Assembly (NCBI RefSeq): GCF_012726195.1
Contig: NZ_JAASAF010000006.1
Location: 124,001 to 188,000, forward strand
Length of the DNA: 64,000 bases
Direction: 5' to 3'
DNA from: Rhodococcus sp. HNM0563
Lineage (GTDB): Bacteria > Actinomycetota > Actinomycetes > Mycobacteriales > Mycobacteriaceae
The translations under genes and the position numbers were made by a program. Below the pieces are notes generated by a model. The model did not search any database and was not told the DNA's origin. It saw only the letters and a list, made by a program, of their open reading frames with translations. Position 1 is the stretch's first letter; each line of letters begins with the position of its first letter. Below, in pieces: positions 1 through 64,000 of the stretch.

Positions 1-8
1 TACACGGT

Positions 9-1343
9 TCACAGCTCGAGGTCCTCTCTGGTGCGGGTGAGGGTGTCGACGACGGCATAGGCTATCGCCTTGGTCGCCATCATCACGTCGCTCACCGAGG
101 CGACGCCCATCCCTCCCAATCCGTCTTTCAGCTCGTCGGGGGTTGTGGCCGGTGGCCATGGGTATCCGATACGCGCGCAGGGAATTCCGAGACGTCGGAT
201 GAGGGTGCCGTCGGTCTGCCCACCGAGGAGCGGTGTCGTGGAGTACGGACGGCCCTCGACTTCCTCCCATCCACGCCGGCACGACTGGATGATCCAATTG
301 TTCGGATCGGTCATGCCACCGGGTAGCGAGCCGTACATTTCCCAATCCAGATCGAGATCGGGATGGCGTTTGCACATGCCGTCGATCATCTGCGCGAACT
401 GGTGTCGAACATCGCCCGGGGTCACGCGGGGGTTGACCCGGACGTCGAGACAGATCTCCGTGGTCGCGGACGGGAAGGCGGGTTTGTCCGGGCTTCCCGA
501 CCGAACGGCCGAGATCCAACCCTCAGGGATGGTCGAACCGGAGGTGTTGCGCGCGGTGTACTCGGGGAGCCACTCCTCGATCGCTTGGATCACCGTCGCC
601 GCCGGCACGATCGAAGATCGGAATCCTTCTGTGCCCCTTGAAATTCCAGCGTATCCGAAGGTGCCACGTACCGACACCTTGAACCAGCACATACCCGGCT
701 CTTCCGGATATACCGCCCACCACGGCTTGAGTACGACGGCATGGTCCGGTGCCATCCCGTGGGTGAGCAGGTGGAAGACACCGCTGCTCATTCCGACGTT
801 GTCGCGTTTGCTCATCGTCACAGGCATTCCGCCACCTGCGAATCCGATTGCGAGATCGCCGATCAGCGGTATCTCGGCGTCGACGACAGCGTGCATGACC
901 TCGGTGAGCCCGGCCACCATGCATTTCGGGTTCGAGGCACCCAGGCCGACGACGAGATCTCCGTGCACACTCGCCTCGGGAAGCATGTCGGGCCGCAGGT
1001 CTTTTCCGACCCAGGGAACATCCGATTCCGGGTCGATGTGCGTGTCGATGGGGGCGTAGAGCAACAGCCTGCTTCCACCACCAGATCCGCGCAACTCTCC
1101 GATCGCGTTGCCGGTGTTCTCGGAGATCGGCTGGTATCGGGCATCGATACCGACCCGATCACGCAGGTGGGTCGCCATGAACTCGGACGCGGCGCGTTCC
1201 TGGCCGGTAGGGCTGTGAATGCCGATCAGGTCGACTAGCAGGTCCCGGAATCGATCCGCGTCGAGCCGGGCGCATACGGCCTCGTACAGCTCACGGCGAT
1301 GACCGTCGAGCAGGAGCACTTCGGTCGGCGAGCTATCGGTCAT
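9..1343 (-). CDS. M20-fold hydrolase-like protein lacking the metal ligands
   Basis: 444 residues with the overall layout of M20 peptidases/deacylases (ArgE, carboxypeptidase G2): N-terminal catalytic-type domain, inserted dimerisation domain from about residue 215, then return to the catalytic fold. The residues that make M20 enzymes zinc hydrolases are replaced: the GHxD motif reads A-P-I-D (P98), the bridging Asp is N138, the catalytic Glu-Glu pair is Gly (170-172) and the later metal-binding Glu is K206. It is therefore probably not a normal zinc amidohydrolase. The ATG at 1343 has AAGGAG seven bases upstream and overlaps the amidase stop by 11 bases, so translation is probably coupled. 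It is the fifth gene of the leftward Rieske operon. Fold family is fairly sure; function is unknown. Confidence 0.75.
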   Translation of the reverse strand: MTDSSPTEVLLLDGHRRELYEAVCARLDADRFRDLLVDLIGIHSPTGQERAASEFMATHLRDRVGIDARYQPISENTGNAIGELRGSGGGSRLLLYAPIDTHIDPESDVPWVGKDLRPDMLPEASVHGDLVVGLGASNPKCMVAGLTEVMHAVVDAEIPLIGDLAIGFAGGGMPVTMSKRDNVGMSSGVFHLLTHGMAPDHAVVLKPWWAVYPEEPGMCWFKVSVRGTFGYAGISRGTEGFRSSIVPAATVIQAIEEWLPEYTARNTSGSTIPEGWISAVRSGSPDKPAFPSATTEICLDVRVNPRVTPGDVRHQFAQMIDGMCKRHPDLDLDWEMYGSLPGGMTDPNNWIIQSCRRGWEEVEGRPYSTTPLLGGQTDGTLIRRLGIPCARIGYPWPPATTPDELKDGLGGMGVASVSDVMMATKAIAYAVVDTLTRTREDLEL

Positions 1344-2673
1344 CTTTGTCTCCTTCCTGGACGCCGAGCTTCGCCGTCAGACCGGCACGATCCGTCAGAC
1401 AGGTCGCTATGCGTACGAGTGACTGGTCGGCGTGTGGCGGTGCCACCAGTTGGATTCCGAGCGGCATACCGTGTTCTCCTCGTCCGGCCGGAAGGCCCAC
1501 GGCGGGGCATCCGCTTACGCTTGCGAACTTGTTGAACACAGGATCCCCTGTCCCGGAGCCGATCTCGGGTGCTTCGCCGGACGCAGCGAGCGTCACCAAC
1601 AGGTCCACATCGTCGAACGCGCGATCAGTGACGCTGCGCGATCGCCTGAGTACTGTCCTGGCGTGCTGGATCGAGCTTGCAGGCGCTTCCCGTCCGGACT
1701 CCAGGAAGCTCGTCAGTTGGGCGCTGGGGCTTCCCTCAGGCCGTCCGCGGAGGCGTCCAGCGAGCGCGGCGGATGCCTCGGCCGCCATGAGCAGGGTGTG
1801 TGCATCGTCGAGATCGGCGAGGTCGGCCGGGACGTGCACATCGATCGTGTCGGATACGAACCCTGCAAGGCCGGCGACGAACTCTTCCAACAGGGCAGCA
1901 GCCGCCGGGGTCGCACGGTCGGCCCACGGAGGCCTCAGCACCCCGACACGCAACGTGTTCAGTGCGGGAAGCACGGTTGTCACAGGTGGGAAGTCTCCTG
2001 CGGTGGAGAGCGATTCGTCGATCGCGCCGAGCCAGGCCGGATGCCGCGCGAAGGCTCCGACCGTGTCGAAGGTCAGTGCGACGGGGAGTACACCGTCGAA
2101 CGGCCAGCGCCCGTATGTCGGCTTGAGAGTGAACACACCGCAGAAGGAACCCGGCCGCAGCACTGATCCCGCGGTCTGGGTTCCCAGCGCCAAGGGAACC
2201 TGTCCGTCGGCCACCGCGGCGGCGGATCCACTCGAGGAACCGCCGGGCGTGTGATCGGTGTTGTGCGGATTGCGGGTCTCGGCAGGCCGGTAGGTGGCGA
2301 ACTCGGTGGTGGTGGTCTTACCCATGATTACCGCACCGTCCCGCCGCAGCCGCCGAACCACCTCGGCGTCCGCGGCCGGCCGGTGGCCTTCCCACAGGTC
2401 GGATCCGTAGGCGGTGGGCTGGTCTCCGGTTTCGATTATGTCCTTGAGACCGAAGGGAATTCCATGCAGAGGCGAACGGCGTCGCTCCGAGTCACGGGCC
2501 GCCGCCTGGGCCAGCGCGAGCTCGGGGTCGAGGTACGCCCAAGCCTTGATCGTATCGTCGCGCTCGTCGATCCTCGCCAGACAATGTTCGACCGCGTCGA
2601 CACTGCGGCTCTCGTCGGCGAGGATATCTGCCATGGGGGACGTGGACGTCGCAGCGCCGCGCATCGAGGTCAC
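1333..2673 (-). CDS. Amidase (amidase signature family)
   Basis: 446 residues. Amidase-signature enzymes hydrolyse carboxamides through a Lys-cisSer-Ser triad. The triad is visible as K77 in GIPFGLKD, S147 in the GGSSSGSAAA stretch and S170 in GTQTAGSVLRP, so the protein looks catalytically intact. The GTG start at 2673 overlaps the stop of the extradiol dioxygenase gene (GTGA); an ATG three codons later (2664) is an alternative. Being fourth in the Rieske/extradiol operon suggests that it cleaves an amide or lactam-derived C-N bond formed during breakdown of a nitrogen-containing aromatic compound. The substrate cannot be read from the sequence. Confidence 0.9.
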   Translation of the reverse strand: MTSMRGAATSTSPMADILADESRSVDAVEHCLARIDERDDTIKAWAYLDPELALAQAAARDSERRRSPLHGIPFGLKDIIETGDQPTAYGSDLWEGHRPAADAEVVRRLRRDGAVIMGKTTTTEFATYRPAETRNPHNTDHTPGGSSSGSAAAVADGQVPLALGTQTAGSVLRPGSFCGVFTLKPTYGRWPFDGVLPVALTFDTVGAFARHPAWLGAIDESLSTAGDFPPVTTVLPALNTLRVGVLRPPWADRATPAAAALLEEFVAGLAGFVSDTIDVHVPADLADLDDAHTLLMAAEASAALAGRLRGRPEGSPSAQLTSFLESGREAPASSIQHARTVLRRSRSVTDRAFDDVDLLVTLAASGEAPEIGSGTGDPVFNKFASVSGCPAVGLPAGRGEHGMPLGIQLVAPPHADQSLVRIATCLTDRAGLTAKLGVQEGDKDDR

Positions 2674-3548
2674 CCGGCCTTCTGGGGTTCATGCCCCCAC
2701 CGCGAGGGCGATCGGAAGGTCTTGACCTCCCACTCGTCCTGATCGATGATCTCCCCGCCGTAGCCGATCTCGATCGCGAATCCCGACGGAGTGCGCATGT
2801 AAAAGGACGTCACGCCGTCGTTCGTGTGACGACCGAAAGTCATCTGGAGATCGATACCTGCTGCAGTGACGATGTCGTATGCGCGGCCCACATCGTCCAG
2901 CGACGCCGTCTCGATCATCAGGTGATTGAAATCGCCGCCTGTGAAGGAGAAGCATTCGTTCATCAAGGCGAGGCTGTGATGTCGCGGATTGCAGCGCAGG
3001 AACGTCGCGTCGGCACCATCCCACACGATGTAGTCGGTGAGCGCGAAGCCGAGGACTCGGGTGTAGAAGTCGACGGCGGCCGGGTAGTCCCGGCACATCA
3101 GTACCACATGCCCGAGCCCGAGGCCGCCGGTGACGAATCCACTGATCACATCGCCGTGGGCGAGCGGAGTGTGATCGATGGTGGGTCCGAAGCAGATCTC
3201 GTTGGGGAAACCCTCGGAATCGACGAAACGGAAGGCCTCGACGGCAAGCCGTTCTTCCGCGGGCCCGGCCGGAACCCACTCGATCTCGATACCCTCGGCC
3301 GCGACCCGGTCTGCGAGAGTCCGCAGCATGTCGGGGTTGTCGACCTCCCAGGTGATCGACCGGATACGGTCCCGCTCCGCGGGATACAGCGCGATGCGGT
3401 GGTGGTGGTCGTCGATTCGGATCAGCAACGGATCCTGGTCGGTTTCGCGGGGGCGGGCGTGCAGCCCCAGCAGATCCACCAGCACGTGACGCCAGGCATC
3501 GAGGTCGGCGACCTCGACACTCAAGGCGCCCAGACGGGAAACGCTCAT
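2670..3548 (-). CDS. Extradiol ring-cleavage dioxygenase (BphC/HsaC type, VOC fold)
   Basis: 292 residues, the usual length of two-domain type I extradiol dioxygenases, which open catechols next to the hydroxyls using Fe(II). The iron ligands fall almost exactly where BphC has them: H147 (LGHVVLM), H209 (FNHLMIE) and E260 (FAIEIGYG); second-shell H241 and Y250 are also kept. The N-terminal half is the degenerate VOC domain. AAAGG sits seven bases before the ATG. It lies 28 bases after the reductase gene and overlaps the amidase gene, so it probably cleaves the diol made by the upstream Rieske oxygenase. The class is sure, the substrate is not; HsaC-like steroid catechol dioxygenases are the main alternative group. 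Confidence 0.92.
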   Translation of the reverse strand: MSVSRLGALSVEVADLDAWRHVLVDLLGLHARPRETDQDPLLIRIDDHHHRIALYPAERDRIRSITWEVDNPDMLRTLADRVAAEGIEIEWVPAGPAEERLAVEAFRFVDSEGFPNEICFGPTIDHTPLAHGDVISGFVTGGLGLGHVVLMCRDYPAAVDFYTRVLGFALTDYIVWDGADATFLRCNPRHHSLALMNECFSFTGGDFNHLMIETASLDDVGRAYDIVTAAGIDLQMTFGRHTNDGVTSFYMRTPSGFAIEIGYGGEIIDQDEWEVKTFRSPSRWGHEPQKAG

Positions 3549-3576
3549 TCGCTTGCCTTTGTTCGGAAGTTGAGAG

Positions 3577-4593
3577 TCAGCTGGGTAGGAATTGTTCGGC
3601 GTGGATCCGCTCGGCGGGCATCCCGAGTTCGAGCAGCCGCTCCTCCGCGGCTTTCAACATGGCGGGCGGACCGCACAGGTAGGCGGAGGTCAGAGGATCG
3701 TCGACGTCCTCCACGCTCAGGGCGCTGACCGGATTACCCTCCAGCACCCCGGCGACCGCGGTCGGCTCATCGACAACCACGCGCACATCCAGCGTGCGCA
3801 TGAACTCCGTACGGGCCTCCAACTCATCGAGATAGAACAGGTCGGCCTCACGGCTACAACCGAAAACCAGTCGGATCGGATGCTCGCCGCGTGCGGTCTG
3901 CAGGTTCTCGAGCATCGACAGCATCGGCGCCAGTCCTGTGCCGCCAGCGATCATCAGTGCCGGACCCAGATCGTCAGAGAGACCGAATCTGCCGGTGGGG
4001 CCCTCGATCTCGATCCGGTCTCCTACCGTCGCATGGTTGCGGAGATAGTCCGACATGGCACCTGTGGGGAGCACCCGGATTATGAAGGTGAGTTTCTTAC
4101 GGTCTCGTTCGCCGGAGGCCATCGAGTAGGAGCGCCACTCGTCGGTTCCGGGTACCTTCATGCGTACGTACTGTCCCGCTCGAAATGCGAAGCGCACCGA
4201 CTTGGGCAGTTTGAGTTGCAGTTCCACCGCGGTGTCACCGATCCAGGTGACCACCCCGACCTTCGCGGTCGTCGTGATCACGGGGTATTCGTCGAGCATC
4301 GATGCCGGGTAGTCGAGATCGATCTCCGAGTCACCGAATACGTGTGATTGACAAAGCAATCGCTCACCGGACTCGATCTCGTCCTGCTTGATCGAGTACA
4401 CACGACCCTCCGGCATCACAACGTCACCTCGGGTGACCCGTCCCACGCAGGTTCCACAGGTACCGACCGTGCATTGGCTGACCAGCCGGACGCCGGCATC
4501 GTTTGCGGCCTCGAGCACGGTTTTACCTGCCGGCACCGTTACCGTCTTGGTTCCGTCCGTGAAGTTGAGACTGACATTGCTTTGTGCGGCCAT
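3577..4593 (-). CDS. Ferredoxin/FAD/NAD(P)H reductase component of the Rieske oxygenase
   Basis: 338 residues. Domain order is N-terminal plant-type [2Fe-2S] ferredoxin (C41, C46, C49, C81), FAD-binding domain with RSYS (154-157), then NAD(P)-binding domain with GGTGLAP (about 217) and YLCGPPAM near the end. This is the class IB/CarAd/OxoR-type layout, and differs from KshB, where the ferredoxin is C-terminal. It should pass electrons from NAD(P)H to the Rieske protein encoded 43 bases upstream; no separate ferredoxin gene is present, so this may be a two-component system. The ATG at 4593 is chosen because GGAG lies about seven bases before it and the ferredoxin domain begins there; a GTG at 4632 is an alternative. 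Confidence 0.93.
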   Translation of the reverse strand: MAAQSNVSLNFTDGTKTVTVPAGKTVLEAANDAGVRLVSQCTVGTCGTCVGRVTRGDVVMPEGRVYSIKQDEIESGERLLCQSHVFGDSEIDLDYPASMLDEYPVITTTAKVGVVTWIGDTAVELQLKLPKSVRFAFRAGQYVRMKVPGTDEWRSYSMASGERDRKKLTFIIRVLPTGAMSDYLRNHATVGDRIEIEGPTGRFGLSDDLGPALMIAGGTGLAPMLSMLENLQTARGEHPIRLVFGCSREADLFYLDELEARTEFMRTLDVRVVVDEPTAVAGVLEGNPVSALSVEDVDDPLTSAYLCGPPAMLKAAEERLLELGMPAERIHAEQFLPS

Positions 4594-4636
4594 TGCACGC
4601 TCCGCAAGTACATCGGTCGGGGCGATCGACACGGTC

Positions 4637-5830
4637 CTAGTCCTCGTCCTCGTAGGGCGACTCGAAGAAGCCGCGCGGGTGGCGGGACGCCATCTTGCGC
4701 CAGGCGACGATGGAATAGTCCATATCGCAGAGCATTTCGTTGTTCCACCCGTCGAATCGGGTGTAATGCTCCTCGGTGGCTTCGCGTGCGAAGACGTCAC
4801 TGTTGTTGAAGCCCTCGAGTGCGAGCGGGAGCATGAAGTTGTCGTACTTGAAGTTGAATTCTGCGATGTCCTCGTCCGTGCTCGCACGGGTGGCGATGAT
4901 CTCCCAGTATTCGTGGTGGTGATCGTCGATCGGGACGTAGAACTCGTACTGCACGTGATCGGTGATCGGCCAGTGCTCGACCATCAGCACACCCGGAACC
5001 CACAGTGACGTGCGGAAATAGTGCGGGACCGTACCGCGGGCCTTCATGTTGACCTTGGGGTTGTCCAGTACCGGCTCGTAGAGGTCGGGACGGTCGTAGC
5101 GGTTCATCACGCCTTTGGGACCGTCGGGAATATCGATCTCTTCGGTTGCGGTGTCGGTCAGGGCGTTGACGCCGAGCGGAAGTGCCCGATCCAGCGCCAC
5201 CAGGATCTGGTTGTCCCAGTGCACGAGCAGATGGCCGGGGTCGAGGCCGTTCTCCGCGGCAAGTCGCCAGTTACCCACCAGTTTGCGGTGGATGCCACGG
5301 ATGACGATTCCCTCGTCGAGCAGGTGCGGAACAGGGGAATCGTTGGGGTCGTTGGTGACCGGAGCTGGTAGATCGGCGCTGAGCGGAGGCGGAGTGCCGT
5401 AATCCTCGTCTCCGACGAACACGTAGATGATCCCGTTGACCTCCTCGACGGGGTAGGTGCGGATGCCCGCCTTCCCGATCAGAGAATCGTTGGGGTTACC
5501 CACAATCGTGGTGAGGGTGCCGTCCTCGAGTCCATAAGTGAACCCGTGATACCAGCAGGTGATGGTGCCTTCCGACAAGCACATCGGCTTGGCCGAGAGC
5601 TTGACGCCCCGGTGAATGCAGCGGTCGGACACCGCATAGGACTTGCCTGCGGAACGACGTATGGCGATGTCATGCCCACCGATGGTGACACCTTTGGCGG
5701 TGCCGTCTTCGAGTTCGTGGGTCAGCAAGGCGGGGTACCAGTGATTGGCGTAGCCCCAGTCGGCCTTGACGTACGGCGCGTACTGGCGAGTGGCTCCGGC
5801 GGACGAGCCGCTGTGAGAGGTAGCAGTCAT
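4637..5830 (-). CDS. CarAa-like Rieske non-heme iron oxygenase, terminal component
   Basis: 397 residues. The Rieske [2Fe-2S] ligands are C71, H73, C92 and H95 (CIHRG ... CWYHG). Mononuclear iron ligands are H200 and H204 (GLDPGHLLVH) and probably D345 (EGFNNSD). The N-terminal NHWYPALL, the central ALPLG and the C-terminal LALEGFNN and IVAWRKMAS segments resemble carbazole 1,9a-dioxygenase CarAa and the related oxoquinoline monooxygenase group rather than naphthalene- or steroid-type (KshA) oxygenases; this is from memory. Such alpha-only oxygenases hydroxylate N-heteroaromatics. The ATG at 5830 has GGAGGT seven bases upstream and is preferred over the in-frame start at 5962. It is the first gene of the leftward operon. 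The substrate is unknown. Confidence 0.93.
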   Translation of the reverse strand: MTATSHSGSSAGATRQYAPYVKADWGYANHWYPALLTHELEDGTAKGVTIGGHDIAIRRSAGKSYAVSDRCIHRGVKLSAKPMCLSEGTITCWYHGFTYGLEDGTLTTIVGNPNDSLIGKAGIRTYPVEEVNGIIYVFVGDEDYGTPPPLSADLPAPVTNDPNDSPVPHLLDEGIVIRGIHRKLVGNWRLAAENGLDPGHLLVHWDNQILVALDRALPLGVNALTDTATEEIDIPDGPKGVMNRYDRPDLYEPVLDNPKVNMKARGTVPHYFRTSLWVPGVLMVEHWPITDHVQYEFYVPIDDHHHEYWEIIATRASTDEDIAEFNFKYDNFMLPLALEGFNNSDVFAREATEEHYTRFDGWNNEMLCDMDYSIVAWRKMASRHPRGFFESPYEDED

Positions 5831-5937
5831 CGAAGTGACCTCCGGATGATGTGGTCGCAATGGGGTTTTCCGTCCGCATCGATGTGCGGAGCGGAGTCGA
5901 AGGGCCCGGGCTGATGAGCCCATCGACTCGGAGTCTG

Positions 5938-6003
5938 AACACTTTGGAGTGTTGCAGACCACAATATCCAGGTTTCATGGAAAGTCAATCAATTTTTTAT
6001 TGA
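5938..6003. promoter_or_regulatory. Promoter of the Rieske operon flanked by two inverted repeats
   Basis: In the 272-bp gap between the Rieske gene and the divergent MarR-type gene, the minus strand carries TTGACT (5988-5983), a 16-bp spacer and TATTGT (5966-5961), a good sigma-A-type promoter. Directly downstream, where transcription should begin, is AACACT-TTGG-AGTGTT (5938-5953), which extends with TCTG/CAGA after a one-base bulge. Directly upstream of the -35 is TCAAT-N5-ATTGA (5989-6003). A third small repeat, GACTC-G-GAGTC, lies at 5925-5935. The repeats are what the sequence shows; that they are operators for the divergent regulator is inference. Confidence 0.6.
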
Positions 6004-6102
6004 ATATCGGACAACGGCCCGGCGGGGACCTCCGGTAGCATCTGCCTTCAGCACGCCACGCACACAGCGCAGCCCCTCGACGATCAGCCAGCGGAAGAGA
6101 CG

Positions 6103-6747
6103 ATGAGCAGCACCGAACCCCGGCCATCCGGCAAACCCGAACCACTGGCACCGGGGCGGCGCTGGCACCTCGCCGAAACCGCATACGAGGAAGGGCTGAC
6201 CGCCTTCGAGTTCGCGCTTCTGCAGGTGGAGGGCGGATTCCAACGGTTCGCGGTCCAGGCAATCCGAGTCGCCGCCGACATCGATCTGGCGTTCAACGAG
6301 GTCGTTGCCCTCCACGTCGTTCGCATGCAGGAACGGTCGAAGGACACGGCGACGATCGCCCAGTTGACCAATCGAGACGATCTGCCGAATCTGCAGTACA
6401 ACCTCCGGAAACTTGTGAGTCTCGGGCTGCTGGAGCGCACCAAATCAGGAACGTCGTCGGTCTTCACCGTGACTCCGACCGGCCGGGAGATCTCGGATCG
6501 GTACGCCCAGCTACGCAGGCAAACCCTCGGGGCCAACCTCGAAGAACTCAACGACATCGTCACGAAGATGCAGCACGCGGTTCGCTCGATGCAGATCCTC
6601 ACCGGCCTGTACGAAGCGGCGAGCCGCGACCTTGCAACGATCAACACGGCCGCATTCTTCGATCCCCTCCCCAGCGAAGCCGACACCGAGCCCCCCACGA
6701 AACCGACCGGTCGAGTCCGCTCACGAACCAAGCGCGCACAGTCCTGA
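6103..6747 (+). CDS. MarR-type winged-helix regulator, divergent from the Rieske operon
   Basis: 214 residues. An N-terminal helical segment is followed by a winged-helix region (about residues 60-130: a helix-turn-helix around DTATIAQLTNRDDLPNLQYNLRKL, shown here only as a region, then a GLLER-type wing) and a long C-terminal helix for dimerisation. The basic tail RVRSRTKRA is disordered. It resembles MarR-family predicted regulators used for aromatic catabolism. Its position, divergent from the CarAa-like operon across a repeat-rich promoter, suggests that it controls that operon, perhaps released by a pathway intermediate. The ribosome site (GGAAGAG) is weak. Confidence 0.75.
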   Translation: MSSTEPRPSGKPEPLAPGRRWHLAETAYEEGLTAFEFALLQVEGGFQRFAVQAIRVAADIDLAFNEVVALHVVRMQERSKDTATIAQLTNRDDLPNLQYNLRKLVSLGLLERTKSGTSSVFTVTPTGREISDRYAQLRRQTLGANLEELNDIVTKMQHAVRSMQILTGLYEAASRDLATINTAAFFDPLPSEADTEPPTKPTGRVRSRTKRAQS

Positions 6748-6840
6748 CCGCCCGTGTGACCATCACACCGACACCGGTCGGTAACGAACGTCCCCTCGCT
6801 TCGAAAGCAGCGTTGATGCAATCTATTTCGATGTCGATGG

Positions 6841-6869
6841 TTGACGGGATGTGCAGGCCCTCATAAGCT
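6841..6869 (+). promoter_or_regulatory. Sigma-A-type promoter for the acyl-CoA synthetase operon
   Basis: TTGACG (6841-6846), a 17-bp spacer and TAAGCT (6864-6869) match an actinobacterial vegetative promoter. It lies 71 bases before the synthetase ATG in the 193-bp gap after the MarR-type gene. Confidence 0.6.
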
Positions 6870-6940
6870 GGGCCGGCCCACAGGTAGCACCCCGCTCCGA
6901 TTGTGTACGGCCACCCCCTCTGCCTCCCGAAAGGGATCCC

Positions 6941-8374
6941 ATGTCAGCTCTCGCACCACTGCCACTACTGACCGCGCTCCAAGACACCGGCCGCGGAGAC
7001 GACGGCCGCGACGCAGTCCGCGTCGGCAACCGCACTCTCACCCGGACCGAACTGATCGACGCAGCAACGGCCGTGGCCGACAGGATCGCCGGCGCGTCCA
7101 GCGCGGCGATCGACGCCACCGCGAGCATCGAGACCGTCATCGCAGTCACCGGGTGCCTCATCGCCGGTGTCCCAGCCGTTCCCGTGCCTCCGGACTCCGG
7201 TCCGGCCGAACGCGGTCACATCCTGAAGGACTCCGCCGCACAGATCTGGCTCGGATCCGCGCGCGAGGATGTTGCACTTCCCACCGTCCCGGTCGATGCA
7301 CAGGCCAGGTCGTCCGCGACATATCACGAGCCCGACCCGGCCACCACTGCGATGATCATGTACACCTCCGGCACCACCGGCGCCCCGAAGGGTGTCGTGC
7401 TCTCGCGCTCCGCGATTGCAGCCGGATTGGATGGGCTGGCCGAGGCGTGGCAATGGACTTCGAAGGACACTCTCGTACACGGACTTCCCCTGTTCCACGT
7501 GCACGGTCTCATCCTCGGTGCCGTGGGAGCCCTGCGGCAGGGCTCACCGCTCGTGCACACCGTCCGACCCACTCCCGACGCATATGCCGCCGCTTCGGGT
7601 TCGCTGTACTTCGGTGTTCCCACCGTGTGGTCGCGGATATGCGCGAACCCCGCGGCTGCCCGGGCACTCGCATCCGCACGGCTCCTCGTCTCCGGCAGTG
7701 CCCCGCTCCCGGTACCCTTGTTCGAACGCATCGTCGAGCTCACCGGCCACGCGCCGATCGAGCGATACGGGATGAGCGAAACCCTCATCACTGTCAGCAC
7801 CCGGTCCGACGGCGAACGCAGGCCCGGATGGGTGGGCGGGGCCATCGCCGGGGTACGGACGCGCCTGGTCGATCAGGCGGGCGAGCCGATCCCCCACGAC
7901 GGGGAGACCGTGGGCCGACTCGAAGTCACGGGCGACACCTTGTTCGACGGGTATCTCGGAAACCCTGCCAAGACCGCAGAGTCCATGACCGAGGACGGCT
8001 GGTTCAAGACCGGTGACATCGCCGTGATCGACGAGCACGGATTCCACCGGATCGTCGGACGCGAATCGGTCGACATGATCAAGTCCGGTGGATACCGGAT
8101 CGGGGCAGGAGAAGTGGAGCAGGCTCTACTGAACCATCCCGATGTTCGCGAAGCCGCAGTGATCGGTGTTCCCGATGACGATCTGGGTCAGCGGATCGTC
8201 GCTTACGTGGTGGGCGACTGCCACGACAACGGTGCGTTGCCCGATTTCGTCGCGAACACCCTCTCGATCCACAAACGTCCACGCGAGATCCGGTTCGTCG
8301 ACACCCTCCCGCGCAACGCGATGGGTAAGGTCCAGAAGAAGATCCTGATCGACGAGCACTCGGCGCAGCGATGA
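6941..8374 (+). CDS. MatB-like acyl-CoA synthetase
   Basis: 477 residues, the short length typical of malonyl/methylmalonyl-CoA synthetases. ANL motifs are present: YTSGTTGAPKG (141-151), a GLPLFHVHGL segment, RYGMSET, DGWFKTGD and the C-terminal catalytic lysine K463 in RNAMGKVQK. The segment around LPLFHVHGL, the FGVPT motif and the ARLLVSGSAPLP stretch closely recall Streptomyces MatB. It should activate a short dicarboxylic or branched acid with ATP and CoA in the cytoplasm. The ATG at 6941 is preferred (AAGGGA upstream, domain start). The stop overlaps the next ATG by four bases, so the two genes are coupled. The substrate may be a ring-cleavage product rather than malonate. Confidence 0.85.
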   Translation: MSALAPLPLLTALQDTGRGDDGRDAVRVGNRTLTRTELIDAATAVADRIAGASSAAIDATASIETVIAVTGCLIAGVPAVPVPPDSGPAERGHILKDSAAQIWLGSAREDVALPTVPVDAQARSSATYHEPDPATTAMIMYTSGTTGAPKGVVLSRSAIAAGLDGLAEAWQWTSKDTLVHGLPLFHVHGLILGAVGALRQGSPLVHTVRPTPDAYAAASGSLYFGVPTVWSRICANPAAARALASARLLVSGSAPLPVPLFERIVELTGHAPIERYGMSETLITVSTRSDGERRPGWVGGAIAGVRTRLVDQAGEPIPHDGETVGRLEVTGDTLFDGYLGNPAKTAESMTEDGWFKTGDIAVIDEHGFHRIVGRESVDMIKSGGYRIGAGEVEQALLNHPDVREAAVIGVPDDDLGQRIVAYVVGDCHDNGALPDFVANTLSIHKRPREIRFVDTLPRNAMGKVQKKILIDEHSAQR

Positions 8375-9177
8375 GTACCGAGCGTGCAGAAATACGTACG
8401 GACCTCCAGCGCGACATCGCTGTACTCACCATCGATCACCCGCGCCGCCACAATTCGCTCACCGGTGAGATGATCGACGAGTTCATCTCTGTACTGGGCG
8501 AACTCGCGGACGATCCCACCGTGTCGGTGGTCGTGCTCACCGGCGCGGGAGCCCACTTCTGTGCCGGTATGGACATTCGTGAACTCAGTTCGGCACGCGC
8601 AGAAGGTATCCGCATGGAGGAGCGGGTCACCGACGCGGAGGAAGCACTCGCGGACTTCCCCAAACCCACCATCGCGGCCATCCGCGGATACTGCATCGGT
8701 GGAGGAGCACAGCTCGCTTTGGCATGCGATTTGCGGGTCGCGGCGAGGAGTTCCGAGTTCGCTTTTACCCCAGCAAAACTCGGTGTGATCTATCCGGCGC
8801 GGACGATCCGTCGAATGGTGCGCATCCTGGGCCCGGCCACGACGAAGCGCCTGGTGATCACGGGCAACCACATAGACAGTTCCCTTGCCGAACGACTCGG
8901 TGTCGTCACGGAGGTCGTCCCGGAAGATACACTCGTCTCCCATATCACGGCCTTGACGGACTCCATCGTCGCGCGCTCCTCGATCACACAGCGCGCCGCC
9001 AAGGAGATGATCGACGCTGCCGCCTGTGGACAACTGAACGAGGAGGTGGAGCGCCGGTGGATCGACACCCACAACCCAGATCTCGAGATCGGACTCGAGG
9101 CATTCCTCTCCGGCCGGTCGCCCCAGTTCCGCCGACCGCACGGTGGTGACCTCGACGAATGGAACTCGGTCTTGTGA
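8371..9177 (+). CDS. Crotonase-fold protein without the hydratase glutamates
   Basis: 268 residues of the enoyl-CoA hydratase/isomerase superfamily. The CoA-thioester oxyanion hole is intact: CAGMD (64-68) and IGGGAQLA (109-116). The two catalytic glutamates of ordinary enoyl-CoA hydratase are not at their places: the first is A135 (TPAKLG where hydratases have xPEx.G) and the second aligns with R160. Simple hydration of an enoyl-CoA is therefore unlikely; decarboxylation, isomerisation or C-C bond cleavage by superfamily relatives is more plausible. It overlaps the MatB-like synthetase gene by ATGA, so it probably acts on the CoA ester that the synthetase makes. Confidence 0.85.
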   Translation: MSTERAEIRTDLQRDIAVLTIDHPRRHNSLTGEMIDEFISVLGELADDPTVSVVVLTGAGAHFCAGMDIRELSSARAEGIRMEERVTDAEEALADFPKPTIAAIRGYCIGGGAQLALACDLRVAARSSEFAFTPAKLGVIYPARTIRRMVRILGPATTKRLVITGNHIDSSLAERLGVVTEVVPEDTLVSHITALTDSIVARSSITQRAAKEMIDAAACGQLNEEVERRWIDTHNPDLEIGLEAFLSGRSPQFRRPHGGDLDEWNSVL

Positions 9178-9183
9178 GCTGAC

Positions 9184-10617
9184 TCAGGCGAAGTCCATCG
9201 ACTCGTCGATCCGGCCGAATCGCATCGCGGGGAGATCGAGCAGATAGTTCTGTCGCATCAACCACGGGCTACGTGAACCCTGTTTCGGCAGAATACTTTC
9301 CGAACGGGTGACGTAGCCCGACGTCAAACCGAGCAGCGGCCGAGGCGAGGCGTCGTGATGCGATTCGGGGCGCGCAACGCGATACCCGCCCGCCCGCATG
9401 TGATTGAGCAGACGGCACACGTACAGCGATGCGAGGTCAGCGCGCAGCGTCCACGACGCGTTCGTGTAACCCAGACACAGCGCGAGATTGGGTACGCCGC
9501 TGAGCATCATCCCGCGATAGGTGTAGTGGTCGGCGAGATCCACCTTCTGGTCGTCGATCGTGAAGTCGAGACCGCCGGCCGGGACGAGGCGCAGCCCGGT
9601 CGCGGTCACGAGAATGTCGGCATCGAGATGGTCGCCCGACCTCAGCTGCACACCCTTCTCGGTGACCGTGTCGATGTCGTCTGTCACGATGTCCGCAGCA
9701 CCCGAGTTGAGGGCCTTGAACAGATCGGCATCGGGTACAAGGCACATGCGCTGATCCCACGGCCGGTAACTCGGGGTGAAGTGCGGTTCCACCGCCGAAC
9801 CGTCGCGCAGATGACGCTGCGCAAGCCGGCGCAGCACCGGTTTCGCCACTCCGGGAAGACGCTGGCACAGTTGGTAGAAACCGAGATTGGTCGCCGTGTT
9901 CTTCGCGCGAATGATCCGATGGGATATCTTGTCGGGCAGGTATTTCCGAATGCGTCTCGCGATCGGATCGCGCGACGGCAACGACATCACGTACGACGGC
10001 GAGCGCTGCAGCATTGTCACGTGCTCGGCTCTGTCCGCGAGCGACGGCACAAGCGTCATCGCGGTGGCGCCGCTGCCGATCACCACGACCCTCTTGCCCT
10101 CGTAGTCGAGATCATCAGGCCAGAACTGGGGATGCACGAGGGTTCCGGCGAAATCACCGAGGCCGCGAATGTCGGGCAGATAGCCGGATTCGTAGCTGTA
10201 GTACCCACTGCACAAATACAGGAAAGCGCAGCTCAGTTCGATCTCCGTACCCGCCGACTCCACTCGAACCGTCCAGCGCGCGGCGGCGGTCGACCATGAC
10301 GCCGAGACGACGCGATGCCCGAATCGGATCTTGTCGTCGATGCCGTACTCGGCGGCGGTGTCGCGCACGTACTGCAGAATGCTCGCGCCGTCGGCGATCG
10401 ACTTCTCTCCGCGCCACGGACGGAACGGGAATCCGAGCGTGTACATATCGCTGTCGGACCGAATCCCCGGGTACCGAAACAGATCCCAGGTGCCACCGAT
10501 ACTCTCGCGCGCCTCGAGGATCGCGTAGGTGCGGTCGGGACACTGCGTCTGCAGCCGGTATCCGGCACCGATGCCGGACAGCCCTGCGCCGACGACAAGC
10601 ACATCGAGATGTTCCAC
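9184..10617 (-). CDS. EthA-like Baeyer-Villiger/flavin monooxygenase
   Basis: 477 residues. Two dinucleotide-binding motifs (GAGLSG at 10-15 for FAD, GSGATA at 181-186 for NADPH) flank the Baeyer-Villiger signature FAGTLVHPQFWP (156-167). Sequence flow such as GGTWDLFRYPGIRSDSDMYT and the C-terminal PKQGSR is very close to M. tuberculosis EthA, which oxidises ketones and activates ethionamide. It would insert oxygen next to a carbonyl, or S-oxidise thioamides. It faces the crotonase gene (stops six bases apart), so it has a separate transcript from the right. No ethR-like TetR gene is adjacent. Confidence 0.92.
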   Translation of the reverse strand: MEHLDVLVVGAGLSGIGAGYRLQTQCPDRTYAILEARESIGGTWDLFRYPGIRSDSDMYTLGFPFRPWRGEKSIADGASILQYVRDTAAEYGIDDKIRFGHRVVSASWSTAAARWTVRVESAGTEIELSCAFLYLCSGYYSYESGYLPDIRGLGDFAGTLVHPQFWPDDLDYEGKRVVVIGSGATAMTLVPSLADRAEHVTMLQRSPSYVMSLPSRDPIARRIRKYLPDKISHRIIRAKNTATNLGFYQLCQRLPGVAKPVLRRLAQRHLRDGSAVEPHFTPSYRPWDQRMCLVPDADLFKALNSGAADIVTDDIDTVTEKGVQLRSGDHLDADILVTATGLRLVPAGGLDFTIDDQKVDLADHYTYRGMMLSGVPNLALCLGYTNASWTLRADLASLYVCRLLNHMRAGGYRVARPESHHDASPRPLLGLTSGYVTRSESILPKQGSRSPWLMRQNYLLDLPAMRFGRIDESMDFA

Positions 10618-10624
10618 GCCGCTC

Positions 10625-11638
10625 CTACCGCCTCGTCCACGTCAACAGATCATCCATCGGCCACGCATTGATCACGACGTCGGGTTCGACACCACGCTCG
10701 GCCGCTCGTTCGCAGCCGAAACCGAGCCAATCGAGCTGCCCAGGAGCGTGCGCATCGGTGTCGATCGAGAATAGGCACCCGATATCCAGGGCAAGATCGA
10801 TCAGCCTCGACGGTGGATCACGACGCTCGGGGCGCGAATTGATCTCCACCGCCGTGTCGTAGTCACGGCACGCCGTGAACACCGCTTCCGCGTCGAACGT
10901 CGACTCCGGGCGCTGCCCGCGACCACCCGTGACGAGCCGGCCGGTGCAGTGCCCGAGGACATCCACATTCGGATTCTGCACGGCCCGCAGCATCCGCTTG
11001 GTCATCGTCGCCCGGTCGTCTCGCAGCTTCGAGTGCACGCTCGCGACGACGATGTCGAGCTCGGCGAGGAGTCCTTCATCCTGGTCCAGCGACCCGTCGT
11101 CGAGGATATCCACCTCGATGCCCGTGAGGATCCTGGTGCCCTCGGCGCTCTCGTTCAGTTTCGCGACGACGGCCAGCTGTGTGTGCAGTCGTTCGGCACT
11201 GAGCCCGTTCGCGACCGTCAGACGCGGGGAGTGGTCGGTCAGGGCCATGTACTCGTGGCCGATCATCGTCGTTGCGGTCCGCTGCATCTCGTCGATGGGG
11301 CTACCGCCGTCGGACCAGTCGGAATGCGTATGCAGATCGCCCTTCAACGCGTCGTGGAGTTCTCGCCCGCCGACGCCGATCGGTTCGGCGTCGGCGCGCA
11401 CACTTCGCAGGTATTCGGGTACGCCGTCGAACGCCTCCCGAATCACGGTGGCCGTCTTCGGACCGATGCCGGCGAGTTCGGTCCAATCGTCGGCGCGGCG
11501 ATGTTTCTGCCGTGCGACGTCGGACAGTCCCGCAACCACGTCGGCCGCGTTCCGATATGCCTGCACACGGTAGGTCGACGCGTGCTGACGCTCGAGCCAG
11601 AACGCGACCTCGCGAAGAGCGGCCACCGGGTCCATCAC
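10625..11638 (-). CDS. PHP-domain phosphoesterase with N-terminal helix-hairpin-helix
   Basis: 337 residues. Residues 1-80 resemble the 8-kDa/HhH part of PolX DNA polymerases (helix-hairpin-helix LAGIGPKTA at 55-63), but no polymerase palm follows. From residue 99 a PHP domain carries the metal motifs DLHTHSDWSDG (D101, H103, H105), ALTDHSPR, GIEVDI, ASVHSKLR, GHCTGR and DTDAH. This is the PolX layout without the nucleotidyl-transferase domain, suggesting a DNA end-processing 3'-phosphatase or nuclease, by inference. It lies 7 bp before the BVMO gene in the same direction. Confidence 0.85.
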   Translation of the reverse strand: MMDPVAALREVAFWLERQHASTYRVQAYRNAADVVAGLSDVARQKHRRADDWTELAGIGPKTATVIREAFDGVPEYLRSVRADAEPIGVGGRELHDALKGDLHTHSDWSDGGSPIDEMQRTATTMIGHEYMALTDHSPRLTVANGLSAERLHTQLAVVAKLNESAEGTRILTGIEVDILDDGSLDQDEGLLAELDIVVASVHSKLRDDRATMTKRMLRAVQNPNVDVLGHCTGRLVTGGRGQRPESTFDAEAVFTACRDYDTAVEINSRPERRDPPSRLIDLALDIGCLFSIDTDAHAPGQLDWLGFGCERAAERGVEPDVVINAWPMDDLLTWTRR

Positions 11639-11686
11639 CCCATTGTGGACGTGTCCGCGCAGGTTGCGCTCCGTAATGTGGGTTGC

Positions 11687-12337
11687 ATGTCGAGACGTCG
11701 CACAGTGCTGCTTTCCGGATGCGTCGCGACCGTGTCGGCATTGCTGTGGGTGTCGTCGCAGGTCGCGTCCTCTGCTCGCGGCAGGATGTACAGCCTCGCC
11801 GACGCACCACCGGCCGCCGTGGTCATCGTGCCCGGCGCGCGGGTACGAGACGGAAAACCTGGCGGATTCCTGCGCGGACGTCTCGATGTCGCGGTGTCGC
11901 TCGTCCGGGACGGACGCGCTCGGGCAGTTCTTGTCTCCGGTGACGCCGCGGGACGCTCCGGCGACGAGATCACCGCAATGATCGACTACCTCACCTCACG
12001 CGGCGTGGATCGCGACCGCATCGTCGCCGACCCGTACGGCCTCGACACCTTCGACACTGCGCAGCGGGCCGTGCGCACATTCGGGGTACGAGAGGCGAAC
12101 ATCGCTTCGCAACGGTTCCATGTGGCGCGCGCTGTCGCATTGTGCCTGCGCGCAGGCATCGACGCGACCGGCGTCGTAGCGGACGGGCAGGTGCGGTACC
12201 GGTCGCAGGTGCGTAGTCACCTGCGTGAATGGGTTCTGTCGCGCCCGAAGGCGTTCCTGGAGCTCCGCTTTCCCCGCGATCCGGCGATATCGACACCTCC
12301 CGACGACACACTCGCCGAGATTCTCGCTGCCCACTGA
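11687..12337 (+). CDS. SanA/DUF218-type membrane-anchored protein
   Basis: 216 residues with an N-terminal hydrophobic anchor (about residues 5-25), then the DUF218/YdcF fold: AVVIVPGARV, VSGD, a GVDRDRIVADP segment and the FDTAQRAV and ASQRFHVARAV motifs. SanA proteins affect envelope barrier function; the reaction is not established. The ATG at 11687 is preferred although the frame is open far upstream, because TAATGT (11674-11679) sits exactly seven bases before it and no Shine-Dalgarno is present, as for a leaderless mRNA. It is divergent from the PHP gene with only 48 bp between. Confidence 0.85.
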   Translation: MSRRRTVLLSGCVATVSALLWVSSQVASSARGRMYSLADAPPAAVVIVPGARVRDGKPGGFLRGRLDVAVSLVRDGRARAVLVSGDAAGRSGDEITAMIDYLTSRGVDRDRIVADPYGLDTFDTAQRAVRTFGVREANIASQRFHVARAVALCLRAGIDATGVVADGQVRYRSQVRSHLREWVLSRPKAFLELRFPRDPAISTPPDDTLAEILAAH

Positions 12338-12361
12338 AGTCGCCCGTCCTAGTGTGATCGG

Positions 12362-13048
12362 ATGCGACCTTCAGCTCTCATCACCGGAGCGAGCCGCGGC
12401 CTCGGCGCCGCGATCGCCCGCGAACTCGCTCCCACCCACGACCTCCTCCTCGGCGGCCGCAGGCCCGATTCACTCACCGCGATCACCGACGAACTCCCCG
12501 GCGCCACTCCGTGGCCCGTCGACCTGCTCGATCACGACGCACTGACTGCTGCGACGGCCGGGATCGAGCGGCTCGACGTCCTCGTCCACAATGCGGGCGC
12601 GGCCGAACTCGGAACCATCGCCGACAGTTCGGTCGAACAGTGGCGACACATGATGGACGCGAACCTTCTCTCCGTGGTTGCACTGACTCGACTGCTGCTC
12701 CCGGCATTGCGGTCCGCACACGGGCATGTCGTACTGATCAATTCGGGAGCCGGTATCCGTGCGAACCCCGGGTGGGGCGCCTATGCCGCGAGCAAGTTCG
12801 CGCTGCGTGCCTTCGGTGACGCGCTTCGTCTCGAAGAACCTGCGTTGCGGGTGACGTCGGTGCACCCAGGTCGCATCGACACCGACATGCAACGTGCCAT
12901 CGTCGCGAGCGAGGGGAACGACTACGAGCCTTCGCGGTTTCTGAAGGCATCGACGGTGGCGCGTGCCGTCCGAAACGCCATCGATACTCCCGCCGATGCG
13001 CATCCGGCCGAAATCATACTGCGGCCGTGGTCGCCGCCCGAGTCCTGA
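12362..13048 (+). CDS. Short-chain dehydrogenase/reductase
   Basis: 228 residues, classical SDR: NAD(P)-binding TGASRGLG (9-16), an LVHNAG motif where NNAG is usual, the active-site Ser in LINSGAG, and YAASK with catalytic Tyr and Lys. The C-terminal substrate loop gives no specificity. TAGTGT (12350-12355) lies six bases before the ATG, suggesting leaderless expression independent of the preceding gene 24 bases away. It converges on the lipoprotein gene. Confidence 0.9.
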   Translation: MRPSALITGASRGLGAAIARELAPTHDLLLGGRRPDSLTAITDELPGATPWPVDLLDHDALTAATAGIERLDVLVHNAGAAELGTIADSSVEQWRHMMDANLLSVVALTRLLLPALRSAHGHVVLINSGAGIRANPGWGAYAASKFALRAFGDALRLEEPALRVTSVHPGRIDTDMQRAIVASEGNDYEPSRFLKASTVARAVRNAIDTPADAHPAEIILRPWSPPES

Positions 13049-13072
13049 GCACGCACTGTCCTGGTCACATAC

Positions 13073-14125
13073 TCAGAACGGTAGGGGAATGACCACCGGA
13101 GGTGCGCCCGGAACATTGATCCGGATCTGCGGCGGCGGCGGTGGAGCTGGCGCGGGTGCGGGTGCGGGTGGCGGCGGGATCTGCGGCGCAGGTTCGGGTG
13201 CCGGGGGCGGGGGAGGTGGCGGCTCGGGCGCCGGAGGCGGCGGTGGCGGTGGCGCTTGCGGCGAAGGTGCTGCCTCTGCCTGAGGTCTCGGCACCGGGAC
13301 CGGTGCAGGGGCCGGGTTCTGCTCGACGGCATCGGGGGTCTGCGGAGACTCCGGTGTCTCGGAAGGGGCCGGTGGCGGCGCACTCGGAGCGAGCGGGCCC
13401 GCACCGATCGGCACCGCAAGCAGGTCACCGGTCGTGATGTCGACGACCTTCAACTCATTCACCGCATCCGCTGCCGCCTGGACGACGAGCAGTCGTTCGG
13501 GATCGAACCCCGTCCACTGGGTGCCTTCGATGTCGGTGTCACTTGCTAGTACGGGTGGAGAAAGTGGGTTTCCGCGTGCGCATCGCACGCGCGGCATTCC
13601 GTGGTCGTCGACGAGCACGACGGTCCCCGTTTCCAAAACCGCTTGGACGGGGCGTGCCGTGCCGTCCATGTAGTCGTAGCGGGTGACGCGGGTATCCGCG
13701 CGGAGCAGCACCGGGGTCAGGGCGCTCGTGTACTCGAGGATGTCGTCGGCGCCGACCTTGGCCTTCCAGGCGGCAGCCTTGGCCGAATCGCTGGTAAGGG
13801 TCGCGACCAGTTCGTTCCGGTCGCACAGTTCCCGGTCGAGGCTTCCCCCGTAGAGCGCGACACGGTCACCTGCGACCGCGGGCGTTCCGTCCTGCGACAC
13901 CGGATCTCCGGACTCTGCGAGCGCGTCGTCCGGCGGTGGCGGGACCGCCACAGGAACCTGGGCCGGAAGCAGAAGTCCGGTCCAGGGGTAGTCGCTCTGC
14001 GCGGTCGCGATGTCGAGTCGCACGGGATCCGGAGAGCCGGAACCGCCGGACGAACACGCACCTGCCACGAGCGCGGTCAGGGCGAGCACCAGTCCGCATC
14101 CGCGTACTGCGGTGTCGGGGGCCAC
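13073..14125 (-). CDS. Lipoprotein with proline-rich C-terminal tail
   Basis: 350 residues. The N-terminus is a lipoprotein signal ending in ALVAGAC, so the protein should be anchored outside the membrane. The middle (about residues 30-240) is a compact domain with two or three further cysteines and no family I can name with certainty (DUF6777-like proteins are candidates). The last ~110 residues are low-complexity Pro/Ala/Glu repeats ending in a conserved-looking PGAPPVVIPLPF, probably a wall-spanning or peptidoglycan-associated tail. The GTG at 14125 is supported by TAGGCT seven bases upstream (leaderless). It follows the epoxide-hydrolase-like gene by 38 bases. Confidence 0.75.
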   Translation of the reverse strand: MAPDTAVRGCGLVLALTALVAGACSSGGSGSPDPVRLDIATAQSDYPWTGLLLPAQVPVAVPPPPDDALAESGDPVSQDGTPAVAGDRVALYGGSLDRELCDRNELVATLTSDSAKAAAWKAKVGADDILEYTSALTPVLLRADTRVTRYDYMDGTARPVQAVLETGTVVLVDDHGMPRVRCARGNPLSPPVLASDTDIEGTQWTGFDPERLLVVQAAADAVNELKVVDITTGDLLAVPIGAGPLAPSAPPPAPSETPESPQTPDAVEQNPAPAPVPVPRPQAEAAPSPQAPPPPPPPAPEPPPPPPPAPEPAPQIPPPPAPAPAPAPPPPPQIRINVPGAPPVVIPLPF

Positions 14126-14163
14126 GTTCGTCAGCCTAGGTCGACGAGACCGGCCGCGCCGGG

Positions 14164-15141
14164 TTATTCGGTTCGTTCGCGCAGATACAAGTTCGCAAGG
14201 AAACCGAGCAACAGGTCGTCCACCTCGCGGCGGCGCTCCATTTGCACGAAATGTCCGGCACCGTCGAGCAGATGGATCCCGCGAAGGTCTGGCACGGTCT
14301 GCCGCATGCGGTCGAGCGCGCGCGGTCCCGACATCGCGATCACGGGATCCGATGCCCCGGCGACGAACAATGTCGGCACCGTGAGGTGCGCACCGTCGTA
14401 TTGTGCGGATGCTTCCCAGTTCGCGTCGTAGGCGCGGTACCACGAGAGTCCACCGCCGAATCCGCTACGGGAGAACTCGCTCGCGTAATACTCGAGTTCC
14501 GCTGCGCTGAGCCAGTCCCATGGAAGTTCCGGCGCGGCGGGCAGCACGTCGAGGTATCCGCGCCCCTCCGAGGGATGGTCCCAGACGTCGAGGTACCGAT
14601 ATCCACCCGAGAGCGCGAAGAACAGTCGCTGAAGAAACTCTGCAGCGCGCGGATCCAGTTCGGCTTCGGCGACCCCATGCTGCTGGAAGTAGTGCAGGTG
14701 CAGAAAGTGCTTGCGCGCCATCGCCGCGTACAACTCCGTGGGGCGCGAAGGCAGGCGATCCGGCGCGTACGGCACCGAGAGCAGAACGAGCCCGGCTACC
14801 CGCCCCGGGTGCCGCAGTGCTGTCGTCCACGCGGCGGGCGCACCGAAGTCGTGTCCGACGAACACGGCTCGTTCGATGCCGAGTGCGTCGAGGAGCCTCG
14901 TCAACCGATCCGCGACCGCGACGTTGGTGTAGTCCCCGACGGACTCCGGACGGTCGGTGCCTCCGTAACCCGGCATGTCGGGAGCAACCGCGCGGTAGCC
15001 CGCCGCGGAAAGTGTCTCCACCTGATGCCGGTAGCTGTAGCCGAGGCCGGGGAATCCGTGGCACAGCACGACCGTGGGTCCTCTGCCCTCGTCGTGGATG
15101 TTCCACGTGAAACCATCGATTTCGACCGAGCGGACAGGCAT
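14164..15141 (-). CDS. Alpha/beta hydrolase, epoxide-hydrolase-like
   Basis: 325 residues. HGFPG forms the oxyanion region, the nucleophile is Asp in GHDFGA (an Asp, as in epoxide hydrolases and dehalogenases, not Ser), the acid is in VAGASDPV and the catalytic His is in GAGHFVQ. A cap domain with several Tyr/Trp residues lies between. This fits the Eph family that opens epoxides of lipids or sterol-like compounds. The ATG at 15141 overlaps the stop of the isomerase-like gene (TGATG), so they are co-translated; an upstream in-frame start at 15180 is less likely. The KstR-type box in front of the pair suggests steroid or lipid metabolism. Confidence 0.85.
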   Translation of the reverse strand: MPVRSVEIDGFTWNIHDEGRGPTVVLCHGFPGLGYSYRHQVETLSAAGYRAVAPDMPGYGGTDRPESVGDYTNVAVADRLTRLLDALGIERAVFVGHDFGAPAAWTTALRHPGRVAGLVLLSVPYAPDRLPSRPTELYAAMARKHFLHLHYFQQHGVAEAELDPRAAEFLQRLFFALSGGYRYLDVWDHPSEGRGYLDVLPAAPELPWDWLSAAELEYYASEFSRSGFGGGLSWYRAYDANWEASAQYDGAHLTVPTLFVAGASDPVIAMSGPRALDRMRQTVPDLRGIHLLDGAGHFVQMERRREVDDLLLGFLANLYLRERTE

Positions 15142-15524
15142 CAGGTCGCCGGCACCGTCTGCATGTCGTCCTGGCTCCAATACGCCCTCATGCCGGTGAT
15201 CTTCGCGTCGTCGTCGAAGGTCATGACGTCAACGACCTCCATCACCATGTCCTGCTCGCCCAGGTGCGTGACCAGGCGGAAAAGGAAAGCGGCATTGTTC
15301 TCGGCGATCTTGAGGGTGAGCACTTCACCGGTTTGGTCCAGCGGTTCGATCACGCCGTAGAACTCGCGGATCTCCGTTTCCGTGGTGCGGGCGGGAGTGC
15401 CGACGGGATCTTCGACGGTCGCACCCGGTGCGTAGAGCGCGAGGACATCGTCGACGGTGCCCTTCGCCACTGCGCGGACGTAGTTCTCGACGGTGTCGCG
15501 GATTGCTTCACGAGTCGGTGCCAT
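15141..15524 (-). CDS. Steroid delta-isomerase-like protein (SnoaL/NTF2 fold)
   Basis: 127 residues, the size of bacterial ketosteroid isomerases. The three catalytic residues of the Comamonas enzyme (Tyr14, Asp38, Asp99) have counterparts at Y15, D39 (in VEDPVGT) and D99 (VVDVM), and the following MRAYWS segment matches the family. It could shift a steroid double bond from delta-5 to delta-4, or act on a similar enone. AAGGGG precedes the ATG. First gene of a two- or three-gene leftward operon with an epoxide-hydrolase-like enzyme; a KstR-type operator is 17 bases upstream of the start. Assignment to steroids is inference from these residues and the box. Confidence 0.8.
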   Translation of the reverse strand: MAPTREAIRDTVENYVRAVAKGTVDDVLALYAPGATVEDPVGTPARTTETEIREFYGVIEPLDQTGEVLTLKIAENNAAFLFRLVTHLGEQDMVMEVVDVMTFDDDAKITGMRAYWSQDDMQTVPAT

Positions 15525-15540
15525 GATGCCCCTTCAATGT

Positions 15541-15554
15541 TAGAACGTGTTCTA
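15541..15554. promoter_or_regulatory. KstR-type operator
   Basis: TAGAAC-GT-GTTCTA is a perfect palindrome and matches every fixed base of the KstR consensus TnnAACnnGTTnnA known from mycobacteria and rhodococci, where KstR represses cholesterol-catabolism genes. It lies 17 bp before the isomerase-like gene and about 94 bp before the divergent lipase gene, so it could control either or both. Confidence 0.75.
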
Positions 15555-15647
15555 TTTTGCAGAGTAGTGCACGATCGCATACTCGGCCAGGGGCCGAACA
15601 TGCAATCCTGTGCGCAACATTCATTCCCACCGACAGGAATGCCATCG

Positions 15648-16454
15648 ATGAGCGCAGACACCGCCTTTACCCTCACCGGGCACACGACCACGCTCGCCGC
15701 ACGACGCTGGGAACCTGAGTCACGCCGCTACATCGCGCTGCTGTGCCACGGGTACGGAGAACACTCGGGCCGATACCACTACGTCGCGACGCGCTTGATT
15801 GCCGACGGCGCCGCCGTGTACGCGGTCGACCACATCGGGCACGGCCTCAGCGACGGCGAACGGGTACTCGTCGAGAACTTCGAGGACGTCGTCCATGACC
15901 TCCGACTTCTCGATCTCACCGCACGACGCGAACATCCAGACCTCCCCGTCGTTCTCATCGGCCATTCGATGGGCGGGATGATCGCCGCGCGCTACACCCA
16001 ACTCCACGGCGACGAACTCGCCGCGGTCGTCCTCTCCGGCCCGGTGCTCGGCACGTGGGCAGTCGTCGACACACTTCTCGCCGCAGACGAGATCCCCGAC
16101 GCTCCTGTCGATCCGTCGACCCTGTCGCGCGACCCGGAGGTGGGTCGCGCCTATGTCGACGATCCGCTCGTGTGGCACGGCCCGTTCAAACGACTCACTC
16201 TCGAAGCGCTGAAGGACTGTCTCGGCACCATCACTGCGGCAGGTGCCGTCGACACCGTGCCGGTGCTCTGGCTGCACGGCAGCGACGACGCACTGGTCCC
16301 GGTGGACGGCACCGCCACCGGCTGGGCGACATTCGCCGGCCGCGGTTCGTCATCGAAGCAGTACCCCGGGGCACGACACGAAATCTTCAACGAGACGAAC
16401 CGCGACGAGGTGCTCGACGACGTCCTGGATTTCGTGCACGAGCAGCTTCGATAG
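15648..16454 (+). CDS. Monoacylglycerol lipase (Rv0183-like alpha/beta hydrolase)
   Basis: 268 residues. LLCHGYGEHSGRY is the characteristic oxyanion region of monoglyceride lipases, the nucleophile Ser is in GHSMGG, the acid is in GSDDALV and the His is in GARHEIFNE, a motif shared with human and mycobacterial monoglyceride lipases (Rv0183 is 279 residues). It should release fatty acid from monoacylglycerol, probably cytosolic or loosely wall-associated; no signal peptide is seen. The ATG at 15648 has AGGA about nine bases upstream and matches the family start, although the frame is open further upstream. Confidence 0.92.
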   Translation: MSADTAFTLTGHTTTLAARRWEPESRRYIALLCHGYGEHSGRYHYVATRLIADGAAVYAVDHIGHGLSDGERVLVENFEDVVHDLRLLDLTARREHPDLPVVLIGHSMGGMIAARYTQLHGDELAAVVLSGPVLGTWAVVDTLLAADEIPDAPVDPSTLSRDPEVGRAYVDDPLVWHGPFKRLTLEALKDCLGTITAAGAVDTVPVLWLHGSDDALVPVDGTATGWATFAGRGSSSKQYPGARHEIFNETNRDEVLDDVLDFVHEQLR

Positions 16455-16458
16455 TGCG

Positions 16459-16845
16459 CTATCCGACCGAACCGTATGGCCGGGTGATGATTTCGAGATA
16501 GTGACCTGACGGATCGAGAAAGTAGGTTCCGCGTCCGCCGTCGTTGTGGTTGATCCCGTGCGCGGATTGCTGGGGATCGGCCCAGTGTTCGAGCTTCTGT
16601 TCGAGGATGCGCCCGTAGATCCGGTCGAAATCCTCCTCCGACACCAGGAACGCGTAGTGCTGGGGCGAGAACTCGACGTGAGGCGGCGGCTCGGCGAAGT
16701 CGAGGGTGACGCCGTTGGCGAGCTGGACGGCCAGGAATCGCCCGGCCGGGACCGGATCGGGGAGACCGAACAGAGTCGTCAGGAAATACGCCGAGTGCTG
16801 TTTGTCCTTGGCAGCGATAATTGTGTGATCGAGAGAGATGGTCAA
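16459..16845 (-). CDS. VOC (glyoxalase/bleomycin resistance-like) protein
   Basis: 128 residues, one VOC module pair: ISLDHTIIAA at the start, HYAFLVSEEDFD in the middle and TYFLDPSGHYLEI at the end. H7, H65 or the C-terminal Glu could bind a metal, but VOC proteins of this sort include many unknown enzymes and binding proteins. A TTG at 16845 with AAGGG upstream puts the start where VOC proteins normally begin (xISLDHT); an ATG at 16875 would add ten residues but has no ribosome site. It converges with the lipase gene, four bases between stops. Confidence 0.8.
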   Translation of the reverse strand: MTISLDHTIIAAKDKQHSAYFLTTLFGLPDPVPAGRFLAVQLANGVTLDFAEPPPHVEFSPQHYAFLVSEEDFDRIYGRILEQKLEHWADPQQSAHGINHNDGGRGTYFLDPSGHYLEIITRPYGSVG

Positions 16846-16974
16846 GAGGAATCCCTTGGGGTTCGACGCCTCCATGCCTGACGCAGTCCGTCATCGACAC
16901 GCGACGCTGTTTCCAGAATTACCATCTCCGGGTGGGAGTTGTCGATACCGATCGTCGCGCCCGTTCCGCACTGC

Positions 16975-17697
16975 TCAAGCTCCGGCGATCTTACCGATCT
17001 GCCTTTCCGCCAGGTCGACGACCAGCTGATCGCCGACGGGCCCGGTCGCGTTGATCTGGAAGTAGACACCGTCGACGGTTCCCGCGACGACGGTGGTGGA
17101 CTCTGCTGCCCCGCCCTGGTCCGCCTCCGCGCGAGCCGCCGTGAGACTGTCGGCACCTTCCACATCCAGTTCCAGTGGGGAGACCCGGTAGGTGACGGAC
17201 GCTTCGGCGTCACCGGATGAGCTCGTCCGGGTGAAACTTGCGCACTCGTCGAGGTTCTCGGCCACCCGGCTCCCGCTGTCACCGGTGGTGACCATGACGG
17301 TGAGAGAACTGTCGGTTCCCTGGCTGCCGTCGGACGCGTATTCCGAAACAGCCGTGCCTGCACGATCCCGGTTCAGTCTCAGCACGGTGTCCACCGCGGT
17401 GGGCACGAGCGCGCCGCACGATTCGGGATCGGTGACCGTGCTGCCGGCGATCTCCTCGAACATCGCGATCACCTCGTCGTTGCTCACCTCACCCATATCC
17501 GAATCGAGCGTGTCGGCCACATCCGTGTGGATGTACCCCGCCGGGGCATCGCCGTCGGAGAGAACCACCTCCGACGGAACGACTGCAGTCGCTGGAGTGG
17601 ACACCGCGTCGGTCCCGGTACTGCTGGAATCGGTGCCGCAGGAGGTCAGGACACACATGGCGAGACATACGAAACCGGCGACCAGGGGCTTGTTCAC
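16975..17697 (-). CDS. Secreted lipoprotein of unknown function
   Basis: 240 residues. The signal peptide ends in the lipobox LTSC (Cys about residue 20), followed by a Ser/Thr-rich linker and a ~190-residue domain with two further cysteines (in DPESCGAL and LDECASF) that could form a disulfide. It recalls the small actinobacterial sensor-domain lipoproteins (PknH-sensor/DUF5642-like), but I cannot assign it firmly. The GTG at 17697 is chosen because the signal peptide begins there and TAACTT (17705-17710) is seven bases upstream with no Shine-Dalgarno. Confidence 0.7.
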   Translation of the reverse strand: MNKPLVAGFVCLAMCVLTSCGTDSSSTGTDAVSTPATAVVPSEVVLSDGDAPAGYIHTDVADTLDSDMGEVSNDEVIAMFEEIAGSTVTDPESCGALVPTAVDTVLRLNRDRAGTAVSEYASDGSQGTDSSLTVMVTTGDSGSRVAENLDECASFTRTSSSGDAEASVTYRVSPLELDVEGADSLTAARAEADQGGAAESTTVVAGTVDGVYFQINATGPVGDQLVVDLAERQIGKIAGA

Positions 17698-17952
17698 AGC
17701 GCGAAAGTTACTTTCTCCTAAGGGGAACCGAGATACCCGGCTGTACAACTCCATCAGCCAAGCTACCAAACACAGAAAACATCCCTCGCTACTCCGATCG
17801 GAAACCAGAACATACATTCGTACGTTACTCGATAATCGAACATTCGTTCTGAAGCATCCGAGTCTCCTGCGCCAGACTCTCTGGCAGGGTCCCGGAGATT
17901 TCGATCAAGGCACGGTCAGGAGGCGCGGACGGCGAGGTGTCGGCGGACGACG

Positions 17953-18111
17953 ATCCCGGTTGAAGTGAAGGCGCGGGTCGTGCTGGCGGCGTTGGCCGAG
18001 GAGATGTCCGGCGCGTCGGCACGGGGTGTCGGATTCGACAGCACCATCCGCCCTCACCAGGCGATCGCGAACCGGGTACCGCGCGACGCATATCGGGGAC
18101 GGAGGGGATGA
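17953..18111 (+). pseudogene. Collapsed transposase remnant (IS3-like)
   Basis: Read on the plus strand in one frame to the TGA at 18109-18111, this gives IPVEVKARVVLAALAEEM, which looks like the N-terminus of an IS3-type OrfA, then after about nine residues DSTIRPHQAIANRVP, which looks like the C-terminus of the integrase OrfB (xxRPHxALxxxTP). Everything between is missing, so two ends of an insertion sequence appear joined by a deletion. No terminal repeats were recognised. It lies in a 437-bp stretch (17698-18134) otherwise without genes. Confidence 0.55.
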
Positions 18112-18134
18112 GTGAATCGGGTTGGAGTGTACGG

Positions 18135-18515
18135 CTATTCGTGCGGAGGCTCGCCGGTGACGACGTGGTCGGCGTGGTTCATGCCTTCCCTCACGAGGCG
18201 GGTGAGGTGGCCGTCGCGGATACTGTAGATGATGCGGCGGCCCTCTCGTCGCGTGTCGACGTGTCCGGTGAAGCGGAGTTTGGCCAGGTGCTGGCTGACC
18301 GCCGTGCGGGAGGCGCCGCAGGCTTCGGTCAGCGCCGTCACGTCCGCTTCGCCGTGGGTGAGGATCCACAGGATGTGCAGGCGGGTCGGGTCGGCGAGCA
18401 TGCGGAAGGTGTTGGTGGCGGCATCGAGGCGCGGCTGATCGGGTGCGACGGGATGGAGGAGGCTGGCAGGTGCGGATGCCGGTGCGGTGCCGGTGGACGT
18501 GCGATCCGCGGCCAT
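18135..18515 (-). CDS. ArsR/SmtB-family metal-type repressor
   Basis: 126 residues. A winged helix occupies residues 35-110: FRMLADPTRLHILWIL, then the recognition helix SRTAVSQHLAKLR and the wing RREGRRIIYSI. The classical alpha-3 CxC metal motif is absent, but the C-terminal helix ends NHADHVVTGEPPHE, whose histidines resemble the alpha-5 nickel/cobalt site of NmtR/KmtR. It would repress the exporter gene until metal binds. It follows the MFS gene by six bases, so the repressor is made from the transcript it controls. Metal specificity is inference. Confidence 0.85.
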   Translation of the reverse strand: MAADRTSTGTAPASAPASLLHPVAPDQPRLDAATNTFRMLADPTRLHILWILTHGEADVTALTEACGASRTAVSQHLAKLRFTGHVDTRREGRRIIYSIRDGHLTRLVREGMNHADHVVTGEPPHE

Positions 18516-18521
18516 CGTCGG

Positions 18522-19766
18522 TCACCTCCCGGTTGCCACCATCTCGGTATCAGCGGACCTGATGCTTTTCGGCCAGGCCCGGACAGCGGTTGTGGTAGCG
18601 AGTGTAGCGAGTGCGGCCAGAATCGCTGCCGCGGCGACCTGACCGACCGCGGCACCCACCCAGCCCGCAATCGGATAGGTGAGCAGGAAACACGCGTGTG
18701 ACAGCGAGAACTGGGCCGTGAACACGTAAGCCCGGTTCTCGGCGGTCGATTCGGCTCGCAGCAACCGCGAAGACGGGGTGTTGATCATCGACGTCCCGGC
18801 GCCGAGCGCGACCCAGAGCGCCGCGAACGCCGCCCACCCGACCGCGGCGGAAGGGCCGGCCGCGAGGACGGCGGTGACCACGGCGAGACCGATCGGGAGG
18901 ACGGTGGCGCCGGTCAGCATCACCGCGCGGTCGTTGTTGTGGGTGAGCAGGCGGGGGATGAGGAGTGCGACGAGCATCGACCCGCCCCCATAGCATCCGA
19001 GTGCGAGCGCGACGCCGGGGTCGGCGCCGCCGAGGAGATCTCGAACGTAGACGACGGTGTTGACGAGCACGAGTGCGGTTGCTGCCGCGACCGCGAGGTT
19101 CATCGCCAGCAGACCGCGCAGGACCGGCCGGCCCAGCATCACTCGCGCGCCGCTGGTGATGCGCCGCACAAGTGGGACGGACCGGTCGGCAGGCATCAGC
19201 TTCGGCAGCTGCGTCGAGGCGACCAGCGCGGCAGAGGCGACGAATCCGGCGACGGTCCCGACGAACAGCAGGTTGTATGAGATCACCATCAGCAGCGCCG
19301 CCGCCAGCACCGGACTCAGCAGCGCCTCGAGGTCGTACGCGAGACGCGAGAGGGACAGGCCACGGGTGTAGTCGTCCTCGTCCTCGAGGACCGAGGGGAT
19401 CATCGACTGGAAGGTCGGGGTGAACGTCGCCGATGCTGCCTGCAACAGGAAGATCAGCACGTAGATCTGCCACTCCTGCCCGACGAACGGCAGGAGCAGG
19501 GCGATCACTGCGCGCACCGCGTCCGCGGACACGAGGAGAACCTTCCGTGGCACCCGGTCGGTGACCGCGGTGATCACCGGCGCCACCGCCACGTAGGCGA
19601 CCATCTTGATCGCCAGCGCCGTCCCGAGCACCGCACCAGCCCGGGCGCCGGCGAGGTCGTAGGCCAGTAGGCCGAGCGCAACCGTCAGCAGGCCGGTGCC
19701 CACCAATGCCACCACCTGCGCAATGAACAAGCGCCTGAAGGTGGGGTTGTGCAGGATGTCGAGCAT
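18522..19766 (-). CDS. MFS efflux transporter linked to ArsR regulator
   Basis: 414 residues with about 12 predicted membrane helices, an MFS_3-like layout with the loop motif DRVPRK after helix 2. In the same transcript as the ArsR/NmtR-like repressor, it is probably an exporter of a transition metal (nickel or cobalt) or a toxic compound. The ATG at 19766 lies 40 bp from a palindrome that probably is the repressor's operator. Confidence 0.85.
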   Translation of the reverse strand: MLDILHNPTFRRLFIAQVVALVGTGLLTVALGLLAYDLAGARAGAVLGTALAIKMVAYVAVAPVITAVTDRVPRKVLLVSADAVRAVIALLLPFVGQEWQIYVLIFLLQAASATFTPTFQSMIPSVLEDEDDYTRGLSLSRLAYDLEALLSPVLAAALLMVISYNLLFVGTVAGFVASAALVASTQLPKLMPADRSVPLVRRITSGARVMLGRPVLRGLLAMNLAVAAATALVLVNTVVYVRDLLGGADPGVALALGCYGGGSMLVALLIPRLLTHNNDRAVMLTGATVLPIGLAVVTAVLAAGPSAAVGWAAFAALWVALGAGTSMINTPSSRLLRAESTAENRAYVFTAQFSLSHACFLLTYPIAGWVGAAVGQVAAAAILAALATLATTTAVRAWPKSIRSADTEMVATGR

Positions 19767-19815
19767 TGGCTGAGCCTTCTGAATCGCGTGGGGTTCATCG
19801 CCACCATATCAATAT

Positions 19816-19827
19816 GAGTGCGCACTC
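19816..19827. promoter_or_regulatory. Palindrome upstream of the MFS-arsR operon
   Basis: GAGTGC|GCACTC is a perfect 12-bp palindrome, embedded in a longer imperfect one (ATATGAGTGC ... GCGCACATGAT, 19813-19837). It is 50-61 bp before the MFS start, a usual place for an ArsR-family operator. Confidence 0.5.
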
Positions 19828-19837
19828 GCGCACATGA

Positions 19838-20128
19838 TGACGGATCAGCGACAGGAGCGACAATGACGTCATGGCGGTTCTCGCTCGGTTCCCGACCGAC
19901 TCAGTGTGGGCTTGGGCAGGCGTGCGAGACCACCCCGCCACGCCACGGTGCCCTACCAGGACAAACCGCCAGACCCTGTCAGGTTCTCGACGCAAGGCAC
20001 AAGCATGGTGGGGACCTCTGGAAACTCGGCCGCAGTTCATTCCGCCCGCGAGTGCGGGCTTGTTCTGCACACCGATACCCGGGAACCACCCCGATCCGGT
20101 CGCATATTTCCACCCCAGAACACAAGCC
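19838..20128. other. Gene-free stretch between the MFS operon and leuS
   Basis: About 290 bp with no credible reading frame on either strand. The only structure I see is a hairpin GCCCGC-GAGT-GCGGGC at 20044-20059 followed by TTGTTCT on the plus strand, which could end rightward transcription, and an ATGACGTCAT palindrome near 19863. Confidence 0.4.
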
Positions 20129-20172
20129 AGCCACCGTCACCAGGGCACCGATGTGCCCCGGCGACGGTGGCT
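20129..20172 (-). terminator. Hairpin downstream of leuS
   Basis: A 10-bp outer stem (AGCCACCGTC 20129-20138 with 20163-20172) encloses a second 6-bp stem (GGGCAC/GTGCCC, loop CGAT). It begins 17 bp past the leuS stop. No T-tract follows, so it may be an intrinsic terminator of the GC-rich type or an RNA-stabilising end. Confidence 0.6.
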
Positions 20173-20188
20173 GCGCTGTCCCTGCGCC

Positions 20189-23047
20189 CTACTTGACGAT
20201 GTTGACCATCTTCCCGGGCACCACGATCACCTTGCGCGGCGCAGCGCCGGCGAGCAACTCAACGATCTTCGCATCGGCCAGCGCCGCAGCCTCGATCGCA
20301 TCCGGCGTCGCATCGGCCGGGACGGTGATACGGCTGCGGACCTTGCCGTTGACCTGGAGCGGGTACTCCACGGTGTCCTCGACCAGCCACTTCTCATCAG
20401 CGGTCGGGAAAGGCCCGTGCGCAAGCGGTTCGGAGTGGCCGAGCCGCGACCACAGCTCCTCGGCAAGGTGCGGAGCGACCGGAGCCGTCATCAGTACCAG
20501 CGGCTCGACCGCGGTGCGCGGCGCACCCGACGGGTACTGCTTGGTCAGGTGATTCGTGTACTCGATCAGCTTCGCGATCGCGGTGTTGTCGCGCAGATGA
20601 GCGTAATCGTCGGTCACACCGGCGACGGCCCTGTTCAGTGCGCGCAGGGTGTCCTCGCCCGGCTCGTCCTCAGTGACGCGGACAGCGCCGGTCTCCTCGT
20701 CGACCACCAGACGCCACGCGCGTTGCAGGAACCGCGACGCACCCACGACATCCTTCGTCGCCCACGGACGCGACTGGTCGAGGGGGCCCATCGACATCTC
20801 GTACACGCGCAGGGTGTCGGCACCGTAATCGTTGCAGATCTCGTCGGGCGCAACGGAATTCTTGAGCGACTTGCCCATCTTTCCGTATTCGCGGGCGACT
20901 TCCTGCTCACCTTCGGGACCAGTCCAGAAGAACTTGCCGTCACGCTCGACCACCTCGTCGGCGGGAACGTACACGCCACGCGCATCCGTGTAGGCGTAGG
21001 CCTGGATGTAGCCCTGGTTGAACAGGCGGCGGTACGGCTCGGACGACGTGACGTAGCCGAGGTCGAAGAGCACCTTGTGCCAGAAGCGCGCGTAGAGCAG
21101 GTGCAGCACCGCATGCTCGACACCGCCCACGTACAGATCGACGCCACCCGGATCGTTCGGACCGTGCAGTTCGGGACGCGGACCCGTCCAGTACGCCTCG
21201 TTCTCCTTGGCACAGAATTCTTCCGAATTCGTCGGGTCGATGTACCGCAGCTGGTACCACGAACTGCCCGCCCACTGCGGCATCACGTTGGTGTCGCGGG
21301 TATAGCGCTGCAGCCCGTCGCCCAGATCGAGTTCGACGTTCACCCAGTCGGTGGCCTTCGCGAGCGGAGGCGACGGCTCGGAGTCGGCGTCGTCCGGATC
21401 GAACGATACCGGAGCGTAGTCCTCGACCTCCGGAAGTTCCACGGGCAGCATCGAATCGGGCAATGCATGAGCTTCACCCTGATCGTCGTACACGATCGGG
21501 AAAGGCTCGCCCCAATAGCGCTGCCGGGCGAAGAGCCAGTCGCGCAGCTTGTACTGCACAGTGCCGGTTCCGGTGCCGTCTTCCTCGAGCTTCGCGATGA
21601 TGGTTTTCTTCGCGTCGGCGATGCTCAATCCGTCGAGCAACCCGGAGTTCACGAGTGCGCCCTCGCCGGTGTAGGCCTCGGCTCCGATGTCGCCTCCCGA
21701 GATGACCTCCCGGATGGGCAGTCCGAATGCGGTCGCGAATTCCCAGTCGCGCTGGTCGTGACCAGGAACCGCCATGATCGCGCCGGTGCCGTAGCCGGTG
21801 AGTACGTAGTCGGCGATGAAGATCGGGAGCTTCTCGCCATTGACGGGGTTCACGGCGTACGCGCCGAGGAACACACCGGTCTTCTCCTTCGACTCCTGCC
21901 GCTCCAGATCGGATTTCGCGGCGATCGCGGCGCGGTAGGCGGCAACGGCGTCGGCCGGGGAGGCAGCGCCACCCGTCCACCGCACGTCGACGCCGGCCGG
22001 CCACGCCGATCCGACGATCGCGTCGACGAGTTCATGCTCGGGAGCAAGGGTGACGTAGCTGGCGCCGAAGAGCGTGTCGGGTCGGGTTGTGAAGACCTCG
22101 ACCACGGAGTCCGTACCGTCGACCGCGAACGCCACCTGGGCGCCGTGCGAGCGGCCGATCCAGTTGCGCTGCATGGACTTGACCTTGTCGGGCCAGTCCA
22201 GGTGCTCGAGGTCGTCGATGAGGCGGTCGGAGTATGCGGTGATTCGCATCATCCACTGGCGCAAGTTCTTCCGGAAGACGGGGAAGTTACCGCGCTCCGA
22301 ACGACCGTCGGCCGTGACCTCTTCGTTGGCCAGGACGGTACCCAGTCCGGGGCACCAGTTGACGAGCGAATTCGACTGGTAGACGAGACGGTACGAGTCG
22401 AGGACCGCGCCACGCTCACCCGACGACAACGATGCCCAGTCACGTCCGTCGTCGAGGGTGCGCGTGCCATCGGCGAATTCGTCCTCGAGCTCGCTGATCC
22501 GACGCGCCTTTCCGGCTGCGGCGTCGTACCACGCGTTGTAGATCGTCAAGAAGATCCACTGGGTCCAGTGGTAGAAGTCGACGTCGGTGGTCGCGACCGA
22601 GCGTCGGTCGTCGTGACCGAGACCCAGACGGCCGAGCTGCCGCTTCATGTTGACGATGTTGGCGTCGGTCGTGGTGCGGGGGTGGGTGCCCGTCTGCACC
22701 GCGTACTGCTCGGCGGGCAGGCCGAAAGCGTCGTAGCCGAGCGTGTGCAGCACGTTGCGTCCCTGCATCCGGTGGAACCGGGCGTAGACGTCGGTCGCGA
22801 TGTAGCCGAGGGGGTGCCCGACGTGCAGGCCCGAGCCCGATGGGTACGGGAACATGTCCTGCACGAACAACTTGTCGGCGGGCACGTCACCGGCGAGATC
22901 ACCCACCGGGTTCGGTGCGTGGAAGGTGCCGCGCTCGCGCCACAGCTCCTGCCAGCGCTGCTCGATCTGCCCCGCGAGTTCGGCGGTGTACCGGTGCTGG
23001 GGGGTGGCGTCGGACGACGGTGGAGAGGACTGAGGGGGACGGGTCAC
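20189..23047 (-). CDS. leuS: Leucyl-tRNA synthetase
   Basis: 952 residues, full length. It charges tRNA-Leu with leucine. HIGH motif appears as [11 protein letters not shown] (HVGH) near the N-terminus, the CP1 editing domain contains [14 protein letters not shown], and the KMSKS loop is KMGKS, followed by the anticodon-binding and C-terminal LeuS domains. The N-terminal extension of about 25 residues is Ser/Pro/Gln-rich. Its start at 23047 leaves 103 bp to the divergent SdpI-type gene. Confidence 0.98.
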
Positions 23048-23150
23048 GGTGATCGCTATCTACTCGGCCGGCGTTTGTGGGCTGCAACCAGGGTAGAACG
23101 TGCCCCGACCCGAGGAGTGGGGCGGCCACACGCGGCGGTATCCTGGTCCG

Positions 23151-23552
23151 GTGCTGATCGTCGCCATTCTGCTTTTTCTTATCGCCCTCGCCATCGGCGC
23201 GGTCGGTGTCGCGGCGCTGACCGGCAAGCTTCCGCGCAACCGCTGGGCGGGTGTGCGCACGCCGGAGTCCCTCCGCGATGAAGAAACCTTCGCCATGGCC
23301 AACAAGGTCGCTGCGCCCAGCATGGTCGGCGCAGGTGCGTTGTGCGTCTTCGGTGGTGTCGCGGCGCTTACCCTGCCCACGATCGGCGGTGTGATCGCGG
23401 TCGTCGTCACGGTTGTCGCAGCGCTGCTCACGGCGGGTGCCGGTGGTTCGATCGCGGCCCGGGTCGCGGAGGCGACGAAGCCCGCGGACGAAGGTTGCGG
23501 AACGTCGTGTGGTGCGTGCAGCCTGCGCGGAATGTGCGAGCCGACCACCTGA
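23151..23552 (+). CDS. SdpI-family membrane protein with cysteine-rich tail
   Basis: 133 residues. An N-terminal helix, the SdpI/YhfL signature LPRNRWAGVRTPESL (about 24-38), and two more helices. SdpI proteins give immunity to a membrane-active peptide in Bacillus; most actinobacterial copies have no known role. Unusually, the C-terminus carries CGTSCGACSLRGMC, a CX3CX2CX5C cluster that could bind a metal or iron-sulfur centre. The GTG at 23151 is chosen because TATCCT is six bases upstream (leaderless) and the family starts with this helix. Confidence 0.8.
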   Translation: MLIVAILLFLIALAIGAVGVAALTGKLPRNRWAGVRTPESLRDEETFAMANKVAAPSMVGAGALCVFGGVAALTLPTIGGVIAVVVTVVAALLTAGAGGSIAARVAEATKPADEGCGTSCGACSLRGMCEPTT

Positions 23553-23586
23553 TCTTCACTCCTGCGGCTGTCCATACCATGTGGCC

Positions 23587-24552
23587 ATGACCAGTCGCCG
23601 CATCATCGACCCCGCCGGCGCCGTGTTCGGGCTGGCGATCCCACTGCTGTGTGCTCTCGCCGTTCTGATTCTCACCGCCGCATGGGAGCCGAGGCTGCCC
23701 GCTGAGGTCGCATCCCATTGGTCGGGCTCGACTCCCGACTCGTTCACCGCTCCGATGACCGGCGCGTGGACGATGGCGCTGCTGATCGCACTGGTCGGGG
23801 GCGGATGCTGCGCGATCGCGGTACTCGCCCAGGCACAGCTGATGATGCGGCGGTACATGCTGGTGATCGGGCTTGCGGTGACCTTCCTGATGGCGACGCT
23901 GTACGTCGCGACTCTGGCCGCACAGCTGGATGTGTCCGACCCGTCGGACACGCCGTTCCCCGCGTGGTCACTCGGACTGGGCATATGTATCGGTGTCGTG
24001 GTCGGATGGCTCGGCGCGAGCCTGCTCCGCGATTACCGGGAGCGGCCGATCGCGACGACAAAGCCCGACCCGTCGCTGCCGCGCGGCCCCGTCGAGTTGC
24101 CCATCGTCGATCAGGTCGGTACCGGCAGGCTCACCACCGTCGTGCTCGCACTTCTGGTACTGGTCCCCGTGATCATCGTGTGCCTGGTGATAGGGAGCTG
24201 GTGGCCCATGGCCATCGCGATCCCGGCGGGCTTCCTGGTCCTGAGCCTGCTCCGGTTCACGGTGCGCGTCGACGAGCGCGGTGTCTCGGTGCGCAACCTC
24301 GGCTCCTCCGCGCTCGACTACGACCTCGACGAGATCATCGGCGCGAAGGTCATCGAGACACGCCCGTTCCAGGACTGGGGCGGATGGGGGATGCGGATCA
24401 AGCGACCCCACCGGTACGGGCTTGTCACGAACACCGGCCCCGCGCTGGTGATCACCACCGAATCGGGTCACGAACTCACGATTACGACCGACCGTGCCGA
24501 GGAGATGGCGGGCGCGATCAACACCCTCGCCGACCGGCGGAACACCGTGTGA
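23587..24552 (+). CDS. DUF1648-type integral membrane protein
   Basis: 321 residues. Helix 1 is followed by PAEVASHWSGSTPDSF, typical of DUF1648 domains, then helices around residues 55-75, 90-110, 125-145 and a pair at 185-230; the C-terminal ~95 residues look like a soluble PH-like beta domain (RVDERGVSVRNLG ... ELTITTDRAEEMAGAI). Function unknown; probably shares an envelope role with the SdpI gene 34 bp upstream. TACCAT lies six bases before the ATG, so it also looks leaderless. Confidence 0.75.
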   Translation: MTSRRIIDPAGAVFGLAIPLLCALAVLILTAAWEPRLPAEVASHWSGSTPDSFTAPMTGAWTMALLIALVGGGCCAIAVLAQAQLMMRRYMLVIGLAVTFLMATLYVATLAAQLDVSDPSDTPFPAWSLGLGICIGVVVGWLGASLLRDYRERPIATTKPDPSLPRGPVELPIVDQVGTGRLTTVVLALLVLVPVIIVCLVIGSWWPMAIAIPAGFLVLSLLRFTVRVDERGVSVRNLGSSALDYDLDEIIGAKVIETRPFQDWGGWGMRIKRPHRYGLVTNTGPALVITTESGHELTITTDRAEEMAGAINTLADRRNTV

Positions 24553-24556
24553 TCTG

Positions 24557-25165
24557 TCAGTTCCGCTCGATCTCGATGGGGTGGGTTGCCAGGAGCGCCA
24601 TCGGGAGCGGCTGGCGGCGCAGCACACTGGCCCACATGTCGGTGCCGGCCGGGGCCAGGATGTCGCGGGGGTGGGCGGAAACGACCATCCAGTCGTCGTT
24701 GTTGAGCTCACCGTCGAGCTGACCGGCACTCCACCCTGCATATCCTGCGAAGATCCGTACTCCCTCGATGTGTGGGGCGAGGGTTTGGGGGTCGGTGTCG
24801 AGGTCGACCAGCACGACCCGGCCCGCGAGCCTGCGGACACCCTTGATGCCGTCGACCGAAGCGCCCTGCCGCGCGACGCCGAGGCACAGCGCGGAGTTTC
24901 GGTGGACCGGCCCGCCGACGTACAGGGCACCCGGCGAGGCCGACAGGGGAGCCCAGTGGGGGAGCATCGCGCCCACGGCGGTGTCGCTGATTCGATTGAG
25001 TACGACACCGAAACTGCCCGAGGCGTTGTGCTCGATGACGTAGATCACGGTGCGCCGGAACGTGGCTTCGGTAAGCGCGGTGCCTGCGATGAGCAGATTC
25101 CCCGCACGGACCTTGGGGGTCGACGGTGCGGTGCGGTCCTCGGGGTCGTCCTGGTGCTGCGCCAC
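24557..25165 (-). CDS. AlgH/YqgE (UPF0301) family protein
   Basis: 202 residues. The family pattern is clear: VRAGNLLIAGTAL, FRRTVIYVIEHNASGSFGVVLNR, YVGGPV, FAGYAGWSAGQLDGEL and WMVVSAHPRDI. The biochemical role of YqgE is not established. It starts at a GTG (25165) and converges with the DUF1648 gene, four bases apart. Confidence 0.93.
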   Translation of the reverse strand: MAQHQDDPEDRTAPSTPKVRAGNLLIAGTALTEATFRRTVIYVIEHNASGSFGVVLNRISDTAVGAMLPHWAPLSASPGALYVGGPVHRNSALCLGVARQGASVDGIKGVRRLAGRVVLVDLDTDPQTLAPHIEGVRIFAGYAGWSAGQLDGELNNDDWMVVSAHPRDILAPAGTDMWASVLRRQPLPMALLATHPIEIERN

Positions 25166-25177
25166 GTCGTCATTGTC

Positions 25178-25885
25178 TCACCGCGGCTGTGCGTTTGTGG
25201 TTACGAATCCTGCAGTGTCGGCCAGAACCCCGAGATGGTGTTCGAACAGCGCCGACACGTCGGTGAAGGTGTCGCGGCCGTATTGACCGAAGACCTCGAA
25301 GCCGACCGCGCCGAACAGTCCGGTCCACACCAGGATCCCGCGGGCGAGAACCGTGTCGGGTAGCTCTGCGTCGAACTCACTCCTGATCCGCGAGAGATCC
25401 GACGAGAGCGAGTCGGGGACCGGAACGGTCTCGATCGCCCGCAACCCGCCCACGGCATACGCGTCCGCCAGAATCCCGACGAGACGGACCACGACCCGGA
25501 TTCCGGGCTGTGTCGTGCGTTCGGCAGGCGCCTGGTAGCCGGGGACCGGGCTTCCGAACAGCAGCGCGTATCGCGCCGGTTCGCGCAGGCCCCATTCGCG
25601 CACGGCACGGCCGAGCGCGCGGAACCGGTCGTGCGGGTCGTCCACCCCGGTTACTGCGGCGTCGACCGTGTCGCCGAGTTCGTCGTACGCATCGACCACC
25701 AGAAGAGTGAGCAGTTCGTCGCGACTCGCAACATAGCGGTACACCGCGGACGAGACCACGCCGAGATCACGTGCGACGGCTCGCAATGAGAGTGCGGCGG
25801 CGCCTTCTGTCGCCAGGTGGTCTCGACCGATACGGAGGATGTCGGCCATCGTGCGGGCGCGCGCCCGTGCGCGGGGGGTGGTCAT
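25178..25885 (-). CDS. TetR-family repressor
   Basis: 235 residues. The N-terminal HTH (about residues 15-60) reads ILRIGRDHLATEGAAALSL then RAVARDLGVVSSAVYRYV, and the C-terminal ligand domain resembles the WHG/TetR_C_33 type. The ATG at 25885 is chosen because the HTH begins there and GGGAA lies just upstream. It is divergent from the NAD(P)-binding oxidoreductase gene, with a perfect 21-nt inverted repeat between the two, so it probably represses both itself and that gene. Confidence 0.9.
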   Translation of the reverse strand: MTTPRARARARTMADILRIGRDHLATEGAAALSLRAVARDLGVVSSAVYRYVASRDELLTLLVVDAYDELGDTVDAAVTGVDDPHDRFRALGRAVREWGLREPARYALLFGSPVPGYQAPAERTTQPGIRVVVRLVGILADAYAVGGLRAIETVPVPDSLSSDLSRIRSEFDAELPDTVLARGILVWTGLFGAVGFEVFGQYGRDTFTDVSALFEHHLGVLADTAGFVTTNAQPR

Positions 25886-25918
25886 GTTCCCAGCCTGACC
25901 ACAACAGCGAGCACTGTC

Positions 25919-26002
25919 AACAAATGTGAGCACTGCTCTTGACATGGGACCACTCGCGGTGCAGTCTGAGTTCAGAAACAGAGAGCAGTGCTCACATTTG
26001 TT
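25919..26002. promoter_or_regulatory. Divergent promoter region with perfect 21-nt inverted repeat
   Basis: The left arm 25919-25939 and right arm 25982-26002 are exact reverse complements over 21 nt; each contains the smaller palindrome GAGCA-C-TGCTC. A further GAGCACTG half-site sits at 25909. The left arm abuts TTGACA (25939-25944), a -35 for the rightward gene, and TTGACA also appears on the minus strand at 25920-25915 for the TetR gene. The right arm ends 30 bp before the oxidoreductase ATG. Two TetR dimers, one on each arm, would cover both promoters. Confidence 0.75.
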
Positions 26003-26032
26003 GGACAAGGTCTCGAGAAAAGGACGGACACC

Positions 26033-26980
26033 ATGTCGAAACTCCACGTAGTCGCCGGCGCCGGGCCTGTAGGCGCCACTGTCGCGGAACGACTCGCAGC
26101 GCAGGGCCACCGAGTCCGCGTCCTCACCCGCTCGGGAAGCGGACCGGAGGGCCCCGGAATCGAACGCCTGCGCATCGACGTCAACGACCCCCGCGCTCTC
26201 GACCAGGCACTGATCGGCCCCGACGGCGACAGCGCCGTTGCCTTCTACATGTGCATCCACGGCTCGGCCTACTCCGCGGAAGTCTGGGAAAAGGAACTCC
26301 CCAGCGCCGAGCAGGTCGTGCTCGACGCTGCCGGCCGCATCGGCGCGGTCGTCGTGTTCCCCGAGAGCCTCTACTCCTACAGCTCACCGCATGAGGTCAT
26401 GACCGAGAACTCGCCCCGCAAGGCGACCCGCGGCAAACTCGGTGTGCGCACTCGACTGCTCGCAGCCCGTGACGCACATTCCACACCGACCGTAAGCGTT
26501 GTGGCATCGGACTTCTTCGGCCCCCACGTCCTCGAAGCCCATGCAGGTGAACGCATGGTCCCCACCGTCCTCGCCGGAAAGACCTCCCGGGTCCTCGGAT
26601 CAGCGGACACACCGCACTCGTTCACCTATGTGCCCGATCTCGCAGCCGCGATGATCGCCGCCGCGGGCAACGAGGAAGTGTGGAACCGCGTCCTGCACGC
26701 TCCCACGGCGCCCGCGGTGACACAACGCGAGATGGCCACTGCTTTCGCGGCCGCCGCGGGAATGCCCGCACCGAAGGTAGGGACCGTCCCCGCATGGGTA
26801 CTCCACGCAGGCGGGCTCATGAACCGCGATCTTCGCGAACTCGCGGAAACCGTCTACATGTTCACCGATCCGTTCGTGATGGACTCGAGCCGCACCGAGG
26901 CAGATCTCGGGTTGGCGCCCACACCGCTCACCGAAGCAGCGGCAGCAACCGTGCGCTGGTGGCAGGACCGCGACCGGTAG
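26033..26980 (+). CDS. NAD(P)-binding Rossmann-fold oxidoreductase/epimerase-like
   Basis: 315 residues. LHVVAGAGPVGATVAERLAAQGH gives the GxGxxG nucleotide motif at residues 8-13, and the rest follows atypical/extended SDR or NmrA-like proteins: SLYSYSS in place of the Tyr motif, and PHSFTYVPDLAAAM late in the chain. It may be an enzyme or a redox sensor. AAAGGA lies eight bases before the ATG at 26033. Controlled, very likely, by the divergent TetR. Confidence 0.8.
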   Translation: MSKLHVVAGAGPVGATVAERLAAQGHRVRVLTRSGSGPEGPGIERLRIDVNDPRALDQALIGPDGDSAVAFYMCIHGSAYSAEVWEKELPSAEQVVLDAAGRIGAVVVFPESLYSYSSPHEVMTENSPRKATRGKLGVRTRLLAARDAHSTPTVSVVASDFFGPHVLEAHAGERMVPTVLAGKTSRVLGSADTPHSFTYVPDLAAAMIAAAGNEEVWNRVLHAPTAPAVTQREMATAFAAAAGMPAPKVGTVPAWVLHAGGLMNRDLRELAETVYMFTDPFVMDSSRTEADLGLAPTPLTEAAAATVRWWQDRDR

Positions 26981-27011
26981 ACCGCACCGACGGCGGATAG
27001 TCTCGAAACTT

Positions 27012-28304
27012 GTGCAGGACTCGAAGCGGCAGGCGTGGCAGTCGACGGTTTCCGCTCTCCGCGGATCACCGGGACTCCCGCGCCTGACGCTCGTGCGCTT
27101 CGCGAGCCAGTTCGGCGACGGCATGTTCCAGGCCGCACTCGGCGGAGCGATCCTGTTCAATCCCGAACGGCACGCAGACCCCGTGGCGATCGCTGCGGGG
27201 TTCACGGTTCTGCTGCTTCCGTACTCCGTGATCGGCCCCTTCGCAGGCGCGCTTCTCGATCGCTGGGACCGCCGTTCGGTTCTGCTGTGGGCCAATGTGC
27301 TGCGCGGAGTCTTCATTCTCGCTGCCGCCACCGTGCTCATCACCGGCGGAGCGCAGACACCATTGATGGTGCTCGCCCTCGCCGCCGTAGGGGTGAGCCG
27401 CTTCGTTCTCGCGGGGGTGTCGGCATCCCTTCCCCATGTGGTGAACCAATCCTGGCTCGTCCCTGTCAATTCCGTTCTCGCCACGGCAGGCTCGGCCGTA
27501 TCGGCTGCCGGCGCCGGCGCCGCTGTCACCACGATCGCGCTCGTCGGTGCAGGCGACCTCGGTTCCGGTATCGCTGTCGCACTGGGGGCGTCCGGTTCGG
27601 TGATCGGCGCGGTCGCCGCGGGCGGCTTCGCACGTCACGCACTGGGACCGGACGGCGCGCGGCCCCGGGCGGTGGTGCACACCATCGTCTCCGGTCTGCG
27701 AACCGGAGCAACAGCGGTCTGGGAAGCTCCCGGTGTCGCCGCCGCCATGATCGGAATCGGCGCGCACCGCATCGTCTTCGGTATCGACACGCTGATCATG
27801 GTGCTCGTGCTCCGCAACACCGAACAGGAGACGTCACTGCCCGGCGGGCTTGCAGGATTCGGTGTGGCGGTCGCCGCCACCGCAGTCGGCATGCTCGTGG
27901 CCGCGATCGTCGCACCGTTCCTCATCCCACGACTCGGCCGGCCGCGCACGGTCACCCTCGGGTTGATCGTCGCGGCGGTGGTTCAGCTCTTGTTCGTCAC
28001 AGCGGTGGCCCAGGGACCTCTGCTCATCGCGGCCTTCCTTCTCGGACTCGCAGGACAGACGATCAAGCTCACCGGTGACGCCGCAATGCAGATGGACATC
28101 GACGATGCCCGCCGTGGCCAGGTATTCGCGTTGCAGGACACCGTGTTCAACATCGCGTTCCTCGCAGCACTCGCAATCGCTGCATTCGTCATCGCGCCGG
28201 ACGGCCGTTCACCCGCACTTGCTGTCGCCGGTGCGGCGATCTACGTGCTCGGTGTGATCGGGGTGCTTGCGATCAGGCGCTATCGGATCGACAGCGGGAG
28301 TTGA
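27012..28304 (+). CDS. MFS transporter
   Basis: 430 residues with about 12 membrane helices. RFASQFGDGMFQAALGGAIL is the first helix, and LLDRWDRRSVL is the loop-2-3 motif of drug/macrolide-type MFS proteins. Likely exporter, substrate unknown. The start is a GTG at 27012 without Shine-Dalgarno; TAGTCT eight bases upstream suggests a leaderless transcript separate from the oxidoreductase gene 31 bases before. Its stop touches the modC stop on the other strand (28304/28305). Confidence 0.85.
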   Translation: MQDSKRQAWQSTVSALRGSPGLPRLTLVRFASQFGDGMFQAALGGAILFNPERHADPVAIAAGFTVLLLPYSVIGPFAGALLDRWDRRSVLLWANVLRGVFILAAATVLITGGAQTPLMVLALAAVGVSRFVLAGVSASLPHVVNQSWLVPVNSVLATAGSAVSAAGAGAAVTTIALVGAGDLGSGIAVALGASGSVIGAVAAGGFARHALGPDGARPRAVVHTIVSGLRTGATAVWEAPGVAAAMIGIGAHRIVFGIDTLIMVLVLRNTEQETSLPGGLAGFGVAVAATAVGMLVAAIVAPFLIPRLGRPRTVTLGLIVAAVVQLLFVTAVAQGPLLIAAFLLGLAGQTIKLTGDAAMQMDIDDARRGQVFALQDTVFNIAFLAALAIAAFVIAPDGRSPALAVAGAAIYVLGVIGVLAIRRYRIDSGS

Positions 28305-29360
28305 TCACACAACGCGGTGGATCCGGATCTCAGTGGCCTTGACCACGAACCACACGGTTACTCCGGGTTCGAGTGTCAGGTCGACGGCCGCGGCCGTCGT
28401 GATTTCGGCCGACAATCCGCTCGACGCACGCACCAGCACCGTCGCACCCCTCGCCTCGATTTCACCGACCGTGACACGCAGCGTATTCCGCGGGCTTCCA
28501 TGCGGTGGTTCGGTGTAGACGGCCACCGCGGACGGTGGAAACACTGCTGCCGCCGCAGCGCCGGAGGGGCAGTCGTCGTCGACGAGGCCGTGCACGAGGC
28601 CCACTTCCGTGGCAAGACCGTCGGCTTCGAGGGCCCCGCCCAGCAGGTTCGTTCCAGCGATGCGCGCGGCAAATGCACTGCGCGGGCGCGTCAGGACCCG
28701 TTGCACAGTGTCGTCTTCGACGATCCGCCCACCGTCGACGACTACCACCCGATCCGCCAGTGCCAGGACATCGAGGGGATCATGGGTCACGATCAGCGCT
28801 GTACGACGGTCTTCACGCAGCACCCTGCGCAACAGCGAGCGCACGGCAGGGGCCGTTGCGACATCGAGTGCAGCCATCGGCTCGTCGAGTAGGAGCAGTT
28901 CCGGATCTGCCGCCAATGCCCTCGCGACCGCGATACGCTGAGACTGCCCACCTGAAAGCTGATGCGGTGTGCGATCAGCGAATTCGACGGCGTCGACATC
29001 CTTCAACCAGCGCATGGCGACCTCGCGTGCAGCACTGCGCCCCCGGCCCGCACTGCGGGGTGCGAACGCCACGTTGTCGAGTGCGGTCAAGTGCGGAAAC
29101 AGCAGTGCCTGCTGGGCGAGCAGAGCGACCGAACGTTTATGAGGTGGCACCGCTGCACGCGCCTCTGTATCGGTGAGAACGCGATCGCCCAATTCCACTC
29201 GGCCCCGGTCCGGTCGGATCAATCCGGCGATCACCCCGAGAAGCGTGGATTTGCCGGCTCCGTTCGGCCCGAGCACCGCGACAGTGCTGCCCGCGTCCAC
29301 GTCGAGCTCGACCTCGAAATCGCGCTCGTCGACACTCGCGTGCACGCGCAGCCGGCTCAT
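28305..29360 (-). CDS. modC: Molybdate ABC transporter ATP-binding protein
   Basis: 351 residues. Walker [10 protein letters not shown] (about 34-42), Q-loop [11 protein letters not shown], signature LSGGQSQR, Walker B LLLLDEP and the H-loop THD are all present; a C-terminal TOBE/Mop domain starts around residue 285. It powers molybdate import. It overlaps modB by four bases. In this genome the molybdenum could serve the nitrate reductase encoded about 5 kb away. Confidence 0.93.
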
Positions 29361-30157
29361 TCCGGTCCTCCCTTCGAGTGTCGCGAGTGCACGGCGACGA
29401 CGATCACGAGTGCAACGACGATGAGCAGCAGCGACAGGGCCACCGCTGCGTCCGGATCTGTCTCACGTCGCAGATAGATCTCGAGTGGCAGCGTCCGGGT
29501 AGTGCCCTGGAGACTGCCCGCGAAGGTGAGGGTCGCGCCGAATTCTCCGAGTGCACGGGCGAATGCGAGCACCGCACCCGATGCGAGCCCCGGTAGCACG
29601 AGCGGAAGTGTGACGCGACGGAAGACGGTGGTGGGCCTCGCACCGAGTGTGGCAGCGACGTTTTCGTACCTGTTGCCCGCTGTGCGCAGAGCACCTTCGA
29701 GGCTCATCACGAGGAACGGTAGTGCCACGAACGTCTGCGCCACTACCACTGCGGTGGTGGAGAAGGCGATGCTGATCCCGAACACTTCGAGTTGCTCACC
29801 GATCAGCCCCCGTCGCCCGTAGGTGTAGAGAAGCGCGATACCCCCGACGACGGGGGGCAGGACCAGCGGCAGCAATACCAGCGCGCGGAGCACCCGCAGA
29901 CCGGGAATACTGCTGCGCGCCAATACAAGCGCCATGGGTATTCCCAGGATCATGCACAGCACAGTGCTCGACGTTGCGGTCACGAGACTGAGTTCGAGCG
30001 CCTCGAGTGACGCCTCCGATGTGATCAGCTCTGGGTAGTTCGCCCAGTCGACCGTGAGGAGCATCGCGGCCAGCGGCACCGCGATGAAGAGCAATCCCAC
30101 CGCGGCAGGCGCGTACATCCACGAAGGTATCCCCGTGGACGCGCGCGGGGGGCTCAC
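29357..30157 (-). CDS. modB: Molybdate ABC transporter permease
   Basis: 266 residues with five to six membrane helices. The ABC-binding loop near [20 protein letters not shown] matches the permease EAA motif that docks on ModC. It overlaps modA by four bases and modC by four bases, so all three are coupled. Confidence 0.93.
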
Positions 30158-30921
30158 GGTGCGCCGAATCCTGCGTTTCCGAGAACGGCACGCCCTTGTT
30201 CACCGGTGACGAAGTCGACGAATTCCGCTGCCAATTCGGCATTGTCGGCTGCCGCGAGCTCGGCAATCGGATAGGTGTTGACGGCTCCGGACGACTCCGG
30301 GAACGCAACCGCGGTCACCGATTCGCCTGCGCCGGTCGCATCGGTGACGTACACGAGACCCGCGTCCGCCTGACCGGAAGTGACCTTACCGAGGACATCG
30401 GTCACCGAGGATTCCTCCGAAACCGGAGTGAGAGTCACTCCCGAGGCCTCCTCGACCCGCTCGGTCGCGGCCCCGCACGGCACCTGCGGTGCACACACGA
30501 CGACCGAGAGCCCTTCCCGGGAGAGATCGGCGAACGAGGCAATGTTCTCCGGGTTTCCCGGCTCGGTGACGATGGTCAGGACGTTGGTCGCGAACTCTAC
30601 GGGCTCACCCGCAACCAGTCCGGCGTCGACGGCATCACCCATGGTCTTCGTGTCGGCCGATGCAAACACGTCGGCAGGTGCGCCCTCTTCGAGCTGCGTG
30701 ACGAGAGACGACGATCCGGCGAAGGAGAACTCCACGGTCACCCCGGGGTTTGCGTCTTCGAAGAGATCGCCGAGCTCGGTGAATGTCGACTGCAGTGATG
30801 CTGCTGCAAACACCGTCAGGGTCTCGGACTCCTCTTTGCCGGCATCACTGTTCGCACAGGACGTCAGGACGAGAGCGGCGGCGATTCCCGCCGACGCTGC
30901 GACGACAGCGCGGATCTTCAT
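30154..30921 (-). CDS. modA: Molybdate-binding lipoprotein
   Basis: 255 residues. The signal ends in the lipobox LTSC, anchoring the binding protein outside the membrane. [27 protein letters not shown] and [10 protein letters not shown] are the oxyanion-binding motifs of ModA; the Ser residues in these loops bind molybdate. The ATG at 30921 overlaps the regulator's stop (TGATG), preferred over an upstream start that would lie inside the regulator gene. Confidence 0.93.
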
Positions 30922-31322
30922 CAGTTCTCCCCGGGGGTTTCGACGATGACGTTGGTGGATTTGACGACGGCGACCGAGATGCTGCCCGGTACGAGACCGA
31001 GTTCTTCCACGGCCTCGGTACTCATGAGCGAGACGATCCGGTGCGGGCCGCATTGCATCTCCACCTGCGACATCACCGTGTCGGACACGACGCGCGTGAC
31101 GAGTCCGACCAGCCGGTTGCGCGCGGAGCTTCCGACACCCAGCAGGTCGGGTGCCTCGGTGGCCTGTGCCCGGGCAAAGGCTGCGAGTTCACCACCTTCG
31201 ACGACCTTGCGTCCCGAGTCGTCCTTGGTCGCCGAGAGCAGACCTTGATCGACCCAGCGACGCACGGTGTCGTCGCTGACTCCAAGGAGAGCCGCGGCGT
31301 CTCTTATCCGCACATTCGTCAT
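30921..31322 (-). CDS. Mod operon regulator: HTH plus molybdate-binding Mop domain
   Basis: 133 residues. The N-terminal 45 residues are an excisionase/MerR-like HTH (IRDAAALLGVSDDTVRRWVDQG) and the last 65 residues are a single Mop/TOBE domain (SARNRLVGLVTRV ... VSLMSTEAVEELGLVPGS ... VVKSTNVIV). ModE of E. coli has a different HTH and two Mop repeats, so this is the shorter actinobacterial type. It should sense molybdate and repress the operon that it heads. Start at 31322 is preferred over 31358. Confidence 0.85.
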   Translation of the reverse strand: MTNVRIRDAAALLGVSDDTVRRWVDQGLLSATKDDSGRKVVEGGELAAFARAQATEAPDLLGVGSSARNRLVGLVTRVVSDTVMSQVEMQCGPHRIVSLMSTEAVEELGLVPGSISVAVVKSTNVIVETPGEN

Positions 31323-31338
31323 GAACTGGACGATACTT

Positions 31339-31364
31339 CCGCGTTTGCGTATGAACAAGCGCGG
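31339..31364. promoter_or_regulatory. Inverted repeat before the mod operon
   Basis: CCGCGTTTG (31339-31347), eight bases, CAAGCGCGG (31356-31364): nine-base arms with one mismatch, 16 bp upstream of the HTH-Mop regulator start. Its position suits the operator of that regulator; the binding is inference. Confidence 0.5.
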
Positions 31365-31398
31365 ATTACTTTACAACGCGTGGCCGCAGCCGCGGCCG

Positions 31399-33021
31399 CT
31401 ATTCGGGGCTCGGGTCGGGGATCTCGTCCGGCTTGTATGCGGGAAGACGCGAAGCCGGGAGGATAGCGATAACGCTGATCCCCGCGAGGATCAGCAATCC
31501 GGTCTTCAGGGCCCTCAGTCTGGCATCGGTGTTGATCTGCACGGCCGCATCGACCACCTCCGGCGAGGCACTCGTCTCGCTGAGCACTTCGCGAAGCTGG
31601 TCGTTGCTCACGAAGTTGATGTCGTCGAGGTCGATCTCCGCAACGATGGACTCCGGGATCTCGACATCGTTGGCCACCGACTGAGCGACGTTCAGTCCGA
31701 GAAGCGTCACGAGCATCGCCCCCGCCACTGCGGTCCCGACAGCGGAGGCGAGATTCTGGGTCGTGCCTCGAACCGATCCCACATCCCCGGCCAGCTCTTT
31801 CGGCGCCGAGGTCACGAGCACGTTGAACACCAATGTGACCAACGCGCCCTGGCCCATGCCGAAGACGATCAGACCCACGATCGTCGGCAGGGTTTCCCAG
31901 TCGTTCGTCACGACGAAGGCAAGCCATACCAGCGCAACCGTGGTCAGGACGAACGAGAACATCCCGATGGCCCTTGGGCTGAACCGCTTGTAGAAGCGGA
32001 TGATCAAGGTGGCCGTGACGAACACCGTCAGATTGAACGGCATCATTGCCAGTGAGGTGTCGAACGGCGAGCGTCCCTGAACGATCTGGATGTACAGCGG
32101 AACAGTGAAGTTCAACGCAGCTTCGAGCGCGACAACCACGAACATTGCGTAGAGGGCCGCTCGCTCACGCGACGAGCCGAGCACCGACAGACTGACCAGC
32201 GGGACCTTGCCGACCCGCACCCTGCGCCTGGTCCACAACAAGAATGCCTGGCCGAGAACGACACCGAGGACGATGAGGATCGGCGCCGGCGACAATCCGA
32301 CGACATCGAACGGCGCTCCCTCACGGGCAATGAGCAGGCCCCAACCGTTGAGATTGTTGAATCCCAAGGTCAATACCACGATCGCGACACCGATCAGAGT
32401 CGCAGCGACGACATCGATCTCGACCGACGAGTTACCCCGATCCGAGCGGAGAGTGAAACTGAAGACGAACACCGCGACCGCAATGGCCAGCACGATCGCG
32501 AACACCGGCCGCCACCCCACGGTCGCGCCGAGCGCGCCGCCGATCAGGAACGCGCTCATCCCGGAGAACGCGCGGGCCGAGCCGAGTGAGCCGATGGCGG
32601 TCGCCTGCTGGGTGCCGTGATAGTTCTCCGCGATCAACGCGACGAGCGCAGGCACGATGATGGCTGCAGAAACCCCCGCGAGCGTCTGCGCGGCAATGAC
32701 GAACTCCACCGTCGGCGCGAGGATCATCATCAACGACGAACCGCCGAATACGACAACCACGATGCGGAACACCAGGACCCACCCGAAACGCTGACCGAGT
32801 TTCGCGCCGAGCATCACCAGCGCGGCCACGCCGATCCCGTACATGACGATGGCGGTGCTCACCGCGGTCGGCGGCGCGCCGAATTCGTCGACCATGCCTC
32901 CGATCGACACAGGTAGCGCAGCGACGTTGAACGACATCAGGATCTGGCCGAGGAACAAACCGATCATCGGCAGCCACGAGTTGCGCTCTTCGACGCTCAC
33001 GGTGTCCTGTCCGGTACTCAT
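31399..33021 (-). CDS. MFS exporter, DHA2 (14-helix) family
   Basis: 540 residues with about 14 membrane helices. The first helix region WLPMIGLFLGQILMSFNVAALPVSIGG and the motif-C-like GSARAFSGMSAFLIGGALG are typical of EmrB/QacA-type drug:H+ antiporters; a ~70-residue extracellular loop precedes the last helix (about 450-510). The ATG at 33021 overlaps the glutaminase stop (TGATG) and has AAGGGG nine bases upstream; an in-frame start further upstream would lie inside the glutaminase gene. Substrate unknown; coupling to glutaminase might hint at glutamine/glutamate or a pH-related role. Confidence 0.85.
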   Translation of the reverse strand: MSTGQDTVSVEERNSWLPMIGLFLGQILMSFNVAALPVSIGGMVDEFGAPPTAVSTAIVMYGIGVAALVMLGAKLGQRFGWVLVFRIVVVVFGGSSLMMILAPTVEFVIAAQTLAGVSAAIIVPALVALIAENYHGTQQATAIGSLGSARAFSGMSAFLIGGALGATVGWRPVFAIVLAIAVAVFVFSFTLRSDRGNSSVEIDVVAATLIGVAIVVLTLGFNNLNGWGLLIAREGAPFDVVGLSPAPILIVLGVVLGQAFLLWTRRRVRVGKVPLVSLSVLGSSRERAALYAMFVVVALEAALNFTVPLYIQIVQGRSPFDTSLAMMPFNLTVFVTATLIIRFYKRFSPRAIGMFSFVLTTVALVWLAFVVTNDWETLPTIVGLIVFGMGQGALVTLVFNVLVTSAPKELAGDVGSVRGTTQNLASAVGTAVAGAMLVTLLGLNVAQSVANDVEIPESIVAEIDLDDINFVSNDQLREVLSETSASPEVVDAAVQINTDARLRALKTGLLILAGISVIAILPASRLPAYKPDEIPDPSPE

Positions 33022-34031
33022 CACAAGAGCCCCTTCCGTGGAGAATGTGCGGCGGAAGCAAAGATGTTCAATCCCAGTACCCTCGACAGATAGCCGGTAG
33101 CCCGCTGCCCTCGAACACTGTTGCCCGCGGAGTCCAGGCGCGGTGAGAACACCCCGATTCCGCACTTGCCGGGCGCAATCGACACGATGCCGCCCGCGAC
33201 GCCGGACTTGGCAGGCAATCCGATCTCGAAAAGCCACTCGCCGGAACGCTCGTACAGGCCCGTTGCAGACAGAACCGCGAGCGTGTCACGACACACGCCG
33301 GGCGGCACCACTCGTCTACCGGTAAGAGGATTGACGCCCCCGTCCGCGAGGGTTGCGCCCATGACAGCGAGGTCGCGAGCATCAACGTTCAATGAACACT
33401 GCTTCGTGTACACATCGACCACCTCGTCGGGATCGAGCTCGACACGTCCGTAGCTCGCGAGCAACTGCGCAATGGCGCGGTTGCGCTGATTCGACTCGGC
33501 TTCGGACCTGTAGACGACCTCGTCCAGTTCCAATCGGCGCCCCGCGAACTCGGACAACCCCGTCAGGACGGCTTCCCATCGTTCATCCGCGCAAGCACCG
33601 GGCACGAGCGCTGTCGTTGCTATGGCCCCCGCATTGACCATGGGGTTCATCGGGTGCCCGTCGTTGAGCTCGATCGCGATAACCGAGTTGAAGGCGGCCC
33701 CGGAGTTGTTCACCCCGACGCGTTCGCGAACGAGCTCGTGACCGAGCTCCTGGCATACCAGGGCGTAGACGAATGCCTTGGAAATCGACTGGATCGAGAA
33801 CTCGATACGCGTATCGCCCGACGAATGAACAACACCGTCCGTGCCCACCACGCACACACCGAATCGATCCGGGTCCGCCTCGGCAAGCGCCGGAATGTAG
33901 TCGGCCACCGCACCGTCTCGGAGGGTCCGGTAGCGTCGATGGGCAGCCTCGACGAGCGAGTCCACTTCGTTCCATTCGGGTAGCAACCCCGTGGAAACTT
34001 CCTGTGAGACGTCCGAGAGCCCGAGCTCCAC
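33021..34031 (-). CDS. glsA: Glutaminase
   Basis: 336 residues. Glutaminase of the serine beta-lactamase-like fold, hydrolysing glutamine to glutamate and ammonia. The SxxK motif is SISK (S82, K85), and NSGAAFNSVIAIE, GHPMNPMVNAGAI, YRSEAESNQRNRAIA and LPAKSGVAGGI are all family signatures. A GTG at 34031 preceded by GGGGAGGG is preferred; a TTG at 34064 would add 11 residues without a ribosome site. Translationally coupled to the DHA2 exporter. Confidence 0.93.
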   Translation of the reverse strand: MELGLSDVSQEVSTGLLPEWNEVDSLVEAAHRRYRTLRDGAVADYIPALAEADPDRFGVCVVGTDGVVHSSGDTRIEFSIQSISKAFVYALVCQELGHELVRERVGVNNSGAAFNSVIAIELNDGHPMNPMVNAGAIATTALVPGACADERWEAVLTGLSEFAGRRLELDEVVYRSEAESNQRNRAIAQLLASYGRVELDPDEVVDVYTKQCSLNVDARDLAVMGATLADGGVNPLTGRRVVPPGVCRDTLAVLSATGLYERSGEWLFEIGLPAKSGVAGGIVSIAPGKCGIGVFSPRLDSAGNSVRGQRATGYLSRVLGLNIFASAAHSPRKGLL

Positions 34032-34160
34032 TGCAATCCCTCCCCGGACCACCGTGTGTGACAAGCATTCTGTGGCACAAACAATCCTGGGTGGACTGTA
34101 GACGGAACGTACGCCGCTCGCGGGAAGCGCGCCGATCTTGGTCAGGAAATGGGGATTCGT

Positions 34161-37100
34161 TCAGTACACGTCGCGCACATAACGCTTCTGCGCGATGAGC
34201 CCGTCGATATACGCAGTCGCCTGGTCCTGGTCGAGCCGGCCGTGGGCCTGCACCACGTCACGCAGAGCGGTGTCCACGTCTTTCGCCATCCGGGCGGCAT
34301 CACCACAGACGTAGAAGTGGGCACCGTCCTCCAGCCAGCGCCACAGACGCGCACCGTGTTCACGCATGCGGTCCTGCACGTAGATCTTCTGTCGCTGATC
34401 ACGGGAGAAGGCGAGGTCGAGCCCGGTGAGGAATCCGTCCGAATGCATTGCCTCGATCTCATCGCGGTACAGGTAATCGGTCTCGATTCGCTGGTCGCCG
34501 AAGAACAGCCAGTTACGTCCCGTGTGGCCGGACTCTCGACGGTCGTGGAGAAAGGCACGAAACGGCGCGATCCCCGTCCCCGGACCCACCATGATCATCG
34601 GTGTATCCGGCGACGACGGCGGTCGGAAGTGGTTGCTGCGCTGCACGAAAATCGGGATGTCCGCGCCCTTGCTGTGGTCGGCGAGGAAACTGGAGCACAC
34701 CCCTGCGCGGCCACGACCCGCGTTGTCGTACCGCACCACCGACACGGTCAACTGCACTTCACGAGAATTCACCTTGGGGCTCGACGAGATCGAATACATG
34801 CGGGGCTGGAGACGTTCGAGTAACGGCAACCATTCGTCCAGGGGTGCTTTGAAAGGATATTCGGCGATGATGTCCATCGCCTGCTTGCCCCACAGCCAAC
34901 GCTGCAGTTCGAGCTTGTTGCCGGGGCGGAGAAGTTTCGCGAGTTCGGCGCTTCCGGTCTGGTGTTGCACGAACTTCAGCAGGTCCGGTGTCACCCGGGT
35001 GATATCGAGGTGCCGTGTCGCGGCCTCGCGCAGCGGGATCGTCGGGAGTCCCGGGATCTCGGTGGGTGCCTCCGCGTCGAGAACGGTGACCTGAAGCCAT
35101 TCGTCCACGGTGTCCGGACGATTGGTGGGTACCACACCGAGTGCATCGCCCGCGCTGTATTCGAACGCAGGATCGAACAGTTCGAATCCGAATTGACGCA
35201 CTTCCTTCGACGAACCCGCACCACTGAGGCAGGTATTGCGAGTGAGCCGCGTGATCAGCGGCGACTTCCGCGAGTAGGACGGTGCTGCCGGTACCGGTGC
35301 GACAGCAGGCCCTGCACGTCCCGGAGCGCCATCGAAGTGCAGCTCGATCTCGCTGAGCCACTGCGCCGACCGCTCCTCGAAGTCGGGCTCGCAGTCGACG
35401 CGGGAAACGAGAGCGGTTGCGCCGAGCTCGGCCAGCCGCTCGTCGAGCTTTCTGCCGAATCCGCAGAAGTCGTCGAAACTCGAATCGCCGTACGCAAGAA
35501 TCGCATACCGCATTCCCGCGAGATCGGGAGCGTCGTCGCGGGTCAACGCCGCGAAGAAGGTGCTGCCGTTGTCGGGAGCGTCGCCGTCGCCGAACGTGCT
35601 CGCGACGACAAGCAGATTCGGGACATCGATCAGGCCTGCAACACCCAAATCGTTCAACGACATCGACCGCACTGCGCAGCCTGCAACTCGGAGCCGTGTG
35701 GCGCACGTTCCGGCGAACTCCTCGGCGTTGCCGGTCTGCGACGCCCACGCGACGACGACGGGTGTCCCTTCGCTTTCGCAGCCAGGATCGGTGGACTCGG
35801 GCCCTCGCGACCAGGCTCCTGCCAGCAGACCCTCGATCCATGTGCGCGTCGACGCAGAGAACGGCGCCGACGCAGGAAGCACCGGGACACCGCCGAAATC
35901 ACTCGAACGAATTCCTGCGAGCATGCCGGACAGGTAGATTCGTTCGATCTCATCGAGCGGGGGCGCCTCGATATCGAGACCGATCGCCGACGCGAGGAGA
36001 CCCGCCGGGTCGTCGACGACGTGTTCCGGTGGGTCGACCTTCGCCAACGCGACAGCGCACACCTTGAATTCGGGCTGGTGAGATACGGGATCGGTTGCGT
36101 CGTTGGTCACGGCGTTGATCGCGAGGTCCTCGCCGAACTTGTCGTTCCAATGGAACGGTGCGAAGCAGTTGCCCGGGCCCACACGGTCGGTGACCACCGC
36201 GGGAAGCACCGCACGGCCACGACGCGAGGTGATCTCGACGCGATCGCCGGCGGTGATAGCCAGTCGCTGCGCGTCGTACGGGTTGACCTCGACGAACGGA
36301 CCGGGCTCCAGCTTGTTGAGCTTGGCGACCCGGCCGGTCTTCGTCAGGGTGTGCCATTGATGCTGGACCCGTCCGGTATTGAGGATCAGTGGGTAATCGT
36401 CGTCGGGCAGTTCGGCGGCCGGGGCGTACGGACGCGGAAAGAAGCGGGCCCGGCCGTCCGGGGTGGCAAACACGTATCGGGGTGCGGTGCCGTCCTCGCG
36501 GACGAGCTGCGGCCGGACGGTGCCGTCGTTGAGATAACGGATGGGATTACGCGCGGCTCCTCCGGGCGGGCACGGCCACTGCACCGGCGTCCGGCGCAAC
36601 CGATCGTAGGTCACTCCGCGCAGGTCGTATCCGGTGTCCGGGTTCGCGAACCCGACGATCTCCTCGAAGATCTCGTCGGCACTCGAGTAGTCGAAGGCAC
36701 TGCCGAATCCCATCGCGGTGGCGACCCGGGCAATGATCTCCCAGTCGGGAACAGCGTCGCCGATCGGATCGACGGCCTGACCGACGAGATTGAGTGTTCG
36801 GTCAGAACCTATTGTCACGTAGTCCGATTCGGACCACAGCGCTCCGGGAAGCAGGACATCTGCGTGATCGGCGGTTTCCGTCTCGGCGAAACTGTCCTGC
36901 AGAATCACGAGTTCCGCTTTCTCGAGACCCTCGAGAACGGTCTTGCGGTTGGCGACGGTCGCTACGGGGTTGGTACAGATGATCCAGCAGGCCTTGATCC
37001 CCCCGGCAGCCATCTTCTCGAACATGTCGATCGTGCCGGTCCCCACCTCGGTCCGCAACGTGCCGCGGGGGAGGCCCCACCGTTCTTCGACGAACACACG

Positions 37101-38204
37101 ATCCGCCTCCGAGAGCACACTGCGCTGACCGGGCAGACCCGGTCCCATGTAACCCATTTCGCGTCCGCCCATGGCATTGGGCTGGCCGGTAAGGGAGAAC
37201 GGGCCGCTGCCGGTCCGGCAGATCGCACCGGTCGCGAGATGGAGATTGCATATCGCGTTGGTGTTCCACGTGCCGTGGATGCTCTGGTTGAGCCCCATGG
37301 TCCAGCAGCTCATCCAATTGCCTGCCTCACCGATCCACTGCGCCGCGGTCCGGATGTCGCCTTCGTCGATTCCCGTGATCCGGGCGACTGCCTCCGGCGG
37401 ATAGTCGGCGAGGAATTCTTCCATCGCGACCCAGCCATCGGTGTGATCGTCGATGAATCTCCGATCCACGTGACCGTTTTCGACGATGAGGTGCAGCAGA
37501 CCGTTGAGTAGGGCGAGATCGGTGCCGGGGGAGATCCGCAGGAACAGGTCGGCCTTGTCGGCAGTCGCTGTGCGGCGAGGGTCGACGACGATCAACTTCG
37601 CCCCGGCCTTGACACGATCCATCATCCGCAGAAACAGGATCGGATGGCAATCGGCCATGTTGGAGCCGATCACGAAGAACACGTCGGCGTGGTCGAAATC
37701 CTCGTACGAGCCGGGTGGTCCGTCCGATCCCAGCGACTGCTTGTAACCGGTGCCTGCACCTGCCATGCACAATCGCGAGTTCGATTCGATCCCGTTGGTG
37801 CCGATGAAGCCCTTCGCCAGTTTGTTGGCCAGGTACTGCGACTCGAGAGACATCTGCCCCGACACGTAGATCGCGACGGCGTCGGGACCGTGTTCGTCGA
37901 TGATGGCGTTCAAGCGACGCGCGGTGTCCGAAATCGCGGTCTCCAACGCAACCGGGACGTGATCGGCACCGCGTTCCGGGCGTACACGTGCGGTCTCGAG
38001 TCGGCCACCTCCTGCGAGCATCGCGGCGCTCGTCGCGCCTTTCGTGCACAGCCGGCCCCGGTTGGTGGGGTGTTCCTTGTCTCCGTATGCGTCGAGCACA
38101 CGGCGAGTCCCGGTGCTCGGGTCGACGCCGACCTCGAGGACCATCCCGCATCCCACACCGCAATACGAGCAGGCAGTTCTCACCAAGGCGCTCGTATCCT
38201 GCAT
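34161..38204 (-). CDS. Assimilatory nitrate reductase fused to flavodoxin-FNR reductase
   Basis: 1347 residues, two proteins in one. Residues 1-770 are a NasA/NarB-type molybdopterin enzyme: [4Fe-4S] ligands C12, C15, C19, C53 (CSYCGVGC ... GRLCTKG), a likely Mo-ligand Cys near residue 146 in [12 protein letters not shown], and the molydopterin dinucleotide-binding domain at about 640-760. Residues ~812-955 are a flavodoxin ([22 protein letters not shown]), ~990-1170 the FAD domain of CysJ type (RMYSISSSP) and the rest NADPH-binding ([22 protein letters not shown]). The fusion would carry electrons NADPH-FAD-FMN-FeS-Mo and reduce nitrate without a separate reductase. The ATG at 38204 has AGGAG eight bases upstream. 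Confidence 0.93.
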
Positions 38205-38346
38205 TCCCAGCTCCTGCCCGGACCGTCTCGTGAATGGCCCGGTGTCCATGCTGCGGACACGGTGTTGCGGGAGGATCAAACGCGGTGAGCACACTGTGAC
38301 ATCTGGCTCACGAGTGCGTACAACCCGTGTGAGGAGCCGGAAACAC

Positions 38347-39801
38347 TCACGCCTTCGGTTGCTGATCCCACCACTTCAGGAGCTCGGCCTCGGCCTCGTC
38401 CCGATCGAGCGGCCCGCGATCGAGGCGCAGGTTCTTGAGGAACTTCCACGCCTTACCGACCTGGGGTCCTGCGGGGATCCCGAGCAGTTCCATGATCGCG
38501 TTGCCGTCGAGATCCGGACGGACCCGTGCCAGGTCCTCCTGCTCCGCGATCACGGCGATGCGATGCTCGAGATCGTCGTAGGTGGCCTGCAACGATGCGG
38601 CACGGCGCTTGTTGCGGGTGGTGCAGTCGGCGCGCACGAGTTTGTGCAGCTTCGGGAGAAGGTGCCCGGCATCGTGCACGTAGCGACGCACCGCCGAGTC
38701 CGTCCACTGTCCCTTGCCGTATCCGTGGAACCGCAGGTGCAAGAACACGAGCTGACCCACGTCCTCGACCATCTGCTTGGAATACTTCAGGGCTCGCATC
38801 CTTTTGCGGACGAGTTTCGCGCCGACCACTTCGTGGTGGTGGAAGCTCACACCGCCACCCGGCTCATTGCGTTTGGTGCCCGGCTTGCCGATGTCATGCA
38901 GGAGCGCTGCCCAGCGCAGCACCAGATCCGGGTCACCGTCTTCGAGGTCGATCGCCTGCTTCAGAACGGTGAGTGAATGCCAGTACACGTCCTTGTGCTG
39001 GTGATGCTCGTCGATCTCGAGTTTCATCGCCGGGATCTCGGGAAGCACACGCTGCGCAAGTCCCGTTTCGACCATCACATCGATGCCCTCGAGGGGGTAG
39101 GTACCGAGAATGAGTTTGTCGAGTTCGGCCTGGACGCGTTCGGCGCTGATCCGCAGGATCTCGTCGGCCATCTCGACGATCGCCGTGTGCACCCGCTCGG
39201 TGAGGGTGAATCCGAGCTGCGACACGAAACGCGCGCCGCGCAGCATCCGCAGTGGATCGTCGTGGAAGGAGTCCTCCGGTCGCGCCGGCGTGTCGAGCAC
39301 TCCCGCGACCAGCGCATCCATCCCGCCGAGTGGGTCGACGAACTCGCCGGCACCGTCGCTGCCGATCCGGACTGCCATCGCGTTGACGGTGAAGTCACGG
39401 CGCACCAGATCGTCCTCGAGCCGGGTGCCGTACTCGACGATCGGATGGCGGGTCACGCGGTCGTACGCATCGCTGCGGAACGTGGTGATCTCGATCTGTT
39501 CGGGGCCCTTCGACGCGCTCACCGTTCCGAAGTCGATTCCGGTGTCCCACTGATGGTCGGCCCAACCGCGAAGAAGTTCCTGTACGAGTTCGGGGCGGGC
39601 GTCGGTGGTGAAGTCGAGGTCGGTGCCCAATCTCCCCAGCACGGCGTCGCGAACACTGCCTCCCACCAGGTACAGCTCGTGCCCCGCCTCGGCGAAACGT
39701 GCCCCGAGAGGAGCCAGGACATCCGAGAGTGCCCGCAGCGTCGAGTCGGCGCTTGCGAGCAGTCGGGCGCGGCGATCGGCGTCCGCGGTGGGAGAGTTCA
39801 C
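38347..39801 (-). CDS. pcnA: CCA tRNA nucleotidyltransferase
   Basis: 484 residues. Class II nucleotidyltransferase: GGSVRD (47-52), catalytic DLDF (D61, D63), [14 protein letters not shown]-type neck, then an HD domain with HDIGKP. It adds or repairs the CCA end of tRNAs; named pcnA (Rv3907c) in mycobacteria. The GTG start at 39801 has TAAAGT eight bases upstream and so may be leaderless. Divergent from the mutT4-like gene, 114 bp apart. Confidence 0.93.
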
Positions 39802-39915
39802 GCCTCCGGACTTTACCGAGCTGCCCGTGCTCCCGGTCGGACAGGCACCGACGTGTGGCCGAACCGGGCCCGAGGTTGAAACAGCACGGTGGCCGTTACA
39901 ACTACTATCGATCAG

Positions 39916-40521
39916 GTGTCGCCCGCAGAACGTGCCAACCGCAACCGCCGCAATCCGCGGCGGCGCGGCTCGGGCGGCAAATCACCTGTGCGCGGAGGTG
40001 TGGCGAACCCGGCTTCGACGCCGCACTCGCGGATGCGCACCGTACGGGAGACATCCGCCGGTGGTCTCGTCGTCGACGGACTCGGCGGCCCACCCGATCA
40101 ATTGTGTGCCGCGCTGATCGGTCGCACCGACCGCCGTGGCCGCCTGCTGTGGTCGCTGCCGAAGGGCCACATCGAGAAGGGTGAGACAGCGGAAGAGACC
40201 GCGATGCGCGAAGTCCACGAGGAGACCGGCGTGCGCAGCAAGGTCCTCACCGAACTCGGCAGCATCGACTACTGGTTCGTGACGGAAGGACGACGAGTCC
40301 ACAAGACCGTCCATCACTATCTCCTCCGTTATCTCGGGGGTGAGCTCTCCGACGCCGACATCGAGGTCACCGAGGTGGCCTGGGTGCCACTGACGGAATT
40401 GCGGACGCGGCTCGCGTACGCGGACGAGCGGAAACTCGCCGATGTCGCCGATCAGCTCATCGCCGACATCGACCCTGCCTGGCTGAAGGACGCCGACGAT
40501 CCGGGGGCCGCGCTCGGATGA
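39916..40521 (+). CDS. mutT4: Nudix hydrolase, MutT4-like
   Basis: 201 residues. A basic, disordered N-terminus ([10 protein letters not shown]) precedes the Nudix fold; the Nudix box (GX5EX7REUXEEXGU) is complete around residues 84-106 with REVHEET. Synteny with Rv3908 (mutT4) supports the symbol. It would hydrolyse a nucleoside-diphosphate derivative in nucleotide-pool sanitation or diadenosine metabolism. GTG at 39916 is preferred because TACTAT is seven bases upstream; a GTG at 39889 would add nine residues. Overlaps the next gene by four bases. Confidence 0.9.
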
Positions 40522-42911
40522 CGGTGGTGTTCTCCCGGGCCAGCGCCGCGGTCCTCGCTGCGATGGCGCTGGCCCTCGTAGCTCTGGTCGGGCCGGTCCC
40601 CGGCTCCGCAGTCGCCCAGACGACCGACGAACCACAGTTCCTCCGCCTCGACATCGACCAGGTCACCCCGTCGGCGGTGTCCCTGACCAGCGGTCCGGTC
40701 GTGTCGGTGACCGGCACTGTCACCAACATCGGCGATCGCGATGTCGAAGACGTCTGGGTGCGCCTGCAGCGTGCACAGGCCGTCGCGGATTCAGCGACCC
40801 TACGCAGCGCATTGACCCTTGATCAGGCCGGATACGACACGGTCGGGGAGTTCGAGGTGGTCAGCGATCGTATCGGGCAGGGAGACACCGAGGAATTCAC
40901 TCTCGAACTGCCGCTTCGCTCCGATCTCGTCCCCTCCCTCGACATCGCCGAGCCGGGTGTGTACCCGCTGCTCGTCAACGTCAACGGTGTCCCCGAATAC
41001 GGTGGCCAGGCGCGCCTCGACGACGCCCGGTTCCTGCTTCCGGTCCTGGGGGTGCCCGCCGCGGACGAGGTCGGTACCGGTACCGATGAGAGCACCGACA
41101 CGAGCGGCGCCACCTCGCTCGGGGAAACGTCCGCCGAAGCCAGGGAGAAGGCATTCCCCGCGGTAGCACCCGAGGGGTCGACGCCCGTCCCGACCACCGT
41201 GCTCTGGCCACTCGCCGATCGACCCCGGATAGCAGCGGGAGTACCCGGATCGGCAACCGATCCGGTCCGTCTCGTCGACGACGATCTTGCAACCTCGCTG
41301 GCCGAAGGCGGCCGTCTCGACGGGTTGCTCCGTGTCGCGGAAGAGGTCGTGCAGAACGAGCAGCAGGTCGGCGACGCAATGTGCCTCGCGATCGACCCGG
41401 ACCTGCTGGTCACGGTCGCGAACATGACACGCGACTATCTGGTGGTTGCCGATCCCGCCGACCCGATCGGCGACGCAGAGCCCGGCACGGGCACCGACGC
41501 GGCGATCTCATGGCTGGAGCGGTTGCGGGCGCTGTCGGCGCGGATGTGCACGACCGCCGTGCCGTACGCCCAGACAGATCTCACGGCGCTCGCCGAGACC
41601 GGCGAGCCGTCACTGATCGAATCCGCGCTCACCTCGCCCACCGAGATCATCGACACGACCCTGGGTATCTCTTCCGTGAGTTCGGTGGTCTGGCCCGACT
41701 CCGGCGTACTCACCGAGAAAGCGGGCACGATGATCGCGGCGAACGGTCCGGTGACCGCGTTGCTCGCCGACGATGCCGTGCAGAACACCGATGCCGGCGC
41801 TGCGGGTGTCCGCATCAGCGGCGTGGACGGACTCACAGCGAGTCTGTTCGACAGTGCCGCGGGTGCTGCACTCGCTGCCATGGGCGACGATCCGCAGACA
41901 CCCTCGTACGTGCCCGAATCGTCGCGCTACACACTCACCGACGATTCGACGACTGCCCGACTCCAGGACGCGCTCGGCGCCATCGCCTGGCCTGCCCTGA
42001 ATTCGTCGTCGGAGTCGGCATCGTCGGCCGGACCGGATTCGCTGGTGCTCGCGCCGCCGCAGGTGTGGTCCGTATCCGCCGACGATGCTGCCCGGGCCCT
42101 GTCCATGGTGTCGACCCTGATGAAATCAGGGCTCGCAACGGCGCAGCCGTTCCAGTCGATGCTCTCTGCCGCCGCTGCGACCGGCAGCGACCCGGTCGCG
42201 TCACTGCTGACGTATCCGGAACAGGCGATCACCGACGGTGCGCCTGCGCCGGTGGTTCACGAGGCCTCCGCACAGATGCCGCGTCTCGACGGGCTCGAGG
42301 ACGCCTTCGTCGAAGACCCGCAGGCCCAGCTCACCCCGAGTGCGTTCACCGCGCCGCTGCGGAACGACATGCTGCGCTCGATGACGCTGGCCGGGCGGCG
42401 CGGCACCGATCCGGATGCGGCCGCTGCAGTTGCCGAGCAGCGAGCGACGGAGGTGCGCGAGGCCGTCGATCGGATGTTCGACTCGGTCACGGTGCTCGCG
42501 CCGGGCGGCGTCTTCACTCTCACGTCGGAGCAGAGCCCGCTGCTGCTCGTGGCCCGTAACGATCTCCCCGTGGGCATCAACGTCCGGTTGCACGTCGACG
42601 TGCCCGCAGCAATGGACATCACCGACATCGGCCCCACCCAGCTTCCGCCGAGAGGGAGTCGCACCCTCACGGTGCCTGCCGAGATCAGCGACTCGAGAAA
42701 GATCGAGGTCGAGTTCGCGCTCACGACCGAGTCCGGTCTGTCACTCGGCAGCCCCACGCAGGTCACGGTACGTTCCAATGCGTACGGCCAGATCCTCGCC
42801 ATCGTCACAGGCTGTGCGGGAGCACTCCTGTTGTTCCTGGCGGGGCGGAGACTTCTGCACAGGTTCCGGGGGGAGCCGGATCCGGCCGATGAACGATTGG
42901 GAGAGAAATGA
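40518..42911 (+). CDS. Rv3909-like secreted/membrane protein (DUF6049)
   Basis: 797 residues. A signal peptide (about residues 1-35, ending near GSAVAQ), an N-terminal Ig-like domain (about 45-150), a long extracellular region and one C-terminal helix ([18 protein letters not shown]) followed by a short basic cytoplasmic tail. Always found before murJ/mviN in this order; its role is unknown but likely linked to peptidoglycan precursor export. ATGA overlaps on both sides indicate co-translation with mutT4 and the MurJ gene. Confidence 0.88.
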
Positions 42912-45900
42912 CCGGGAACCCCACCCGTACCGGTGCCGGGGAGCATCAGGGGCCGACGAGTTCCCCGGATGTCACGGGTCCGACGACGTCTCCCGACCTC
43001 ACCGGGGCGCCTCGATCCGGCAGGGCGCAGAGCCTGCTCGCCGCGACCGGGTCGATCGCGATCGCCACCCTGATCAGTCGCATCACGGGCTTCCTCAAGC
43101 AACTCCTCATTCTCACGTTGCTCGGCGCCGGGGTCGCGAGCTCGTTCACGGTCGCTCACCAGATCCCGAACATGATCTCCGAGCTCGTGCTCGGGGCCGT
43201 GCTCACCTCGATCGTGGTGCCGGTTCTCGTCCGCGCCGAACGGGAGGACCCCGACGGCGGTGAGGCCTTCATCCGGCGGTTGTTCACTGCCGCGCTGGTG
43301 CTCCTCGGCACCGCGACGGTGCTTGCCGTCGCAGCGGCCCCGCTCCTGACGACGCACGTCTTCCTCGACGATTCGGGGGAGGTCTCGACGTCGCTGACCA
43401 CGGCGCTGTCGTATCTACTGTTGCCCGCGATCGTGTTCTACGGCATGTCGGGCCTGTTCACAGGCATCCTCAACACCCGGCAAGTGTTCAAGCCCGGCGC
43501 GTGGGCACCGGTGCTGAACAACATCGTCGTGCTGTCCGTGCTCGTTCTCTACTACCTGATGCCCGGCGAGATCACTCTCGACCCGGTACGAATGAGCGAT
43601 CCGAAACTGCTGGTCCTCGGGATCGGGGTGCTGCTCGGTGTCGTCACTCAGGCCATGAGTCTGGTCCCCGCGTTGCGCAGGGAAGGCATCAACCTCAAGC
43701 CCCTGTGGGGGCTCGACGACCGGCTCCGCCAGTTCGGTGGCATGGCCGCGGCGATCATCATGTACGTACTGATCAGCCAGGCCGGCATGGTCTTCGCGAC
43801 ACGGGTGTCGTCGGGCGCCGACGAAGCAGGCCCCGCCATCTACAACAATGCGTGGCTGCTCCTGCAGTTGCCCTACGGCGTGCTGGGCGTCACCGTGCTC
43901 ACCGCGATCATGCCGAGACTGAGCCGAAACGCCGCCGACGGCGACACACCCGCCGTCGTCGACGATCTCTCCGTCGCGACACGCCTGACGATGATCTCGC
44001 TCATCCCCATCGTCACCTTCCTCACGATCGCCGGACCCCAGATCGGCGAAGCACTGTACGGCTACGGAAACTTCGGTAGCGGCAATGCCGAGCTGCTCGG
44101 TCGCGCAGTGAGCTGGTCTGCGTTCACGCTCATCCCGTATTCGCTCGTGCTGATCCACCTCCGCGTGTTCTATGCGAGAGAGCAGGCGTGGACACCCACG
44201 TGGATCATTCTGGGCATCACCGCTGTCAAGATCGGGTTGTCGGCGCTGGCACCGGTCATCGCGAGCGACGGCAGTCAGGTCGTCGTCTTCCTCGGGGTCG
44301 CAACGGGTATTGCCTTCACGGTCGGCGCGTTCATCGGTGGATTCCTGCTGCATCGCACACTCGGCAACCTGCAGATGGCGAATGTCGGGCGGACTGTTTG
44401 GCACGTGGTGTTCGCGTCGGCTGCCGCTGCCGCTGTGGTGTTGCTCGCCGACACGCTGCTCCAGCTCGACGCACTGAGTGAGCGGTTCGGCGGTGTCGGT
44501 TCCTTTGTGCGGGTCGGCATCACCGGGGTCCTTATGGTCCTGGTCGCCCTCGTAGGCATGTGGTTGCTGAAGGTTCCGGAGATCCTCTCGATCGAAGCCA
44601 TGATCCGGCGCAAGGTGGGTGCGCGGCGCGGCGACGCACCGGACGACACGCCGGGATCTGCCGACGCTCTTCCGACGTCACCGCCGCCGACCGGGCCACT
44701 CCCCGCCCCTCGCCGCTACGACTACCCCGAAACCGATGTGGAGCGCACCGTCGTGCTCCCACGTATCGACTACGGGGAGTACGGAGTCGGGCCGTACGAC
44801 GCGATCACAGAGGTCATTCCCGCGGTTCGGGACTTGCCCCGTCCCGTCGATCGCCGGGCGCAACTCCCGTACCCTGGTCAACAGATTCGACCCGGGCGGC
44901 GTGAACCTCGATACTTCGTGGCTCCCGGCGATCCCCGCCTCCGTACGGATAGCGGACGAGTCGACAACGAAGGAGTAAGGGTGAGCGACGACCACGCTGC
45001 CGGCAAGTCCGCGCTCGATTCAGCGAACCGGAACAACACCGGCTCCGCTGCCGAAGGCTCGAAGGCCGCCGCCGGTTCGACGGGCGCCGCAAACCGTACC
45101 TCCGCGTCCGGGGCCCGGAACCCGGATGCCGGACGGCCGCGCGATCCCCACACCGACACGGGTGTCATCCCGATCGGTTCGCCGCAGCTGCCGCCGGTTC
45201 GGGTGTCGGGCAGCGCACCTCGTCGCACGATGCGCGGACCCGAGCTCATCGCGGGCGCATCGGTCGCGGGAGGACGCTATCGGCTGCTTGCTCCACACGG
45301 GGGAGCACGGGGACTGCGATTCTGGCAGGCGCTCGACGTCAAGCTCGACCGCGAAGTGGCTCTGACCTTCGTCGACGCCGACCAGCGCGCCGCCGATGCG
45401 AGCGGCCCCGATTCTCCTCAGGCCGTGCTGTCCCGCTCGCTCCGGCTCGGACGCATCAACTCGCCGGGTCTCGCACGAGTGCTCGACGTCGTCCGTGGCA
45501 GCTCGGGGGGCATCGTTGTCGCCGAGTGGACCCCGGGTCGGTCGCTGAAGGAAATGTCGACCACCGAGCCGTCACCGATCGGCGCGGCTCGTGCCGTGCG
45601 CGCGCTTGCCGCGGCAGCCGAGGCCACCCACCGCGGTGGCAGCGCATTGTCGATCGATCACCCCGACCGGATCCGCATCAGTGTCGCGGGCGACGCGGTT
45701 CTCGCGTTCCCGGCCACGTTCTCCGACGCCGACGCGATCTCCGACGTCCACGGCCTCGGCGCGACCCTGTACGGGCTGATCACCGGCCGGTGGCCGATCG
45801 ACGAACCCGGTAACCCGGGTGCCCCCAAGGCAGCTCCGGCACGCGGTGGCGGCACGGTCGGCGGGATGCCGATCGCCGAGCGCGGTCCCGACGGTGTTCC

Positions 45901-46798
45901 CGTCGAACCTCGCGCGATCCGTCCGGATGTCCCCTTCGAGATCTCCGCGGTCGCGGTGCGTGCGCTGTCCACCGACGGTGGTATTCGGACGGCCGCGACG
46001 GTGCAGCACATCCTCGACCAGGCGTCGGTGGTCGACCAGAAGACCGACATGATCCCCGCGCTGCGGCTCGGGCAGCGAACCGCAGCCGCCGAGAGCCATG
46101 CCCTCGCCGACCCGGAAGCGCTCGCGCAGAAGAAGAAGCACTCCGAGCGGATGCTCATGGCGCTCGTCGGACTCGGCATCGTCACCGTGATCATCCTCGC
46201 GTTGATCGGCTGGTGGATCACCAATCTTCTTGCCGGCGATTCCAACGATGCCCCGTTGACCAGCCAGGAATTCGGGCTCACCCCGACGTCCGAGGCTCCG
46301 GTGGCCGCGGGCGCGGGTGAAGGCACAGAATCCGCGGCGCCGGTTGCTCCGGTGGCCGCCGGGCCGGTCGCCGCGACGTCGGTGGCGGTGTTCTCTCCGC
46401 AGGGCACCCCTGATTCTCCGGCGACCGCATCGCAGGCCATCGACGGCGATCCGAGTACCAAGTGGAGCACCGACGCCTACTTCGATCCGTTCCCGTCGCT
46501 CAAGAACGGTGTGGGCCTGCTGGTCACGCTTGCCGACACTTCCACGCTGTCGTCGGTGACCGTCACGACGGATTCGCCGGGAACGGTGCTCGAAGTGCGC
46601 AGTGCACCGTCGGCTCAGACGTCTCTTGATCAGACCCAGGTGATCGGTTCTGCCACACTCGATTCGGGCGAGACCGAGATTCCGGTCGAGGCCGACGGCG
46701 GCACATCGCATGTGTTGTTGTGGATCACCGATCTGAGCACGAGCAGCGGCGGTCACAAGAGCACGATCTCCGAGGTCACCTTCACCGCGGCGAAGTAG
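42908..46798 (+). CDS. murJ: MurJ (MviN) lipid II flippase with pseudokinase and extracellular domain
   Basis: 1296 residues. Residues ~45-560 are the 14-15-helix MOP-family flippase that moves lipid II across the membrane (IATLISRITGFLKQLLI is helix 1). A ~200-residue disordered linker rich in Pro, Arg and Ala follows. Residues ~772-1035 are a protein-kinase-like domain without recognisable HRD and DFG catalytic Asp, so a pseudokinase; in M. tuberculosis the equivalent domain is phosphorylated by PknB and recruits FhaA. A single helix (~1083-1107) leads to an extracellular discoidin-like beta domain (~1150-1296). The gene is the third in the mutT4 transcript. Confidence 0.95.
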   Translation: MTGNPTRTGAGEHQGPTSSPDVTGPTTSPDLTGAPRSGRAQSLLAATGSIAIATLISRITGFLKQLLILTLLGAGVASSFTVAHQIPNMISELVLGAVLTSIVVPVLVRAEREDPDGGEAFIRRLFTAALVLLGTATVLAVAAAPLLTTHVFLDDSGEVSTSLTTALSYLLLPAIVFYGMSGLFTGILNTRQVFKPGAWAPVLNNIVVLSVLVLYYLMPGEITLDPVRMSDPKLLVLGIGVLLGVVTQAMSLVPALRREGINLKPLWGLDDRLRQFGGMAAAIIMYVLISQAGMVFATRVSSGADEAGPAIYNNAWLLLQLPYGVLGVTVLTAIMPRLSRNAADGDTPAVVDDLSVATRLTMISLIPIVTFLTIAGPQIGEALYGYGNFGSGNAELLGRAVSWSAFTLIPYSLVLIHLRVFYAREQAWTPTWIILGITAVKIGLSALAPVIASDGSQVVVFLGVATGIAFTVGAFIGGFLLHRTLGNLQMANVGRTVWHVVFASAAAAAVVLLADTLLQLDALSERFGGVGSFVRVGITGVLMVLVALVGMWLLKVPEILSIEAMIRRKVGARRGDAPDDTPGSADALPTSPPPTGPLPAPRRYDYPETDVERTVVLPRIDYGEYGVGPYDAITEVIPAVRDLPRPVDRRAQLPYPGQQIRPGRREPRYFVAPGDPRLRTDSGRVDNEGVRVSDDHAAGKSALDSANRNNTGSAAEGSKAAAGSTGAANRTSASGARNPDAGRPRDPHTDTGVIPIGSPQLPPVRVSGSAPRRTMRGPELIAGASVAGGRYRLLAPHGGARGLRFWQALDVKLDREVALTFVDADQRAADASGPDSPQAVLSRSLRLGRINSPGLARVLDVVRGSSGGIVVAEWTPGRSLKEMSTTEPSPIGAARAVRALAAAAEATHRGGSALSIDHPDRIRISVAGDAVLAFPATFSDADAISDVHGLGATLYGLITGRWPIDEPGNPGAPKAAPARGGGTVGGMPIAERGPDGVPVEPRAIRPDVPFEISAVAVRALSTDGGIRTAATVQHILDQASVVDQKTDMIPALRLGQRTAAAESHALADPEALAQKKKHSERMLMALVGLGIVTVIILALIGWWITNLLAGDSNDAPLTSQEFGLTPTSEAPVAAGAGEGTESAAPVAPVAAGPVAATSVAVFSPQGTPDSPATASQAIDGDPSTKWSTDAYFDPFPSLKNGVGLLVTLADTSTLSSVTVTTDSPGTVLEVRSAPSAQTSLDQTQVIGSATLDSGETEIPVEADGGTSHVLLWITDLSTSSGGHKSTISEVTFTAAK

Positions 46799-46844
46799 GC
46801 CCCGCACAGCGGGAATCATCCGGCAAATCGGATACCATCCGCGC

Positions 46845-47444
46845 GTGCGAATTTTCGGGGGGATCGCAAAAGTCGCTGTGCCCGACATCGGAGAGATGTC
46901 GGATGCAGAGTTGTTGTCGGCTCATGTCGGAGGGGACAGGGCCGCGTTCGAGGCGTTGATATCACGGCACCGCGACCGTCTGTGGCAGGTCGCCAAGCGC
47001 ACGAGTTACTCGGACGAGGACGCAGCCGATGCAATGCAGGATGCGATGCTCTCGGCGCACCGGATGGCCGCCACGTACCGCAATGATGCCGCCGTGCGAA
47101 GCTGGCTGCACTCCATCGTCGTCAACGCGTGCCTGGACCGCATTCGCCGCAATCGGGTACGTCCGAGCGCGGCACGCTATCCCGATGGTGTCGAGCAGAT
47201 CCGCGATGAGCACGATCGGATTTCCGATCTCGAGACCACCCTCGACGTGCGAGCCGCGTTGTTCGCGCTCCCACCCGAGCAACGCGCCGCGGTGGTGGCC
47301 GTGGACGTCGAAGGCTATTCGGTGAGAGAGGCAGCTCGCAGGCTCGGTGTCCCCGAGGGCACGATCAAGAGCCGATGCGCACGCGGCCGAAAGAAACTTG
47401 CCTTCGTTCTCGACGACCTTCGATTCAGAGGGAACCGATCGTGA
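46845..47444 (+). CDS. sigM: ECF sigma factor SigM
   Basis: 199 residues: sigma-70 region 2 (residues ~30-100, SDEDAADAMQDAMLSAHR) and region 4 (~135-190, LPPEQRAAVVAVDVEGYSVREAA and GVPEGTIKSR). It directs RNA polymerase to its own stress or lipid-related regulon and is held by the anti-sigma encoded next. The GTG at 46845 is supported by TACCAT six bases upstream (leaderless); GTG 46878 and ATG 46896 are shorter alternatives. Confidence 0.92.
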   Translation: MRIFGGIAKVAVPDIGEMSDAELLSAHVGGDRAAFEALISRHRDRLWQVAKRTSYSDEDAADAMQDAMLSAHRMAATYRNDAAVRSWLHSIVVNACLDRIRRNRVRPSAARYPDGVEQIRDEHDRISDLETTLDVRAALFALPPEQRAAVVAVDVEGYSVREAARRLGVPEGTIKSRCARGRKKLAFVLDDLRFRGNRS

Positions 47445-47498
47445 ACCGCGTACGTCCTACTCTGGTGAGGGCACCCGAGCCGCCGAGGAGGAATGCGT

Positions 47499-48206
47499 AT
47501 GAACGAGGACGAGTTTCCACGTCCGCCGTACTCCGACGACCTACTCGCTGATCTCCACGCCGGGGCATTGGACGACGAACTGGCCGATCGGCTGTGGCCG
47601 CTGGTACGGCAGGATCACCACGCCATGGCCGTGATCGACCGGCTCGATGCCGTGCAGGCACGACTACGCGCGTGGGGTGATGAACCCGCTGCCGAACCCA
47701 TACCGCACGATGTCGCACTGCGTCTCGACGCGACGCTGCACAGCCTCGGACGGCATCACGGAGAGAGGCGGCTCGACCGACGGGCCCTCGCGGTGGCGGG
47801 TATCGGTGCCGCGGCGGTCCTCGCGGTCGTGTTCGCTCTCGTCTTCCGCGGAATCGGTGCTGCCGAGGACGCCGTTGGGCCACCGCTCGCATCCGGTACC
47901 TCACCGTCGCAGGATGATTCCCCTCTCGGGGAGAACGCACTGACCCCGGCGTCCTTGAGAGAGATCGTCGGCTCCACCGGCCTCGGGCCGCTGTCCGAGA
48001 GGAATCGCCTGGGAGACTGTCTGTCGGCGAACGGATTCCATCCGGGCAGCCGGATTCTCGGTTCGCGCGAGATCCGGGTGGGCAATTCCGATGCCATCGC
48101 AATTCTGCTCGGCGGACCGCAGTCACCGCAGATCACGGCACTCGTGGTGGGCACGGGGTGCGGAGCCACCGATCCCGCGACGATCCAGGTCGAAGTTCTG
48201 GGGTGA
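47499..48206 (+). CDS. rsmA: Anti-sigma-M factor
   Basis: 235 residues. The N-terminal ~90 residues are cytoplasmic (LLADLHAGALDDELADRLWPLV, an anti-sigma-type helical bundle), one membrane helix follows (AVAGIGAAAVLAVVFALVF) and the C-terminal ~110 residues are outside. Equivalent to Rv3912. ATG at 47499 is preferred over 47493 because GGAGG lies seven bases upstream of it. It converges with the TetR gene after a ten-base gap. Confidence 0.88.
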   Translation: MNEDEFPRPPYSDDLLADLHAGALDDELADRLWPLVRQDHHAMAVIDRLDAVQARLRAWGDEPAAEPIPHDVALRLDATLHSLGRHHGERRLDRRALAVAGIGAAAVLAVVFALVFRGIGAAEDAVGPPLASGTSPSQDDSPLGENALTPASLREIVGSTGLGPLSERNRLGDCLSANGFHPGSRILGSREIRVGNSDAIAILLGGPQSPQITALVVGTGCGATDPATIQVEVLG

Positions 48207-48216
48207 TTCCGATAGG

Positions 48217-48774
48217 TCAGCCTTCGGCCGCGGGCAGCAGCAACTCGAGGATCCTCGCTCGTAATTCCGGGGTGTCGTCTTCAGCGGCGATGAGCCCTGC
48301 AAAGAGCGCCGAGCCCGCCGCCATGACCAGGATCGCGCGGGCATCGATCTCGGAGTCGTGACCCGTCTCGCCGGCGAACAGGGCCGTACTCGGCCCACTG
48401 AATGTGCGCCACAGCGCGTTCCGGAGGTCGTCGTGATCACGTAGTGCGGCAAGTAGCCCGGGCAGGGCAGCACGCACATCGGGCCGGGAGAAGAGTTCCA
48501 CACTGCCGGTGACGACCCATTCGATCCAGCCCCGGCGATCGATCCCCGTGTACGGCTCGAGATCAGGTGCTGCTCCGAGCAGCGCGTGGAGAACCAGGTG
48601 TGCCTTGGTGGGCCAGCGCCGCGTCAAGGTCGCGCGGCCGACACCGGCGCGTGCGGCGAGTGCACGCATACTCAGTCCGTCCCAGCCGACCTCGACGAGC
48701 ATCTCTCGGGCAGTGGCCAGCACTTCGGCGTCGATTCGAGGGTCGCGGGGACGCCCGGGAGCAGCATCGGACAT
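48217..48774 (-). CDS. TetR-family repressor next to the ene-reductase
   Basis: 185 residues. The HTH is residues ~15-60 (REMLVEVGWDGLSMRALAARAG then GRATLTRRWPTKAHLV), with a TetR_C ligand domain after. Divergent from the flavin oxidoreductase gene across 100 bp, so it probably regulates that gene. The pair is not part of the conserved sigM-rsmA-trxB order. Confidence 0.88.
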   Translation of the reverse strand: MSDAAPGRPRDPRIDAEVLATAREMLVEVGWDGLSMRALAARAGVGRATLTRRWPTKAHLVLHALLGAAPDLEPYTGIDRRGWIEWVVTGSVELFSRPDVRAALPGLLAALRDHDDLRNALWRTFSGPSTALFAGETGHDSEIDARAILVMAAGSALFAGLIAAEDDTPELRARILELLLPAAEG

Positions 48775-48874
48775 ACAGTCTGCATTTCTCTTCGGACGGA
48801 TCGTGGCGTCAGCGGCGCCGCGCGCGTTATAGTCGGATTCTAATTACGGTACCACTGGCATCGAAAGTAGGGGC

Positions 48875-50074
48875 ATGACTTCGCCGCGACCCACCGTCTT
48901 CGAGCCCGCCCGGCTCGGACCTCTCACCCTCCGCAACCGAATCATCAAAGCCGCCACGTTCGAAGGCGTCATGCCTCGTGGAGCAGTCAGCGATGAACTC
49001 ATCGAGTTCCACGCCGAAGTCGCGCGAGGCGGAACAGCGCTGACCACCGTCGCCTACTGCTCGGTGTCCGCAAGCGGTCGCGTCCACCGCGACACGCTCG
49101 TTCTCGACAGCGCATCCGTTCCCGGCCTTCGGCGCCTCACCGATGCCGTCCACGCCGAGGGGGCACTCGCGTCCGCGCAGATCGGTCACGCCGGACTCGT
49201 CGCCAACCAGATCTCGAACGGCATGAGCACCCTCGCCCCGTCGACGCGGATCAGCGCACCCGCAATGGGTCTCGTCCGCGGCGCATCGCTCGCGCAACTC
49301 GACGAGATCGTCGAATGCTACGCATCAGCGGCCCGCAATGCGGTCGAGGCGGGCTTCGACGCCGTCGAGGTCCATCTCGGCCACAACTACCTCCTGAGCT
49401 CTTTCATGAGCCCGAACCTCAACAAGCGCAAGGATTGCTACGGCGGCAGCATCGCCAACCGCACGGCATATCCGCGCCGGGTGCTCGAAGCGGTACGACG
49501 CGCGGTGGGGGACAAGATTGCCGTCATCGCGAAGTTCAACATGACAGACGGAGTCCCCAAGGGATTGTGGCTCGACGAGTCGCTGCCCATGGCACGACTC
49601 ATCGAATCCGACGGCCACATCGACGCAATGCAACTCACGGGCGGCAGCTCCCTCCTGAACGGCATGTACTTCTTCCGCGGCGACGTCCCGATGAAGGAAT
49701 TCGTCGCGTCGCAGGCCAAGGTTGTCGGGTGGGGCCTGAAGGTCTACGGGCCGAAGATCTTCCCGAAACTTCCGTTCGAAGAAGCCTTCTTCCTGCCGAT
49801 GGCCCGCCAGTTCCGGTCGGAGCTGTCGCTGCCCCTCATCCTGCTCGGCGGCATCAACCGCCTCGACACGATCGAGACCGCTCTGGACGAGGGGTTCGAG
49901 TTCGTCGCGATGGGCCGAGCTCTACTGCGAGACCCGGATGTGGTCGACAAGTTCCGCAATGCGACCGCGCACGAGGGGCTGTGCATCCACTGCAACAAGT
50001 GCATGCCGACCATCTACACCGGCACCCACTGCGTCATCCGCAGAACGTTGGAGGACGTCCCCACGACTGCTTGA
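48875..50074 (+). CDS. NADH:flavin oxidoreductase (Old Yellow Enzyme family)
   Basis: 399 residues. FMN TIM barrel: FEPARLGPLTLRNRIIKAATFEG, AQIGHAG, VEVHLGHNYLLSSFMSPNLNKR, and the phosphate-binding VAMGRALLRDP. The C-terminus has CIHCNKCMPTIYTGTHC, four Cys spaced CX2CX2CX9C, as in the [4Fe-4S]-containing 2,4-dienoyl-CoA reductase branch, but the second (FAD/NADH) domain is missing, so electrons must come from elsewhere. It may reduce enones or dienoyl substrates. Regulated probably by the divergent TetR. Confidence 0.88.
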   Translation: MTSPRPTVFEPARLGPLTLRNRIIKAATFEGVMPRGAVSDELIEFHAEVARGGTALTTVAYCSVSASGRVHRDTLVLDSASVPGLRRLTDAVHAEGALASAQIGHAGLVANQISNGMSTLAPSTRISAPAMGLVRGASLAQLDEIVECYASAARNAVEAGFDAVEVHLGHNYLLSSFMSPNLNKRKDCYGGSIANRTAYPRRVLEAVRRAVGDKIAVIAKFNMTDGVPKGLWLDESLPMARLIESDGHIDAMQLTGGSSLLNGMYFFRGDVPMKEFVASQAKVVGWGLKVYGPKIFPKLPFEEAFFLPMARQFRSELSLPLILLGGINRLDTIETALDEGFEFVAMGRALLRDPDVVDKFRNATAHEGLCIHCNKCMPTIYTGTHCVIRRTLEDVPTTA

Positions 50075-50162
50075 GGGTCCGTCACACACCGTCCTGATCG
50101 GGTACTTCGGGGGACGACGCGGGATCGTCCGCACCAACTGTGGCGTGAGGCACGGCGAGCAG

Positions 50163-50188
50163 GGAACAACACCGTTTACCCTGGTGTT
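50163..50188 (+). promoter_or_regulatory. SigH/SigR-type promoter of trxB-trxA
   Basis: GGAACA (50163-50168), 17 bases, GTT (50186-50188). This matches the SigH/SigR consensus GGAAYA-N16-17-GTT known to drive thioredoxin operons in mycobacteria and Streptomyces. It is 92 bases upstream of the trxB ATG in the 206-bp gap after the ene-reductase gene. Confidence 0.75.
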
Positions 50189-50280
50189 GATACTTGAAGC
50201 TCGGCCGTGGCCTCACCTGCACGGACGACTGTGGCCGCTGACTGCGTCCCACCCACAGCACCCCACCCAGGAAGGTTCGC

Positions 50281-51246
50281 ATGACGACTTCGCCCACGAT
50301 CCACGACCTCATCATCGTCGGCTCGGGACCGGCGGGATACACCGCGTCGATCTACGCGGCTCGTGCCGAACTCTCGCCGCTCGTGTTCGAAGGAACCCAG
50401 TTCGGTGGCGAACTCATGACCACCACCGAGGTCGAGAACTTCCCGGGCTTCCGCGAAGGGATCATGGGCCCAGAGCTGATGGATCAGATGCGGGAACAAG
50501 CTCTGCGATTCGGCGCCGATATCCGCACCGAGGACGTCGAAGAGATGGATCTGCGGGGCCCGATCAAGACCGTCGTCGCGAACGGCGAGACCTACAGCGC
50601 CCGCGCGGTCATCCTCGCGATGGGCGCCGAGCCGCGCTACCTGGGAGTGCCGGGGGAGGAGAAACTCCTCGGCCGCGGCGTTTCCGCGTGTGCCACATGC
50701 GACGGCTTCTTCTTCCGCGATCAGGACATCGCCGTCGTCGGTGGCGGCGACTCCGCGATGGAAGAGGCCACGTTCCTCACCCGCTTCGCACGAAGCGTCA
50801 CCCTCATCCACCGGCGCGAAGAGTTCCGCGCTTCGAAGATCATGCTCGAGCGTGCACGCGCGAACGAGAAGATCCGATTCCTCACCAATGCCACCGTCGC
50901 CGAGGTCCAGGGTGAGAACGGTGTCACCAACCTCGTCGTCGAAGACACTGTGACGGGCGAGCGCAGCGATCTCGCCGTGACCGGTCTGTTCGTCGCCGTC
51001 GGCCACGATCCGCGGAGTTCGCTGGTCGCGGGCCAGGTCGATCTCGACGACGAAGGCTATGTGCTGGTTTCCGCACCCGGCACGGCGACATCCGTGCCCG
51101 GTGTCTTCGCGGCCGGCGATCTCGTCGACCACACGTACCGCCAGGCGATCACTGCCGCGGGCACGGGCTGCTCCGCTTCCATCGACGCCGAACGCTGGCT
51201 CGTCGCCAATCGCGAAGCGGCCGAGCCGGTCGCTGCCCAGGCATAG
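50281..51246 (+). CDS. trxB: Thioredoxin reductase
   Basis: 321 residues. FAD motif GSGPAGYTA (14-22), redox-active CATC (C137, C140), NADPH motif [10 protein letters not shown]. It reduces thioredoxin with NADPH in the cytoplasm. Followed 43 bases later by trxA, forming an oxidative-stress operon behind a SigH-type promoter. Confidence 0.97.
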
Positions 51247-51289
51247 AGCGCTCTTCTCGATCCCAACAATCACTGCGCAGGAGAACAAC

Positions 51290-51613
51290 ATGGCAAACAC
51301 CGTCAACATCACCGACTCGTCCTTCGTCGAAGACGTCCTGCAGGCCGACAAGCCTGTGCTCGTCGACTTCTGGGCGACGTGGTGCGGTCCCTGCAAGATG
51401 GTCGCCCCGGTCCTCGAGGAAATCGCGGGGGAGCACGGCGAGAAGCTGACCGTCGCCAAGCTCGACATCGATGCCAACCCGTCGTCCGCACGCGACTACC
51501 AGGTGATGTCCATTCCCACGATGATCCTGTTCTCCGGCGGCAAGCCCGTGAAGACGATCGTGGGGGCGAAGGGGAAAGCGGCGTTGCTCCGGGAGCTCGA
51601 CGAGGTCCTGTAG
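51290..51613 (+). CDS. trxA: Thioredoxin
   Basis: 107 residues, single thioredoxin fold with WCGPC (31-35), the cis-Pro motif MSIPTM and FSGG. Electron donor for ribonucleotide reductase and disulfide repair. GGAG precedes the ATG at 51290. Equivalent to Rv3914 (trxC). Confidence 0.97.
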   Translation: MANTVNITDSSFVEDVLQADKPVLVDFWATWCGPCKMVAPVLEEIAGEHGEKLTVAKLDIDANPSSARDYQVMSIPTMILFSGGKPVKTIVGAKGKAALLRELDEVL

Positions 51614-51729
51614 TAACGTCCCAGGATCGAGCGCCCGTGGACATGGTCTCGGGCGTATCTGAGACAATTCCGTTCGATGCTGCCCCGCGCGTGCTGGGCA
51701 CTCCGGTCAGCACGGAAAGGCCCCCACAC

Positions 51730-52908
51730 ATGCGCCCTCTTCGTCACGGCGATCACGGCCCTGCTGTAGCCGAGATCAGGAACACCCTGGCCGGATTGGG
51801 GTTTCTTCACGGCGGAGCCGAGGTCGCCGACGAATGGGTCGGCTGCGACGTCACCTTCGATCATGAGCTCGACGGTGCCGTGCGCGCCTTCCAGCAACAG
51901 CGTGGCCTGCTCGTCGACGGCATCGTCGGCCCCGCAACGTATCGGTCGCTGAAGGAAGCGTCGTACCGTCTCGGTGCACGCACACTGATCTATCAGCTTT
52001 CGGCGCCCCTCTACGGGGACGACGTCGCAGCACTGCAGACGCGCCTTCAGGATCTCGGGTTCTACGTCGACCGGGTCGATGGATACTTCGGCCCCCGCAC
52101 GCACGCCGGTCTCAGCTCGTTCCAGAAGGAGATCGGCCTCGCACCCGATGGCATCTGCGGACCCGAGACCCTGCGAGCACTCGAGCTACTCGGCACGCGA
52201 GTGTCGGGGGGGTCGCCGCACGCCATCAGTGAGGAGGAGATCGTCCGGCGGTCCGGTCCGCAGCTCAGCGGCAAACGGATCGTCATCGATCCGGGTCTCG
52301 GTGGTAACCACCACGGGATCGTTCTCCGCAGCCCGCACGGCACCATCTCGGAAGCGGACATCCTGTGGGATCTCGCTCGCAGGCTCGAAGGGCGCATGGC
52401 GGCCACCGGCATGGAGACTTTCCTGTCGCGGCCCTATCATGCGAACCCGACAGACATCGAGCGCGCCGGTACCTCCAACGCGTTCGGCGCCGACCTGATG
52501 ATCTCGCTGCGCTGCGATGCGAGTTCGAATCCGGTGGCGAGCGGAATCGCCAGTTTCCACTACGGCAATTCGCACGGCTCCGAATCGATGATCGGGCAGG
52601 TCCTCACCGGGTACATCCAGCGTGAGATCGTCGCGCGCACCCCTCTCCAGGATTGCCGCAGTCACGGACGAACCTGGGATCTGCTGCGGCTGACGAACAT
52701 GCCGACCATCCAGATCGATCTCGGCTACCTCACCAACGCACACGACGCGATGGTGCTCGCCGACCCGCGCCACCGCGACACGATCGCCGAGGCGGTACTC
52801 ATCGCTGTCAAGCGCCTGTACCTGCTCGGTCAGGACGACCAGCCGACCGGGACGTACACCTTCGCCGAGTTGCTCGCAGAAGAGCTGTCGATCACCGAGA
52901 CGCGGTAA
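51730..52908 (+). CDS. cwlM: CwlM: amidase-like regulator of peptidoglycan synthesis
   Basis: 392 residues. Two peptidoglycan-binding repeats (about 1-75 and 90-155) precede an amidase_3 domain (about 180-370). Zinc ligands of real amidases are altered: the first His is L190 (IVIDPGLGG), the second is R261 (ISLRCD) and the late catalytic Glu is an Asp in IQIDLGYLTN; only E208 is kept. This fits mycobacterial CwlM, a cytoplasmic pseudo-enzyme that activates MurA when phosphorylated by PknB. No signal peptide is seen. The ATG at 51730 (AAAGG upstream) matches the mycobacterial alignment; an upstream in-frame start at 51643 is an alternative. Confidence 0.93.
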   Translation: MRPLRHGDHGPAVAEIRNTLAGLGFLHGGAEVADEWVGCDVTFDHELDGAVRAFQQQRGLLVDGIVGPATYRSLKEASYRLGARTLIYQLSAPLYGDDVAALQTRLQDLGFYVDRVDGYFGPRTHAGLSSFQKEIGLAPDGICGPETLRALELLGTRVSGGSPHAISEEEIVRRSGPQLSGKRIVIDPGLGGNHHGIVLRSPHGTISEADILWDLARRLEGRMAATGMETFLSRPYHANPTDIERAGTSNAFGADLMISLRCDASSNPVASGIASFHYGNSHGSESMIGQVLTGYIQREIVARTPLQDCRSHGRTWDLLRLTNMPTIQIDLGYLTNAHDAMVLADPRHRDTIAEAVLIAVKRLYLLGQDDQPTGTYTFAELLAEELSITETR

Positions 52909-52922
52909 GTCTCACTCGCAAC

Positions 52923-52958
52923 ATGGAGAGGCCCCCTCAGCTGAGGGGGCCTCTCCAT
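52923..52958. terminator. Bidirectional terminator between cwlM and the GNAT gene
   Basis: A 36-nt perfect palindrome centred on CAGCTG with C/G-rich arms (GAGGCCCCCTCAG), lying 14 bases past the cwlM stop and 14 before the stop of the convergent gene; short T-rich tails on either side. It should terminate both transcripts. Confidence 0.85.
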
Positions 52959-52971
52959 TTGTATGAGGAAG

Positions 52972-53664
52972 CTACTGCACACCCACCGTCGCCCTGCCGG
53001 CAAAATCCTCGACAGTGATCGAGGCGGCTTCGATCAGCCGATCCAAGGCAGCTTCGACCTCTTCCTTCCAGCCGTGGTCGCGGTCGAGCTCGAGTCGCAG
53101 GCGCGGATACCGGTGATGAGGCGCGACCACATCGAACCCCATGTCCTCGAGGAAATCAGCGGAGATCATGCACTCGTGCGGCGAGCAGGTGTTCGCCACC
53201 GTTGCCGACGGAGTATCACCGAACGAATCCGCAACAGGATCCGGTCTTATGCCGAACGCTTCGAGCGCACGCACGTTCCGGCGTACGAGGTCGTCCACGA
53301 CGGCGCGAATCAGATCGGCTCCCACTGCGAGTCCCCGGGCATGCGGTTCGATTCGCATGGTTGTCAGGAGGATCGCGTCGGCGCTCACCGGCGAAGTGGG
53401 AAACAATTGCGCACGCGGAACCATATTGGGCGGCGCGTAGAACGCGCACGCGGCCACCTTGTCGCCGACGGTCGCGATCTGCGCGCAGGAACCCCACTGC
53501 AGCATGACCGTCGACAGCCACGCCTCCTTCTCGAACTCGGGGTCCGAGAATCCGCGCGCCTCAGCGACAGTGTCGGGGTCCATCTCCCAGAACACACACC
53601 GACGGGAGTGCCGCGGCAACCGATCGATACCGCTCAAGGAGAGCGGTGTGACTCGTGTCGACAC
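52972..53664 (-). CDS. GNAT acetyltransferase (Rv3916c-like)
   Basis: 230 residues. The acetyl-CoA-binding region is MRIEPHARGLAVGADLIRAVV, where the usual R/QxxGxG/A is ARGLAVG, followed by the family C-terminal half. Equivalent position to Rv3916c between cwlM and parB. Substrate unknown. The GTG start at 53664 has AAGGA six bases upstream. Confidence 0.8.
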   Translation of the reverse strand: MSTRVTPLSLSGIDRLPRHSRRCVFWEMDPDTVAEARGFSDPEFEKEAWLSTVMLQWGSCAQIATVGDKVAACAFYAPPNMVPRAQLFPTSPVSADAILLTTMRIEPHARGLAVGADLIRAVVDDLVRRNVRALEAFGIRPDPVADSFGDTPSATVANTCSPHECMISADFLEDMGFDVVAPHHRYPRLRLELDRDHGWKEEVEAALDRLIEAASITVEDFAGRATVGVQ

Positions 53665-53719
53665 GCGATTCCTTCGCCTCCACCTCTGGTCTAGACAGTC
53701 GTCCTGCTCCGGTGGGGAG

Positions 53720-54901
53720 TCAAGAAGGGTTCTGCTGCGATTCCATCAGGGTCACGATGCGTTCGAGATCGTCGACCGACCCGAACTCCACCACGATCTT
53801 GCCCTTCCGCTTGCCGAGACTGACCGTGACGCGGGTGTCGAACGACGACGACAGCCGTTCAGCGACGTCCTGCAATCCGGGCATCTGGATCGGCTTCCGC
53901 CGCACAGGAGCCGCCACGTCGGGTGTGCCTGCCCGATTCGCGAGGACGACGGCTTCCTCGGTGGCACGGACCGACATACCTTCGGCCACGATGCGCGCGG
54001 CGAGCACCTCCTGGGCGTCCGCTCCGGCCTCGAGGGAGAGCAGCGCGCGAGCGTGACCCGCGGAGAGCACCCCCGCCGCGACGCGACGTTGGACGGCAAT
54101 GGGAAGTTTGAGGAGCCGGATCATGTTGGTGACCACGGGACGGGAGCGGCCGATACGCGCTGCGAGTTCCTCGTGGGTGACTTCGAACTCTTCGAGCAGC
54201 TGTTGGTACGCGGCGGCCTCTTCGAGCGGATTGAGCTGCACACGATGGATGTTCTCGAGGAGCGCATCTCGGAGGAGGGCGTGGTCCTCGGTGTCGCGAA
54301 CGATCGCGGAGATGGTTTCGAGCTCGGCCTGCTGCGCCGCGCGCCAACGCCGCTCGCCCATGATGAGCTGGAACCGGTCGTCGTCGATCCGGCGCACGAC
54401 GATCGGCTGCATGAGCCCGAACTCGCGGATCGAGTGTACGAGCTCACCCAGCGCCTCCTCGTCGAATACCTGACGCGGCTGCTTCGGGTTCCGCTCGATG
54501 CGGTCGATCGGGATCTCGAGGTATACCGCCCCGGTGGGGGAGGGGAGGGGTTCGGCGGTATCGGGCAGCTCCGACGCGTTCGTTTCCGTGTCGGGGTCGA
54601 CAGGTTCGGACGCTGCCGGCTCGGTCTTCCCGCTGGCGGCCGGCGTCCCGTCACCGATGATCACATCGGCCGCTGCGGTCCCGAGACCCGACGGGGAGAT
54701 GGTGAAGCCGGAGCTACTTCCCGGACGCCGTGCCTGCGTCTTGATGACCGGCGACTTCTTCGCGGATGCGGGAGCGGCTGTATCCGCCTTGGTGGTGGTG
54801 CCTGTGGCGGGTGCAGGATCGTCGGGGCTCTCGACGGGAGGGCCCGTCGGAATCAATGCCGCCAAACCGCGCCCAAGCCCACCCTTGCGTGTCGCACTCA
54901 T
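53720..54901 (-). CDS. parB: Chromosome partitioning protein ParB
   Basis: 393 residues. The N-terminal [12 protein letters not shown] is the ParA-contact region, then ~90 disordered residues rich in Ala, Pro and Thr (longer than in Bacillus Spo0J), the CTPase/ParB domain with [14 protein letters not shown] and GERRWRA (GERRxR box), and the [23 protein letters not shown] that reads parS. It spreads from the parS sites encoded just upstream. ATGA overlap with parA. Confidence 0.96.
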
Positions 54902-55872
54902 CGGTTCCCCTGGTTGTCCTGAATCCCACGTGCCGCCAGTTCGCGCCCTGCGTCGAGGTAACTCATTGCACCGCGCGAACCTGGATCGTAGTCGAGAACC
55001 GTCGTCCCGTATCCGGGAGCTTCGGAGACTTTCACACTGCGCGGGATCACCGATCGGAGCACTGCGCCGCCGAAGTGCTGACGGACCTCCGCTGCGACCT
55101 GATCCGCGAGCTTGGTCCGACCGTCGTACATGGTCAGGAGAACGGTCGACACGTGCAGCGCAGGATTGAGATGTGACTGTACGAGTTCGATGTTGCGGAG
55201 CAACTGGCCGACACCTTCGAGTGCGTAGTACTCGCACTGAATGGGAATCAAGACTTCCTTCGCAGCGACCAATGCGTTCACTGTGAGCAGTCCGAGCGAC
55301 GGCGGACAATCGATGATGACGTAGTCGTATTCGCGGTCGCCGAGGGCTTCCTTCGTGATCGCGTTGCGGAGTCTGTTCTCGCGCGCGACCATCGAGACGA
55401 GTTCGATCTCGGCGCCCGCCAGATCGATCGTCGCCGGAATGCAGAAAAGTCGTTCACTGTGAGGACTCTGTTGCACGGCCTCCGCGGCGGTCACCTCACC
55501 GAGCAGAATCTCGTAACTCGACGGAATGCCGGAGTGATGGGGCACTCCCAATGCTGTGCTCGCGTTGCCTTGAGGGTCGAGGTCGATGACGAGGACGGTG
55601 AGCCCTTGGACCGCGAGGGCGGCGGCAAGGTTGACGGCCGTTGTCGTCTTACCGACGCCACCCTTCTGATTTGCGATGGTGAGGACGCGACGTTCGGGTG
55701 GTCTGGGGAGTGCGCTCGCTTCACTCGGGTGCAGAACCTGACTCGCGCGATGCGCAGCCGCGCCGATCGGGGTGTCCATCGACGAGAATGTGTCGACGGG
55801 GACCGGAAAGAAGTCGTCGTCGTTTGCGACCTCGGTTTCACGTGAAACAGCGGATTCAGATCCACCCGACAT
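54898..55872 (-). CDS. parA: Chromosome partitioning ATPase ParA
   Basis: 324 residues. Deviant Walker A KGGVGKT (70-76), [10 protein letters not shown] and [15 protein letters not shown] ~60-residue N-terminal extension precedes the ATPase. It segregates ParB-parS complexes. The ATG at 55872 has AAGGAG seven bases upstream; a start at 56001 is unlikely. A parS copy is embedded in codons 9-13 (VSRET). Confidence 0.96.
55835..55848. promoter_or_regulatory. parS site inside the 5' end of parA
   Basis: GTTTCACGTGAAAC, the complete 14-bp core of the parS consensus TGTTTCACGTGAAACA; right flank A matches, left flank is G. It is translated as VSRET in ParA. Confidence 0.9.
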
Positions 55873-56098
55873 AGAACGCTCCTTAAACATAGATCCGCTC
55901 GGTTCGCACGCTACATCCTTCACGCTTCCGACACTTGCTATGCGCGGCGGTTGCAGACGAAGACGAGGCCTCGCAAGGATCACCTGGACGGAGTTCTGCA
56001 CAGCGCATCACCGACACTTGGCGCACATCCACTTCTTCGCTCGCGCTCAAGTATGTCAAAAGAATTCCCGGAGGTGTCGTCGACACCTCGTCGTCGTT

Positions 56099-56112
56099 GT
56101 TTCACGTGAAAC
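56099..56112. promoter_or_regulatory. parS site
   Basis: GTTTCACGTGAAAC with flanks T and G (15 of 16 consensus positions). In the parA-rsmG gap. Confidence 0.93.
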
Positions 56113-56124
56113 GTACGTCAGGAG

Positions 56125-56138
56125 GTTTCACGTGAAAC
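56125..56138. promoter_or_regulatory. parS site
   Basis: GTTTCACGTGAAAC with flanks G and C, 26 bp (start to start) from the previous site. Confidence 0.9.
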
Positions 56139-56158
56139 CAGGCCGGGGGCGCCGCGCT

Positions 56159-56172
56159 GTTTCACGTGAAAC
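56159..56172. promoter_or_regulatory. parS site, full consensus
   Basis: GTTTCACGTGAAAC flanked by T and A, giving the full 16-bp consensus TGTTTCACGTGAAACA, 34 bp from the previous site. Confidence 0.95.
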
Positions 56173-56442
56173 ATCACCTTGGGAGGTCTCCACCAAATCT
56201 CGGGAGTCCGTACCCATTTCGAAAAGTGTTACGAAACAAGGTAATTCGAACATTGATATCGAAACTTACTGCACAGCAATATCTTTCATGTACGCGGCAC
56301 ATTCATTGCCGCGAATCGACCTGGACCGTCACAGTGACGAAAGTGAGGATGGGTATCCGGATGTCCTCCCGCAACACCTTCTTGCGCGATCAGACCCCCG
56401 AAAGGGACGTCCGGGTTCGAGATCTACACCGCCTCGAATCGA
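56173..56442. other. Gene-free part of the parA-rsmG gap
   Basis: Between the parS cluster and the rsmG terminator I see no credible gene. The stretch 56220-56300 is AT-richer than its surroundings (TTGATATCGAAAC region) and may hold the parA promoter for leftward transcription, but no convincing -35/-10 pair stands out. Confidence 0.4.
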
Positions 56443-56481
56443 AGAACCCCTCCGACTACCGCGGGGGAGGGGAGGGGTTCT
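56443..56481 (-). terminator. Terminator downstream of rsmG
   Basis: Stem AGAACCCCTCC (56443-56453) pairs with GGAGGGGTTCT (56471-56481), 11 bp, with a 17-nt GC-rich loop; on the minus strand it follows the rsmG stop by 18 nt. A parS copy lies between the stop and the hairpin. Confidence 0.75.
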
Positions 56482-56495
56482 GTTTCACGTGAAAC
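56482..56495. promoter_or_regulatory. parS site just past the rsmG stop
   Basis: GTTTCACGTGAAAC with flanks T and C (15 of 16), ending three bases from the rsmG stop codon. Confidence 0.92.
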
Positions 56496-56498
56496 CGC

Positions 56499-57176
56499 TC
56501 AGCGCTTCCGGCGTCGCTGAGGCTTGGCGATCCGCTCGGCTTTCACCACAAGCGTAGGAACCTCGAGGAGATCAGCACCGCACTCGAGTACCTCGAGGTT
56601 TCCCGCTCCGAGCTTGGCGAGTTCGTCGCGATCCCGTTCGATCTCTTCGGCCGCTGAACTTCCCTTGAGCGCGAGCATTCGACCACCCTCATGAATGAGG
56701 GGAATAGACCACTTGGCGAGTTTGGCGAGCGGTGCCACAGCCCGAGACGTGACTACATCGGCACCGCCCGCTTCGTGAATCACACCCGGTTGCTCGGCGC
56801 GGCCGCGCACCACGAGCACATTCTCCAGATCGTGTGTCTCGACGAACTCCGCGAGATATACCGAACGACGCAACAACGGCTCGACGAGCGTCACCCGCAG
56901 ATCGGGCCTGGCGATTGCCAGCGGAATACCGGGGAGGCCGGCCCCACTTCCGACATCCACAACTCTCTCGTCCGCTTCGATCAATTCACCGAGAACCGCG
57001 CAGTTGAGGATGTGCCGCTCCCACAGCCGTGGAACTTCGCGAGGGCCGATGAGTCCGCGTTCGACACCGTCTGTCGACAACGACTCGTGGTAGCGCTGCG
57101 CAAGGTCGAATCGGTCACCGAAGACGCGGTGAGCGATTGCGAGAAAGTCGGAGTCTTCGTGTTCCACGTGAAACAT
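56499..57176 (-). CDS. rsmG: 16S rRNA (guanine-527-N7) methyltransferase
   Basis: 225 residues. [14 protein letters not shown] is the SAM-binding motif; [14 protein letters not shown] and a basic C-terminus (KPQRRRKR) are typical of RsmG/GidB. It methylates G527 of 16S rRNA; loss gives low-level streptomycin resistance. The ATG at 57176 is preferred over 57245 because the family begins MFHVEH and GGGAGAGG is just upstream; that N-terminal hexapeptide is itself the translation of a parS-like site. Confidence 0.95.
57161..57174. promoter_or_regulatory. parS-like site overlapping the rsmG start codon
   Basis: GTTCCACGTGAAAC flanked by T and A: one mismatch in 16 from the parS consensus. On the minus strand it encodes FHVE directly after the ATG. 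Confidence 0.8.
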
Positions 57177-57250
57177 CCTCTCCCGGAAACGGGTAGTGCA
57201 ACAAGCAGTAGTGCAACAAGCAATGGACCGACCTGTCGCGTCCACCGATG

Positions 57251-57283
57251 AAAAGAGGAGCCCGGGCCGGCCGGGCTCCTCTT
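57251..57283 (-). terminator. Terminator downstream of jag
   Basis: AAGAGGAGCCCGG (57253-57265) pairs with CCGGGCTCCTCTT (57271-57283), 13 bp with a 5-nt loop; on the minus strand the stem runs into TTTT. It separates the rpmH-...-jag transcript from rsmG. Confidence 0.88.
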
Positions 57284-57298
57284 CGAATCAACTGTCGA

Positions 57299-57841
57299 TC
57301 AATCTCGGATGATCACGACTCGCCGGTTGGGCTCAGCGCCCTCGCTCTCGCTGGACACGCCGTCGATCTGAGCAACGGCGTCGTGCACGATCTTGCGCTC
57401 GAACGGCGTCATCGGGGTCAATTCCTCGCGCTCACCCGACTCCAGAACCCGCTTGGCGGCCGATGTACCGAGAGCGCTCAGTTCGGACCGTTTGCCCGCG
57501 CGCCAGCCGGCAACATCGAGCATCAGCTTGCTTCGTTCACCGGTGGCCTGCTGAACTGCCAGTCGCGTGAGTTCCTGGAGCGCGTCCAGAACCTCGCCGC
57601 TCCGTCCCACGAGCTTGGACAGATCCTTGCCCCCGTCGATGCTGACCACCGCACGGTCGCCCTCGACATCCAGATCGATGTCGCCGTCGAAGTCGAGTAC
57701 GTCGAGCAACTGTTCGAGGTAGTCGCCGGCGATCTCGCCCTCTTCGATCAGATCATCGTCATCATCCACGTCGAGTTCTGCATCCCGCGGCTCGGTGGTC
57801 ACCTCGAGGTCCTCCTGTGCCTTGTCCAGGTCACTGGCCAT
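57299..57841 (-). CDS. jag: Jag/KhpB-like KH-R3H RNA-binding protein
   Basis: 180 residues. An acidic N-terminus (DVDDDDDLIEEGE), a KH domain with GRSGEVLDALQELTRL (about 105-120) and a C-terminal R3H domain with MTPFERKIVHDAV and PNRRVVI. It binds RNA and, with YidC, is always in this gene order (Rv3920c). The start at 57841 gives 22 bases to the yidC stop. Confidence 0.92.
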   Translation of the reverse strand: MASDLDKAQEDLEVTTEPRDAELDVDDDDDLIEEGEIAGDYLEQLLDVLDFDGDIDLDVEGDRAVVSIDGGKDLSKLVGRSGEVLDALQELTRLAVQQATGERSKLMLDVAGWRAGKRSELSALGTSAAKRVLESGEREELTPMTPFERKIVHDAVAQIDGVSSESEGAEPNRRVVIIRD

Positions 57842-57863
57842 ATTCAGCTCTCTTCTACTTCGA

Positions 57864-58970
57864 TCAGCGCCGCTTGCGCTTGGAGTTCTTGGGACGGCTG
57901 CCAGGCTTCGGCGCACTCCCGCCGGAAGTCTTTCCGCTCTGGGGATCGGTCTTCTTCAGCGACACATCCGGGGCCTGTGCAGTGTCATCGTTGCTCGATG
58001 AATCCTCGGACGGAGATTCGGCAGCCACCGGTGCGGCAGCTCCGCCGCCCTTCTTCTTGTTCTTGGTCGGCCGTGCCCCCGGCTTGGGTGCATTCTCGTT
58101 CCGGCGCGCAAGCGCCGCCTCACGCTTCGCTTCTTCCTCGCTGTCGATCCGCCGGAAGACGATGTGCTGCTGACCGTAGGTCCAGACGTTGTTGCTCACC
58201 CAGTAGAGAAGGATCGCGATGGGCAGGAACGGGCCACCGACGAGCACACCCAGGGGGAACACGTACAGGGCCAGCTTGTTCATGATGGCAGCCTGAGGTG
58301 CGGCTGCGGCTTGAGCGCTCTGCCTGGCCACCGAAGCACGCGAGTTGAAGTGCGTGGCAATACCCGCGATCACCATGAGCGGGACCGCCACCATCGCGAT
58401 GTCCCAGCGGGACGGAAGGTCTCCACCGTCGACGGTGAAGGCCTGAAGTGACGCCACCGGCTGAGTGATCCACGAGGAGATCGGCGCGTTGAAGATACGT
58501 GCGCTGAGGAAGGACTGCACGTCCTCAGGGCTGAAGGCGTAGTTGCCGAGCTGTGCGTTCTCCTCGGGTGACAGTCCGAGCTGACCGAGCCCCGTCCCTG
58601 TGCGGTTGAACGAGCGGAGCACGTGGAACAGACCGATGAACACGGGCACCTGCAGCAACATCGGCAGGCAACCCATCAGGGGGTTGAAGCCGTGTTCCTT
58701 CTGCAGCTTCTGCATCTCGAGCGCTTGACGCTGGCGGTCGTTCGAATACTTCTTCTGCAACGCCTTGATCTGCGGCTGCAGTTCCTGCATCTGGCGCGTC
58801 GTGCGGACCTGCTTCACGAAGGGCTTGTACAGGATGACGCGCAGCGTGAAGACGAGGAACACCACGGAGAGCGCCCAGGTCAGTCCGCTGTCGGGCGCCA
58901 ACACGAAGGAGAAGGCTTTGTGCCAGACCCACAGGATCCAGGACACGGGATAGTAGATGAAGTCGAGCAC
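57864..58970 (-). CDS. yidC: Membrane protein insertase YidC
   Basis: 368 residues. Helix 1 begins at about residue 5; the hydrophilic-groove arginine is in [10 protein letters not shown], followed by the coiled region [35 protein letters not shown], and two further helices (about 210 and 245-275). A ~100-residue cytoplasmic tail is Lys/Pro/Ala/Ser-rich and ends KNSKRKRR, likely ribosome-binding. It inserts proteins into the membrane. Confidence 0.97.
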
Positions 58971-59041
58971 GGCTCTTGGTACTCCTCTGGTCGTCCATGA
59001 TCGCCACGCAACGGCGTCGGTCTCAGGTCTTCAGGCGCCGC

Positions 59042-59338
59042 TCAGGTTCCCGCTGGGGAAGGTCGGTGTCGGCGCTCCGGCACCGGATCCCAACCGCCAG
59101 GGTGCCAGGGTCCACACTTGAGCAGTCTCACAGCCGTCAGTGCAGAACCCACGACGACACCCCGCATCCGTAGCGCGTCGACGGCATATTCGCTGCAGGT
59201 AGGAAAGAATCGGCAGGTCGGCATCCGAGTCGGCGACACATAGACGCGATAGAGCTCGATGCAGAAGATCAACGCCCGAGCCGGCGCAGTGCGGACCGAC
59301 CGCAGCGCAGCACTCCACCCGGGCGCGTTCACCGGCAT
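59042..59338 (-). CDS. yidD: Membrane protein insertion efficiency factor YidD
   Basis: 98 residues. ELYRVYVSPTRMPTCRFFPTCSEYA is reduced here to its core CRFFPTCSEYA, followed by LLKCGPWHPGGWDPVP, both diagnostic of YidD. The ATG overlaps the rnpA stop by ten bases. Confidence 0.95.
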   Translation of the reverse strand: MPVNAPGWSAALRSVRTAPARALIFCIELYRVYVSPTRMPTCRFFPTCSEYAVDALRMRGVVVGSALTAVRLLKCGPWHPGGWDPVPERRHRPSPAGT

Positions 59339-59700
59339 TCCTCGAGAATCCCGAGACGTATCAGTCCCGAGCGGACTTGCCGCTCGAGATCGCGGGATTC
59401 GGCGGTAGCCGCGCCCGGCAAGGCGCGCAACACCACATCGGTGCCTTCGGGAATCGACTCGACCAGCTCCACGCAGATATGACGAAGCCGGCGCGCGACT
59501 CGATGTCGAATCACCGCCGGCCCGACAGCCTTACTCACGACGAGTCCGAAACGAGGACCGCCGACACCACTCACGACGAAATCCGGCTGCTCCCGCGAAA
59601 GCGCGTGCACAACGAGATCTCGACGCCCCTGACGACGACCACGGCGCACAGCTTCGGAGAAATCCGAACGGCGCCGCAGTCGATACGGCTCAGGTAACAC
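59329..59700 (-). CDS. rnpA: Ribonuclease P protein component
   Basis: 123 residues. RLRRRSDFSEAVRRGRR at the N-terminus, the RNR-like motif VIRHRVARRLRHI, and the central FGLVVSKAVG are RnpA signatures. It is the protein subunit of tRNA 5'-processing RNase P. The RNA subunit gene is not in the window. Confidence 0.96.
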   Translation of the reverse strand: MLPEPYRLRRRSDFSEAVRRGRRQGRRDLVVHALSREQPDFVVSGVGGPRFGLVVSKAVGPAVIRHRVARRLRHICVELVESIPEGTDVVLRALPGAATAESRDLERQVRSGLIRLGILEECR

Positions 59701-59721
59701 CCCGAGCTCCCGGTTACAGGA

Positions 59722-59865
59722 TCAGGCGGTGAGGGAAGCGCGGCCCTTACGGCGACGCGCCGTCACGATGGCGCGGCCCGCACGGGTCCGCATCCGGAGA
59801 CGGAAGCCGTGAACGCGCGCGCGGCGTCGGTTGTTCGGCTGGAACGTCCGCTTGCCCTTGGCCAC
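59722..59865 (-). CDS. rpmH: Ribosomal protein L34
   Basis: 47 residues, [20 protein letters not shown] start and [11 protein letters not shown] end, as in all L34 proteins (44-49 residues). The GTG at 59865 has GAGGAG eight bases upstream; a start at 59958 is not credible. First gene of the leftward rpmH-rnpA-yidD-yidC-jag transcript. Confidence 0.97.
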
Positions 59866-60089
59866 GGTCAACACTCCTCGATAATCTGCGGCACCAGGAG
59901 GCGCCATTGGTCCAACGTTTACGGAATTTCGCATGGCCCGCGCGTAGTGACACAGCACAGACCAGCCACTGCAGTACGAGTGACTGTTCGAGGCTACTCG
60001 GGTCCGGGCGCGAAATCAAACCGCGAGCCGTCGGCTCACGCAACTCGACACGCCGATCCGAATTCCGCAGAACCTTCCCCGAGACGACC

Positions 60090-60117
60090 TGTGACTGCAG
60101 TCACTGTGAGGTAGGGT
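60090..60117 (+). promoter_or_regulatory. Candidate dnaA promoter with CRP/GlxR-like palindrome
   Basis: TGTGACTGCAGTCACT (60090-60105) contains a perfect 14-bp palindrome (GTGACTG/CAGTCAC) and matches TGTGA-N6-TCACA in all but the last base, the binding pattern of CRP-family regulators. Six bases further is TAGGGT (60112-60117), a possible -10. It lies about 240 bp before dnaA in the 491-bp rpmH-dnaA gap. Confidence 0.5.
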
Positions 60118-60297
60118 GTCGACCATGGCGTCGAGGGGGATCACTGTCGCCCTGCGGGCCGTGTGCCACACTGGGTTCACGACAGGCCACCGCAGCCGGC
60201 GTCGCCGATGACAATTGCGGTTGCACCCTGTACACAACTGGCGCTGATACACAGCTTGCACATCGAATCCCCACCCGGACCGGGCCGTTCCCCCTGG

Positions 60298-60317
60298 TTG
60301 TCCACACCTGTGGATAA
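60298..60317. promoter_or_regulatory. Paired DnaA boxes upstream of dnaA
   Basis: TTGTCCACA (60298-60306, plus strand) and TTATCCACA (60317-60309, minus strand) face each other across two bases (CC). Both match DnaA-box consensus exactly. They are 40-59 bp before the dnaA start, suited to autoregulation. Confidence 0.85.
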
Positions 60318-60356
60318 TCATGTGGAAATCCGGTCGACTCTGTGGGAGGAAGCTTC

Positions 60357-62006
60357 GTGAACGACGAGCCTAACGCGCTTGCCGATGTGTGGGCGGACGT
60401 CGTTTCCGAGCTCACCGTGGACAACGGTGGATTGTCGAAGAGCCAGAAGGCATGGCTCAACCTCGTCAAACCCATCACCCTGGCCCAGGGTTTCGCGCTG
60501 CTGTCGGTACCGTCCACGCTGGCGCAGCAATCGATCGAGCGTGATCTGCGCGAGCCCATCCTGCGGGTACTCAACCGCAATCTCGGACAGGGAGTAGAAG
60601 GACTCGGCGTCCGAGTCGAACCTCGCGAACGGGTCGACGACCCCGCAGAGGATCCCTACGCCGAACCTCGCGACACATTGCCTCTCGAGGGACTTCCGAC
60701 CGAACCCACTTCGCGTGAGGTCAGATCCCGCGAAACGGCACGTCGCGACACCGAAACCCGCGAACGGCGCACTCCCCGCGACGCAATGCCTGCGGTCGAC
60801 GGCAGGAGCCTCCACCCTCGCCGTTTCGGACCCGGCTACGACCACGAGCCCTTCGAACCCGATCACGGAGACGTCGACGAGGTCGACGACGATCACGAAG
60901 CGCTCACCGCGGTACGTGAGTCCTGGCCGTCCTACTTCACTCAGCCGCCGCCTCCGGAAACGCCGGCGATCGGGAGCAGCAGTCTCAACGCGAAATACAC
61001 CTTCGACACTTTCGTCATCGGTGCGTCGAACCGATTTGCGCACGCCGCAGCCGTGGCGATCGCCGAAGCTCCCGCCCGCGCGTACAACCCGCTGTTCATC
61101 TGGGGTGCGTCCGGCCTGGGCAAGACGCATCTCCTGCACGCCGCGGGGCATTATGCACAGCGACTCTTTCCCGGAATGCGGGTGAAGTACGTCTCCACGG
61201 AAGAGTTCACGAACGACTTCATCAACAGCCTGCGCGACGACCGGAAGGTCGCGTTCAAACGCCGCTACCGCGAGACAGACATCCTCCTCGTCGACGACAT
61301 CCAGTTCATCGAAGGCAAGGAAGGAATCCAGGAGGAGTTCTTCCACACGTTCAACACCCTCCACAATGCGAACAAGCAGATCGTGGTCTCCTCGGACCGA
61401 CCGCCCAAGCAGTTGGCCACGCTCGAGGAGCGGCTGCGCACCCGGTTCGAGTGGGGTCTGATCACCGATGTTCAGCCACCCGAACTCGAGACGCGCATCG
61501 CCATCCTCAGCAAGAAGGCGCGGATGGACGGGCTCGATGTGCCGCACGATGTGCTCGAGCTCATCGCGAGCCGGATCGAACGCAACATCCGTGAACTCGA
61601 GGGGGCACTCATCCGGGTCACGGCGTTCGCGTCCCTCAACAGGCAGCCGCTGGACCTGACCCTCGCCGAAGTGGTGCTTCGCGATCTGATGCCCGATTCG
61701 ACGGCACTCGAGATCAACGCCTCGACGATCATGGCGGTCTGCGCCGAGTACTTCGGCATCTCGATCGACGATCTGTGCGGGCCGGGTAAAGCACGTCCGT
61801 TGGCCCAGGCCAGGCAGATCGCGATGTACCTGTGCCGTGAACTCACCGATCTGTCGCTGCCGAAGATCGGCCAGACCTTCGGGCGCGACCACACCACAGT
61901 GATGTACGCGGACAAGAAGATTCGCAAGGAGATGGCCGAGCGACGCAAGATCTACGACCAGGTCCAGGAGCTCACAGCCCGCATCAAGCAGCGCTCGAAG
62001 CGGTAG
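60357..62006 (+). CDS. dnaA: Chromosomal replication initiator protein DnaA
   Basis: 549 residues. Domain I (1-~90), a long charged linker domain II (~90-205), AAA+ domain III with Walker [10 protein letters not shown] (~250-258), Walker B LLVDDIQF and sensor motifs, and domain IV with the DNA-binding signature [10 protein letters not shown] (~515). The GTG at 60357 has GGGAGG seven bases upstream and starts [12 protein letters not shown]; an ATG five codons earlier (60342) has no better support. Confidence 0.98.
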
Positions 62007-62035
62007 CCGAGACCCACTGCAGGACCATCCGAGAA

Positions 62036-62070
62036 TCGGAAGCGCCACACCGGGCGCTTCCGATTTTTTC
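62036..62070 (+). terminator. dnaA terminator
   Basis: ATCGGAAGCGCC (62036-62047) pairs with GGCGCTTCCGAT (62054-62065), 12 bp, loop ACACCG, followed by TTTTTT (62065-62070). A strong Rho-independent terminator 30 bp past the dnaA stop, so dnaN needs its own promoter. Confidence 0.93.
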
Positions 62071-62293
62071 TGTCCACAGCCTGTGGGCAACCCTCGATTC
62101 CATCCCGGATCTCGAGAAAACAGACCCACTCACACTTGTGGACAAGGGTGTGCAGAACGTGGGATCTTTGTGGACGAACGGTGGACAGAAGTAGAACAGT
62201 CTCGAGGTGTCCACATTCATCCTCGAGAATTCCTCGAGTTCATCCTCGAGTCGAGCGCCTCGAGAAGGCCTCGCCACCAGCGTAGACGGTGGT

Positions 62294-62330
62294 TCGTCCA
62301 CAGATTCCACAGGACCTATTACTACTTCTG
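62294..62330 (+). promoter_or_regulatory. Candidate origin unwinding element: DnaA boxes plus DnaA-trios
   Basis: Two tandem DnaA-box-like sites (62294-62302, 62303-62311) lead into GGACC and then CTA-TTA-CTA-CTT-CTG (62316-62330). The complement of the trios reads 3'-GAT-AAT-GAT-GAA-GAC-5', the repeating DnaA-trio pattern defined in Bacillus subtilis, in the same order: box, short GC-rich spacer, trios, AT-rich DNA. Confidence 0.65.
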
Positions 62331-62550
62331 TGAGTTCTTCTCAGAAATACTCTTTCAAAACAGGTGTGTGGATCCCTCGAGTCCACAGGCCCTCGAGAGT
62401 CGTGTCCTCGCAACGAGGTCCGGCTTTCCAAGCAGCGCTCGAGGGCCTACCGTGGAGCCGCATCCCCGACGCCGAGCGAAGGAGTCGGGGCCGTGTGTCA
62501 GACTCGTAAGACTTGTCGATGACCACGATCGAGAGAGGATCCCCCGGGCG

Positions 62551-63735
62551 ATGGAGCTTGGAAGCATGAAGTTTCGTGTTGCTCGCGAGGACTTCGCCGA
62601 CTCTGTCGCATGGGTGGCACGAAGCCTCCCGTCGCGCCCACCGGTTCCGGTGCTCGGTGGAGTACTTCTCGGAGCCGAAGAGCAGGGCCTGACCGTCTCG
62701 GGCTTCGACTACGAGGTCTCCGCGCAGGTTCACGTCCCGGCCGAGGTCATCACACCGGGCCAGGTGCTCGTCTCAGGCAAGTTGCTCGCCGACATCACCC
62801 GTGCGCTCCCCAACAAGCCTGTGGATGTCGTCCTCGACGGCACCCGCGTGCTCATCACCTGCGGTAGCGCCAAGTTCTCCCTGCCGACGATGCCCGTCGA
62901 GGACTACCCGCAGCTTCCCGAGCTCCCCCAGCAGACGGGTGCCCTGTCCGGAGATCTGTTCGCCGAGGCCATCGGCCAGGTCGCGGTTGCGGCCGGCAAG
63001 GACGACACCCTTCCGATGCTCACCGGCATCCGAGTCGAGATCGAGGGCACCGACATGGTGCTCGCGGCCACCGACCGTTTCCGGCTCGCGGTGCGCAAGC
63101 TCGAGTGGATGCCCACCGGCGAAAGCACCAGCTCGGCAGTGCTGGTGCCCGCGAAGACTCTGTCCGAAGCCGCGAAAACAGTTGGTGGAGCATCGAGTCC
63201 GGTGGTCCAGCTGGCACTGGGCAGTGGCTCCTCGGTTGGGGCTGACGGTCTGCTCGGCATCGTCGCCGACGGCCGCCGCACCACAACGCGGCTTCTCGAC
63301 GCCGAGTTCCCCAAGTTCCGTCAGCTGCTCCCGAGCGAACACACCGCGATGGCCACGGTCGAGATCGCACCGCTGGTCGAGGCGATCAAGCGTGTTGCGC
63401 TCGTCGCCGAACGCGGAGCGCAGGTCCGCCTCGAGTTCAGCGAGGGCAGCGTGTTGCTCTCGGCCGGTGGCGACGATGCAGGGCGCGCCGAGGAATCGCA
63501 CCCGGCCGAGTTCCACGGCGAGCCGATGGTCATCGCATTCAACCCGGGATATCTGCTCGACGGTCTGACGTCGTTGCACACCGACAAGGTGTCCTTCGGC
63601 TTCACCACGTCGAGCCGTCCGGCCGTGCTGCGCCCCGCTACCGATGAGGAGCCGGTGCCCGACGAGTCGGGCACGTTCGCTGCCCCCGACAGCGCCTACA
63701 CCTACCTCCTGATGCCGGTGCGCCTGCCGGGCTGA
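62551..63735 (+). CDS. dnaN: DNA polymerase III sliding clamp (beta subunit)
   Basis: 394 residues, three clamp domains; [21 protein letters not shown] at the start, then [51 protein letters not shown] and the conserved C-terminus [10 protein letters not shown]. It tethers DNA polymerase III to DNA. The ATG at 62551 ([10 protein letters not shown]) resembles other rhodococcal starts; ATG 62566 is an alternative with GGAAGC upstream. Confidence 0.97.
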
Positions 63736-63760
63736 CCGGCGAGCAGAAAGTGAACGGACC

Positions 63761-64000
63761 GTGTACGTTCGCACGTTCGCGCTGCGCGATTTTCGTTCAT
63801 GGAAGACCGCGGCGGCCGATTTGGCCCCCGGCCCAACCGTTTTCGTCGGGCCCAACGGACACGGTAAGACCAATCTGATCGAAGCGCTCGGGTACCTGTC
63901 GGGTCTGTCATCGCATCGTGTGTCCTCCGATTCCCCTCTGTTGCGCGCTGGGACCGCACGAGCGTTCGTGGGTGCCGTGGTCGTCAACGGTGGCCGTGAA
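63761..64000 (+). CDS. recF: RecF, N-terminal part (cut by window end)
   Basis: The first 80 codons are visible: [16 protein letters not shown] is the typical RecF/SMC-like N-terminus, and GPNGHGKTN is the Walker A motif at residues 29-37, with EALGYLS after it. RecF loads RecA at gapped DNA. GTG start at 63761, 25 bases after dnaN. No stop within the window. Confidence 0.95.

Follow-up and report, generated by a model that had tools for sequence, protein, structure and literature searches.

Organization of the dnaA-dnaN region

The window analyzed here is a 64-kb stretch (64,000 nucleotides) of the genome of Rhodococcus sp. HNM0563 (RefSeq assembly GCF_012726195.1, contig NZ_JAASAF010000006.1, positions 124,001 to 188,000 of the forward strand). 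It contains dnaA and dnaN separated by an intergenic gap, presumed to be oriC from its flanking genes and DnaA boxes (Table 1). The gap contains nine CTCGAG hexamers, DnaA boxes called against the general consensus, and the sequence TATTACTAC, which resembles DnaA-trio repeats and presumably marks the start of the unwinding region.

Table 1. Features of the dnaA-dnaN region and of related CTCGAG clusters (fractions are same-genus genomes retaining the site)
Feature	Position	Strand	Remarks
dnaA	60342-62006		Pfam Bac_DnaA; stop at 62006
dnaA-dnaN intergenic region (presumed oriC)	62007..62568	.	562 bp
CTCGAG	62111..62116	.	17/18
DnaA box TTGTCCACA	62137..62145	-	perfect
DnaA box	62169..62177	-	1 mismatch
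Core phased CTCGAG quartet	62201..62250	.	sites at 62201, 62222, 62233, and 62245; steps of 21, 11, and 12 bp
DnaA box	62207..62215	+	1 mismatch; abuts first core CTCGAG, second core CTCGAG six bases on
12-bp pair CTCGAG-N6-CTCGAG	62233..62250	.	most widely conserved element
CTCGAG, out of phase with core	62259..62264	.	15/18
DnaA box	62294..62302	+	1 mismatch
Putative unwinding-region start, TATTACTAC	62303..62330	+	
CTCGAG overlapping degenerate DnaA box	62376..62381	.	box at 62379-62387, 2 mismatches; 8/18 at aligned columns
CTCGAG	62392..62397	.	11/18 at aligned columns; nearby sites shift between species
CTCGAG	62438..62443	.	2/18 at aligned columns
dnaN	62569-63735		start at 62569
Second CTCGAG cluster in relatives: L122 (G001), L121 (G004), L120, L123, L124			near rsmG, by parS-like sites

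Abundance and conservation of CTCGAG

A sequence-only reading of the window had reported nine CTCGAG hexamers in 333 bp, above chance. All nine positions were confirmed, as was the TCCTCGAG form that it had given for three of the sites, and 62111..62443 is the densest 333-bp stretch for the hexamer within the window. Dinucleotide shuffles of the gap (n = 5000) gave a mean of 0.53 copies and a maximum of 5. An origin in chance or in the composition of a GC-rich genome could draw on the commonness of the hexamer in the window, with 68 copies versus 38.4 ± 5.9 in 100 dinucleotide shuffles, 55 of them in coding DNA by rough ORF calls, possibly as a Leu-Glu codon pair. It is refuted, however, by the counts: the gap exceeds every one of its shuffles, the remaining noncoding window DNA has 0.62 copies/kb (4 sites in about 6.5 kb, the coding/noncoding split coming from rough ORF calls) versus 16.0/kb in the gap, and each of 46 origins from family genomes that were scored negative for the methyltransferase described below has 0 or 1 copy. 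The array is real and under strong selection, and it very probably has a function.

On the genome scale, CTCGAG was followed as pairs, triples, and 20-kb samples. The 5.5-Mb genome contains 21 pairs of the form CTCGAG-N5-9-CTCGAG, 3 of which lie in oriC with steps of 11, 12, and 14 bp; each of the 18 others has a step of 12 or 15 bp, the pattern that would be expected of in-frame Leu-Glu codon pairs. A search of 397 genomes of the order, a draw that includes only part of the cluster-bearing genomes, for a CTCGAG triple whose 11-bp step is followed by one of 11 or 12 bp matched once each in three genomes (the present genome [G000], G004, and G065); reversed-pattern controls gave 0 in these three. 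The matches in G000 and G004, which belong to the same genus, are the core array, and that in G065 lies inside its dnaA-dnaN gap.

Conservation was examined in an alignment of 18 genomes of the genus, the present one included. Each gap carries 6 to 10 CTCGAG, and the core quartet is intact in all 18, one of them with a 22-bp first step. All 24 columns of the quartet are invariant, versus 133 of the 292 other columns of 62120-62459. Two DnaA boxes have 7 of 9 and 8 of 9 invariant columns, and the core spacers have 17 of 26, a degree of conservation not seen across genera. Unlike the core, the outer sites turn over between species of the genus. The two comparisons that the sequence-only reading had proposed both came out in its favor, other intergenic window DNA being far sparser in the hexamer and related origins retaining the sites. 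The 12-bp pair is present in the gap of 18/18 genomes of this genus, 14/14 of genus g10, 14/14 of genus g24, and G095 of genus g22, at the aligned position in the representatives compared.

By arithmetic, the offsets of the core quartet (0, 21, 32, and 44) are in phase at 10.5 bp per turn. The hexamers at 62222, 62233, 62245, and 62259 had been placed near one face of the helix; this is true of the first three but not of 62259, which at offset 58 from 62201 lies on the opposite face, varies in its step from 14 to 15 bp, and is missing in 3 of the 18 relatives. The placement of the array between groups of DnaA boxes likewise stands in outline, except that the box at 62207-62215 sits within the array.

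Spacing across genera

Adjacent CTCGAG spacings of up to 60 bp, taken from one genome per genus, favor 11-bp periodicity (mean cosine, 0.60), and the best cosine over periods is 0.62 versus a maximum of 0.53 in 3000 uniform-spacing sets. Pairwise spacings across genera peak at 11-12, 22-23, 33-34, 44-45, and 56 bp. Several genomes carry extra arrays on the dnaA side of the gap. That of G199 has nine sites with 12-bp steps and a 24-bp repeat, that of G095 has 11-bp runs with the repeated spacers GAGTA/GATGA, and those of genus g23 have 11/22-bp steps. In G181, the steps are mostly 11 bp, every spacer is different, and the hexamers are perfect. Two genomes of genus g10, G089 (L132) and G170 (L130), have six and nine extra CTCGAG, respectively, at 13- to 15-bp steps at the start of the gap, and the spacer CTGGAGC occurs twice in G170.

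The repeated spacers of some arrays show that these grew by tandem duplication. That the arrays as a whole are neutral duplications, with the spacing being the duplication length, is nevertheless very improbable: the repeated spacers of G199, G095, and G170 suit such an origin, but the unlike spacers around perfect hexamers in G181 do not, nor does a core that is invariant in 18/18 genomes while over half of the other columns vary. The perfect hexamers and unlike spacers of G181 suggest that hexamer and step are both selected, and the spacing pattern suggests a protein that contacts adjacent sites, beyond an effect of methylation density alone.

Iterons of plasmids and other replicons are short origin repeats with a near-helical step, and the sequence-only reading had proposed that the hexamers could be iterons. 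The near-helical step is shared: the sites are origin-specific direct repeats with regular steps of about 11 to 12 bp across genera, occur at multiples of about 11 bp in several of them, and keep their steps with unlike spacers. The likeness does not extend to a long conserved unit beyond the hexamer, as spacers differ within arrays and the hexamer alone is conserved across genera. We know of no cognate Rep protein for the array.

A candidate methyltransferase and its distribution

A DNA methyltransferase encoded on the chromosome probably acts on CTCGAG. The methyltransferase search covered four Pfam families (PF07669, PF00145, PF01555, and PF02384), with others, such as PF02086, outside it, and the only enzyme found in all same-genus genomes tested is P0001, a C5 methyltransferase (PF00145) of 395 residues encoded at G000:C50:490154-491338, outside the window but on the contig that carries oriC, at a distance of about 300 kb. 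In the family draw it is present in 15/15 genomes of the genus, and 85 of all 201 genomes have a match (E value, 1e-20), mostly at 74 to 94% identity. A Vsr gene lies directly behind it, and a Vsr match was found in 77 of 80 related loci. By eye, its neighbors in several genera look like housekeeping genes; in 26 representative loci examined out of 80 fetched, no further gene family that might supply a reader of the mark was common to all neighborhoods.

Candidates from the other families were rejected. The PF07669 matches in this genome are a type I HsdM, with HsdS adjacent by eye, and a large ORF beside a helicase-like ORF. PF01555 has none in this genome and is found in 5/18 genomes of the genus, and PF02384 is found in 15/18, with no one enzyme common to all. 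A second PF00145 match (C1:769672) was left out of the distribution comparison.

Further methyltransferase loci of this genome are a type I HsdM with a neighboring HsdS-like ORF, assigned by eye (L049/L045, G000:C50:306-308 kb), the second C5 methyltransferase, among ORFs without an identified product (L050, G000:C1:769-771 kb), and a 1563-amino-acid methyltransferase-like protein adjoining what by eye is a helicase-like ORF (L051, G000:C52:57-65 kb). Many P0001 copies in the genus (e.g., L091-L098) have one TGA within the aligned stretch and an open frame of 392 amino acids; the TGA therefore probably falls in the first residues, with the true start a few codons downstream of the TTG. In Prescottella defluvii (L300, 6001-7171; G197:C1:326844-328014), whose origin has 9 sites, the match to the methyltransferase is broken into three pieces that overlap and represents a pseudogene or an assembly error.

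Co-occurrence was assessed with 120 origin regions fetched among the DnaN matches listed for the 201-genome draw, distant genera (e.g., g3, g4, g5, and g8) being outside the counts. One of the 120 loci (G109), with no dnaA end, was dropped; G005, G010, and G017, outside the methyltransferase draw, and G069, with a weak P0001 match, were left out; and divergent homologues in G130 (63%) and G027 (48%), with 1 and 0 sites, were scored negative. Clusters of at least four CTCGAG occur in 60 of the 127 family genomes having both origin and P0001 data, namely, in 60/81 P0001-positive versus 0/46 P0001-negative genomes. In genus g22, P0001 is found in one of six genomes (G095), which alone has a cluster (10 sites; the other five have 0 or 1). 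Genus means of CTCGAG density at the origin are 6.65/kb for P0001-positive versus 0.21/kb for negative genomes, the largest difference among palindromic hexamers; the runner-up, CGATCG, has 1.47 versus 0.78/kb. The dnaA tree shows only about 5 changes for each of three traits (the cluster, P0001, and the orphan state), and the 2 to 3 well-supported independent pairs agree or tie, with a mean of 0.0 against, which is not significant. Because tree changes are few and these pairs are not significant, that P0001 methylates CTCGAG is something we infer.

CTCGAG itself might instead be bound by a conserved protein of the origin, whether an initiator helper or an architectural or transcription factor, with methylation incidental or merely protective. 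The fixed position of the core pair beside DnaA boxes accords with this, as do the 11- to 12-bp steps retained with unlike spacers, which point to protein-protein contacts between neighbors. A factor blind to methylation would, however, have to be co-inherited with P0001 to fit the 46 cluster-free genomes, and the methylome study of Blow et al. 2016 (PMC4752239) links CTCGAG to an enzyme of the orphan methyltransferase class. We consider this explanation unlikely, although it is the strongest of the rivals.

Probable loss of a partner nuclease

The 21 of 81 P0001-positive genomes with fewer than four sites are 13 of 14 in genus g6, all of those in g16, g27, g28, and g31, and G183. The target-recognition stretch appears to be about as conserved in named g6-type loci. 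In relatives, a family without a Pfam or NCBIfam name lies between the methyltransferase and Vsr genes (L260:7188-8048 and its relatives) and is probably a PD-(D/E)XK restriction nuclease. Cluster-bearing origins make up 51/54 of the P0001-positive genomes without this nuclease-like gene versus 9/27 of those with it, and three orphan-bearing g6 genomes have zero CTCGAG at the origin. A search of the present genome for that family alone gave no match; no such gene stands beside the methyltransferase, and with respect to the relatives' partner nuclease P0001 is an orphan enzyme.

In 20-kb samples and the window, the genome-wide signature of Vsr-type repair (CTCGAG surplus and CTTGAG deficit) was not seen, and CTCGAG observed/expected ratios were 0.75 to 1.02 in cluster-positive groups and 0.65 to 1.04 in P0001-negative ones. 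Among nuclease-bearing genomes, avoidance of CTCGAG is strong only in g31 (18 observed versus 44.9 expected, the lowest of 40 palindromes). G183 is also low (7 versus 12.2 expected), as are its P0001-negative g30 relatives. Elsewhere avoidance is weak or absent, with group mean ratios of 0.77 for nuclease-bearing, 0.89 for orphan, and 0.87 for negative genomes.

The sites could also be a by-product that serves only to retain the methyltransferase/Vsr pair, unmethylated sites or Vsr nicks being harmful, with no control of replication. The near-constant company of a Vsr match is in keeping with this, and in Caulobacter, losing a solitary C5 methyltransferase carries a cost that is due to a Vsr-like protein (PMC12907096). 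Such retention would need neither helical spacing nor conservation above that of DnaA boxes, however, and the nuclease-like gene was not found in this genome; we regard it as improbable.

Comparison with known systems

The sequence-only reading knew of no described role for the hexamers, which was incomplete. The text of Blow et al. 2016 (PMC4752239) reports CTCGAG clusters between dnaA and dnaN in Nocardiaceae that correlate with an orphan methyltransferase, for which a putative part in replication is given, so clustering of CTCGAG at the origin is not new. The array described here agrees with those clusters in motif, place, genus or neighboring genus, and correlation with an orphan methyltransferase, and P0001 may be the enzyme of that paper. 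It shows noncoding enrichment at the origin, orthologous clusters in relatives, and co-occurrence with a methyltransferase that is not significant after phylogeny is considered. The C5 enzyme with Vsr, the nuclease that is probably its partner in related genomes, and the spacing of about 11 bp go beyond that text (PMC4752239), whose main part contains no word starting "spacing," "periodic," or "helical" and which gives no modified base for CTCGAG, the candidate here being a C5 enzyme. Methylation of CTCGAG to m5C has been described in Halorubrum. The same text also lists origin clusters of orphan-methyltransferase motifs for TTAA in Arthrobacter and CTAG in Haloarchaea (PMC4752239), which resemble CTCGAG in origin clustering but differ in motif, enzyme, and lineage. 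The Caulobacter pair ScmA/VsrA (PMC12907096) is similar in that a solitary C5 methyltransferase is functionally linked to a Vsr-like protein; it differs in its motif (YGCCGGCR) and its unlinked genes, and "oriC" is absent from the main text.

In the literature covered, which leaves most subscription papers outside its scope, neither the spacing nor a P0001-type enzyme accompanied by Vsr was found described, and no test of a role was found. Relative to the accounts found in print, the helical phasing of the array, the C5/Vsr pair as its candidate writer locus, and the proposed descent from a restriction system appear to be new.

In Escherichia coli, the Dam target GATC is clustered at oriC and read by SeqA. 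The CTCGAG array is similar in presenting the short palindromic, probable target of an orphan methyltransferase at the origin with a spacing fit for a cooperative reader. It differs in its six-base word and in the candidate enzyme, which is a C5 rather than an N6-adenine methyltransferase. We know of no SeqA counterpart for the CTCGAG system, and a search for a reader with an SRA domain (PF02182) gave 0 matches in 201 genomes, with the controls silent as well.

Proposed role at the origin

We propose, with a probability of roughly 0.62, that the CTCGAG array provides the cis element of a Dam/SeqA-like origin mark that derives from a restriction-modification system minus its nuclease and is recognized by a putative reader. 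The array may tell the cell whether its origin is freshly copied. P0001 would methylate CTCGAG, and the array would be hemimethylated straight after initiation. The putative reader, which could be the origin-binding protein envisaged by the sequence-only reading, would bind neighboring hexamers about one helical turn apart, sense hemimethylation, and act in the immediate surroundings of the DnaA boxes, one of which (62207-62215) is inside the array with others flanking it; the presumed unwinding region would extend downstream from about 62303. Through this reading of the methylation state, the system would govern re-initiation, the loading of DnaA, or segregation, much as SeqA acts through GATC in E. 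coli.

P0001 itself would descend from an operon of methyltransferase, restriction nuclease, and Vsr, with the nuclease lost in this lineage. More speculative, and in our judgment somewhat more doubtful than not, is the full history in which Rhodococcus, Prescottella, and probably Nocardia domesticated a restriction-modification system made up of a C5 methyltransferase, a PD-(D/E)XK-like nuclease, and Vsr: its nuclease would have been lost, the word multiplied into helical oriC arrays, and an actinobacterial SeqA analogue would read hemimethylated m5C and time replication. To our knowledge, actinobacteria have no SeqA or Hda, and their control of re-initiation is poorly understood; with an array at the origin and a candidate for its writer, this question becomes directly testable. 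If the proposal is true, it would describe an origin mark built of 5-methylcytosine and a visible instance of a restriction system become a cell-cycle device.

A second cluster near parS-like sites

Five parS-like sites (TTCACGTGAA) start at window positions 55837, 56101, 56127, 56161, and 56484, upstream of dnaA in what we take, by eye and general knowledge, to be the parA/rsmG region. At this place the window has only three CTCGAG (56562, 56583, and 56592), within rsmG, and the noncoding cluster is absent. In five of the seven same-genus relatives compared, a second CTCGAG cluster lies about 6 to 6.5 kb upstream of dnaN, at a density of 5 to 9 CTCGAG per 500 bp, coding part included. In L122 and L121, the sites are by eye mostly outside the rsmG frame, close to a parS-like site, and irregular in their steps, and regular spacing therefore appears to be dispensable in some places.
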